A stretch of 41,293 bases of DNA from Magnetococcales bacterium (GTDB lineage: Bacteria > Pseudomonadota > Magnetococcia > Magnetococcales > DC0425bin3): NCBI GenBank assembly GCA_015228935.1, contig JADGCO010000035.1, positions 1-41,293 on the forward strand, read 5' to 3'. This document shows positions 1-41,293 of this stretch, one piece after another. Under the pieces are notes generated by a model. The model had not been told where the DNA came from. It saw only the letters and a list, made by a program, of their open reading frames with translations, and did not search any database. The position numbers and the translations under genes are program-made. Numbering within the stretch: position 1 is the first letter of the stretch; every line of letters starts with the position of its first letter.

Positions 1-17
1 CTTCCTCCTGGCGGGGT

Positions 18-34
18 TTGGGGCGGAGCCCCAA
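18..34. terminator. GC-rich hairpin downstream of fabI
   Basis: A 7-bp perfect stem (TTGGGGC/GCCCCAA) with a GGA loop lies about 77 bases past the fabI stop. It could end the leftward nuo-midA-fabI transcription. No T-tract follows it on the minus strand, so it may instead be a dispersed palindromic repeat or the terminator of a gene outside the window. Confidence 0.35.
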
Positions 35-110
35 TAAAATCTTCCTTTCCAATTTCTTTTCCAAGAGTTAATGGACAGCCTCTCAGGAAAAAGAATGCGT
101 ACTGAAACGA

Positions 111-902
111 TCAATCATCCGGAATATCTTCGGCCCGCATGCCTACGACATGGTATCCCGCATCGACATGCAACACTTCGCCCGTCACGCCCCGTCCCAT
201 GGAGGAGAGCAAAAAAACGGCGGCTTCTGCCACTTCGGTGGTATCGACGTTGCGGCGCATGGGGGCATTGTCCCGGTTCCAATTGAGGATTTCCTTGAAG
301 TCGCCGATGCCCGAAGCGGCCAGGGTTTTGATGGGACCTGCCGAGATGGCATTGACCCGGATCTGGCGGGGACCCAGATCCACGGCCAGATAGCGGACAC
401 TGGCTTCCAGGGCCGCCTTGGCCACGCCCATGACGTTATAATGGGGCATCACCCGTTCGGCTCCGAGATAGGAGAGGGTCAACACGCTGCCCCCTGCCGA
501 CATCAGGGGGGCCGCATGGCGGCACATGCTGACCAGTGAATAGACCGAGGTCTCCATGGCGATCCGAAATCCCTCGGCGGTGGTTTGGTAAAAATGTCCT
601 TTCAGTTCTTCCTTGCGGGCGAAGGCCACCGAGTGAACCAGGTAGTCGATGCCGCCCCACTCTTCCCGCACCCGGGCGAAGACGGCCGCCATTTCCTCTT
701 CGACCGTCACGTTGCAGGGCACGACAAATTGCGAGCCCAACCCGTCGGCCAGAGGCCGCACCCGTTTTTCCAGGGCACTGCCCAGATAGGTAAACCCCTG
801 AATGGCCCCTTCCCGATGGCAGGCCTGGGCAATGCCCCAGGCAATACTCCGTTCATTGGCCACGCCGAATATCAAGCCCCGTTTTCCATCCAGAATGCCC
901 AT
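111..902 (-). CDS. fabI: Enoyl-ACP reductase FabI (NADH-dependent)
   Basis: FabI reduces trans-2-enoyl-ACP to acyl-ACP, the last step of each round of fatty acid elongation, in the cytoplasm. The protein of about 263 residues has the short-chain dehydrogenase fold. The N-terminus MGILDGKRGLIFGVANERSI is the atypical FabI nucleotide-binding segment. The active-site stretch SYLGAERVMPHYNVMGVAK contains the Tyr-x6-Lys pair typical of FabI. The length matches the family (about 260). I chose the ATG at 902 because homologues begin MGxLxGKRGL; an in-frame upstream start at 935 would add 11 unconserved residues. It is the last gene on the minus strand here, 86 bases after midA. The family assignment is secure; the start is likely. 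Confidence 0.95.
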   Translation of the reverse strand: MGILDGKRGLIFGVANERSIAWGIAQACHREGAIQGFTYLGSALEKRVRPLADGLGSQFVVPCNVTVEEEMAAVFARVREEWGGIDYLVHSVAFARKEELKGHFYQTTAEGFRIAMETSVYSLVSMCRHAAPLMSAGGSVLTLSYLGAERVMPHYNVMGVAKAALEASVRYLAVDLGPRQIRVNAISAGPIKTLAASGIGDFKEILNWNRDNAPMRRNVDTTEVAEAAVFLLSSMGRGVTGEVLHVDAGYHVVGMRAEDIPDD

Positions 903-988
903 GCCCACCCTCATCCATCTGATGCAACCGTCCACCCTTCAGGCAGAGACCCCTGCCCAAACCTGGTCGAAAAATCAAACCGGGTATT

Positions 989-2143
989 CTATAGGCGTTG
1001 GCACTGATCATTCAACCTGAAACCTGCCAAAAGCGACCCGGGGGGCAACCCGGTCCCCTGGGCCAACACCTTGAACCGCTCACCCATGGCATCAGGCATG
1101 ACCAGGCGTTGCACGGCACCTGGCAACTGTTTCTTGATTGCGGGCGGCACCTTGTCGCCTGCCAGCAATTTTTCCAGGCGGGTCAGAATACCCAACCCCA
1201 TCAGAAACCATCCCTGACTCGTAAAACCCAAGGTTTCCAACCCGGAGGCCCTGCCCATTCTGGCCAGGGCCGAAAAATCCACATGGGCAGTCAAATCCAT
1301 CTCCCCCGGAAAGGCCAGGGGATCATCCACCCGCTCATGGTGCCGATGACCGACCAGACGTCCGGCTGGCCGGTGCGGATGGTGGTATTCCCGTTCCGGA
1401 TATCCGTAGTCAATAGTCAGGATCACACCCCGTCGCAGCATTTTGCCCAGACGCTGCATCCAGGCCTGCCCTTCCAGACCAAGCTCGGTGCGATACCCTG
1501 CCGTCACCTGCAATCCGCGTCGGGAAAAATAGTCCGGATCCACTGCCGGAGTCAGGGGAATTGTGACCGCCTGCCAGGCGTCACCCGTCCATGCGGCACC
1601 CAATTCGCGCCATCCGTCCGCCGTCATTTCCAACCAGTGGACCGGCAGGGCATCAAAAAATTCATTGGACAAAATGCCCCCCACCAACCCCTGCTCCAGA
1701 GAGGCCGATAACGACTCTAACGATGCCTGCCAGGAGACCTGACCCTGTGCACCGGCACGGGTCAGCATGCGTTCCTGCACGGCCTGAAAATCCGGGCTGC
1801 GTTCCACGATGACATAGTGCAAGGCACGGGCAAACCCTGGAATGTGTCTGGCGGTGGTCAACAAATCAACGGCCAGTTGTCCGGTTCCCGCCCCCAACTC
1901 CACCAGGTCGAACCGTTCCGGACAACCCAGAAGTTCCCACACCTCAAACCACTGCAAGGCCAGCAGTTCGCCAAAGAGGGAGGTCACCTCCGGGGCAGTC
2001 ACAAAATCCCCACTCCGGCCAATGCGGGACCGCTGCTGCATGTAATATCCCTGTTCCGGATGGTACAGGGCCAATTCCATGAACCGGACAAACGGCAACG
2101 CACCCCCGGCCTCGGCTGCCGCACGCAGCAGGATTGTATGCAT
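989..2143 (-). CDS. midA: MidA/NDUFAF7-family protein arginine methyltransferase (DUF185)
   Basis: A 384-residue class I SAM-dependent methyltransferase of the MidA/NDUFAF7 (COG1565) family. The family start FxxFMELALYHPEQGYY is present, then RSGDFVTAPEVTSLFGE, and the SAM-binding motif LVELGAGTGQLAVDLL near residue 85. Later family segments such as LSNEFFDALPVHW and ILTIDYGYPEREYHHP are also intact. The mitochondrial homologue NDUFAF7 dimethylates an arginine of the NuoD-equivalent subunit during complex I assembly. Here the gene lies downstream of the nuo operon on the same strand, separated only by the NTase-HEPN gene. ATG at 2143 is preferred over an in-frame TTG at 2155; neither has a strong ribosome site. 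A role on NuoD is inference; many bacterial members are uncharacterised. Confidence 0.88.
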   Translation of the reverse strand: MHTILLRAAAEAGGALPFVRFMELALYHPEQGYYMQQRSRIGRSGDFVTAPEVTSLFGELLALQWFEVWELLGCPERFDLVELGAGTGQLAVDLLTTARHIPGFARALHYVIVERSPDFQAVQERMLTRAGAQGQVSWQASLESLSASLEQGLVGGILSNEFFDALPVHWLEMTADGWRELGAAWTGDAWQAVTIPLTPAVDPDYFSRRGLQVTAGYRTELGLEGQAWMQRLGKMLRRGVILTIDYGYPEREYHHPHRPAGRLVGHRHHERVDDPLAFPGEMDLTAHVDFSALARMGRASGLETLGFTSQGWFLMGLGILTRLEKLLAGDKVPPAIKKQLPGAVQRLVMPDAMGERFKVLAQGTGLPPGSLLAGFRLNDQCQRL

Positions 2144-2252
2144 GGACTCAATCAAGAATACTACCTGGATTTGCGACCAAATTGAGGATTATTCATTTGC
2201 ACTTCCCGGACATGCGCGTCAATCTCTTCAGCAGAAGGACCTGATAACCCTC

Positions 2253-3140
2253 TCACTTTCGAGGTACATTGGCCAAAATGCGGTCCACATGTTCAAGAAA
2301 CCGCCCCACCAAAACAACAACCTGGTTCCGATCCATCTCATCCTCCAATTCAGGGCAGGAATCATAACGAAACATGGAGGCAAAATTAGTATATTCCATC
2401 AAAGGCATATATTCATCCGGAACCGTCGCACCATTCTGCTTCAAAAGAGAAGCCAGTTCGCCAAGATCATGTTTTTTTGGGAACTGCACATTCAGGATAC
2501 TCAACCACGCCTTCACTCCTTTCTCGACGGCTTGCTGCACATGAAACCCGAAAATTTCCACATCAAACTGCATAGGATCCTGCATTCTCAGAAGGGCGCG
2601 GTAATCCTTGTCCGCCATACGCCGCAACATCTCTGACTGGTCTCCGGTGTTCATTGCATGAGCCACTTCAAAATAGTTTATAGCAGGTTGAAATTGGTGA
2701 AAACCGAGCCTGCGATATGTTGATTCCAAATGGTTCGCATGTTCCAGAAGCAGTCGATTTGAATTTATTGCAGGAGACTCATAGAGCAACACCCCCTCCC
2801 GCACAGCCTCGGCAACGACGTGATTCAAGGCATCTTTCCAGTGCATCACCTCGTCATGACTGTACAGTAAAATGTCCTTTGACATGGGAAACCCGGCCAG
2901 AAGCTCTCGAATCCGCACCAACTCCCGCCAGCGGCTCCGCTCCTTCGAAAACCCTTCCTTCTCTACCACCAGCAGGTCGATATCGGAATCTGCGGTCGCT
3001 TCGCCACGCGCCATGGAACCAAAGAGGATGATCTGCTCCGGCTGCACGGCATCCACCAGGACGTGGACCATGGCATCCAGAATCTCCGGGGTCATGGGAA
3101 CCACACTGTCTTTCAGAAACCCTGGCGTGATGGGAACCAT
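2253..3140 (-). CDS. Fused nucleotidyltransferase (MNT)-HEPN protein
   Basis: A 295-residue two-domain protein. Residues about 20-110 form a minimal nucleotidyltransferase domain with the motif FGSMARGEATADSDIDLLVV (GSxxRG...SDxDL), so the metal-binding acidic residues are present. Residues about 150-290 form a HEPN domain of the PF05168 type: FGFHVQQAVEKGVKAWL, then FPKKHDLGELASLL, and a final FRYDSCP region. In two-gene MNT-HEPN toxin-antitoxin systems the MNT protein AMPylates and silences the HEPN RNase; here both halves are one polypeptide. No clear Rx4-6H RNase motif is seen, so nuclease activity is doubtful. The ATG at 3140 has a weak GGTGA site. The gene interrupts the nuo-midA order and follows a tandem repeat at its upstream end, which suggests later insertion. 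Function unknown. Confidence 0.8.
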   Translation of the reverse strand: MVPITPGFLKDSVVPMTPEILDAMVHVLVDAVQPEQIILFGSMARGEATADSDIDLLVVEKEGFSKERSRWRELVRIRELLAGFPMSKDILLYSHDEVMHWKDALNHVVAEAVREGVLLYESPAINSNRLLLEHANHLESTYRRLGFHQFQPAINYFEVAHAMNTGDQSEMLRRMADKDYRALLRMQDPMQFDVEIFGFHVQQAVEKGVKAWLSILNVQFPKKHDLGELASLLKQNGATVPDEYMPLMEYTNFASMFRYDSCPELEDEMDRNQVVVLVGRFLEHVDRILANVPRK

Positions 3141-3193
3141 AGTGTCACCAGGCAGGTTTCAAAAATACTGGAGATGAAGATTTTGCAACAAAG

Positions 3194-3263
3194 GCAGAAT
3201 CGTTGTCTACAGGAACGGCGTGATCAAAGCCGCAGAATCGTTGTCTACAGGAACGGCGTGATC
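3194..3263. repeat. Tandem 32-bp direct repeat duplicating the nuoN 3' end
   Basis: Two identical 32-bp copies lie at 3194-3225 and 3232-3263, period 38. The right copy contains the last codons and stop of nuoN (stop at 3245-3247); the left copy lies outside any gene. A local duplication of the nuoN tail, perhaps a scar of the event that placed the NTase-HEPN gene here. I found no third copy on the far side of that gene (2156-2252). Confidence 0.9.
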
Positions 3264-4696
3264 GATGCCTCGGCCCAGGCCAGCAATCTGCCCGGCTGGA
3301 TCCCCCAGAGCAGAATGAGGAACGTACTGAGGGCGAGGACCACACCACTGAACCCCCCCACCTGCATCCGGAATCCGGCTTCGGGTTGCTCGAAGTACAT
3401 CACCTTGACGACCCGCAGATAGTAGTAGGCAGCGATGGCTGAAAAGAGAACGCCCACCAGGGCCACACCGACATATCCCCCCCGCACGGCGGCCATGAAA
3501 ACCTGCAATTTGCCGATAAACCCGGCCAGGGGTGGAATGCCGGCCATGGAAAACATGCAGAGGGCCATGACAGCGGCCAGAACGGGCCGTTTATGGGCAA
3601 GGCCGCGATAATCCTGGATGGATTCACCGATGCCATCCCGTCCGAGAACCAGGATCAGGGCGAAGGTTCCCATGTTCATGAACAGGTAGATGGCCAGATA
3701 GATCAGGATACTCCGATAGCCCATGGCCGTGCCGGGAACCAGACCGATCAGGGCATACCCCACATGGCCGACCGAGGAGTAGGCCAGCATGCGCTTGATA
3801 TTGGTTTGCGGGATGGCGGCAAAAGCCCCAACCGCCATGGAGAGGATACCCAGAAATTGCACAACCGGTCCCCACTGCCCGTGCAGGGATTCAAACGCCC
3901 CGGGCAGAATCCGAAACAGGGCAGCAAATCCGGCAATCTTGGGCAGGGAGGTCATGAACGCGGTTACGGGCGTCGGGGAGCCTTCATAAACATCCGGAGA
4001 CCACATGTGGAACGGGGCCGCTGCCACCTTGAAAGCCAGGCCGGAAATGACCAGAATCACCCCCAACCGGATTCCCAGATGCTCTTTCCCGCCAACCGCC
4101 ATGGCCTCCTGCACTCCGGTGAAGGTGATCCCACCCGTTCCTCCATAGATCAGGCTGACACCATACAAGAACAGCCCCGAAGCCATGGAACCCAGGACGA
4201 AATATTTCAAACCGGCCTCATTGGACAAGGTATCGTCGCGACGATAGCCCGCCAGCACATAGATGGCCAGCGACATCATTTCCAGACCGAGGTAGAGGGA
4301 GAGGAAATCCCCACTGGAGGCCATGATCATGCCGCCCAGGAGGGCAAACAGGATCAGGACAAAATATTCGCCACTCAGCAAGCCAAGGCGCTGGATGGCA
4401 TCCCAGGCCATGAGGATGGGAAACAACGCCCCCACATACATGAGCATTTTCATGAAGGAGGCAAATGCATCCCCGACAAACATGCCGCCGAACGTTTCGA
4501 CCGGATCATCACCCATGCCGCTCCAGGTAATGTAGGCGGCCAGGAGGATGGCCAGCAGGGATCCGTAACCGACCAGACTGCCGCCATCCAGTTTGTCACG
4601 CCAGGCTCCGGCGAGCAGCAGACCCAGGGCTGCAAGGGCAATGACGATTTCCGGCAACAGTGGAACCAGGTTGATCTCCGGCATGGGAACGGACAT
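3245..4696 (-). CDS. nuoN: NADH-quinone oxidoreductase subunit N
   Basis: An antiporter-like membrane subunit of complex I, 483 residues, with about 14 hydrophobic segments. It forms one of the three proton channels of the membrane arm. The family signature FHMWSPDVYEGSPTPVTAF, just before the LPKIAGFAALF segment carrying the channel lysine, is clear, as is YSSVGHVGYALIGL. Length is usual for NuoN (about 480). It is the last gene of the nuo operon, 92 bases after nuoM. The start at 4696 fits the typical N-terminus (INLVPLLPEIVIAL), but no strong ribosome site is visible. Its last 19 bases are duplicated just downstream. Confidence 0.96.
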   Translation of the reverse strand: MSVPMPEINLVPLLPEIVIALAALGLLLAGAWRDKLDGGSLVGYGSLLAILLAAYITWSGMGDDPVETFGGMFVGDAFASFMKMLMYVGALFPILMAWDAIQRLGLLSGEYFVLILFALLGGMIMASSGDFLSLYLGLEMMSLAIYVLAGYRRDDTLSNEAGLKYFVLGSMASGLFLYGVSLIYGGTGGITFTGVQEAMAVGGKEHLGIRLGVILVISGLAFKVAAAPFHMWSPDVYEGSPTPVTAFMTSLPKIAGFAALFRILPGAFESLHGQWGPVVQFLGILSMAVGAFAAIPQTNIKRMLAYSSVGHVGYALIGLVPGTAMGYRSILIYLAIYLFMNMGTFALILVLGRDGIGESIQDYRGLAHKRPVLAAVMALCMFSMAGIPPLAGFIGKLQVFMAAVRGGYVGVALVGVLFSAIAAYYYLRVVKVMYFEQPEAGFRMQVGGFSGVVLALSTFLILLWGIQPGRLLAWAEASITPFL

Positions 4697-4788
4697 GGGC
4701 TCAACGTCTCCGATTCAATCCAGGGAACACAAAGCACAGGCGGACCAACCAAAACTCCAATCCCCTGTGGACCGGAGCCGGTGCATGG

Positions 4789-6276
4789 TCAATGCATGGC
4801 CAGGGTCGTATGACCCCCTACCGCCTTGCCGGCAGACACTTGCGTCAGCAAATTTTCCACAGAAGCATGCATCACTTTCAGGAACGGGTCCGGATTGAAG
4901 CCGATCCAGAAGACCAGGATCAGCAAGGGGACAAAGAGGGCCAGTTCCCGGGGAGTGACATCGGTCATGGTCTGGACATCGGCATGCCGGATGTCGCCGA
5001 ACAGGACCTTTTTGAACATCCATAACATATAGGCCGCACCCAGGACCACGCCGGTTGCCGCCACCACCGTCACACCCTTGCTGGTGGCAAACATGCCCAG
5101 CAGGATGAGAAATTCGCCGACGAAACCATTGGTCCCCGGCAGCCCCACCGAGGCCATGGTAAAGACCATGAAGAGGGTCGCATAGACCGGCATGCGCAGG
5201 GCCAGGCCGCCAAACCGGGCAATTTCCCGGGTGTGCAGTCGGTCATACACCACGCCGACCAGCAGGAAGAGCGCTCCAGAGACCAGACCATGATTGACCA
5301 TTTGCAGGATGCCCCCTTCAATACCCAGTTGATTGAAGGCAAACAATCCCAGGGTCACAAAACCCATATGGGAGACCGAGGAATAGGCAATCAATTTTTT
5401 CAGGTCGGTCTGCATCAGGGCCACCAGGGCGGTATAGACCACCGCCACCAGGGAAAGGCCATAGATGAACGGCGCAAAATAATGGGCAGCATCCGGCAGC
5501 ATGGGGAGCGAAAAGCGCAAAAACCCATAAGCCCCCATTTTCAACAAAACCCCGGCCAGGATCACTGAACCCGCAGTCGGGGCTTCCACGTGAGCATCCG
5601 GCAGCCAGGTATGGACCGGCCACATGGGCACCTTGACGGCAAAGGAGATCATGAATCCCAGAAAGATCCATATTTGCATCTCCACGGGGAGGTGCAGTTT
5701 CATCAGTTCCGGAATGCTGAAAGTCTGTCCCTTGGTGGCCAGGACCAGCACGGCGATGAGCATGACCACGGATCCGGCCAGGGTGTACAGGAAAAACTTC
5801 AAGGCCGCATACACCCGGCGGGGACCACCCCACACGCCGATGATCAGAAACATCGGGATCAGCATGGCCTCCCACAGAATGTAGAAGAGCATGAAATCCA
5901 GGGCGCAGAACACGCCGACGACAAAGCTTTCCAGGGCCAGAAAGGCCATCATGTACTCGCGGACACGAATCTTGACCGATTCCCAGGAGGCCAGGATGCA
6001 GATGGGGGTCAACAGGGTGGTCAGCAGCACCAGGGGCAGACTGATCCCATCCACGCCCATCCGGTAGGCGATACCGAGTTCCGGCAGCCAGACGGACTCT
6101 TCGAGAAACTGGAATTGCGCTGTGGTGATGTCAAAGCCGGCATAGAGGCGCAGGCTTAACAGGAAGGTCACCAGGGAGACACCGAGGGCGATGAGTTTTG
6201 CGGACGCATCACTCCGGATCACCAGCAATATGGCTACGGCACCTGCCAGGGGAAGAAAGGTCACCAGACTCAACAT
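4789..6276 (-). CDS. nuoM: NADH-quinone oxidoreductase subunit M
   Basis: The second antiporter-like subunit of the complex I membrane arm, 495 residues from the chosen start. Diagnostic segments are FYILWEAMLIPMFLIIGVWG with the conserved transmembrane Glu, and HTWLPDAHVEAPTAGSVILAG followed by LLKMGAYG with the channel Lys. YSSVSHMGFVTLGL is also typical. An in-frame GTG at 6321 would give 510 residues, but the ATG at 6276 starts directly with the first membrane helix (MLSLVTFLPLAG), as in other NuoM proteins. Ribosome sites are weak for both. It lies between nuoL and nuoN in the conserved order. Confidence 0.95.
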   Translation of the reverse strand: MLSLVTFLPLAGAVAILLVIRSDASAKLIALGVSLVTFLLSLRLYAGFDITTAQFQFLEESVWLPELGIAYRMGVDGISLPLVLLTTLLTPICILASWESVKIRVREYMMAFLALESFVVGVFCALDFMLFYILWEAMLIPMFLIIGVWGGPRRVYAALKFFLYTLAGSVVMLIAVLVLATKGQTFSIPELMKLHLPVEMQIWIFLGFMISFAVKVPMWPVHTWLPDAHVEAPTAGSVILAGVLLKMGAYGFLRFSLPMLPDAAHYFAPFIYGLSLVAVVYTALVALMQTDLKKLIAYSSVSHMGFVTLGLFAFNQLGIEGGILQMVNHGLVSGALFLLVGVVYDRLHTREIARFGGLALRMPVYATLFMVFTMASVGLPGTNGFVGEFLILLGMFATSKGVTVVAATGVVLGAAYMLWMFKKVLFGDIRHADVQTMTDVTPRELALFVPLLILVFWIGFNPDPFLKVMHASVENLLTQVSAGKAVGGHTTLAMH

Positions 6277-6343
6277 TGCCACGATCCCCGCTCTTGTCTC
6301 CTGCGTTTTGCCAACTGACACGCCATCCGGAAGGAGATCCGGA

Positions 6344-8260
6344 TCAGACGTACCAGGTCACCAGGACCACCACACCGATCAACATGGCGAAGGCATAGTG
6401 ATAGATATAACCCGTTTGCAACTGCCGCACCCAGCCAGCCATCCGTTCCACGAGCCCGGCCAGGCCATTGACTCCATAACCATCGATGATGGTCTCATCC
6501 CCGGTCCGCCACAACCCTGCACCGATCAGGCGGGCCGGTTGCACGAACAGGCGGTCATAGAGCCGGTCGAAATACCAGGCATTGACCAGAAACTGGTAAA
6601 GTTTTTGCCATTTTCCTGCCAGACGGGCCGGCAGATCCGGCTGTTGGACGTACATTTTCCAGGCCAGACCGAGGCCCAGCAGAAACATGCCAAAGGGCAG
6701 CCATTTGATCACCCCGCCGACATGGTGGGCATTGGCCAGGGCATGATGGTTGGGAGCGACGAACACGGCATCCTTGAACCATCCCGCTTCCACCATGGGT
6801 GATCCCACGTAACCGGCGATGACGGCACCAACCGCCAGCAACATCAGAGGTCCGCGCATGCTCCAGGAAGGATCATGGGCATGCTCCCAGGCATGATGAT
6901 CGACCGGGTGGCCATGAAACGTCATGAAGAGCAGTCGGAAGGAATAAAACGTCGTCATGGCTGCCGACAGGATGCCCAATGCCCAGGCCAGGGTTCCGGT
7001 CAGGGTATGCGCGGCATAGGCCGACTCCAGGATGACATCCTTGGAGTAGAATCCGGCCAGGAACGGAAAGCCTGTCAGGGCCAGGGTGCCGATCATCATC
7101 AGGCCATAGGTGAGAGGAATTTTGCTTTTCAGACCACCCATGCGCCGCATGTCCTGTTCATGGTGCATGGCGCTGATGACCGCGCCGCACCCCAAAAAGA
7201 GCAGGGCCTTGAAAAAGGCGTGGGTCATCAAATGAAACATGGATGCCGCATAGGCTGAAACACCGGCGGCAAAAAACATGTACCCCAACTGCGAACAGGT
7301 GGAGTAGGCCACCACCCGCTTGATATCGTTTTGGACCAGGCCGACGCTGGCGGCAAAGAAGGCCGTGACGGCCCCCACCACCGTGACCACGGTCAGGGCC
7401 GTTTCCGACAGTTCGAACAGGGGCGAGGCGCGACAGACCATGAAGACTCCGGCTGTCACCATGGTGGCGGCATGGATCAAGGCCGAAACGGGTGTCGGAC
7501 CTTCCATGGCATCCGGCAGCCAGGTATGCAACCCGAGCTGGGCCGACTTGCCCATGGCACCGATAAAGAGCAGCAGGCAGATCAGGGTCATGGTATCGAC
7601 CGGACCCCAGAAGAGAAACTCCACCGTCCGGACGAACTGCCCGGTTCCGGCCAGATGGAACACCTTCTGGTAATCCAGGGTACCGAACACCATGTAGATG
7701 GTGAAAATACCCAGGGCAAAGCCGAAATCGCCCACCCGGTTGACCAGAAACGCCTTGATGGCAGCGTTGCAGGCCGACTCTTTCTTGAACCAGAAACCGA
7801 TCAGGAGATACGAGGCCAATCCCACCCCTTCCCAGCCGAAGAAGAGCTGCAAAAAATTGTCTCCGGTCACCAGCATGAGCATGGCAAAGGTGAAGAAGGA
7901 GAGGTAGCTGAAAAAGCGGGAGTGATCCGGATCCTCTTCCATGTAGCCGATGGAGTAGATGTGGACCATGCAGGAGACGCCGGTCACCACGATCAACATG
8001 ACGGCGGTCAGGCGGTCGATCAGCAGGGCAAAGCTCACGTGAAAATTGCCGGCCACGATCCAGGAGATGATCTGGGTATGTTCCGTGGCTCCATCGCCGA
8101 CGGCCACCCGGAAGAATGCCGAGATTGACAGAAGCAGGGCAATGGCCACGCCCAGGATGGTCACCTGCTGGCTCAAATGTTTGCCGATCCGGTGTCCGAA
8201 CAAACCGGCAATCAGGGCACCGGCCAGGGGTGCGAGGAGAATCAACAGGTTCATGCTCAT
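6344..8260 (-). CDS. nuoL: NADH-quinone oxidoreductase subunit L
   Basis: The distal antiporter-like subunit of complex I, 638 residues, the usual size for NuoL. It contributes a proton channel and the long lateral helix along the membrane arm. Family motifs: HIYSIGYMEEDP, FFGWEGVGLASYLLIGFW with the conserved Glu, HTWLPDAMEGPTPVSALIHA, and YSTCSQLGYMFFA. The C-terminal part (about residues 500-638) has the extra helices that distinguish NuoL from NuoM and NuoN. Start at 8260, with a second in-frame ATG two codons on; the ribosome site is weak. It follows nuoK by about 20 bases. Confidence 0.96.
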   Translation of the reverse strand: MSMNLLILLAPLAGALIAGLFGHRIGKHLSQQVTILGVAIALLLSISAFFRVAVGDGATEHTQIISWIVAGNFHVSFALLIDRLTAVMLIVVTGVSCMVHIYSIGYMEEDPDHSRFFSYLSFFTFAMLMLVTGDNFLQLFFGWEGVGLASYLLIGFWFKKESACNAAIKAFLVNRVGDFGFALGIFTIYMVFGTLDYQKVFHLAGTGQFVRTVEFLFWGPVDTMTLICLLLFIGAMGKSAQLGLHTWLPDAMEGPTPVSALIHAATMVTAGVFMVCRASPLFELSETALTVVTVVGAVTAFFAASVGLVQNDIKRVVAYSTCSQLGYMFFAAGVSAYAASMFHLMTHAFFKALLFLGCGAVISAMHHEQDMRRMGGLKSKIPLTYGLMMIGTLALTGFPFLAGFYSKDVILESAYAAHTLTGTLAWALGILSAAMTTFYSFRLLFMTFHGHPVDHHAWEHAHDPSWSMRGPLMLLAVGAVIAGYVGSPMVEAGWFKDAVFVAPNHHALANAHHVGGVIKWLPFGMFLLGLGLAWKMYVQQPDLPARLAGKWQKLYQFLVNAWYFDRLYDRLFVQPARLIGAGLWRTGDETIIDGYGVNGLAGLVERMAGWVRQLQTGYIYHYAFAMLIGVVVLVTWYV

Positions 8261-8281
8261 GGTGCAAATACCGTCCGCATA

Positions 8282-8587
8282 TCATCCCTTCAGGGAGTCG
8301 ATTTTTTCCACATCGATGGTGGCACGATTGCGGAAAAAAGTGACCAACAAGGCCAGACCAATGGCCGCCTCCGCCGCTGCCACCGTCATCACAAAAAAGG
8401 TGAACACCTGTCCGGTTTCTCCGCCCAGAAATCTGGAGAAGGCCACGAAATTGATGTTGACCGCCAGCAGGATCAATTCAATGCTCATGAGAATGATGAT
8501 GACATTTTTCCGGTTCAGAAAAATGCCGAACAGTCCAATGATGAAGAGAATGGCACCCAGGACCAGATAATGGTTCAGACCGACCAC
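8282..8587 (-). CDS. nuoK: NADH-quinone oxidoreductase subunit K
   Basis: A small three-helix subunit of the complex I membrane arm, 101 residues, which is the standard length. It carries the two conserved membrane glutamates of the proton path, in [14 protein letters not shown] and in [13 protein letters not shown] chose GTG at 8587 because AAGGAG lies 7 bases upstream and the resulting N-terminus ([14 protein letters not shown]) matches the family. A longer in-frame reading to 8668 would run into nuoJ and add unconserved residues. The start lies 2 bases past the nuoJ stop, so translation is probably coupled. Confidence 0.95.
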
Positions 8588-8589
8588 GG

Positions 8590-9183
8590 TTACGCTCCTT
8601 CGCCGGGGGATTTCTTGATGAGAGTCACGGCTTCCTCGCGGGTACGCGCCACCTGACTGGAGATGCATTGTTTTTTGATCATGCGCCGCTGACGCAGGGT
8701 CAGGACGATGGCCCCCACCATGGCCATCAACAGCAGCAGGGAGGCGATTTCGAACGGATAGAGATACCGGGTATACAACACCCGCCCCAGGACCTGGGTA
8801 TTGGACACGCCACCCAAACCGGCGACGACTGCTGCGGGATGGAAGGTCAGCAGGATGGCCACCAGTTCCACCAGGATGACGGCCCCGATGGCCAGACCCA
8901 GAGGAAGATGGGCCAGCGCCCCCCGGCGCAGCTCGGCAAAATCCACATCCAGCATCATCACCACGAACAGGAACAGGACCGCCACGGCCCCCATATAGAC
9001 CATCACCACCACAGCGGCCAGAAACTCCGCTCCCAGCAACACGAAGAGGCCGGCTGCCGAAAAAAAGGTCAATACCAGAAACAGGGCCGAATGCACCGGA
9101 TTGCGGGCCGTAATGACCCGCGTGGCAGCGACCAGCAGTATGGCTGCAAACAGGTAGAATACAAAATCCGCCACCGAAGACAT
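8590..9183 (-). CDS. nuoJ: NADH-quinone oxidoreductase subunit J
   Basis: A 197-residue membrane subunit with about five helices, next to NuoA, NuoK and NuoH in the E-channel region. Typical stretches are [21 protein letters not shown] near the N-terminus and [20 protein letters not shown], the conserved third helix with its pi-bulge region. The variable C-terminal tail (about residues 165-197) is hydrophilic, as in the family. It starts 15 bases after nuoI ends and is followed almost directly by nuoK. Confidence 0.95.
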
Positions 9184-9198
9184 GGATTCCTTACCCCG

Positions 9199-9699
9199 CT
9201 AGCGATATTTGGCATTGATTCCAAGGTTGTCATCGACCTGCCGTTTCCAGATTTCCCCGTTGGCAAGCAATTTTTTCTTGTTGAAAATCATCTCATGGCG
9301 CTGCTCGGCATGAAACTCGAAATTCGGACCCATGACGATGGCATCCACGGGGCAGGCCTCCTGGCAGAATCCGCAATAGATGCATTTGGCCATGTCGATA
9401 TCATACACCCGGGTCAGTCGTTGCGTCGCCGAGGAGGTCGGGTCGATCTCGATGTAGATCGCCTGCGCCGGGCAGACGGCTTCACACAATTTGCAAGCCA
9501 CGCACCGCTCCGAACCGTCGGCATGTCGCCGCAGCACATGTTCTCCCCGGAAGCGGGGGGAGAGTGGCGTGCGTTGCTCGGGATACTGCACAGTAATCTT
9601 CGGCTTGAACATATACTTCAGGGTCACGCCCATCCCGGCAAAGAGTTCCAGGAGGGCAAAGTTGGCAAGCAACTCTTTTATGTTCAGATTCAAGCCCAT
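9199..9699 (-). CDS. nuoI: NADH-quinone oxidoreductase subunit I (2x[4Fe-4S])
   Basis: The ferredoxin-like subunit holding clusters N6a and N6b, which pass electrons toward N2 in NuoB. Both CxxCxxCxxxCP motifs are intact: [12 protein letters not shown] and [12 protein letters not shown]. The stretch [11 protein letters not shown]-like ([15 protein letters not shown]) and the C-terminal GPNFEF...LLANG match the alphaproteobacterial and mitochondrial TYKY type. Three in-frame ATGs cluster at 9711, 9705 and 9699. The one at 9699 has GAGG 6-7 bases upstream and gives 166 residues, near the usual 162-163. The 9711 ATG overlaps the nuoH stop as ATGA and is the alternative. Confidence 0.93.
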
Positions 9700-9707
9700 G
9701 ATCATCC

Positions 9708-10742
9708 TCATCCAGGAATCTGTCCGGTCAGGTGCAGCACGACCCCGGTCAGGAATATCCAGAACAGGGACAACGGCAGGAACACCTTCCACCCCAATCG
9801 CATCAATTGGTCATAGCGGTAACGGGGAAAGGTGGCCCGGATCCAGAGAAATATGAACAGCAGCAGGCCGATTTTCAAGATCAACCAGACAATGCCGGGC
9901 ACGAATCCCAGGATGCCCAGCGGCGGCAACCATCCCCCGAGAAACAGGAGGGCACCCAGGGCCGAGACCAGGATCATGTTGGCATATTCCCCAAGGAAAA
10001 ACATGCCATAGGCCATGGCTGAATAGTCCGTGGCGAAGCCTGACACCAGCTCTGCTTCCGCCTCCACCATGTCGAACGGGGCGCGGTTGGTTTCGGCCAC
10101 CCCGGAGATGAAATAGATGACGAACAGGGGCAACAGGGGAATCACATTCCACATGTCGCTCTGGGAGGCCACCACATCCTTGATGCTGAGGCTGCCAGCC
10201 AGCATGATGACCGGGATCAGGGTGAAGCCGAGAGAAATTTCGTAGGAGACCATTTGCGCGGCGGCGCGCATGGAACCCAGGAACGCATAGCGGGAATTGG
10301 ATGCCCAGCCGGACATCAGAACCCCGTAGACCCCCAGGGAAGAGATGGCCAGAATGTAGAGGATGCCAATGTTGACATCGGCCAGGATCAGCTCCGGCGA
10401 AAACGGCACCACGGCCCAGGCTGCCAGCGCCGTGCCGAGGGTGATGATCGGGGCCAACAGAAAGACCGGCGTATCGGCACCGGTTGGAATCATGGTCTCC
10501 TTGACGAACAGCTTGACGGCATCGGCGAGGGGTTGCAGCAGGCCGAAGATGCCCACCCGATTGGGTCCCGGACGCACCTGCATGGCACCGATGATCCGCC
10601 GTTCGGCCCAGGTCAGATAGGTGACGCAAAACATGACAGGGGCCAGCAGAACAGCAATCTTGATCACTGTCCACACCAGTGGCCACACCATGCCGAACAG
10701 ATCCTGCCCGTTACTTTGTATCCACTCCAAAATTCCAGCCAT
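9708..10742 (-). CDS. nuoH: NADH-quinone oxidoreductase subunit H
   Basis: The 344-residue membrane subunit that anchors the peripheral arm and forms most of the quinone entry channel (ND1 homologue). Eight or so helices are evident. The charged loop [20 protein letters not shown], which lines the quinone channel, is fully conserved, as is [19 protein letters not shown] in the first cytoplasmic loop. Length is usual. The stop overlaps the first possible nuoI start by ATGA. The start is 50 bases after nuoG. Confidence 0.96.
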
Positions 10743-10792
10743 GCCCTGTCCCGGTTCCCATCAACCCTTGCCGTTTCACGCCCCCATGAATA

Positions 10793-13195
10793 CTACAGCG
10801 CCGTCACATTCACGGTGGGAAAACTCTCTTCCCCGTCACACAGATTCTGCACCTCGCCTTCTCCCAGACCATAATGGCCAAAGAGAATTCCTGCCGGAAT
10901 GGTCGCATCCGACACCGCGATCATATCCACATTTTTTTCGCCGCAGGTCAGACGCACCTTGTTCCCTTTGCCAACCCCCAACCGCTCCGCATCCTGGGGA
11001 TTGATCCGGACTGTCTGGCCTTTTGACAATTTTCCCATAAGGGCCGACACCCGTGCCACCCCATCGTTGTGCCAGAGAGACGGCTCCAACACCAGGATCA
11101 ATCCCGTGTTACTGGACGCCGACGGCGGGTTGTACTTTGCAGGCAGTCCGCACGTCACTGGCGGATGGGTACAGGCCTCGGTCATGGCACCATCGATCCG
11201 GTTGCGCAAATCGTAGCACGGATCGGCCATGGCCAGGGCATGCCGCAAGGCGTCGAGAGAGTTGTACGGCAGGGGCCGCATCGTATGATCGCTCAGGGCA
11301 CGCAGGATACGCCATGCCGGTCGTGCATCACCCGGGGGAGGAATGGCCTGTTGACTCCGTTGCACCCGGCCTTCGCCATTGGTGCTGATGGCATCCTGCT
11401 CCGACATCGCCACGGCCCCGGGCAACACGACCGCTGCCCGTTCGCTCATGGCTGACCGGTGGGTGCCGATCCAGATCACCTGTGCCCGACCCAGAGCTGC
11501 CCGGGCCAGGTCGGCATCGCCACCTTCCAGAACTGGATCCGTCCCCAGCAACACCAGGACCTTGACCTTGCCAGCCGCTGCCTGGCGCAAAATGTCCCGG
11601 GCATTGTAACCCGCCTTGTCCAGGCGTCGGTAACCGGGTCCACGCTGCGGCACAATTCCCAAATCCTGGGCTGCGGCATTGCCTGTTCCTGGCAGACAAT
11701 TGTATCCATTCCATGTGTCGCTCAGAGCGCCGCAACCATCGAGAATGGCCACGACCTGCCGCCGCAAAACTTCCGCCTGGGGATGTTGACTGGCATAGGC
11801 TCCCAGGAGCATGACGGGACGTTGGGCATTTTTGAGGGCACTGGCCAGGCGGGCCGGCGGGGTGGTTCCAGGCTTCTTGGCTTTTTGGGCCTTCAATACC
11901 TGTTCCAGAAACACGCCTTCCTGACCCGGGAATTGGATGAACTCTTCCAGACCCGGCAACGTCGCCTGTAAACGGCGGGGATTGAGGGCAAAAATGCGTG
12001 CCCCGGCCAATGCGGCCTGACGCAGCCGCCAATTCAGGATGGGCACCTCCTGGCGTGGGTCACACCCCACGAGGACGATGCAATCCGCCCGGGGCAGATC
12101 GGCCAGGGGGGTATTCAACAACAGGTCACCCCGCGTCAGCGGCACCCCATCACCACTGAAATCCCTCTGACGCAGTCGGTGATCCAGATGAGGCGTGCCG
12201 ATGCTGTTGCGTAAAAAATCCTGGAATGCAAAGTAATCTTCGGCCCCCAGATGGTGCCCGCCTGCCAAACCGGCCACCTCTTCCGGGGCCACACTCTGCA
12301 AGATGTCACCAGCCTGGGCAAGGGCCTGTTTCCAGGTTGCGGTGACCAGGACATCATCCTTGCGCACCATGGGCATGGTCAGGCGGGCCGCGTTCAAGCC
12401 ATCGAAGGCAAACCGGCCCTTGTCGCAAATCCAATTGCCGTTGATGGCCGCGCATGCCTCGGCCCGGACGCGCAGCAGACGACCCTGCATAGGCTGCCAC
12501 CGCACCCGGCATCCCACCGGGCAGTGTCCGCACACGCCGGCAATGCTCTGCAACTCCCAGCTTCTGGCCTGGAAATGGAACGGCTTGTCGTTCAGGGCAC
12601 CGACCGGGCAGATTTCCGCCATGTTGCCGGCCAGTTCCGAACTCAGGGTTCCTTCCACCCAGGGGCCGACCTCCATATGGTCACCCCGATATATGGCCCC
12701 CATCTCTTCGACACCGGCCACTTCCTCCGAAAAACGGATGCAACGGGTACAGTGGATGCAGCGGTCCATTTCGGTTTCGATCAGAACGCCCAGATCCTTG
12801 TTGCGAACCTGGCGTTTTTCGACGGTGTACCGGCTCCGATCCGGGCCATATTTCAGGGCCAGATCCTGGAGGTCACACGCGCCTCCCTGGTCGCAGACCG
12901 GACAATCGAGGGGGTGATTGATGAGCAGGAGTTCCATCACCCCACGCCGGGCCTGAAGGGCCAGGGGACCTTCGGTCCGCACCACCATGCCTTCGGTGAC
13001 CGGCATGGCGCAGGAGGCCACGGGGCGTGGCATCTTCTCCACCTCCACCATGCACATCCGGCAGTTCCCCGCCACCGACAGACCGGGGTGGTAACAAAAA
13101 CGGGGAATATGGATTTCCAGTCGCCGGGCGGCTTCCATGATGGTTGTCCCCGGTTCGACCGTGATTTCCTTACCGTTGATGATCAGGGTAGGCAT
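10793..13195 (-). CDS. nuoG: NADH-quinone oxidoreductase subunit G with extra N7-type cluster motif
   Basis: The large Fe-S subunit of the electron input module, 800 residues. The N-terminal 2Fe-2S (N1b) ligands are in CYHPGLSVAGNCRMC plus a later Cys. The His-Cys3 cluster N5 lies in HPLDCPVCDQGGACD, and the 4Fe-4S cluster N4 in CIHCTRCIRF and EICPVG. Residues 222-257 then carry Cys222-x2-Cys225-x3-Cys229-x27-Cys257, the pattern of the N7 cluster known from Escherichia and Thermus but absent from mitochondrial and many alphaproteobacterial proteins. The remainder is the molybdopterin-oxidoreductase-like domain. At 800 residues it is longer than typical alphaproteobacterial forms (about 690) and shorter than that of E. 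coli (about 908). It starts 15 bases after nuoF. Confidence 0.95.
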   Translation of the reverse strand: MPTLIINGKEITVEPGTTIMEAARRLEIHIPRFCYHPGLSVAGNCRMCMVEVEKMPRPVASCAMPVTEGMVVRTEGPLALQARRGVMELLLINHPLDCPVCDQGGACDLQDLALKYGPDRSRYTVEKRQVRNKDLGVLIETEMDRCIHCTRCIRFSEEVAGVEEMGAIYRGDHMEVGPWVEGTLSSELAGNMAEICPVGALNDKPFHFQARSWELQSIAGVCGHCPVGCRVRWQPMQGRLLRVRAEACAAINGNWICDKGRFAFDGLNAARLTMPMVRKDDVLVTATWKQALAQAGDILQSVAPEEVAGLAGGHHLGAEDYFAFQDFLRNSIGTPHLDHRLRQRDFSGDGVPLTRGDLLLNTPLADLPRADCIVLVGCDPRQEVPILNWRLRQAALAGARIFALNPRRLQATLPGLEEFIQFPGQEGVFLEQVLKAQKAKKPGTTPPARLASALKNAQRPVMLLGAYASQHPQAEVLRRQVVAILDGCGALSDTWNGYNCLPGTGNAAAQDLGIVPQRGPGYRRLDKAGYNARDILRQAAAGKVKVLVLLGTDPVLEGGDADLARAALGRAQVIWIGTHRSAMSERAAVVLPGAVAMSEQDAISTNGEGRVQRSQQAIPPPGDARPAWRILRALSDHTMRPLPYNSLDALRHALAMADPCYDLRNRIDGAMTEACTHPPVTCGLPAKYNPPSASSNTGLILVLEPSLWHNDGVARVSALMGKLSKGQTVRINPQDAERLGVGKGNKVRLTCGEKNVDMIAVSDATIPAGILFGHYGLGEGEVQNLCDGEESFPTVNVTAL

Positions 13196-13210
13196 CGTTT
13201 CCGTTGCTCC

Positions 13211-14491
13211 TCATCCCACCATGCACCGACCGTGCTTGATATGATACGCAAACTCTTCCGGAAAAGCCCGAATGGCCCCGGCCACCGGCATGGCGGCAGC
13301 ATCTCCCAGGGCGCAGATGGTTTTCCCTGAAATGTTGTTGCAGATATCCTGCAACAATTCAATGTCGCCGACACTCCCCTGCCCGGCTTCGAGACGATTC
13401 ATGATTTTTGCCAGCCAGCCTGTCCCTTCCCGGCACGGCGTGCATTGCCCGCACGACTCATGGCGATAAAACCGTGACAGGCGGGAAATGGCCCGCACAA
13501 TACAGACCGACTTGTCGAGGACGATGACCGATCCGGCTCCCAGCATGCTGCCCGCCTTGGCCAGGGCATCGTAATCCATGGTGATCGTGGCGCACACTTC
13601 GGCTGTCAGGACGGGCGTGGACGAACCTCCGGGAATCACCCCTTTCAGATTTTCCCACCCCCCCCGGACACCGCCGGCGTAATCATCGAGGAGTGTACGC
13701 AGGGGAATGCCCAGGGGAACCTCATAGTTGCCGGGACGCACGACATGGCCAGAGACACTGAACACCTTGGTCCCGCTCGACTTGGGCACTCCCAGTCCGG
13801 CATACCAGGCACCACCCCGCTCCAGGATGGCGGGCACGGCGGAGAGGGTTTCCACATTGTTGATGACGGTCGGGCAATTATAGAGTCCCACGTTGGCCGG
13901 AAAGGGCGGTTTGAGGCGCGGCTGGCCTTTTTTTCCCTCCAGGGATTCGATCAGGGCGGTCTCTTCGCCACAGACATAGGCCCCGGCCCCCCGATGCACG
14001 GCCAGATGAAACCGGAAGCCGCTGCCCATGACATCATCACCCAGCAGCCCGGCGGCGTAGGCATCATCCACAGCCTGCTGCAACCGCTCGGCCTCCCGGA
14101 CAAACTCACCGCGAATGTAGACATAACCGCGTTCGGCCCGCACGGCATAGGCAGCAATGATCATCCCTTCGATCAGAAGATGGGGATCATGGCGCAAAAT
14201 CTCCCGGTCCTTGCAGGTTCCCGGTTCCCCTTCATCGGCATTGCAGATCAGATAGTGTGGCCGGCTGTTGTCCTTGGGAATGAAGGACCACTTCATGCCA
14301 GCCGGAAAGCCGGCCCCGCCCCGTCCGCGCAGATTGGATTGCTTGACCTCTTCGATCACCTCTTCGCTGCTCATACCAAGGGCTTTGCGTGCCGCTGCAT
14401 AGGCACCATGTTCCCGGGCCACGGCCAGCAGATGGCTGTCTTGCAGCTCGATATTGCGGTAGACGACTTTCTCCCCGGGAATCTCACGCAT
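13211..14491 (-). CDS. nuoF: NADH-quinone oxidoreductase subunit F (NADH/FMN binding)
   Basis: The 51-kDa-type subunit where NADH is oxidised, 426 residues. The glycine-rich FMN/NADH site LRGRGGAGFPAGMKW and the downstream CNADEGEPGTCKDREI are intact. The N3 4Fe-4S ligands are in ESCGQCTPCREG plus the later Cys in KTICALGD. The ATG at 14491 has GGAAGG 7 bases upstream and gives the family-like start MREIPGEKVVYRN. Alternatives are ATG at 14497 (too close to that ribosome site) and a TTG at 14524 overlapping the nuoE stop. It sits between nuoE and nuoG and forms the NADH dehydrogenase module with them. Confidence 0.95.
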   Translation of the reverse strand: MREIPGEKVVYRNIELQDSHLLAVAREHGAYAAARKALGMSSEEVIEEVKQSNLRGRGGAGFPAGMKWSFIPKDNSRPHYLICNADEGEPGTCKDREILRHDPHLLIEGMIIAAYAVRAERGYVYIRGEFVREAERLQQAVDDAYAAGLLGDDVMGSGFRFHLAVHRGAGAYVCGEETALIESLEGKKGQPRLKPPFPANVGLYNCPTVINNVETLSAVPAILERGGAWYAGLGVPKSSGTKVFSVSGHVVRPGNYEVPLGIPLRTLLDDYAGGVRGGWENLKGVIPGGSSTPVLTAEVCATITMDYDALAKAGSMLGAGSVIVLDKSVCIVRAISRLSRFYRHESCGQCTPCREGTGWLAKIMNRLEAGQGSVGDIELLQDICNNISGKTICALGDAAAMPVAGAIRAFPEEFAYHIKHGRCMVG

Positions 14492-14520
14492 GCCCATACC
14501 TTCCACGCTACCGGAGGCCT

Positions 14521-15036
14521 TCAAGGCAACCGGTCAATGATTTCAACCACCTTCTCCGGCGTCAGGTCTTCATGATAATCATCGTTGATTTGCAGGGTGG
14601 GAGCATTGACACAGGCACCCAGACACTCCACCTCGGTCAAGGTAAACCGGCCATCTGCGCTCGTTTCTCCCCAACCCAGGCGCAACTTCTCCTGCAAGGC
14701 TTTGACCACCAGATCCGACCCGCACAACCAGCAGGAAATATTGGTACAGACCTGTACATGATATTTTCCCACGGGCCGCAGATTGTACATCGTATAAAAC
14801 GTCGCCACCTCATGAACCCGGACCGGGGGAATACCTGTCAGCTCGGCGACATATTCCAGGGTTTCCCGGGAGAGCCAGCCGCCAAACTCCCGCTGGGCCA
14901 GATGCAGGATGGGCAGCAGGGCCGAACGCCGATACTCGGGTGGATAGCGGGTATAGATTGTCTCCACCTCACGCATGGCCGCCGCTGAAAAACGGGGCAT
15001 GGGATCTTTCCGGGTCTCTGTGTGCGATTCATTCAT
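14521..15036 (-). CDS. nuoE: NADH-quinone oxidoreductase subunit E (2Fe-2S)
   Basis: The 24-kDa-type subunit with 2Fe-2S cluster N1a, thought to accept an electron from FMN. The four ligands fit Cys-x4-Cys (CTNISC) and Cys-x3-Cys (CLGAC). The helical N-terminal part includes YPPEYRRSALLPILHLAQ and VATFYTMYNLRPVGKY, both typical. About 171 residues from the ATG at 15036. A GTG at 15051 and an ATG at 15000 (the latter with a weak GGAAAG site) are alternatives, so the N-terminus is uncertain. It lies 40 bases after nuoD and its stop is 29 bases before nuoF. Confidence 0.93.
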   Translation of the reverse strand: MNESHTETRKDPMPRFSAAAMREVETIYTRYPPEYRRSALLPILHLAQREFGGWLSRETLEYVAELTGIPPVRVHEVATFYTMYNLRPVGKYHVQVCTNISCWLCGSDLVVKALQEKLRLGWGETSADGRFTLTEVECLGACVNAPTLQINDDYHEDLTPEKVVEIIDRLP

Positions 15037-15076
15037 GGATGCGTGTCCCACATCTCAAAAAATCCGCGGCGGCTCA

Positions 15077-16258
15077 TCAACGGTCTATTTCGCCAAAAAC
15101 AATGTCAATCGTTCCCAGACAGGTGGTCACATCGGCCAGCAGATGCCCTTTGATCATGGGTTCGATCCCTTGCAGATGGTTGAACCCGGCAGCCCGGATC
15201 TTGACCCGGTAGGGTTTGTTGGTCCCATCGGCGATCAGGTAGACGCCCATTTCCCCTTTGGGAGTCTCCACGGCACAATAAATTTCCCCAGCCGGGACGA
15301 CAAAACCTTCGGAGTACAGCTTGAAATGGTGGATCAGCGACTCCATCCCCTCTCGCATCTCGGCACGATACGGGGTGGAAACCTTGAAATTCTCGTGTTT
15401 GACCGGGCCACCCGGCATCTGTTCCAGACATTGACGGATGATGCGGACACTTTGCCGCAGCTCGTCCACCCGGACCAGATAGCGATCATAGCAATCGCCG
15501 TTTTTTCCCACCGGAATGTCGAAGTCGAGTCGATCATAGACATCGTAGGGTTCGGCCTTGCGCAAATCCCAGGCAATTCCCGAGCCACGCAGCATGGGAC
15601 CGACGAATCCCAGATCGAGGGCCTGTTCCGGGGTCACCACGCCGATGTCCACCAGGCGTTGTTTCCAGATGCGGTTGCCGGTGAGCAGGGTCTCATATTC
15701 GTCGATCTTGCCTGGAAAATCGTCGCAGAACTCCATGATTTTTTCGGCCAGGCCATCCGGCAGATCCATGGCCACGCCGCCGGGACGGAAATAGGCGGCA
15801 TGGATGCGCGCCCCGCAAACCGCCTCGGACATGTCAAGAATGCGTTCCCGTTCCCGGAAGGCATAGATGAACATGGTCATGGCACCCACATCCAGCCCGT
15901 GGGCACCCAGAAACAGCAGGTGATTCAAGATGCGTGTCAATTCGGCAAAAATGACCCGGATGTACTGGGCACGTTCCGGCGCCCGGATTCCCAGCAGCCG
16001 TTCCACGGCCAAAACCCAAGGGTACTCTTGCGCCATGGGCGACATGTAATCCAGGCGGTCGAAATAGGGCAGCCCCTGGAGGTAGGTTTTGTGTTCGAGG
16101 AGTTTTTCCGTGCCCCGATGCAGAAAACCGATATGGGGATCGGCCCGCACCACCATTTCGCCATCCAGTTCCAGGACCAGGCGCAGCACACCGTGGGCCG
16201 CCGGATGTTGGGGTCCGAAGTTGAGCGTGTAATTCTGGATCTGTTCGGCATCAGGCAT
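15077..16258 (-). CDS. nuoD: NADH-quinone oxidoreductase subunit D
   Basis: The 49-kDa-type subunit, 393 residues, that together with NuoB forms the quinone-reduction site. The N-terminal loop [16 protein letters not shown], with the quinone-site His residues, is intact, and so is [14 protein letters not shown]. Arg48 in HRGTEK is the likely counterpart of the arginine methylated by NDUFAF7 in mitochondria. The C-terminus ends [24 protein letters not shown]-like, as in the family. NuoD is separate from NuoC here, unlike the fused enterobacterial protein. The start at 16258 matches the family length. Confidence 0.96.
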
Positions 16259-16270
16259 CGGACTTTCCCC

Positions 16271-16867
16271 TCACCCTCCCACCTTGCGGTCAGGATCTGT
16301 TTGGCTCCTGCCGGACCCGTTTTCCCGCCCGTAGTATTCCCGGGCCGGGATGCTCAATCGCGTCGGTTCGCGCACCACCCGTGCCCGATTCGCATCGTAC
16401 CTGACCTCGAAATGGCCCGTCACCGGAAACTCCTTGCGCAAGGGGTACCCTGAAAAATCATACTCCGTCAACAGCCGGCGTAAATCAGGATGTCCGGAAA
16501 AAAGGATGCCAAACATTTCGTAGGCTTCCCGTTCGTACCAGTTGGCGCTGCTCCAGACCCCGATCACCGAGGGGACCGGTTCCTCCTCACGCACGGCCAC
16601 CTTGACCCGCAGGCGGTGATTGCGATGCACGGAGAGCAGTTGGTAGACCACTTCCAGGGGTTTTTCCCGGTCGGGATAGTGGACCCCGGCCAAATCCACC
16701 AGCAGGCGAAAATCAAGATCAGGATCATCCCGCAACCGGGTCATGGTGGTCACCAGAGTGTCCGGGGTGACCCGGATGACCAGGGCTTCCCCGGCCCGTT
16801 CCCGAGGCAAACCGGGAAACTTTTCGCCCACGACCCCCTCCAGATGGGCAAGCTTTTCTGGCGTCAT
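16271..16867 (-). CDS. nuoC: NADH-quinone oxidoreductase subunit C
   Basis: The 30-kDa-type subunit of the connecting arm, 198 residues. The signature [20 protein letters not shown] and the following [19 protein letters not shown] are diagnostic. The ATG at 16867 overlaps the nuoB stop as ATGA, which points to translational coupling. A longer open frame to 17005 lies inside nuoB and is not expected to be translated. The C-terminus carries a variable tail ([17 protein letters not shown]) after the conserved core. Confidence 0.95.
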
Positions 16868-17373
16868 GTCTTGGCACCCCAGCCCGTTGCAAACGTATTG
16901 GTGCGATGAATTTTCCGGTGCAGTTGCAGGATGCCGTACAGCAGGGCCTCGGCGGTGGGCGGGCACCCTGGAATATAGATATCCACCGGCACGATGCGTC
17001 CGCAACCCCGCACGACCGAATAAGAATAATGGTAATAACCGCCCCCATTGGCGCAGGACCCCATGGAGATGACCCAGCGGGGTTCCGGCATCTGGTCATA
17101 GAGCTTGCGCAGGACCGGGGCCATTTTGTTGGTCAGGGTACCTGCCACGATCATGACATCCGACTGTCGGGGGCTGCCACGGGGTACCATGCCGAAGCGG
17201 TCCAGATCATAGCGGCTTCCTCCGGCCTGCATGAACTCCACAGCACAGCAGGCAAGGCCGAAAGTCATCGGCCACATGGAAGAGGTGCGCGCCCAGTTGA
17301 CCAGTTTGTCCACCCCGGTGAGCAGAAAGCCGCGTGTGTCCAGTTCCTGGCGAACTTCCTCGATCATTCCCAT
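16864..17373 (-). CDS. nuoB: NADH-quinone oxidoreductase subunit B (cluster N2)
   Basis: The PSST-type subunit that binds the terminal cluster N2 and faces the quinone site, 169 residues. The tandem cysteines in [11 protein letters not shown] and the further ligands in [11 protein letters not shown] and [13 protein letters not shown] are all present. [19 protein letters not shown] is the typical first loop. ATG at 17373 has a GGGGG stretch 7 bases upstream; a second ATG at 17367 overlaps the nuoA stop and cannot be excluded. It overlaps both neighbours, nuoA and nuoC. Confidence 0.96.
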
Positions 17374-17720
17374 TCCAAGGCCCCCTTTTTCCAGGCGTAG
17401 GCATACCCGACCAGAAGCACGACCAGAAACAGCACCATTTCGACAAAGCCGGTCAGGCCGATATCCCGAAAGGCCACCGCCCAGGGAAACATGAAGGCCG
17501 TTTCAATATCGAACACGATGAACAGGATGGCCAGCAGATAGTAGCGGACATCAAACTGGAGCCGGATCCGTTCCATGGGACCGAAGCCGCACTCGTACTG
17601 GCTCTCTTTTTCCGCATCGGGGCGTTTGAACCCCAGAAAGTAGGAGCCGGCCAGCATGAAGAGGCCCAGGCCGCCCGCCACGAAGAGAAAGACCAGGATC
17701 GGAAAATAATTTTCCAACAT
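17364..17720 (-). CDS. nuoA: NADH-quinone oxidoreductase subunit A
   Basis: The small three-helix membrane subunit (ND3 homologue), 118 residues, first gene of the operon. The loop [20 protein letters not shown] is conserved, including the Cys of the loop whose exposure marks the active/deactive state in mitochondria. The next helix, [19 protein letters not shown], carries the conserved acidic residues. ATG at 17720 has AAAGGG about 5 bases upstream and gives the usual length; the open frame to 17765 adds unconserved residues. The promoter should lie between here and about 18040; I see no convincing -35/-10 pair. Confidence 0.96.
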
Positions 17721-17909
17721 TGTTGCCCTTTCGTTGCGCTCACCTGCTTCAGATCGCACCCCCAAAAAACAATGTCGAGGAGGAGTACCATCATTGCGCC
17801 GGACAAGTCAAGCCGACTCTTTCCTCATCGGTGCAATAAAAATTTCGCCCGGTGAAATCCGCCCCGGCCAGGGCATTATTTCCTTGGAAATATTCCTTTA
17901 AAATCAATC

Positions 17910-18047
17910 TTATTCGCAATCCAGCCCTGCCTGCCGGATCCGCAGCAATCCAGGACAGGACCTGTCGCGCAGCTCCTGTCATTCATTTTATTCGCGATCC
18001 AGATCCGCAGCAATCCAGGACAGTGCCTATTGCACATGCCCTGTCAT
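17910..18047. repeat. Imperfect direct repeat with internal dyads
   Basis: Two copies lie at 17910-17983 and 17988-18047. Both start TTATTCGC, share an identical 22-bp core (17937-17958 and 18002-18023) and end in CTGTCATT; the second lacks about 14 bases. The left copy contains a perfect odd palindrome, GACAGG-A-CCTGTC, at 17954-17966. Possible regulator sites for nuoA or remnants of a repeated element. Confidence 0.7.
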
Positions 18048-18262
18048 TGCCGACTGACTGCCAGACCACACCTGCGCAAGGCTTCGCGCACAATCTCTCG
18101 CGGCTCCCCTGCCGGAATACAGGCCAGCAGAAAACGCTCAGGATCATGATTGATGTACCACCCCACCCGGGATAAGGGTTGTGCGGACTGTCCGAAAAAA
18201 TTGCGGCAAGGCAAGGTTGCCTGCTGGCCTGACAAGAGTTGCCTCTTTGACTTGCCGCGCAA
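18044..18262 (-). CDS. Possible small or remnant ORF upstream of nuoA
   Basis: An open frame of 72 codons starting at a TTG without a ribosome site. The C-terminal 40 residues (from GWYINHDPERFLLA onward, with IPAGEPREIVREALRRCGLA) read like ordinary protein with plausible codon use, whereas the first 30 do not. It may be the tail of a decayed gene or chance. I do not recognise a family. It lies on the same strand as nuoA, 323 bases upstream. Confidence 0.25.
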   Translation of the reverse strand: MRGKSKRQLLSGQQATLPCRNFFGQSAQPLSRVGWYINHDPERFLLACIPAGEPREIVREALRRCGLAVSRQ

Positions 18263-18368
18263 CTCGGATTATCGTTTTAATGTCATTCATGCTGTCGTTT
18301 GCCCTTTTGAACTCATGGCCCGGTATGCCTGACCAGGCACTTTTTGTCCGGTATGGAAGGGGGAATCG

Positions 18369-19562
18369 ATGTCCCGTTGCGAAAAATCCTCGGAATCAGA
18401 AGCGACAGTGTTTGCAGGCTCACTGGCCATCGAAACGGATGAGGATGTACAGGTCATCTCGGAGGGCGAGGCGCGGATGGACCGGATCAACTCCTTGATC
18501 CTCAATGACCTGCAATCCCCCCTGACTGCCATGACCGGTTTGCTGGATCTGGTTTTGCGCGAGGCGGTCACCCTGCGCCCGGACCAGGCTGCCCTGATTC
18601 AGAGGGCGTATTCGATCACGCAAAGTCTGAATCGCTCCAGTCAGAGACTCTTTCACCTGTACGGGGCCAACCATGCAGGCCTCTCGCCAAATTCCAGATT
18701 CATGTATGGCCGGGAACTTGTCAATGCGACGATTGCCGAGTTGGAATCCCAAGCCAAATGGCGGCAGGTCACGATTGTTGCCAAGGTCATGGATGATCTG
18801 CGCCTGTATGTCGATCCGGTACTTCTGAAAGAGGTTTTGCATGAATTGCTTCTGAATGCCATCAATGTCAGCCAGGCCCAGGGTCAGGTGACACTGGAAG
18901 CTGCCGTGGAAGAAGGGGAATCCAAAATTCTCCTGTCGGTTCGGGACCAGGGAAGCGGCATTCCGGCAGTTGAACTGGATGAACTGTTCAAAGAGAAGGG
19001 GGCCGTGACCGGCAAATCCTCATTCGGCGGTCGCCGCAAACGGGGTACCAGTCTGGGGCTGCCCCTCTCTTCGCGGATTGTGCAAGCCCATGGCGGCACC
19101 CTGGAGGTGGAATCCGCAGTGGGGGTCGGGAGTGTCTTTCGTATTCGCCTGCCCAATCCGAGGCCACGTATCTTGGTCGTGGATGACCAGCAGATGGACA
19201 TCGACTACCTGGCCATGATCCTCGACTCCCTGAATGTTGAAATCATCAAGGCCAGGAATGGCCCCCTGGCTCTGGTCGCTTTGGGAGAGGGGGCGCGGGA
19301 CAGCACAGGGGGTTCGGGTATCGATCTGGTCATTACCGACATTGCCATGCCGGGCATGAACGGTTTCGAATTGCTGGAACAAATCGTCCAGGATCCCCTC
19401 ACGGCGGCCATCCCTGTGGTCCTGTTGACCGGGGAAGCTTCCATGGCCCAAAGGGTCAAGGGCTTTCGCATGGGGGCTGCCGATTTTGTCATGAAACCCA
19501 TCCATCCACCCGATTTTCTTCTGTGTATCCGTCGCCTGATGGGATGTGTGCCCGGTTTTTGA
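18369..19562 (+). CDS. Histidine-kinase-like protein lacking the phosphoacceptor His, with C-terminal receiver
   Basis: A 397-residue soluble protein. Residues about 37-100 resemble a HisKA helical hairpin, but the H-box reads LNDLQSPLTAM with Asn46 where the phosphorylated His belongs (normally SHELRTPL). The ATPase domain (about 145-270) has its N-box (ELLLNAINVS), G1 (RDQGSGIP) and G2 (GTSLGLPLS). The C-terminal receiver (about 275-390) has the acidic pair VVDD, phosphoacceptor Asp324 (ITDIAMPGMNG) and a Lys in FVMKPI. It therefore may bind ATP but cannot autophosphorylate on His; it may act as a scaffold or modulator of the neighbouring relay while its receiver is phosphorylated by another kinase. 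GGAAGGGGG lies 5 bases before the ATG. It is followed by the receiver-Hpt gene. Confidence 0.85.
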   Translation: MSRCEKSSESEATVFAGSLAIETDEDVQVISEGEARMDRINSLILNDLQSPLTAMTGLLDLVLREAVTLRPDQAALIQRAYSITQSLNRSSQRLFHLYGANHAGLSPNSRFMYGRELVNATIAELESQAKWRQVTIVAKVMDDLRLYVDPVLLKEVLHELLLNAINVSQAQGQVTLEAAVEEGESKILLSVRDQGSGIPAVELDELFKEKGAVTGKSSFGGRRKRGTSLGLPLSSRIVQAHGGTLEVESAVGVGSVFRIRLPNPRPRILVVDDQQMDIDYLAMILDSLNVEIIKARNGPLALVALGEGARDSTGGSGIDLVITDIAMPGMNGFELLEQIVQDPLTAAIPVVLLTGEASMAQRVKGFRMGAADFVMKPIHPPDFLLCIRRLMGCVPGF

Positions 19563-19609
19563 TCCCTCTGCCCAGCACTGGCATGGGGGCCTGTCCCGTT
19601 CCTGGTCAA

Positions 19610-19628
19610 GGCCGGCCTGTTGCCGGCC
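19610..19628. repeat. Stem-loop between the first two signalling genes
   Basis: GGCCGGC and GCCGGCC form a perfect 7-bp stem around a 5-base loop (CTGTT), about 48 bases past the upstream stop. No T-run follows. It may stabilise the transcript end or tune expression of the receiver-Hpt gene. Confidence 0.4.
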
Positions 19629-19686
19629 AGAGCCGTCCGAACCTGTTCGTACATTTTGATTGATTCTGGTTTCAGGGAGTGGTTCA

Positions 19687-20511
19687 TTGACAACCTTGAA
19701 GCATGAAACCGTTCGAGTCACCTTCCCGGAAGGGACCCGTGTCCTGGTGGTGGAAGACGAAACTATCAATCGCCAGGTTGCCAAGGCCATGTTGCGTAAT
19801 CTTGGAATTGTCGCCGACGAGGCCGAAAATGGCCAGGAGGCGTTGACTTTGATGCAAAACAACCATTACGACCTGGTTCTGATGGACTGTCAGATGCCAT
19901 GCATGGATGGCTTTGATGCCACACGGGAATATCGTATTCTTGAAAGCCGGCGTTCCACCTATCTGCCCCTGCCCATCATTGCCCTGACCTCCCATTCCAC
20001 ACAGAAGAATCGGGAGCTTTGTCTGGCAGCGGGCATGGATGATTGTCTCATCAAGCCGGTCAATATGCGGGATTTCACCAATAAACTCCTGCTTTGGTTG
20101 GGTTTGCAATCTTCCATGCCAGCAACAGGACCGGTCAGTGACCATCTGTCATCCGACCCGGCCCAACCGGTTGATCTGCAACGCCTGAGCGAATTACAAC
20201 AAGCGCTGCGCAACGCTCCCGGTGGGTTCGCCCGACTGCTTGATCAATTCATCCGTGGGATGGAATTCCAGCTTGCCGAGATTCATACGGCCTTGCCTGC
20301 CGCCGAGTTTGACCTGGCCCAGCGCCGCACACACAATTTGAAATCCCAAAGCGCCATCTTTGGGGCCATGGTTCTTTCCGGACTGCTGAAACAGTTGGAC
20401 ATTCAAATACGTGCCCAGGCCTTATCCAAGTCCATGGAGCTGCTGGACCTGGTTCAACTGGAATTTTCCCGGGTCAAGCCAATCCTGGAAAAGGCACATC
20501 TGTCGCAGTGA
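19687..20511 (+). CDS. Receiver-Hpt phosphotransfer protein
   Basis: About 274 residues. The N-terminal receiver (about 10-130) has VVEDE, phosphoacceptor Asp67 (LMDCQMPCMDG) and a Lys in CLIKPV. The C-terminal Hpt domain (about 165-260) has His216 in THNLKSQSAIFGA, close to the usual HxLKG motif. Receiver-Hpt proteins without an output domain shuttle phosphoryl groups in multi-step relays. The likely start is TTG at 19687, with GGGAG 7 bases upstream; an in-frame TTG at 19660 would add nine residues. No ATG fits before the receiver. It lies about 125 bases after the His-less kinase gene and probably shares its transcript. Confidence 0.82.
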   Translation: MTTLKHETVRVTFPEGTRVLVVEDETINRQVAKAMLRNLGIVADEAENGQEALTLMQNNHYDLVLMDCQMPCMDGFDATREYRILESRRSTYLPLPIIALTSHSTQKNRELCLAAGMDDCLIKPVNMRDFTNKLLLWLGLQSSMPATGPVSDHLSSDPAQPVDLQRLSELQQALRNAPGGFARLLDQFIRGMEFQLAEIHTALPAAEFDLAQRRTHNLKSQSAIFGAMVLSGLLKQLDIQIRAQALSKSMELLDLVQLEFSRVKPILEKAHLSQ

Positions 20512-20919
20512 ATTTTTTTTGTACTAACAAAAATAATTAATTAAACTAAAAATCAGACTCATGGTCAAATCCGCTGTATGACTCAATTGCAAGGTGGGTG
20601 AAACCGGAAACATCGCCATTTTCACAGTAAAAAAATAAATTATTTTCAACAATTTGTGATTATACAAAGCAGGCAAGGAAGCATGGGAAGTGGAATTTTC
20701 AATCACCTCATATATTAATACTTGTTAATAATCTGGAGGACACTCTGAACGAAGGTCTTTTGGATGTCAACCCACAGTTCCAATCCGTTTCCGATGGTAT
20801 CAAACGAGAAATTGCTTCATACTGCAAAGTGGGTGAGAAGGTGGGTGAGTGTAAAAGGGGTGGGCATATCCGATGCTGAACGCTGTTCCATCTAAAATGC
20901 GGCAGACAAGGAAATGAAA
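20512..20919. other. AT-rich intergenic region with GTGGGTGA repeats
   Basis: The 400 bases before the binding-protein gene are AT-rich at the left end (20518-20740) and carry no plausible gene. GTGGGTGA occurs three times: 20594-20601, 20829-20836 and 20841-20848, the last two exactly 12 bases apart. Such spaced direct repeats resemble response-regulator sites, so they are candidate operators of the downstream operon. No clear promoter or terminator was found. Confidence 0.5.
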
Positions 20920-21945
20920 ATGAAAGTAAAATTTCGGGGGCACCTTGCGACGATATTGGTGGCATTGACGACCGGCTTGTCGGTTGCTGTGTCAGGGTTT
21001 GGTGAACAATCGGACGTGGAGTTCGCTCTTCGGGGACCGGCGTTCACGCCTGGCGCACCCGATCCAGCCCTGGTGTCACCCGAATGGATCCATAAAAAGA
21101 TCAGTTATCCAAAAGCTGTCGGGCATCTGGATCTCCGAATTCAAATGGACCAGAATTTATTCGATGCCTTGACCCCGATCATTGAAAACTACGCCAAAGA
21201 AAAAAATCTGCGGGTGCAGATCGAAAAAGGAACATGTGGGACCAGCTCCGGTCCGATTGAACGCAAGGAAGCGGACATGGCCGGGTTTTGTTGTCCTCCA
21301 GCCCCTTATGATCGTTTGCCCGGCATAGTCTTTCATACCATTGGTATCGTGCCGACCGTGTTGATTACCCATCCAGACAATCCGGTCGGCAGTGTGAGTT
21401 TTGGCGAAGTCCAGAAAATCTATGCCGGCAAGATTCGTTCCTGGAAAGAGTTAAGCGATCCCAAAAGCAAATCCATGACCGGCTCCATTCAACCGGTGGC
21501 ACGGTTGCATTGTGAAACACGACCCGGACACTGGCGGGATATTCTGGATAATAAAAACCTGTTTTTTCAGCAAACCATTTTTGTTGCCTCCATTCCGGAC
21601 ATGGTGGATGCCGTGGCCGCCAATCCGAATGCATTCGGTTGGGTTTCGCGCTGGGTGGTGGAGAACCAGGCCAACAAAGGTCGAGTCAAATTTGTCAAGC
21701 TGGGTGGGGTGGACCCGGACGACACCCAGGCCGTGGCTCAGGGCAGGTATCCCTACTTCAAGGTCATGAACCTGACCACCTGGGAAGGTGCCGCGGCCAA
21801 ACCCCAGGCCAACCAGGTCATCGACTACCTGCTGAATCAGTTCAATCAGGTCAAGCAACAGGCTTTTATCGTTCATGCCAGTCAACTGCGCCAGAATAAA
21901 TGGATCTTTTCCGGCAATGAACTGATCGGGATGCCTGCAAAATGA
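20920..21945 (+). CDS. Periplasmic phosphate-binding-like (PstS-type) solute-binding protein
   Basis: About 341 residues with a signal peptide (KVKFRGHLATILVALTTGLSVAVSG) and no lipobox. The mature part resembles the PBP-like phosphate-binding superfamily: DLRIQMDQNLFDALTPIIENYA early, an anion-loop-like GTCGTSSGPIERKEADMAGF, and later SFGEVQKIYAGKIRSWKEL, a phrase typical of PstS-like proteins. ATG at 20920 has AAGGA 7 bases upstream; an ATG at 20914 is too close to it. The stop overlaps the start of the hybrid kinase (ATGA), and no ABC permease is nearby. This suggests it is a sensory ligand receptor for that kinase rather than a transport component. The ligand is unknown; phosphate or another oxyanion is a guess. 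Confidence 0.8.
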   Translation: MKVKFRGHLATILVALTTGLSVAVSGFGEQSDVEFALRGPAFTPGAPDPALVSPEWIHKKISYPKAVGHLDLRIQMDQNLFDALTPIIENYAKEKNLRVQIEKGTCGTSSGPIERKEADMAGFCCPPAPYDRLPGIVFHTIGIVPTVLITHPDNPVGSVSFGEVQKIYAGKIRSWKELSDPKSKSMTGSIQPVARLHCETRPGHWRDILDNKNLFFQQTIFVASIPDMVDAVAANPNAFGWVSRWVVENQANKGRVKFVKLGGVDPDDTQAVAQGRYPYFKVMNLTTWEGAAAKPQANQVIDYLLNQFNQVKQQAFIVHASQLRQNKWIFSGNELIGMPAK

Positions 21946-24900
21946 AACGGTTCGTTCCTGGATTGCCACTGGCAATCAAGACGGTACTGTTTGGAATACT
22001 GTTCAGTATCCTGGCCAGTGTCGCCCTGGATCACTTTCTTTCGATCCAGTTTCTGGAACAAACCTCGCTGGCACTCAATGAAGAACTGGGCCGGGATATT
22101 CGCTCGGTTCGTTATCGCCTGAATGCGTTCAAGAACAGAATTTCATCCACCATGACCCTGCTGGCTGAAAATACTCGGCTTGTCGCTTATGCTTCCGACC
22201 CGGATTTTCAAGGCCGGGAGCGGATCGTTCATCAGCAGGCACCTCCCTGGCTGCCATCGCCACGCAACCTGGAAGAGATGCACGCCATCCATTTTGTCCT
22301 GCTCGACAAGGCAGGCAAGATTCGAAATTTTTATGACATGCACGAGCAGGGTCGCTTGATTCCACCCTGGTTGGAAAATTCCCTGCCCCTGTTGTTTGCC
22401 AAAAGCCGGGATCAGCTCCTGACCAGAGAGCAGGATGGTCTGCCCCATCTCATCTACACGACCGCTGTGCGTGACCTGGCGGGAACAAGCGTTGCCCATC
22501 TGATGATGGTGACCCGTTATGATTCGACCTTGTTGGAAAGCGTGTTTCCGGTCACGGGAGTCAACGATCTGGGTGTGGCCGTCAGCGCGGGAACACCCCA
22601 GCGCCTGATTGCCAGCAATATACGGTCAACCCTTTATGACAGTTCAGGATTGTTGGACATTCACGACAAAAACGGAAAATATTTCATCATCGGAAAAGAT
22701 TATGAAGATGACGGATCCAGCGAGGTTCCCATCAATATTTCGGTATTCGTCGAAAAGGAGCGGGCCAGGGCGTTCAGCAGGCGGTTGCTGAGCGTGGAAC
22801 GGATGATGCAATTGGCCCTGGGATCGACCCTGGTACTCGCTTTTCTGGGAATGGCCCTGCTCGCTGTCAGACGGATCCGGGCCATCATTCAACGCCTCGT
22901 CAAGGCAGCCCGGGAGGAGTTGGCTTTTGCTCTGAATGTCCAGATTCGGGGCGATGAGCTGGCCGTTCTTGACAGTGTCATGGCGGAACTCCTGGAAAAA
23001 AATCGCCGGACCCACCAGACCAGGACCAACATCAACAAAATATTGCGTTCCGGCCTGGAGATACGCTCTTTGCAGGAAGAACTGCAAATCGATCTGCAAC
23101 TGGCGATGGAAGGAATTGCGCAGTTCGCAACTGCACGTGGGGCCATTTTTCTGGTGGACAGGGATGATAACGCCATCCTGGTTGCAAGTAGCGGCTTTTC
23201 TCCAGAACAAATGCAAAAATGCGGAAAAATAGAACCAGGTCAATGTGATTGTGGTCGGGTACTCCAGGAAAAAAAGCTTGTTTTCGCAGACCATCCAGAT
23301 GCGTACCATGATGACATGCTCGCTACCGGCATTTTTCCGCATGGATGTTATTGTCTGCCTATCCTGTCGCAGGGAAAGGCCATCGGTATCCTGGCCGCCT
23401 GTGCGATGAATGGCAATTCCCGTCAGGTGGACATTGAAGAGTATCTCTGGACCGTTGCGCACACCCTGGCCGGCATCATCGAACGACACAAGAAGGAAGA
23501 GGAGCTGGCCCGGGCCAAGGAAATGGCCGAGCAGGCAAGCCGTTTCAAAAGCGACTTTCTGGCCAACATGAGCCATGAAATCCGGACCCCGATGAATGCG
23601 ATCATCGGCATGGGACACCTGATGGGGCGAACCGAACTCAACACCCGGCAAAAAGATTATCTGCAAAAAATCGCCTCATCCTCACGAACATTGCTGGGCA
23701 TCATCAACGATATTCTGGATTTTTCAAAAATCGAGGCCAACAAGCTCCAACTGGAATTCGCCCCATTCCAACTGGAAGAAGTGTTGCGCAACGTGACCGA
23801 CCTGATCATTACCAAAACCGAAGAAAAAGGGCTGGAATTCATTTTTCACATGGCCCCGGAAACACCCAATTTGTTGATCGGTGACGCCTTGCGCCTTGGA
23901 CAGGTCTTGATCAACCTGGCGACCAACGCCGTCAAGTTCACCTCTGCCGGGGAAGTGGTCATCATGGTCACCCCGGAACATGTGGGACCTGGATTTGTCT
24001 GGTTGAAATTTGCAGTACGGGATACGGGCATTGGCCTGACAGCAGAGCAGATCCACAAACTGTTCCAGGCCTTCAGCCAGGCAGAAACATCCACGACCCG
24101 CAAATATGGCGGTACCGGTCTGGGCCTGGTCATCTGTGAACGCCTGGTTGGCATGATGGGCGGTAAAATCGAGGTGGCCAGTACACCGGGGGTGGGCAGC
24201 ACCTTCAGTTTCCGGGTGGCATTTTTTCTCCAGGAACATAAACCGAAACGCTTGCCGGTCACCCTGGACCGGTTCCGGAATGCCCGTGCCCTGCTGGTGG
24301 ATGACAACCAGTCATTTCGCATGCTGTTCCGGGAGCTATTGGCACCCATTGTCCGGGAACTCGTGATGGTTCCATCCGGAGAGTCTGCACTGCGGGAAAT
24401 TCAACAGTCGGTCGCGCAGGACAAACAAAACGGTTTTGATCTGTTTTTTGTCGATTGGAAAATGCCGGAGATGGATGGCATCGAGACCATTCGCCGGATG
24501 CAGGCCGAAGTGCATCCAGACGCCAGGCCAGCCACGATCCTGGTGACGGCGCACGTCCGGGAAGATGTGCTGAATCAAGCGGAAGGCATCGCCCTGGACG
24601 CCCTGCTCTTCAAGCCTGTCAGTCAATCGACTCTCATCAATGTGCTGCTTGAACTGTATGGAGAAAAATTCAGCCGCGAATCGGAACAGGTTGCCAAGGA
24701 TCCCCTGACCGAGGAACGTTTGCAAAAAACGCTGGGTGGTGCCCAGGTGCTGCTCGTTGATGACAATCATATCAATCAACAGGTTGCCCAGGAAATATTG
24801 GAAAGCGTTGGCCTGGTCGTGACGTTGGCAGGCAACGGACAGGAGGCCATCCAGATTCTTGAATCCGCCGGGCCGGGCAATATCGAACTGATTTTCATGG

Positions 24901-25817
24901 ATTTGCAAATGCCGGTCATGGATGGGTTCACCGCAACCATGCACATCCGGAAACATGCCCGCTATTCGGATCTGCCCATCATTGCCATGACCGCCAACGC
25001 CATGGCCGGTGACCGGGAAAAATCCCGGCTTGCCGGCATGAATGATCATGTCACCAAACCGATCGATATCGTTGAACTGTTTGTGACCCTGGAAAAATGG
25101 TTGCCACCTCGCAGTCGGCTGACACCCGTTCAGAGCGGCAAAGAGGAAGCTGTCACCTCCCCGGAAAAGTACGGCTTCATTCTCCCCCCGGCACTGCCCG
25201 GTATCGATCTCCCCTCCGCTTTGCACCGGGTCAGGGGCAACGAACATTTGTTGGCCCAGCTCGTGATTGGTTTCTGTCTGGAAAACGCGCAAATCATACC
25301 GCAACTGCGCGAAATGCTTGACAACAATGATCTGGATCAGGCCATCCGCCACGCGCATGCCATCAAGGGTGCCTCGGGCAATCTGGGGGCCACGGAATTT
25401 TGTGCCGCCGCAGGCAACCTTGAACAGGCCATCCGTGACCATGCCGCCATCCCCCTGTTGCAGGATGCCCTGAATCGCCTGCAGCACCATTGGATGCCTC
25501 TGCTCCAGTCATCCCAAATGTTGCAGGATGCCCTGAAAAAATCCGCGGATTCTGCCCCCTCCAATGATCAGATCACCCTGAAAGACTCAAGACTCCTGGA
25601 AATATTACGGATCCTGAAAGACCTTCTTGCCGCCAATGACATGGCAGCCAAATCCCAGGCAGAGTCATTGCTGTCTGTTGCCGGTGATGAAATTTGGCAA
25701 CAAACGCTCCAGGCCATGATGAGCAGTATCGACAATCTGGACTATGCGATGGCTTCGACCCAACTCCATCTTCTCATTCAACAGGCGGAATCGTGCCAAG
25801 AGGAGAAAACAGGATGA
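21942..25817 (+). CDS. Hybrid sensor histidine kinase: sensor-HAMP-GAF-HisKA-HATPase-REC-REC-Hpt
   Basis: A 1291-residue inner-membrane kinase. Helices at about 11-31 and 288-310 flank a periplasmic sensor domain of about 255 residues. A HAMP-like linker follows, then a GAF domain (about 385-520, with GQCDCGRVL and CYCLPI), and a coiled coil. HisKA holds His545 (MSHEIRTPMN). The ATPase domain is complete (NLATNAVKFT, DTGIGLT, GGTGLGLVI). Receiver 1 has Asp838 (FVDWKMPEMDG), receiver 2 Asp987 (FMDLQMPVMDG). The Hpt domain has His1139 (HAIKGASGNLGA), followed by a helical tail. All relay residues are present, so internal His-Asp-His transfer is expected. It is translationally coupled to the binding protein upstream and to the receiver-kinase gene downstream (both ATGA overlaps). 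Signal and target are unknown. Confidence 0.93.
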   Translation: MKRFVPGLPLAIKTVLFGILFSILASVALDHFLSIQFLEQTSLALNEELGRDIRSVRYRLNAFKNRISSTMTLLAENTRLVAYASDPDFQGRERIVHQQAPPWLPSPRNLEEMHAIHFVLLDKAGKIRNFYDMHEQGRLIPPWLENSLPLLFAKSRDQLLTREQDGLPHLIYTTAVRDLAGTSVAHLMMVTRYDSTLLESVFPVTGVNDLGVAVSAGTPQRLIASNIRSTLYDSSGLLDIHDKNGKYFIIGKDYEDDGSSEVPINISVFVEKERARAFSRRLLSVERMMQLALGSTLVLAFLGMALLAVRRIRAIIQRLVKAAREELAFALNVQIRGDELAVLDSVMAELLEKNRRTHQTRTNINKILRSGLEIRSLQEELQIDLQLAMEGIAQFATARGAIFLVDRDDNAILVASSGFSPEQMQKCGKIEPGQCDCGRVLQEKKLVFADHPDAYHDDMLATGIFPHGCYCLPILSQGKAIGILAACAMNGNSRQVDIEEYLWTVAHTLAGIIERHKKEEELARAKEMAEQASRFKSDFLANMSHEIRTPMNAIIGMGHLMGRTELNTRQKDYLQKIASSSRTLLGIINDILDFSKIEANKLQLEFAPFQLEEVLRNVTDLIITKTEEKGLEFIFHMAPETPNLLIGDALRLGQVLINLATNAVKFTSAGEVVIMVTPEHVGPGFVWLKFAVRDTGIGLTAEQIHKLFQAFSQAETSTTRKYGGTGLGLVICERLVGMMGGKIEVASTPGVGSTFSFRVAFFLQEHKPKRLPVTLDRFRNARALLVDDNQSFRMLFRELLAPIVRELVMVPSGESALREIQQSVAQDKQNGFDLFFVDWKMPEMDGIETIRRMQAEVHPDARPATILVTAHVREDVLNQAEGIALDALLFKPVSQSTLINVLLELYGEKFSRESEQVAKDPLTEERLQKTLGGAQVLLVDDNHINQQVAQEILESVGLVVTLAGNGQEAIQILESAGPGNIELIFMDLQMPVMDGFTATMHIRKHARYSDLPIIAMTANAMAGDREKSRLAGMNDHVTKPIDIVELFVTLEKWLPPRSRLTPVQSGKEEAVTSPEKYGFILPPALPGIDLPSALHRVRGNEHLLAQLVIGFCLENAQIIPQLREMLDNNDLDQAIRHAHAIKGASGNLGATEFCAAAGNLEQAIRDHAAIPLLQDALNRLQHHWMPLLQSSQMLQDALKKSADSAPSNDQITLKDSRLLEILRILKDLLAANDMAAKSQAESLLSVAGDEIWQQTLQAMMSSIDNLDYAMASTQLHLLIQQAESCQEEKTG

Positions 25818-26983
25818 ATTCCGACACGGACAGTTTGTCAATCTTGATTATTGATGATCAGGCGATCAATATTAAGGTATTGAATGAGCTTCTCAGGGAA
25901 GAATATCGTGTTTATTTCGCAACCAAAGGCCAGAATGGCTTGGACATTGCCAATGAACGTCTGCCGGATTTGATTTTGCTGGATGTCATCATGCCGGAGA
26001 TGGATGGGCATGAAGTGTGCAGAATTCTCAAGGAAAACCCAAAAACCTGCAAAATTCCCATCATATTCATTACTTCATTGCAGGTACAGGATTTCGAAGC
26101 CAGGGGTTTGCAGTTGGGAGCGGTTGACTATATCACAAAACCGTTCAATGCGGATATTGTCAAGCTCAGAATAAAAAACCAATTGGAATTAAAACGCCAT
26201 CGGGATAAATTGGAAGAGATGGTCGCGGAGCAGACAGCCCAGTTGCGCCTGGCCAAGGAAAACGCCGAGGCGAGCGACCGGGCCAAAAGTGATTTGTTGT
26301 TGATATTCAGCCACGAATTGCGTACACCCCTGAACAGTATTCTGGGATTTCTGGACATTCTTGAAGGTTCAGGATTGAATTCCGAACAAGCGGGGTGGCT
26401 TGAAATTGTTAAAAATTCATCAAATTCACTCAATGAACTGCTGGATGATATTCTTGATCTGACCAGGATTGATCTAGGGGATGGCTGCAATTCGTCAGTT
26501 CCTTTTGATTTGCAACGCTTGGTCGATGGTGTTGTGCATGATCTGTCCGTGTCCGCCCGGAGCAAGGGTTTGGACTTGCAGATCCATGCCGATTTTTCTG
26601 ACATACGGAATGTGTTTGGCCAGGAAAAATATCTGGAAAAAATCATCCGGCATCTGCTTGGCAATGCCATCAAATTTACAGAAAAAGGGTCGATTGTTCT
26701 TGGAATTCAGAAACAGGAGGGGAGTGATGAACACAACTTTGTCCACTTTTTTGTCGAGGATACGGGCATCGGTATAGACGAAGGGCATGCCGAATTTATT
26801 TTTCAATACTTTACCCAGGTCGAGCAAGCCATCACGCGCAAGCAAGGGGGCATTGGCCTGGGATTGGCTTATTGTAAAAAAATCGTTGCCAAATTGTTTG
26901 ATGGGCGCATCTGGGTGGAAAGCAAACCCGGCAAGGGAAGCACATTCCATTTTACGGCCAGGTTGTTGAATGCGACAGGTTGA
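25814..26983 (+). CDS. Receiver-histidine kinase protein
   Basis: A 389-residue soluble protein. An N-terminal receiver (about 8-125) has IIDD, Asp57 (LLDVIMPEMDG) and a Lys in YITKPF. A coiled coil (about 130-160) leads to a HisKA domain with His167 (FSHELRTPLNS) and a complete ATPase domain (LLGNAIKFT, DTGIGID, GGIGLGLAY). In this layout phosphorylation of the receiver usually tunes the attached kinase. The ATG overlaps the hybrid-kinase stop (ATGA), with GAGGAG 8 bases upstream, so the two are made together. It probably receives phosphate from the hybrid kinase's Hpt domain or from the receiver-Hpt protein; that is inference. Confidence 0.9.
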   Translation: MNSDTDSLSILIIDDQAINIKVLNELLREEYRVYFATKGQNGLDIANERLPDLILLDVIMPEMDGHEVCRILKENPKTCKIPIIFITSLQVQDFEARGLQLGAVDYITKPFNADIVKLRIKNQLELKRHRDKLEEMVAEQTAQLRLAKENAEASDRAKSDLLLIFSHELRTPLNSILGFLDILEGSGLNSEQAGWLEIVKNSSNSLNELLDDILDLTRIDLGDGCNSSVPFDLQRLVDGVVHDLSVSARSKGLDLQIHADFSDIRNVFGQEKYLEKIIRHLLGNAIKFTEKGSIVLGIQKQEGSDEHNFVHFFVEDTGIGIDEGHAEFIFQYFTQVEQAITRKQGGIGLGLAYCKKIVAKLFDGRIWVESKPGKGSTFHFTARLLNATG

Positions 26984-27020
26984 CTTTAGTTTTTAATAAG
27001 GCTGCATTTCCTCCAACAAA

Positions 27021-27040
27021 TGGACACTGAGAGGTGTCCA
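27021..27040. terminator. Possible hairpin after the signalling operon
   Basis: TGGACAC and GTGTCCA form a 7-bp stem with a 6-base loop, 38 bases past the receiver-kinase stop. No T-tract follows, so this is weak as an intrinsic terminator; it could also be a regulatory dyad ahead of hicA. Confidence 0.3.
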
Positions 27041-27122
27041 TGACAGGTCAGCGTATACGGAAAAGAACCTGGACAGTTACAGGTTTTAACAGACCGGATC
27101 CCAGCATTCTGGCTGGATTTTC

Positions 27123-27146
27123 TTGACAGGCTAACAAAAATGTTAG
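27123..27146 (+). promoter_or_regulatory. hicAB -35-like element and palindromic operator candidate
   Basis: TTGACA (27123-27128) is a perfect -35 consensus. It is followed by the palindrome CTAACA-AAAA-TGTTAG (27131-27146), 13 bases before the hicA ATG. HicB-type antitoxins commonly repress their own operon through such palindromes. No good -10 hexamer is visible at the usual spacing. Confidence 0.5.
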
Positions 27147-27159
27147 AGGATGGCCTTGC

Positions 27160-27357
27160 ATGACTGGTGGTGAATTCAAACGAAAGCTGCAAGCATTGGG
27201 AGCGAAAATTGAAACACGTCAGGGAAAGGGCAGTCACATGAAAATTCGACTAGGCGACCGGGTGACATTTGCGCCTGACCACGGGAAAAAAGAGGTTCCG
27301 ATAGGTACTTTTCGTGCAATTTGTCGCCAACTCGGCATCAAGCCTACCGACATTTGA
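27160..27357 (+). CDS. hicA: HicA-family mRNA interferase toxin
   Basis: A 65-residue protein of the HicA/YcfA family, a small double-stranded-RNA-binding-like fold that cleaves mRNA. The start TGGEFKRKLQALGA and the signature GKGSHMKI with the catalytic His are present, followed by VTFAPDHGKKEVPIGTFRAI, as in the family. Length is typical. GAGGA lies 9 bases upstream of the ATG. Toxin precedes antitoxin by 16 bases, the usual order. Confidence 0.93.
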   Translation: MTGGEFKRKLQALGAKIETRQGKGSHMKIRLGDRVTFAPDHGKKEVPIGTFRAICRQLGIKPTDI

Positions 27358-27373
27358 CATTCAAGAGGTCACC

Positions 27374-27808
27374 ATGCGCATTGAATACTCGTACCCCGTT
27401 GATATTGATCAGGATGAAAATGGGGTTTTTATTTTGACTTTTCCTGATTTCGGCGTTGGTGTCACAGACGGTATCACCAGAAATGAGGCCCTGCAAAATG
27501 CTGAGGAACTCCTGGAAACCATGGTCCTTTCTTACCTGGAGGACGGAAAAAGCCTCCCCTCGCCAACCCATGCGCATGGCAGGGCCTTGGTGTCCCTTCG
27601 ACCGATGGTTTCCTTGAAGGCAGGACTTCATATGGCCATGCAGGAACTGGGAGTTTCACAAGCCGACCTTGGGCGTCGCTTGGGGTGGCACCCCCCCCAG
27701 GTGGTCAGGATTCTTGATCCGAGGCACAACAGCAGTATGAACCAGATCGAACTGGCGCTGGCCGCTCTTGGCAAGCGCATGACGATTTCAATCCAGGATG
27801 CGGCTTGA
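27374..27808 (+). CDS. hicB: HicB-family antitoxin with C-terminal helix-turn-helix
   Basis: A 144-residue antitoxin. The N-terminal part is the degenerate RNase H-like HicB fold: Tyr-rich start, [22 protein letters not shown] and [15 protein letters not shown]. The C-terminal part (about 95-140) has a helix-turn-helix ([21 protein letters not shown]) suited to binding the palindrome upstream of hicA. GAGG lies 5 bases before the ATG. A longer frame back to 27314 would overlap hicA and is not supported. The stop is 17 bases from the 3' end of the tRNA-Pro gene. Confidence 0.92.
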
Positions 27809-27825
27809 TCACCGCCTTGCCAAAT

Positions 27826-27902
<77 letters not shown>

Positions 27903-28024
27903 TCCGACCAAGTGGTGAACTGCGTTTCATCCGGCAACGTCGCAGTCACCCGTGCATCTTGCTGGACCCCGGACTCTTTGTCAAGCTGCCCCGATGGCTC
28001 AGGGGAACAAAAGTGGATTATTTA

Positions 28025-28204
28025 TTATTGGGCACGGGGATGGAAGCGACCGTGGACGGATTTACTGCGATGGGCCTGAGCCTGGCGGTCCAGATTCTGC
28101 ACCCAGAGCTTCAGGTCGTGGCGTGTCAGCATGACCATCGTTTGACGGCTCTCCGTCAAAAATTCTGCGGTCGTGGCATCGGTGACTTTTTGCGGGGAAT
28201 TCAT
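28025..28204 (-). CDS. Small unrecognised protein (59 aa)
   Basis: A 59-residue hydrophilic basic protein beginning MNSPQKVTDATTAEFL. AGGAG lies 7 bases before the ATG, a strong reason to believe it is translated. The middle (TRHDLKLWVQNLDRQAQAH) is predicted helical; there is no signal peptide or metal motif. I do not recognise the family. A longer open frame through 28738 also covers it, but only this part has a ribosome site. It lies 122 bases from the tRNA-Pro 5' end on the same strand. Confidence 0.55.
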   Translation of the reverse strand: MNSPQKVTDATTAEFLTESRQTMVMLTRHDLKLWVQNLDRQAQAHRSKSVHGRFHPRAQ

Positions 28205-28331
28205 GGTGTGGCTCCTGCGAATAACGTTTGCACGGCATCCTGTCAGGCCATGAGCGCAACCGGCACCGGCCCGGCAGACAGGCGGATCTGACCGAATGCG
28301 CCCTGCATGAAACAGGATCGATTTTATTGAC

Positions 28332-28643
28332 TTATTGCCAAACCATATCCGGGATGGCACACCACCGTTTTTCCAGGGAGGGGAGCATATCTTCATCCTG
28401 GGAATGGGAACGTGGCCGGCCAGCACCGGGTTGAGGAATGGCCACACCGATGGGTTCGCCTTCCAGGAAGTATTCAAGGATGGGAAGGCTGGGATCGATC
28501 TGAAACGGCAAACCAACAAGACTTTGGGCGGAAACCGAATGTTGCAGCATGTCTGAATCTCCTGTTTCTGGCAGGGTGATTTCAAAACCAAAACCACCGT
28601 CGCCAACCTTGGGCGCTTCAGGCTCGCCCGTTGCGATTGGCAT
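28332..28643 (-). CDS. Hypothetical acidic protein (103 aa)
   Basis: A 103-residue soluble, Gly/Pro-rich acidic protein. The segments GDGGFGFEITLPETGDSDML and LPILEYFLEGEPIGVAIPQPG read like ordinary coding sequence, and base composition becomes more GC-rich right at this ATG. No ribosome site is seen, so the start (28643) is uncertain; the frame is open to 28766. No family is recognised. It lies between ihfB and the 59-residue gene on the same strand, after a large hairpin. Confidence 0.42.
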   Translation of the reverse strand: MPIATGEPEAPKVGDGGFGFEITLPETGDSDMLQHSVSAQSLVGLPFQIDPSLPILEYFLEGEPIGVAIPQPGAGRPRSHSQDEDMLPSLEKRWCAIPDMVWQ

Positions 28644-28712
28644 TCTACATGCAAATAATTTGCCAGTTTTGGATTCGTGCTGCTGGAAATGAGACCGACA
28701 GAAACCCATTCC

Positions 28713-28745
28713 CATTCCCATGCTGAATACATCAGCATGGGAATG
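28713..28745. terminator. Perfect 14-bp stem-loop downstream of ihfB
   Basis: CATTCCCATGCTGA and TCAGCATGGGAATG pair perfectly around a 5-base loop (ATACA), 68 bases past the ihfB stop. The stem is long and stable, but no T-run follows on the minus strand; ATTTT follows on the plus strand. It may be a terminator of ihfB, an mRNA-stabilising hairpin or a protein-binding palindrome. Confidence 0.55.
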
Positions 28746-28813
28746 ATTTTGGAATGGATCCGGCAAGGCGCAATTTCAGGCGGAAGTGGTGTATCGGGTG
28801 CCTGAAAGGCGAA

Positions 28814-29095
28814 TCAGGAGTCCACCCGGCGGCGCATTTCTTTGCCAGCTTTGAAAAACGGCGTGCGCTTTTCAGGGATGGAGACCAGATCGCCTGTTTT
28901 GGGATTGCGACCTTCCCGTGCCGGACGCAGACGGACACTGAAGGCACCGAAACCGCGTAATTCAACGCGATCCCCGCGCTCCAGGGCCTGGGTGATGTTG
29001 CCGAATACGGCAGACACCACGGTTTCTGCTTCCTGACGGGTCAAATTGTGTTGTTCCGCGACGGACTGGATAAGTTGGGATTTTGTCAACTTCAT
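28814..29095 (-). CDS. ihfB: Integration host factor subunit beta (HU/IHF family)
   Basis: A 93-residue DNA-bending protein. The dimerisation helices (MKLTKSQLIQSVAEQHNLTR) are followed by the beta-arm RVELRGFGAFSVRLRPAREG and the DNA-intercalating tip GRNPKTG, then the C-terminal FKAGKEMRRRV. RIELRGFGxFxxRxRxxxxGRNPKTG is closer to IhfB than to HU or IhfA. ATG at 29095 matches family length, with AAGGGGG just upstream; the open frame to 29239 adds unconserved residues. It is a monocistronic gene, divergent from the envelope module. Confidence 0.88.
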   Translation of the reverse strand: MKLTKSQLIQSVAEQHNLTRQEAETVVSAVFGNITQALERGDRVELRGFGAFSVRLRPAREGRNPKTGDLVSIPEKRTPFFKAGKEMRRRVDS

Positions 29096-29306
29096 TCCCC
29101 CTTCAGACTGGCTGGCTTGACGGAAAGGGATTCTTCGGAGAGGATTTTTTTGCAAATCATGCCCGAAAGCAAGGGATTTTCGCCATGGATGATACGGATT
29201 TTTCTTGCAATGGGTCTTGACAGGGGTCAACTCTGTCAACCGGAGAGCGCATCTGTTATCATGACCATGAGATGCGCTTCAGGCAGGGGCATTGGGAGCT
29301 TGTCAG

Positions 29307-30350
29307 ATGGACAGGCACGAAAAGTGTGGCGAGGAAAACAGGGTGTTCAAAAAGTCGGGCAGAGAGAACAATCGCCATTCCAGTCACAGGTCATTGTCTC
29401 CTCTGACAAAGGGACAATTTGCCACCATGGCACACCCGGTGCGTCAAGGACGGCGCAAACGCCGTCTCATCCTGCTCCTTTTCCTGGCGGTGTTCCTGGG
29501 TATTGGCCTGGCCAGATATCGTGGACCCGAACGAACCCCGAAAGAGACGATCCCCAGCCGCAGCACAGCAGATTGGCAGACATGTCTGACGCCAGGCAAG
29601 GGAGATCAACCGAAACCGGAAATGATCGAAATTCCCGACGGTGAGTACAACATGGGTCGATTGTCGCCATCATCGACCATCCAAACATTGTTGGTTGCTG
29701 CCGATCTGACCCGGATTCTGGTCAAAAAACCCTACTTCATCCAGAAACGCACGGTGACTCAGGAAGAGTTTGCCCTCTATGTCGCCACTGTGAAAACCTT
29801 GCCGGATGGAGAAGAAAAATCGCGACTCATGATCCAGATCGGCCTGCATTGGCAAAAACCAACCTCAGCCCCGTCCGATCACTCTTTTCTGACCGGCAGA
29901 CTCTTTGGCAGCAAAACAGAAACCCCGTTGCAAACGGTTTCCTGGGAAGCCGCGCAGGGATATGCCGAGTGGATCAGCAATCGCTCCGGATGTAAATTTC
30001 ATCTCCCCAGCCGCGAGGAGTGGGCGGCGGCGCTGATGTACCTGCATGAATCACCGATGCAGGAAGAGGCAGGTGTTCCCAATGCCGATGCCGTGCGGCA
30101 CAATCTCCTCCGCGGGGTGCAGGAGTGGACCCGCTCACCATGTTCTGGAGGGTATTATCTGGCAGGTGGGGATGCGACCCGGCAAACAAACGATGGAACA
30201 GGAGGATGGGGATGCATGCCAGCCATGGTCTCCATCGCCGGATTCCGATTGGTCCTGAAAATCAATGCCCCGACAGACCGGCAAACCACCCCTCCAACCC
30301 CTGTCAAACCAGAAAACAGGTTGCAAGGCACACAAGAGTCGATCCGGTGA
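29307..30350 (+). CDS. Membrane-anchored SUMF1/FGE-fold protein, non-catalytic
   Basis: About 347 residues. A basic stretch (RQGRRKRR) and one hydrophobic helix (LILLLFLAVFLGIGLA) near residue 60 form a membrane anchor, leaving a periplasmic C-terminal domain. That domain has SUMF1 landmarks: MIEIPDGEYNMG, then KRTVTQEEFALYV, VSWEAAQGYAEWI, FHLPSREEWAAAL, VQEWTRSP and the terminal IAGFRLVLK. The RGGS-x-C...C catalytic segment of true formylglycine-generating enzymes is missing, so it probably serves binding or structure. ATG at 29307 has GGGAG 8 bases upstream; ATG at 29427, just before the helix, is the alternative. It is the first gene of a five-gene plus-strand module. Confidence 0.75.
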   Translation: MDRHEKCGEENRVFKKSGRENNRHSSHRSLSPLTKGQFATMAHPVRQGRRKRRLILLLFLAVFLGIGLARYRGPERTPKETIPSRSTADWQTCLTPGKGDQPKPEMIEIPDGEYNMGRLSPSSTIQTLLVAADLTRILVKKPYFIQKRTVTQEEFALYVATVKTLPDGEEKSRLMIQIGLHWQKPTSAPSDHSFLTGRLFGSKTETPLQTVSWEAAQGYAEWISNRSGCKFHLPSREEWAAALMYLHESPMQEEAGVPNADAVRHNLLRGVQEWTRSPCSGGYYLAGGDATRQTNDGTGGWGCMPAMVSIAGFRLVLKINAPTDRQTTPPTPVKPENRLQGTQESIR

Positions 30351-30414
30351 TCATGAACAGCGACAACAGCCTGGCTGGGATTGGTCACTTGTCAGGTAGA
30401 AAATCAAGGTCAGC

Positions 30415-33126
30415 ATGAAAGGCAGAATGACCGTGAACATGAAATCCAGACGCATGAAAGAAAAAAGGTGTCGCATGTTGGGACGGTGGGGAGTTTTGGG
30501 CGGTGCCGTGTGCCTGTGGATGGTTTCTCTTCCGGTCGGAGCCGCCCCGCCGGTCAAGGGAGGAACCGGAAGTTGTGCCAGCGTGGATTTTGCCCCCTAC
30601 CACCAGAACAAGGTGTTGAAATGGACCGGTCCGGTGGTGCGGGTATCGCGTGGCTGGGCACCCATGTTCGTCAATCCCCAGGCCGGTGCCAAAATGGCCG
30701 ATCTGGCCTTCAATCAAACCGTTGAAATTCTCGAAGAGTCCGGTGAACGCCTCAAGGTCCGCTCGGCCCGCTTTCAGGACCGCGCCTCCCAGACCGGTTG
30801 GGTCCACAAGGCAGATCTTCTCTGTCGTGACCTGCCCATCAAAGGCGAGTCCGGCCTGGAAACCAAATTTTTCATCCGCACGTCCACCATGGCCCGGGAA
30901 GAGGGCAAGGGAGACCCCACCGTGCGGGTCTTTCAGGATCCGGAACTGGTCGAATGCGTCGGTGGCAAGGATCACTGCCGGGAAGGAGCCTCCCGTTTTC
31001 ACATGTATTACGTCATGGACCAGCGGGACAAATCCCTGCTTCTGGCAGATCGTTACCGCCTGAAAGAAGATGACATTCTGGTTGGCTGGGTCAATGAGAA
31101 CAATGGTTTCCAGTGGGATAATGCCTTTGGTCTGCGACCCCGTGAAGAGATCAAGGCACCGGATGGACAGGGTCCCGGAACCGTCTGCACCTACGAACGT
31201 CTGGAAGATGCCGTCGCCCGCTCGGCAGCTGCCTGCAACCCGGTGGAAGGCAGCAACAAGTGGTTCAAATCCTCCCTGCGCATTCCGGTATTGGACATGG
31301 TCGATGCCCAGGGTCGCCATGTGGAACCCGGTGATCTGGCCACCCCGGCCCGGGAAGAGGGGCGACGCTTCTTCAAGGTGGCCCTGGCCCGACCCGGCCT
31401 GGTGGGACGCCCGGTCGGAGATGGCAAGTTTGCCATCTCGCCAACCCTGGCCCAACGCATCATGCCCGAATTCAAGTCCCTCTCCTCGAAAAAAAATGTG
31501 GACATATTTTTCGTCCTGGATGCCACCGCCAGCATGGACGAAGCAATCGATGCGGTGCGCGGTACCGCAACCAAACCCGGAGTCATCCAGGAAATCATCC
31601 ATGGCCTGAAAAATACCCCCGGCTTCAAGGAGACACAATTCCGCTTCGGTTTTCGTGTGTTCCGTGACAATTACGCAGACAGACTCATTCCCAACTCCCC
31701 AGGAGACGGGGTCGGCGAGGGATACCCCCTGCCGGCAACCTGCCAGTTGAGTCCAGAACAACAGACCAAAACCTATGAGGATTTCCAGAAAGCCATTGCC
31801 CAGGTCAAGGTGACCAGCGACGACCAGGACGATTACGAGGAAAATGTGTACGGCGGCCTCTTCCAGGCCTTGAAACAGGATATCCAATCCTGCCCGGATC
31901 ACCTGAAACTCATGTTTCTGATCGGTGACAATGGCTACCGCAGTGGCCAACTGTACGTGAACGGCAAAGGCAAACGGTTTGAACGGTCCAAATACCGGAA
32001 TCCAGTGGAAACGGAAACCCTGGTTGCCTTGTTGCGGGGCGGTAACAAACCCGGCGTCAAGGGCAACAACATTCTGCCCTTTGTGATCCAAACCCCTTCA
32101 CGATCCGAAAGGACCAAACATCCGGAACTCTACAATGCCGCCTATGCCAAATTCGAATTGCAGATGCGCCAGATTCTCCAGCAAAGTCTGCCCGGCGACA
32201 GCTCCGACAATGAACATTTCTTCCGCATGGGTGAAGAAAAACTGCTGTCCCGGTTGGTGGGTACGGTAGAAAAACTCGGCGGCAGCACCCTGATCAATGA
32301 AATCATCCTGGATATTCACGGCGGAGCCGCCCTCAATACGGTCATTGAACGGCTGCGGCGGGAACGGGTGGATATTCCCGGCGTCTACTGGCACATCCTG
32401 AAGCAGGGGGCCTGCGGTGATCTGGGTGAACAGTGCGAACGTCGGGTGTTTGACACCACGTCGGTCGGCTATGTCGAAGCCAATGACAAAGTGGTGGAAG
32501 ATTTGTGGGTGGACAGCAATGCGCTCACTTCCTGGATTCGCATCCTGAAAGGCTTCGAAGGCTACCATGAACTCCCCGAACCTCAACTGCGACGGGCGCT
32601 GATCAGTGCCCTGGTGCTGGGCATGCAACAGGAAATGCGTCTGCCGCCTCTGGAAGTTTCCGGCGAAACACCCGCCGAATATGTCCAACGCCGGGGCGGT
32701 CTGCCGGTGCGGCGGCACAGTCCCCTCCTGAGCTATCAGGTATCGGCGCTCTCCGTGGAAAAAACGTTGCGCGACAAGGATAAGCGCCTCATCGTCGCCG
32801 ATGCCTCCGGCAAACCGATCCTCGACAAGGCCAAACGCCCCATCCAGGCCGTCACCTACTGCGAGTTGAAACGTCTGGCCATGTGGGCCATCCATTCGCG
32901 ACAAATGCTCGAAATCATCGAACGCGGCCAGCAAAAGCCCAGCTTCCAGGTGCTTCCCGCCAACAAGGTCCAAAATTGCCCGGACGCCACGGACAATGGT
33001 CTGGCCATGCCCCAGGTTGCAGGCAATGTCACAGGGGTTCCCCTCGGGCCGGACAAGAATTATCGCTTTGGCCACGAACTTGGCGGTCGGCGAGGCTACT
33101 GGATTCCCCAGGACTATCTGCCATGA
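30415..33126 (+). CDS. Secreted SH3-like and von Willebrand factor A domain protein
   Basis: A 903-residue protein with a signal peptide (about 1-45, ending LPVGAAPP). Residues about 70-140 look like a bacterial SH3 domain, ending GWVHKADLLC. A second SH3-like piece lies near 160-245 (ILVGWVNENNGFQWD). A vWA domain begins at about 363: FFVLDATASMDEA, with Asp369, in which the metal-binding DxSxS reads DATAS, then GFRVFRDNYAD and LKLMFLIGDNG. The last 300 residues are a domain I do not recognise. The GW...W layout before a vWA recalls the C-terminal half of PpkA-type proteins, but no kinase is present. The stop overlaps the ABC ATPase start (ATGA). It is probably a periplasmic partner of the transporter. 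Confidence 0.8.
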   Translation: MKGRMTVNMKSRRMKEKRCRMLGRWGVLGGAVCLWMVSLPVGAAPPVKGGTGSCASVDFAPYHQNKVLKWTGPVVRVSRGWAPMFVNPQAGAKMADLAFNQTVEILEESGERLKVRSARFQDRASQTGWVHKADLLCRDLPIKGESGLETKFFIRTSTMAREEGKGDPTVRVFQDPELVECVGGKDHCREGASRFHMYYVMDQRDKSLLLADRYRLKEDDILVGWVNENNGFQWDNAFGLRPREEIKAPDGQGPGTVCTYERLEDAVARSAAACNPVEGSNKWFKSSLRIPVLDMVDAQGRHVEPGDLATPAREEGRRFFKVALARPGLVGRPVGDGKFAISPTLAQRIMPEFKSLSSKKNVDIFFVLDATASMDEAIDAVRGTATKPGVIQEIIHGLKNTPGFKETQFRFGFRVFRDNYADRLIPNSPGDGVGEGYPLPATCQLSPEQQTKTYEDFQKAIAQVKVTSDDQDDYEENVYGGLFQALKQDIQSCPDHLKLMFLIGDNGYRSGQLYVNGKGKRFERSKYRNPVETETLVALLRGGNKPGVKGNNILPFVIQTPSRSERTKHPELYNAAYAKFELQMRQILQQSLPGDSSDNEHFFRMGEEKLLSRLVGTVEKLGGSTLINEIILDIHGGAALNTVIERLRRERVDIPGVYWHILKQGACGDLGEQCERRVFDTTSVGYVEANDKVVEDLWVDSNALTSWIRILKGFEGYHELPEPQLRRALISALVLGMQQEMRLPPLEVSGETPAEYVQRRGGLPVRRHSPLLSYQVSALSVEKTLRDKDKRLIVADASGKPILDKAKRPIQAVTYCELKRLAMWAIHSRQMLEIIERGQQKPSFQVLPANKVQNCPDATDNGLAMPQVAGNVTGVPLGPDKNYRFGHELGGRRGYWIPQDYLP

Positions 33127-33923
33127 CCTGGGGAGTGGAAATCACCGAGGCCGAGGTGGGATGGGGCGATACCTTCCGTCTGACCGTGGATGACATCCAT
33201 GTAGAGGCCGAAACCATCTCCCGGCGTCTGCCAGTCCTGGGACGCAGCGGCAGCGGCAAGAGTACCTTGTTGTATCTCTTAACCTTCTTGAAAAAACCCC
33301 GCCGGGGAACCGTGCGCTGGGTTTTTCCCAACGGTGCCCAGGCCCAGTGGGGTCCGAAAGGGCTGGAACGACGCCACTCGGATGTGGACATGACCGAATT
33401 GCGGCGACGCTATTTCGGCTTTGCCTACCAGCGCAGTACCCTGACACCCTATCTGAATGTCGGAGAAAATTTGCGCTATCCCCTGCAATTGCACGGCGGT
33501 TTGCCCAATCATGAAATCGAGGATCAGGTCCAGATGGCCGTGCAACAGGTCCTGATCTGTGGTCAGGGAGAGGACATGTATCACAGCGACAGTCAGGATG
33601 TGGTCGGCGCTTTCTTGAAGCGTTATCCCAACCAGCTCTCGGGTGGACAACTGCAACGTGTGGCCCTGGCCCAGGCCATGATTCACAATCCGAATGTCCT
33701 GTTTGCCGATGAACCCACGGGCAATCTCGATGCGGCCACCCGGAAAGAAGTGATGGCCGTCGTGGATCGCTGGCTGGATCAGGGGGATCGCTTGTTGATC
33801 TGGGTGACACATCATGTGTCCGACGCCGTGGATCCCCGGGTGACGCATCGGATTCTTGTGTCACACGGGCATTGTCAGCTCCAGGGGCGCACCCGTCCCC
33901 CAGCTCCGGAAAGCAGCGCATGA
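33123..33923 (+). CDS. LolD/MacB-type ABC transporter ATPase
   Basis: A 266-residue ATPase of the family that works with FtsX/MacB-type permeases. Walker A is GRSGSGKST, the Q-loop FAYQRSTLTPYLNVGENL, the signature LSGGQLQRVALAQAM, Walker B VLFADEPTGNLD, and the switch His is in WVTHH. A short insertion after Walker A (about 55-85) is unusual. Start ATG overlaps the vWA stop and the stop overlaps the permease start, so three genes are translationally chained. Such ATPases drive mechanotransmission or lipoprotein extraction rather than classical uptake. A frame open upstream to 32883 lies inside the vWA gene and is not used. Confidence 0.92.
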   Translation: MTWGVEITEAEVGWGDTFRLTVDDIHVEAETISRRLPVLGRSGSGKSTLLYLLTFLKKPRRGTVRWVFPNGAQAQWGPKGLERRHSDVDMTELRRRYFGFAYQRSTLTPYLNVGENLRYPLQLHGGLPNHEIEDQVQMAVQQVLICGQGEDMYHSDSQDVVGAFLKRYPNQLSGGQLQRVALAQAMIHNPNVLFADEPTGNLDAATRKEVMAVVDRWLDQGDRLLIWVTHHVSDAVDPRVTHRILVSHGHCQLQGRTRPPAPESSA

Positions 33924-35821
33924 GTGAACAAAGCGGTTCTGCCTATATCAAACCCTCACGGCGACGGCGTTCCGGTTTCGTGCCGGTCTGGATTTCTTTG
34001 GGGTTGCGGGCCTTTCGGCGCTCCTTCTGGTGTGGATGTTTCGGATGTGACTCGGGTGGAAGGGATTTTGTCTGGCTGTCCCTGCTGCTGACCCTGGTCA
34101 TGACCATGTCCCTGGTGTTTGCAGGAACCCGGGTCGGTTTCCTCGACCGGCTGGCGGACACCCTGATCGGCAATATCGAACCCAACGGTGTCCCGGTCTG
34201 GGTGACTTCCCACTGGGAAAATCAGCAGGGCATCGACGTCGATCTGTTGCACAAATTGACCACCCTGAAACCTTCCGTGCCGCTCACCGTCCATCCTTTT
34301 CGACGCCTGGGTGACACACAGCCCGGTGTGCATCTGCCAACTCCGCAAAGCTGGAAAGGCAGTGTTCCCTTTGCCGGTTGGGCAGTCTATCCCAATGATC
34401 CCCTCTGGAAGCTGGCCACATCCGGCACGACCCGGCTGGGCATCCCCTCCACCGATGAGAGCTATCCCTGGCTGGGGCTGCCTCTGGAAGTGGTGTTGAA
34501 TACCGCCCAGTTCCGGCGTCATTTCGACTATACGGCCTACCGGGATGCCGTCAATCCGGTTTTGACCGAACAAAAACGACCGGCACTCCCCTTCACGCTG
34601 GATTGGGACAATCCTGCCCGGGCACTGGAGTCGCTCTGGTTGCGGGTCACCGTCTCCCAGGAAGAGCGGTTGATTCCGTTCAAGGTGCGTTGGGTAAGCC
34701 ATGTGCCGGCCATGGAACCGGTCGCCTTTTTGTTTCCACTCAATACCTATCATGCCTTGTTGGCCGCATACCATCTGCCGGACCTTCGTTACCAGCCGGA
34801 AAACGAAGGGCGGGGGGATTCGATCAGCGATTATCGCCTGTTGACACAACCCACCTATCCTCGGGAGACCATCAGCCAGTTTGCAGCCTGTGTGCAAAAG
34901 GAGTTGCAAAATACCGGTGTCGAGGATCTGCCAAGTGTATCCAGGCAAAAATGCCCCCCACCAGCGCTCCTTGCCAAAGAGGAAGAAACCAAAAAGGGAG
35001 GAGAGAACAATGCCCCAGCCTGGAAAAGTCAATGGGACACCCTCAACCATGACCGTCATCATCAGGTTTGGGTTCCCTGTCTGAGACTTTCCCAGAGTGA
35101 TGCATTGCGTCATACCCTCTGTCCCGACCCGGATGGAGAAACGACCGGAAATGCCAGATTGTTCGTCCCCTGGAATTTGACCCAGGCCGGTCTGGCTTTT
35201 TCCACCGTGCATGTGTTCATTCCCAATGCGAGCCATCTGGCCCAGATGATCGAGCTGATCCAGGAGGTGAAACGTGCGGATGGCCGGCGGGCCTTCAACA
35301 TCCATCCCACCTATCTGGATGCCATGAGTCGCTTCAACCTGTTGAGTGACATGCTGGGATCCTTGATCCCGGCATTTGCCGGTTCGTTTCTGTTGTTGTT
35401 GACGGCTTTGCTGTTTGCCCAGATCGGAGGCGTGATCGACCGGCGGCGCAATCATTTCGGCATCCTGATGAGCCGAGGGGTTTCCTGGGCGTCCATCTAT
35501 GCCAAGGTGATCCTGCAAATGGTTTTAGCGACGATGGGTGGCAGTCTGGTGGCAGTTTTTGGGTTGGTGCCGGCGTTGCGCTGGTTCATGATGCGCGATT
35601 TCAATGTGGTCCTCTCGCATTATCGGGAGTTGCTCCCTCCAGACCATGGTCTGGAAATCATGCCCCTCTCCTGGCAACCCATCGCCATGACCGTGGGAGG
35701 CGTTGCCTTGGCAGTCATCCTGGTGGCCGTGATCCTTCTGTTGCGGGTCCCACTCTGGTGGAAAACCACCCCCTCCGATCTCCTGCATGGCAATTACAGC
35801 ACCCGGCAAAATTCAGATTGA
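33920..35821 (+). CDS. MacB/FtsX-like ABC permease with large periplasmic domain
   Basis: A 633-residue inner-membrane protein with four predicted helices: one at about 51-68 and three near 480-505, 525-553 and 590-615, which is the MacB/LolC/FtsX topology. The long loop between helices 1 and 2 (about 400 residues) would be periplasmic. The conserved region after helix 2 (RRRNHFGILMSRGVSWASIYA) fits the FtsX-like domain, which contacts the ATPase. The periplasmic domain contains a Lys/Glu-rich stretch (KEEETKKGGENN) and several Cys, and does not look like a standard MacB domain. ATGA overlap with the ATPase gene. Probably a non-importing transporter coupled to the vWA and SUMF1-fold proteins; that is inference from context. 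Confidence 0.85.
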   Translation: MSEQSGSAYIKPSRRRRSGFVPVWISLGLRAFRRSFWCGCFGCDSGGRDFVWLSLLLTLVMTMSLVFAGTRVGFLDRLADTLIGNIEPNGVPVWVTSHWENQQGIDVDLLHKLTTLKPSVPLTVHPFRRLGDTQPGVHLPTPQSWKGSVPFAGWAVYPNDPLWKLATSGTTRLGIPSTDESYPWLGLPLEVVLNTAQFRRHFDYTAYRDAVNPVLTEQKRPALPFTLDWDNPARALESLWLRVTVSQEERLIPFKVRWVSHVPAMEPVAFLFPLNTYHALLAAYHLPDLRYQPENEGRGDSISDYRLLTQPTYPRETISQFAACVQKELQNTGVEDLPSVSRQKCPPPALLAKEEETKKGGENNAPAWKSQWDTLNHDRHHQVWVPCLRLSQSDALRHTLCPDPDGETTGNARLFVPWNLTQAGLAFSTVHVFIPNASHLAQMIELIQEVKRADGRRAFNIHPTYLDAMSRFNLLSDMLGSLIPAFAGSFLLLLTALLFAQIGGVIDRRRNHFGILMSRGVSWASIYAKVILQMVLATMGGSLVAVFGLVPALRWFMMRDFNVVLSHYRELLPPDHGLEIMPLSWQPIAMTVGGVALAVILVAVILLLRVPLWWKTTPSDLLHGNYSTRQNSD

Positions 35822-35880
35822 CGTGTCGTATTGAACATCATATGCGCATTTACCCTTATTTCATGCCAGGGAAGACAACA

Positions 35881-37146
35881 ATGCAACGAATCCTATCCTG
35901 TTTCTCGGGTTGTCTGGCCTTGTTCATTCTGTATGGCTACGGTATGGAAGAGGCTTGGGCAGGAAAATACAAATATACCGAAGCCGATTTGCGCGCCCAA
36001 TGTCGCGAAGATGCGGCGAGTGATCGTATTCCGGCTGACGAATTGGAAGAGTATCTGCGAGGGTGCCTGCAAAATCTCGTGCAGCAGGCCGGCTTGTCCC
36101 TGAGTGACACCCAGATTGCGGCAGCGAGTCGAGCGGATGCACGCAATCCCGGTGCAGGTCGTGCCCCGGATTCCGGGCGTGATCAGGGCCTTGACGCATC
36201 CGCGCCCCAATCCAGGACCAAGCCGTCCGGCAAGACGGCCAAGGGCAAACATACCGAGGCGGATTTGCGCCGGCAGTGCCGGGAAGATGCCGTGGAAGAC
36301 AGGGTGACCGACGACGAAATGACGGATTATTTGCAGGGATGCCTGAAAAATCTGGCCCGACAGGCAGGCGTGTCCCTGACGGGTGAAGAGGAGTCTCCGG
36401 TTCAGGAAAAGCCGGTGCAGGCACCCCAGGCACGGGTCAGGAAAGGCAGCGAGTCGGTTCTTGCAGGTGCCCAGGGAATCGAATTTGTCAAAATTCCGGC
36501 TGGCACCTTTGAAATCGGCTGTGGAACCTGGCAGTCAAACTGTTTCAATTCAGAAAAACCAGCGCAACAGGCCAGGGTGGAACAGTTTGAATTGGGCCGA
36601 TATGAGGTGACGCAGGGGCAGTGGCAGGCAGTCATGGGAAAAAATCCCGCCAAGTATAAATCCTGCGGGGAAAATTGTCCGGTTGAACAGGTCTCCTGGA
36701 ACGATGTTCAGGAGCTGATCAATCAATTGAATGCGCAAGGGGGCAATTGCCGGTATCGCCTGCCAACCGAAGCTGAATGGGAGTTTGCCTGCCGTTCCGG
36801 AGGGGATCCAGAAAAATTTTGCGGCGGTCACGATATCGACCTGGTGGCGTGGCATGAAGGCAATGCCGAGGGAAAAACACATCCTGTCGGCAAGAAAGCC
36901 AAAAATGGTTTGGGATTGTACGACATGAGCGGCAATGTATGGGAATGGACCTGTTCCGAAATGGGGCGCTATGGTGACCCCGACAAGAGCCATACCCGCT
37001 GCGGCAGCGGCGATGCCAATCGGGTCTTGCGGGGCGGCAGTTGGTACTACACCGAGACACGGGTGCGTTCCACCAATCGCTTCGACTACGATCCGGGATA
37101 TCGGAATGGGGATATCGGCGTGCGTCTGGCCAGAACCTGCCCTTAA
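35881..37146 (+). CDS. Secreted SUMF1/FGE-fold protein with duplicated Cys repeat
   Basis: A 421-residue protein. A signal peptide (MQRILSCFSGCLALFILYGY..) is likely. Two copies of a repeat of about 45 residues follow (about 33-77 and 119-163): each has T-E-A-D-L-R-x-Q-C-R-E-D-A, then Y-L-x-G-C-L-x-N-L, with two conserved Cys. The C-terminal SUMF1 domain (about 200-421) is complete in outline: FVKIPAGTFEIGC, RYEVTQGQW, VSWNDVQELI, YRLPTEAEWEFAC, GLYDMSGNVWEWT, RVLRGGSWYY. At the catalytic Cys pair of true enzymes it has Tyr/Arg (RGGSWYYTETRVRSTNR), so formylglycine synthesis is not expected. AGGGAAG lies 6 bases before the chosen ATG. Last gene of the module, 59 bases after the permease. Confidence 0.85.
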   Translation: MQRILSCFSGCLALFILYGYGMEEAWAGKYKYTEADLRAQCREDAASDRIPADELEEYLRGCLQNLVQQAGLSLSDTQIAAASRADARNPGAGRAPDSGRDQGLDASAPQSRTKPSGKTAKGKHTEADLRRQCREDAVEDRVTDDEMTDYLQGCLKNLARQAGVSLTGEEESPVQEKPVQAPQARVRKGSESVLAGAQGIEFVKIPAGTFEIGCGTWQSNCFNSEKPAQQARVEQFELGRYEVTQGQWQAVMGKNPAKYKSCGENCPVEQVSWNDVQELINQLNAQGGNCRYRLPTEAEWEFACRSGGDPEKFCGGHDIDLVAWHEGNAEGKTHPVGKKAKNGLGLYDMSGNVWEWTCSEMGRYGDPDKSHTRCGSGDANRVLRGGSWYYTETRVRSTNRFDYDPGYRNGDIGVRLARTCP

Positions 37147-37161
37147 AAATGATTCACGCCC

Positions 37162-37920
37162 CTATTCCTCTTCCGGGGGCAGCGCTTCCCGGACAACCTG
37201 CACATACTCTTCCAGCGTGGCAAGCAGCCGCTCATGCATGAAGGTCTGGAAGGGGTACGGGTCATCCGTGAGAGAAGATTTTTCCAGGGCATCGAGATAG
37301 AGTTTGCGTTCAACGGGTCGAATGGCAATGGGAGGATAACCATGGCGGATCAGCAGTAGATTCATCAAGAGCCGTGCCGTGCGACCGTTACCATCGCTGA
37401 ACGGGTGGATGGCGGTCAGGCGGAAATGACCTGTAAATGCACTTTCCGGCGTGGGTGGTGCCTGCGCAAGCCAATCACCCAACTCCTGCATCAAGTGTGG
37501 AATTCTGGCCGGATTGGGAAAGATGACCGGTGATCCGGCAATGCGTCTGGGATGCCGACTGTATATTCCGGCAATTTCCGGATGGCTACGGGCCACAATG
37601 CGGCGATGCAGCTCACACACAATCTGTTCACCGACAGGTGTGCTTGTAGTCGCCAGGGTGCGCATCCATTGCAAGGTCGCATAATGGTCCACCGCCTCCA
37701 AATGTTCCCGCAGCGACTTTCCCCCAACCGTGATGCCGTGTTCAATGACCTCGGCGGTTTCCCGATGGGTGAGGGTGTTTCCTTCGATGGCATTCGACGT
37801 ATAGGTCAGATCGACATCGTAATATTTTTGCAGGTTGGCCAACACTTCCAACGATAAAGGTCGCCAACTGTCAAGCAGCTTTTTTTTTTCGGCAATGTTA
37901 TTGAGCAAGTCAGCAGGCAT
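37162..37920 (-). CDS. Fic-family protein (predicted AMP transferase)
   Basis: A 252-residue protein with the Fic motif HPFSDGNGRTARLL near the middle; the catalytic His, Asp, Gly-Asn-Gly-Arg and final Arg are all present. An N-terminal inhibitory motif of the (S/T)xxxE(G/N) type is seen in TSNAIEGNTLT, so this is a self-inhibited class II Fic protein that should be silent until released. Fic enzymes transfer AMP or another nucleotide part to target proteins. ATG at 37920 fits the family start (PADLLxxI); ATG at 37956 is possible; neither has a ribosome site. It overlaps the TIR gene end on the same strand, so the two are probably co-translated. It converges with the SUMF1 gene, 15 bases away. 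Confidence 0.9.
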   Translation of the reverse strand: MPADLLNNIAEKKKLLDSWRPLSLEVLANLQKYYDVDLTYTSNAIEGNTLTHRETAEVIEHGITVGGKSLREHLEAVDHYATLQWMRTLATTSTPVGEQIVCELHRRIVARSHPEIAGIYSRHPRRIAGSPVIFPNPARIPHLMQELGDWLAQAPPTPESAFTGHFRLTAIHPFSDGNGRTARLLMNLLLIRHGYPPIAIRPVERKLYLDALEKSSLTDDPYPFQTFMHERLLATLEEYVQVVREALPPEEE

Positions 37921-38698
37921 GGCTGGTTGGTTCTGCTCTTCCCCCTTTGAATTCATGCTGAATATCAGGGTTGACCACTGCGGAGTTTTCAAGATTGAGC
38001 TGCAAGCCTGTCAAGCGCGACAAGCCCCTGAGAATCTGCTTTTCAGCATCGGGTGATCTCATGTCGGCCCATTGAATATGCTCTAATATATCCGGAACAG
38101 GTGTGTCATCCAGCCGCACAGGGATAATGGGGATATCAACATCACCTCGCGATTTAAACAGCTTGATTGCAAATGCAATCTCGCGCTTGAGGTGATCACT
38201 GTTGACAGAGTTCTTTGAGAGAAAAACAACAGCGGAACTGCACTCTTCGAGCGCATGTTCGATAGTTGCCATGATGTTTTGACCAGGAACGATTTGTTCC
38301 ACGTCCAACCAGGGATTCAGACCTGCATTGCGCACAGATTCAACAATCTTTTTGGCGGTCAATAAATCCTCGTGGGCGTAACTAATAAAAACGTTGGGGG
38401 ATCGACGAATCCGCATTCTTTTATGAAGATCCTTGACGTTTAATAATGCCAGAAACGCAAGAAGGATTGTTGCAAGAATCATAATAATATATTGAGAATA
38501 GTCAGAAATTTTTTTCACATCCATAAATAAATTACAATACCCCATGGAATAAAGAAATTCCACAAAATTATTAGTCATTTTATTAGAAGAAATCATCGGA
38601 AGAATCGCAAGAATCGCAAGAATCGCAAGAATAAAGAATATTCTCAACTCCGATGCTGCTTTTTGAAAAGCAATTATTATTTCTAATGCTTTTCTCAA
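37910..38698 (-). CDS. Membrane-anchored TIR-domain protein
   Basis: A 262-residue protein. Two hydrophobic helices (about 19-36, ILAILAILAIL, and 68-86) anchor it; the TIR domain is residues about 101-235. TIR motifs: NVFISYAHEDLLTAKKI, LNPWLDVEQIVPGQN, ALEECSSAVVFLSKNSVNSDHL and Glu173 in KREIAFA, the position of the NADase glutamate in active TIR domains. Start is TTG at 38698 with AAGGAG 6 bases upstream, one base after the stop of the membrane-protein gene. AT-rich codons contrast with flanking genes, suggesting transfer. Bacterial TIR domains commonly degrade NAD+ or make cyclic ADP-ribose signals in phage defence. Membrane anchoring and partnering with Fic here are unusual. Function is inferred. 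Confidence 0.88.
   Translation of the reverse strand: MRKALEIIIAFQKAASELRIFFILAILAILAILPMISSNKMTNNFVEFLYSMGYCNLFMDVKKISDYSQYIIMILATILLAFLALLNVKDLHKRMRIRRSPNVFISYAHEDLLTAKKIVESVRNAGLNPWLDVEQIVPGQNIMATIEHALEECSSAVVFLSKNSVNSDHLKREIAFAIKLFKSRGDVDIPIIPVRLDDTPVPDILEHIQWADMRSPDAEKQILRGLSRLTGLQLNLENSAVVNPDIQHEFKGGRAEPTSHAC
38601..38632. repeat. 9-bp tandem repeat in the TIR gene
   Basis: AGAATCGCA is repeated three times plus a partial unit (38601-38632). It encodes Ala-Ile-Leu repeats in the first membrane helix. Because the unit is 9 bases, copy changes keep the frame but alter helix length by three residues per unit. Confidence 0.9.
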
Positions 38699-38699
38699 T

Positions 38700-39104
38700 T
38701 TAGACTCCTTTTATGAATATAATAAAAAAAGCCATAAGACAAACGCCTATCAGGTTAGACAAGAATCCGAGGATGGAAATTTGTATAACCTGATTTGCAT
38801 GACGTTGTTCCCAATCCTGATGCAATGACATGACAGCAAAAAGAAAAACAAAACAGATGACAATAAATACAGATGTCTTGATAATCTGTAGCGGCGGCAT
38901 CAACGTGGAACTGGCCAACGCCGGCCTGCTCAAATCCAAAAGGTGCAGGAGACCGGATGCCATCGCCGTCAGGGACAATTCCACCCCCAGGTAAAAATCG
39001 CTCCAACGCCATGCGGAACCTCGCACAAGCTTTTTCGTAAACGCACTACAAAAAATCAGCACAATCGGCACAATGACCGCCGTAACATAAGGATTTGTCA
39101 GCAC
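38700..39104 (-). CDS. Small polytopic membrane protein paired with TIR
   Basis: A 134-residue integral membrane protein with about four helices (near 5-22, 40-58, 75-95 and 108-130). A conserved-looking polar stretch lies between helices 1 and 2 (KKLVRGSAWRWSDFYLGVE). GTG at 39104 has AGAGG 6 bases upstream; the frame is open to 39131 but upstream starts have no ribosome site. The gene ends one base before the TIR start, whose ribosome site lies inside its last codons, so the two are strongly coupled. I do not recognise a family. It is probably a membrane partner or sensor for the TIR protein. Confidence 0.7.
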   Translation of the reverse strand: MLTNPYVTAVIVPIVLIFCSAFTKKLVRGSAWRWSDFYLGVELSLTAMASGLLHLLDLSRPALASSTLMPPLQIIKTSVFIVICFVFLFAVMSLHQDWEQRHANQVIQISILGFLSNLIGVCLMAFFIIFIKGV

Positions 39105-39413
39105 AACGCACCTCTCGACGTTGCACATCAATCTAGACTATTTTTTCTCTCCCGTCCAGAAATTTTTGCATGGCGTCCGGCTTGCGGCTACGGCCATGTC
39201 CCCCTGAATGACTCTTCTCAACATATAACTTTGATGGTCCAATCATATGTTATGCAGAATATGCTGACCAACATCTTTTCATTCATTTCATCCGGAAAAA
39301 TGTAGCCAAAAAAGAATTCACCATGTCTTGACGATATCCTGTAGAATAGTGGACAATGTATTTCACGGGGCTTTTCACTTCTTGCTTGCATATCAGGTAA
39401 TCGGAGCCATTGG
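39105..39413. other. Divergent intergenic region between the TIR module and era
   Basis: About 309 bases, AT-rich, no plausible gene. It should hold the promoters of both the leftward TIR module and the rightward era-recO operon. TTGACG (39328-39333) with GACAAT (39352-39357, 18-base spacer) is a weak candidate promoter for era. No hairpin was recognised. Confidence 0.5.
39328..39357 (+). promoter_or_regulatory. Candidate era promoter
   Basis: TTGACG and GACAAT, 5/6 and 4/6 matches to the -35 and -10 consensus, 18 bases apart and about 57 bases before the era start. Only moderate agreement; no experimental support. Confidence 0.3.
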
Positions 39414-40355
39414 ATGTCTGAACCTGGAGGAACGGTTTATCGTTCCGGATTTATCGCCATTGTCGGGCGGCCCAACATGGGAAAATCGACTTTTTTGAAC
39501 CAGGTATTGGGTCACAAGGCAGCAATTGTGACGCCCAAGCCCCAGACCACCCGTACCCGCATCCTGGGGGTCCACCATCTTCCTGATGGACAGATGATTT
39601 TTTTGGATACCCCGGGGATTCATCGGGAAGAGAACGATACCCTGGAGCGGGTCATGGAGCAGACAGCTTTTGGGGCTTGTGACGATGCCGATCTGATTCT
39701 GTATTTCGTTACCGCCACTGCGGGAGTGACCGACGCAGATTGGGACAACCTCACCCGTCTTTCCGAGAAGAATCAGGATATTTTCCTGGTCATCAACAAG
39801 GTGGATCGTGTATCACGCCCCCTCCTGCTCCCCCTGGCAGCCGCATGTGAAACCAGGGCCGGTCAATTGGGACTCTCCATTCAGGAATTTGCCATGATCT
39901 CGGCCTTGACGGGTGACAATGTCCTGCATCTGATCAGCCGGATTTTTCCCCGCCTGCCGGAAGGACCCCGCTATTTTTCCGAGGACCAATGGACCGATCA
40001 ACCCGAACGTTTCATTGCCGCCGAAATCATACGGGAAAAACTGTTTCTGCATCTGCATCAGGAGTTACCCTACCATGTGGCCGTCCAGGTAGAGAGCTTT
40101 CAGGAAACCGGAAGTCGGCTGCATATCGTGGCCCTCATTCTGGTGGAGCGGGATTCACAAAAGGGAATCGTCATTGGTCGGGGAGGCAGCATGCTCAAAA
40201 AAACCGGTGCCGCAGCCCGGCATGACCTGGAACGCTTTTTTGCCTGTGGCGTTTATCTGGAACTTCAGGTCATGGTTCGTAAAGGATGGCGTGAGGATGC
40301 ACGTTTGTTGAATACACTGGGTTACCGGGAAGGATCTGACCATGCAGTTTCGTGA
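39414..40355 (+). CDS. era: GTPase Era, 16S rRNA maturation factor
   Basis: An essential GTPase that binds the 3' end of 16S rRNA and aids 30S subunit maturation, 313 residues. GTPase motifs: GRPNMGKST (G1), the PQTTRTR switch, DTPG (G3), NKVD (G4) and SAL (G5). The C-terminal KH domain has GRGGSMLKK as its RNA-binding loop. GGAG lies 7 bases upstream of the ATG. The stop overlaps the recO start by 14 bases, which is a common gene order. Length is typical (about 300). Confidence 0.97.
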   Translation: MSEPGGTVYRSGFIAIVGRPNMGKSTFLNQVLGHKAAIVTPKPQTTRTRILGVHHLPDGQMIFLDTPGIHREENDTLERVMEQTAFGACDDADLILYFVTATAGVTDADWDNLTRLSEKNQDIFLVINKVDRVSRPLLLPLAAACETRAGQLGLSIQEFAMISALTGDNVLHLISRIFPRLPEGPRYFSEDQWTDQPERFIAAEIIREKLFLHLHQELPYHVAVQVESFQETGSRLHIVALILVERDSQKGIVIGRGGSMLKKTGAAARHDLERFFACGVYLELQVMVRKGWREDARLLNTLGYREGSDHAVS

Positions 40356-41100
40356 TTTGGCTTTGGTATTGCGTCGCACTCCCTACCGGGATACCTCGCT
40401 TGTCATCCACTATCTTGCCCGTGATCGCGGGGTTCAATCGGTCGTGGCCCGTGGAATTCGTACCCGCAAAGGCGCGGAACGAGCCACGTTGGCGGGGTTC
40501 CATACGGTCAACCTTCTGGGCGTCAGCCGCCAATCGCAAACCATGGGGACCCTCACCCAGGCCGAAATCATCCGCGGTCGCCACCATTTGCGGGAAGTTC
40601 CCCTGGCCATGGTCGCCGCCCAGGTCATTCAGGAAATCATCTATCGCTCCATCCCCCCAGGCGCTCCCCATCCGGAATATTTTGACCAGGTAGAAACCAT
40701 TCTGGATCAACTGGATACTGATCAGGATCCCCTCGGAATTCTGGCTTTCTTCCAGGGAGTGACCTTGCGGGAAACGGGTTATGGTTGGCGTACTGACATC
40801 TGCGTTGGTTGCGCAACCGATACGCAACTGGCCTATTACTCCGTGCGACAAGCACAGACAGTTTGCCAGGCCTGCGGGGCACCTCATGCCGACCACCTTT
40901 TTTCTCTCAACGCCGCCGAACGACAAGCCATGACCACCCTGAACTGGTCCGATCATTTTGTGCCGTTGACACCCGCAGAACGGTTGAATCTGTTTCGTAT
41001 CGGTAGTGCCTGTCTGAAACGCTTCGGCGGTCATGCCCTCAATGCCGAACTGCACTTTTACCATCTGCTCGGTCAGAGCGCATCTCCAGACAACCAATAG
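40342..41100 (+). CDS. recO: DNA repair protein RecO
   Basis: A 252-residue recombination mediator that with RecR helps load RecA on SSB-coated gaps. The N-terminal OB-fold region begins MQFRDLALVLRRTPYRDTS, and VVARGIRTRKG is typical. A zinc-binding set CVGCATD...CQACGAPH (two Cys-x2-Cys pairs) lies near residues 155-185, as in many RecO proteins, followed by a helical C-terminus. It overlaps era by 14 bases, so expression is coupled. Confidence 0.93.
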   Translation: MQFRDLALVLRRTPYRDTSLVIHYLARDRGVQSVVARGIRTRKGAERATLAGFHTVNLLGVSRQSQTMGTLTQAEIIRGRHHLREVPLAMVAAQVIQEIIYRSIPPGAPHPEYFDQVETILDQLDTDQDPLGILAFFQGVTLRETGYGWRTDICVGCATDTQLAYYSVRQAQTVCQACGAPHADHLFSLNAAERQAMTTLNWSDHFVPLTPAERLNLFRIGSACLKRFGGHALNAELHFYHLLGQSASPDNQ

Positions 41101-41114
41101 GAAAGATACACGTC

Positions 41115-41288
41115 ATGATTGACAAAGAGCTGTTGGAAATTCTGGTCTGCCCCCAATGCAAAGGATCCCTGGAATACAAGCCGGAGGTCCAGGAACTGGT
41201 TTGTCGTCCGGAACAGTTGGCGTTTCCGATTCGGGACGACATTCCCATCATGCTGATTGATGAAGCCCGGCGCTTGAATGCAGCCTGA
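41115..41288 (+). CDS. Trm112/YcaR-family small zinc-ribbon protein
   Basis: A 57-residue protein starting MIDKELLEILVCPQCKGSL. CPxC and a later Cys (LVCRPEQ) form the partial zinc-ribbon of the Trm112/YcaR family; LAFPIRDDIPIML is the conserved C-terminal segment. Eukaryotic Trm112 activates methyltransferases; the bacterial proteins are small relatives whose role is less clear. The stop lies 5 bases from the window end, so it is complete. It starts 14 bases after recO with AGGAAAG upstream, so it is probably in the same operon. Confidence 0.9.
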   Translation: MIDKELLEILVCPQCKGSLEYKPEVQELVCRPEQLAFPIRDDIPIMLIDEARRLNAA

Positions 41289-41293
41289 GAAGC

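Follow-up and report, generated by a model that had tools for sequence, protein, structure and literature searches.

A four-gene envelope module of Magnetococcia

Nearly every good-quality genome of Magnetococcia, a class of magnetotactic bacteria, keeps a module of four genes, encoding a SUMF1-fold protein (SUMF_A), a vWA protein, an ABC ATPase and an FtsX/MacB-type permease, which is probably a device for sensing or remodelling the cell envelope. Its architecture is well supported; its function we infer. The window, i.e. the whole stretch of 41,293 bases that was analysed, represents most of contig C35 in a 4.7 Mb Magnetococcales genome, and MAGs assigned to Magnetococcales are its nearest named relatives. 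Upstream of the module lie a complex I operon and two-component genes, tRNA-Pro and HU genes are also found around it, and Fic, TIR, Era and RecO genes (the last named from sequence and position) lie downstream. Directly downstream of the complex I operon there is a nucleotidyltransferase-HEPN fusion gene (2253-3140, minus strand).

The locus was originally predicted to be a five-gene module, and five plus-strand ORFs with the predicted folds are indeed present between 29427 and 37146, four of them recognized by Pfam and the vWA protein by its MIDAS motif and predicted fold. The fifth encodes a second SUMF1-fold protein, SUMF_B. The vWA, ATPase and permease genes are chained, as had been noticed, by ATGA overlaps at 33123-33126 (vWA/ATPase) and 33920-33923 (ATPase/permease). 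Among 48 genomes of the class, 42 encode the permease and 43 the vWA protein, each being present in 26 of the 27 good-quality genomes and essentially in a single copy per genome. Each of the 20 Magnetococcia neighbourhoods examined retains the order SUMF_A-vWA-ATPase-permease, and the 4-nt overlap between the vWA and ATPase genes is kept in most relatives. Chance can be excluded as an explanation, because the vWA-ATPase-permease order recurs in 20/20 of these neighbourhoods and in three alphaproteobacteria. Clustering of the neighbouring ORFs in the 20 neighbourhoods revealed no fifth conserved gene family at the module, and no counterpart of SUMF_B was found near it in any Magnetococcia relative examined, including those of the same genus. 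The conserved unit is the first four genes only. Accordingly, the predicted linkage in relatives holds throughout the class for the four core genes but not for SUMF_B, and only in this genome do two SUMF1 proteins flank the transporter. Two genomes belonging to a single genus have a gene pair, judged by eye to encode an AAA/OLD-like ATPase and a small partner, inserted between the ATPase and permease genes (L073:9421-11213 and L075:8829-10597). A literature search combining Magnetococcia with these domains returned nothing relevant; the module is a nearly universal operon of magnetotactic cocci that has no description in the literature searched.

Component proteins

SUMF_A (29427..30350, plus strand; 307 aa) is encoded by the conserved first gene of the module and matches PF03781 (FGE-sulfatase) with 60.4 bits at a cut-off of 23.3 bits; this domain is present in 17 of the 19 members of its family. 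Its start was initially placed at 29307, yet 29427 is more plausible, since this is where both the similarity within the family and the hydrophobic anchor start. With one N-terminal hydrophobic stretch (residues 13-31), SUMF_A looks membrane-anchored rather than freely secreted, the latter having been predicted for both SUMF1 proteins. FGE enzymes use an active-site Cys pair shortly after an RGGS motif. This pair is missing from both proteins: SUMF_B reads RGGSWYYTETRVRS, and SUMF_A has no RGGS motif and a spacing of 24 residues between its invariant C239 and C263. The sequences thus support the original view that both SUMF1 proteins are non-catalytic.

SUMF_B (35833..37146, plus strand; PF03781, 151.7 bits) is a secreted, non-conserved neighbour of the module and belongs to the large SUMF1 family of this genome, which has 27 PF03781 matches, with paralogues reaching 46% identity to SUMF_B over 311 aa. 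A Cys-containing repeat, ADLRxQCREDAxxDR...YLxGCLxNL, occurs twice in SUMF_B (window 35970-36380) and was not seen in the fetched stretches of the other SUMF1 genes of the genome. Directly after SUMF_B, on the opposite strand, are overlapping Fic-domain and TIR-domain genes (37162-38698, minus strand), both matching candidate defence models; the TIR-domain gene encodes N-terminal hydrophobic segments. For the module itself, a reading as an anti-phage system was rejected, the only match being a generic ABC match to mad3.

The vWA protein (30415..33126, plus strand; 903 aa) comprises a signal sequence, which is its sole hydrophobic segment, an SH3-like region, a vWA domain with an intact MIDAS and a helical C-terminal part; it has no kinase domain. 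By sequence, Pfam yielded only sub-threshold VWA_4 and SH3_3 matches, and no solved structure was retrieved. The vWA assignment therefore relies on the MIDAS motif together with the fold prediction. An alignment of 31 homologues, distant ones included, shows no variation at the MIDAS-type residues D369, T371, S373 and D505, and the predicted fold matches integrin I domains (Foldseek probability 1.00, E about 1e-5) in an AlphaFold model with a mean pLDDT of 59 (mostly 60-85 in the vWA region).

The ATPase (33123..33923, plus strand; 266 aa) is of the MacB/LolD/FtsE type according to Pfam (ABC_tran, 3e-21), NCBIfam, where FtsE/LolD are the best matches, and the phylogenetic tree; Walker A, LSGGQ and Walker B motifs are complete. 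The permease (33920..35821, plus strand; 633 aa) displays the features of a type VII ABC permease, namely, an FtsX match above the cut-off (26.6 against 25.5 bits), four TM segments (50-68, 482-500, 530-548 and 590-608) and a large periplasmic domain between TM1 and TM2. Four hydrophobic segments are likewise present in most relatives. The periplasmic domain, ~410 aa long, is without clear sequence relatives, and a sequence search of solved structures returned no convincing match for the permease. Its model (pLDDT 65) gave weak fold matches (E 0.025-0.2), the best five being LolE, BceB and MacB. Overall, confidence in the structure models is moderate to low.

Homologues outside Magnetococcia

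The module is rare outside Magnetococcia. Among the other Pseudomonadota of a 398-genome sample, the vWA protein was found only in the alphaproteobacterium G059, which is also the only one of 385 genomes of its class to encode it; genomes outside Pseudomonadota were reached by a single pattern scan only. Two further homologues came to light by other routes, one in Pinisolibacter and one on a Sagittula plasmid. All three alphaproteobacteria have the vWA-ATPase-permease order, and in Sagittula a SUMF1 gene matching the SUMF_A profile (3.8e-17) lies upstream. This distant version of the module resides on a conjugative plasmid of Sagittula stellata (NZ_CP155730.1; L148, 7402-23044), where a 1068-aa protein is encoded between the SUMF1 and vWA genes. 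In Pinisolibacter and G059, a large secreted protein is encoded upstream of the vWA gene (L091:7616-9877 and L147:11551-13569), the C-terminal parts of the two proteins being alike by eye.

The downstream neighbours of the alphaproteobacterial modules raise the question of whether the module helps to build or energise an appendage on the cell surface, for instance a Tad pilus. In Pinisolibacter and G059, the permease gene is followed by a CpaF-type ATPase gene, with Tad or CpaB genes nearby (those of Pinisolibacter were named from sequence), and in Sagittula a MotA/TolQ/ExbB-type gene lies downstream of the module. However, no conserved appendage gene is found beside the module in Magnetococcia, and we consider a role in appendage support quite unlikely. 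Together with export, discussed below, it is one of the two main rivals to the function that we propose.

Proposed function

We propose that the four genes encode a single envelope module in which a type VII ABC complex would drive a periplasmic vWA/SUMF1 assembly and thereby sense or remodel the envelope, a reading that in our judgement stands about evenly between right and wrong. The ATPase and permease would form a mechanotransmitting ABC complex of the MacB superfamily (type VII), with ATP binding and hydrolysis in the cytoplasm moving the large periplasmic domain of the permease. This movement could act on a periplasmic complex formed by the vWA protein and SUMF_A, in which the former may contribute metal-dependent ligand binding and the latter may serve as a membrane-anchored partner, and change its conformation or the way it binds a ligand; the module would thereby sense or remodel something in the periplasm or the outer membrane. 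The reading is supported by the linkage and order of the genes, the vWA/ATPase overlap, the match to the PpkA vWA domain described below and the type VII topology, as well as by the alphaproteobacterial homologues and kinase-less Pseudomonadaceae clusters that share the layout. It is weakened by the fact that the similarity to PpkA is significant for the vWA domain only, by the position of the ATPase outside the TagT clade and by the limited confidence of the structure models. An ATPase-powered periplasmic assembly had already been suggested in the original prediction, and the conserved linkage, the four-TM type VII topology and the intact MIDAS are consistent with it, although the second SUMF1 protein does not seem to be one of its parts.

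Alternatively, the module could be an exporter or a lipoprotein-sorting ABC system akin to LolCDE or MacAB, with the vWA and SUMF1 proteins serving as periplasmic substrate acceptors or chaperones. Consistent with this, the ATPase is of the LolD/MacB/FtsE type, its scores against E. coli MacB and LolD slightly exceeding the one against TagT, and the permease has its best fold matches in LolE, BceB and MacB. Yet no conserved TolC or LolA-type gene, nor a MacA-type adaptor gene as expected for MacAB-TolC, adjoins the module in the 20 neighbourhoods, there is a single permease gene, and the partners are vWA and SUMF1 proteins, which makes export a rather unlikely function. More broadly, the type VII systems MacB, LolCDE, FtsEX and BceAB share the ATPase family and the four-TM permease topology with the envelope module, which differs from them in its vWA and SUMF1 partners and in the periplasmic domain of its permease.

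Comparison with TagQRST-PpkA and related clusters

The closest known system to the module is TagQRST-PpkA, which was overlooked when the genes were said to match no named system. With PppA, it makes up the sensory relay (threonine phosphorylation pathway) that serves the H1-type T6SS in Pseudomonas. The Pseudomonas Tag loci were reached through T6SS matches, and the Tag names rest on layout and the published operon. The Pseudomonas operon encodes PppA, PpkA (a kinase followed by an SH3-like and vWA ectodomain), TagT, TagS, TagR (SUMF1) and TagQ, thus sharing with the module the vWA-ATPase-permease order, a four-TM permease and a linked SUMF1 protein. In profile-to-profile comparison with hhalign, the vWA domain of the window matched that of PpkA with P 8.7e-11, and its profile matched single PpkA sequences at 3.1e-7 and 3.7e-8, compared with 0.024-0.027 for two generic vWAs of the same genome and 0.16 for the reversed profile. 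By profile, the vWA domain of the module is of the PpkA type and homologous to that of PpkA. The N- and C-terminal regions of the two proteins yielded no significant profile match, and an extension of the homology to these parts, where the endings YWIPQDYLP and YRVPLSTLP are similar, was rejected as not significant.

The remaining components do not support orthology with TagRST. The permease matches TagS with P 0.0026 in the TM region only, and the SUMF1 protein is present in the module but the profile comparison of SUMF_A with TagR reached no significance. In the ATPase tree, TagT forms its own clade (100/99), whereas the window ATPase groups with those of Magnetococcia and alphaproteobacteria (100/99); the deep branches are long and their order is unsure. 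Furthermore, the SUMF1 gene follows the permease gene in TagQRST-PpkA but comes first in the module, and the permease is ~400 aa long in the former and 633 aa in the latter. A search for TssC (PF05943) across the 48 Magnetococcia genomes gave no match, while an E. coli control was positive, and a link of the module to T6SS was therefore rejected. Neither kinase, phosphatase nor TagQ genes are linked to the module in the 20 Magnetococcia neighbourhoods. Because it has no fused kinase and no T6SS marker, and because its ATPase lies outside the TagT clade, the module is not a member of TagQRST-PpkA, although in layout it resembles TagRST combined with the PpkA ectodomain. By analogy, it may also work like them, acting much as TagRST on the PpkA ectodomain but without the kinase output.

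The same layout feeds PpkA in Pseudomonas, and the module could form the input part of a pathway that runs through a Ser/Thr kinase encoded at another site in the genome. There are nine Pkinase matches in the genome, two of them sharing an open frame with a SUMF1 domain, away from the module (G000:C69 near 5439-7373 and G000:C40 near 19895-21676). By contrast, the signal sequence is the sole hydrophobic segment of the vWA protein, no kinase or phosphatase gene is linked in any relative examined, and kinase-less clusters also occur in Pseudomonadaceae; such a pathway therefore seems highly improbable.

These kinase-less vWA-TagT-TagS-TagR-TagQ clusters are found in Pseudomonadaceae other than those with the complete operon (L188, L190-L196 and L198), several of them in TssC-less genomes, and in the loci inspected they lie beside SrfB and SrfC genes. 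In one further locus (L189), a vWA gene is located inside an srf cluster without TagT/S/R/Q; a SUMF_A-like gene upstream of it (3.8e-5) was rejected, since the match covers a biased region and, of the profile, only the variable N-terminus, and no SUMF1 was detected there by Pfam. Like the envelope module, the srf-linked clusters combine a kinase-less vWA protein, an ABC ATPase, a permease and a SUMF1 protein, but their ATPases fall within the TagT clade, outside which the module ATPase lies, and SrfB/SrfC adjoin them. Neither SrfB nor SrfC was found in Magnetococcia, but the SrfB search was run without a positive control, so its absence is unproven. Tag genes beside srf genes without T6SS have also been reported in host-associated Deltaproteobacteria (PMC3608642). 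Thus, the Pseudomonadaceae clusters and these Deltaproteobacteria indicate that T6SS-less relays of this layout exist in more than one lineage.

According to an earlier description, TagQRST occurs only in Pseudomonas (PMC6082577). Mutation of tagS and tagT only reduces T6SS baseplate assembly (PMC6657622). A kinase-less, T6SS-less module of the TagRST layout that is conserved across a whole class allows one to ask what the ABC-vWA-SUMF1 unit does alone. More tentatively, it is possible that the module is a core, T6SS-independent envelope machine of Magnetococcia, with a type VII ABC driving a periplasmic vWA/SUMF1 complex, and that the Pseudomonas T6SS attack sensor represents a specialised offshoot within a broader set of relays, which would also be attached to Tad pili, MotA/ExbB-like genes and srf genes.
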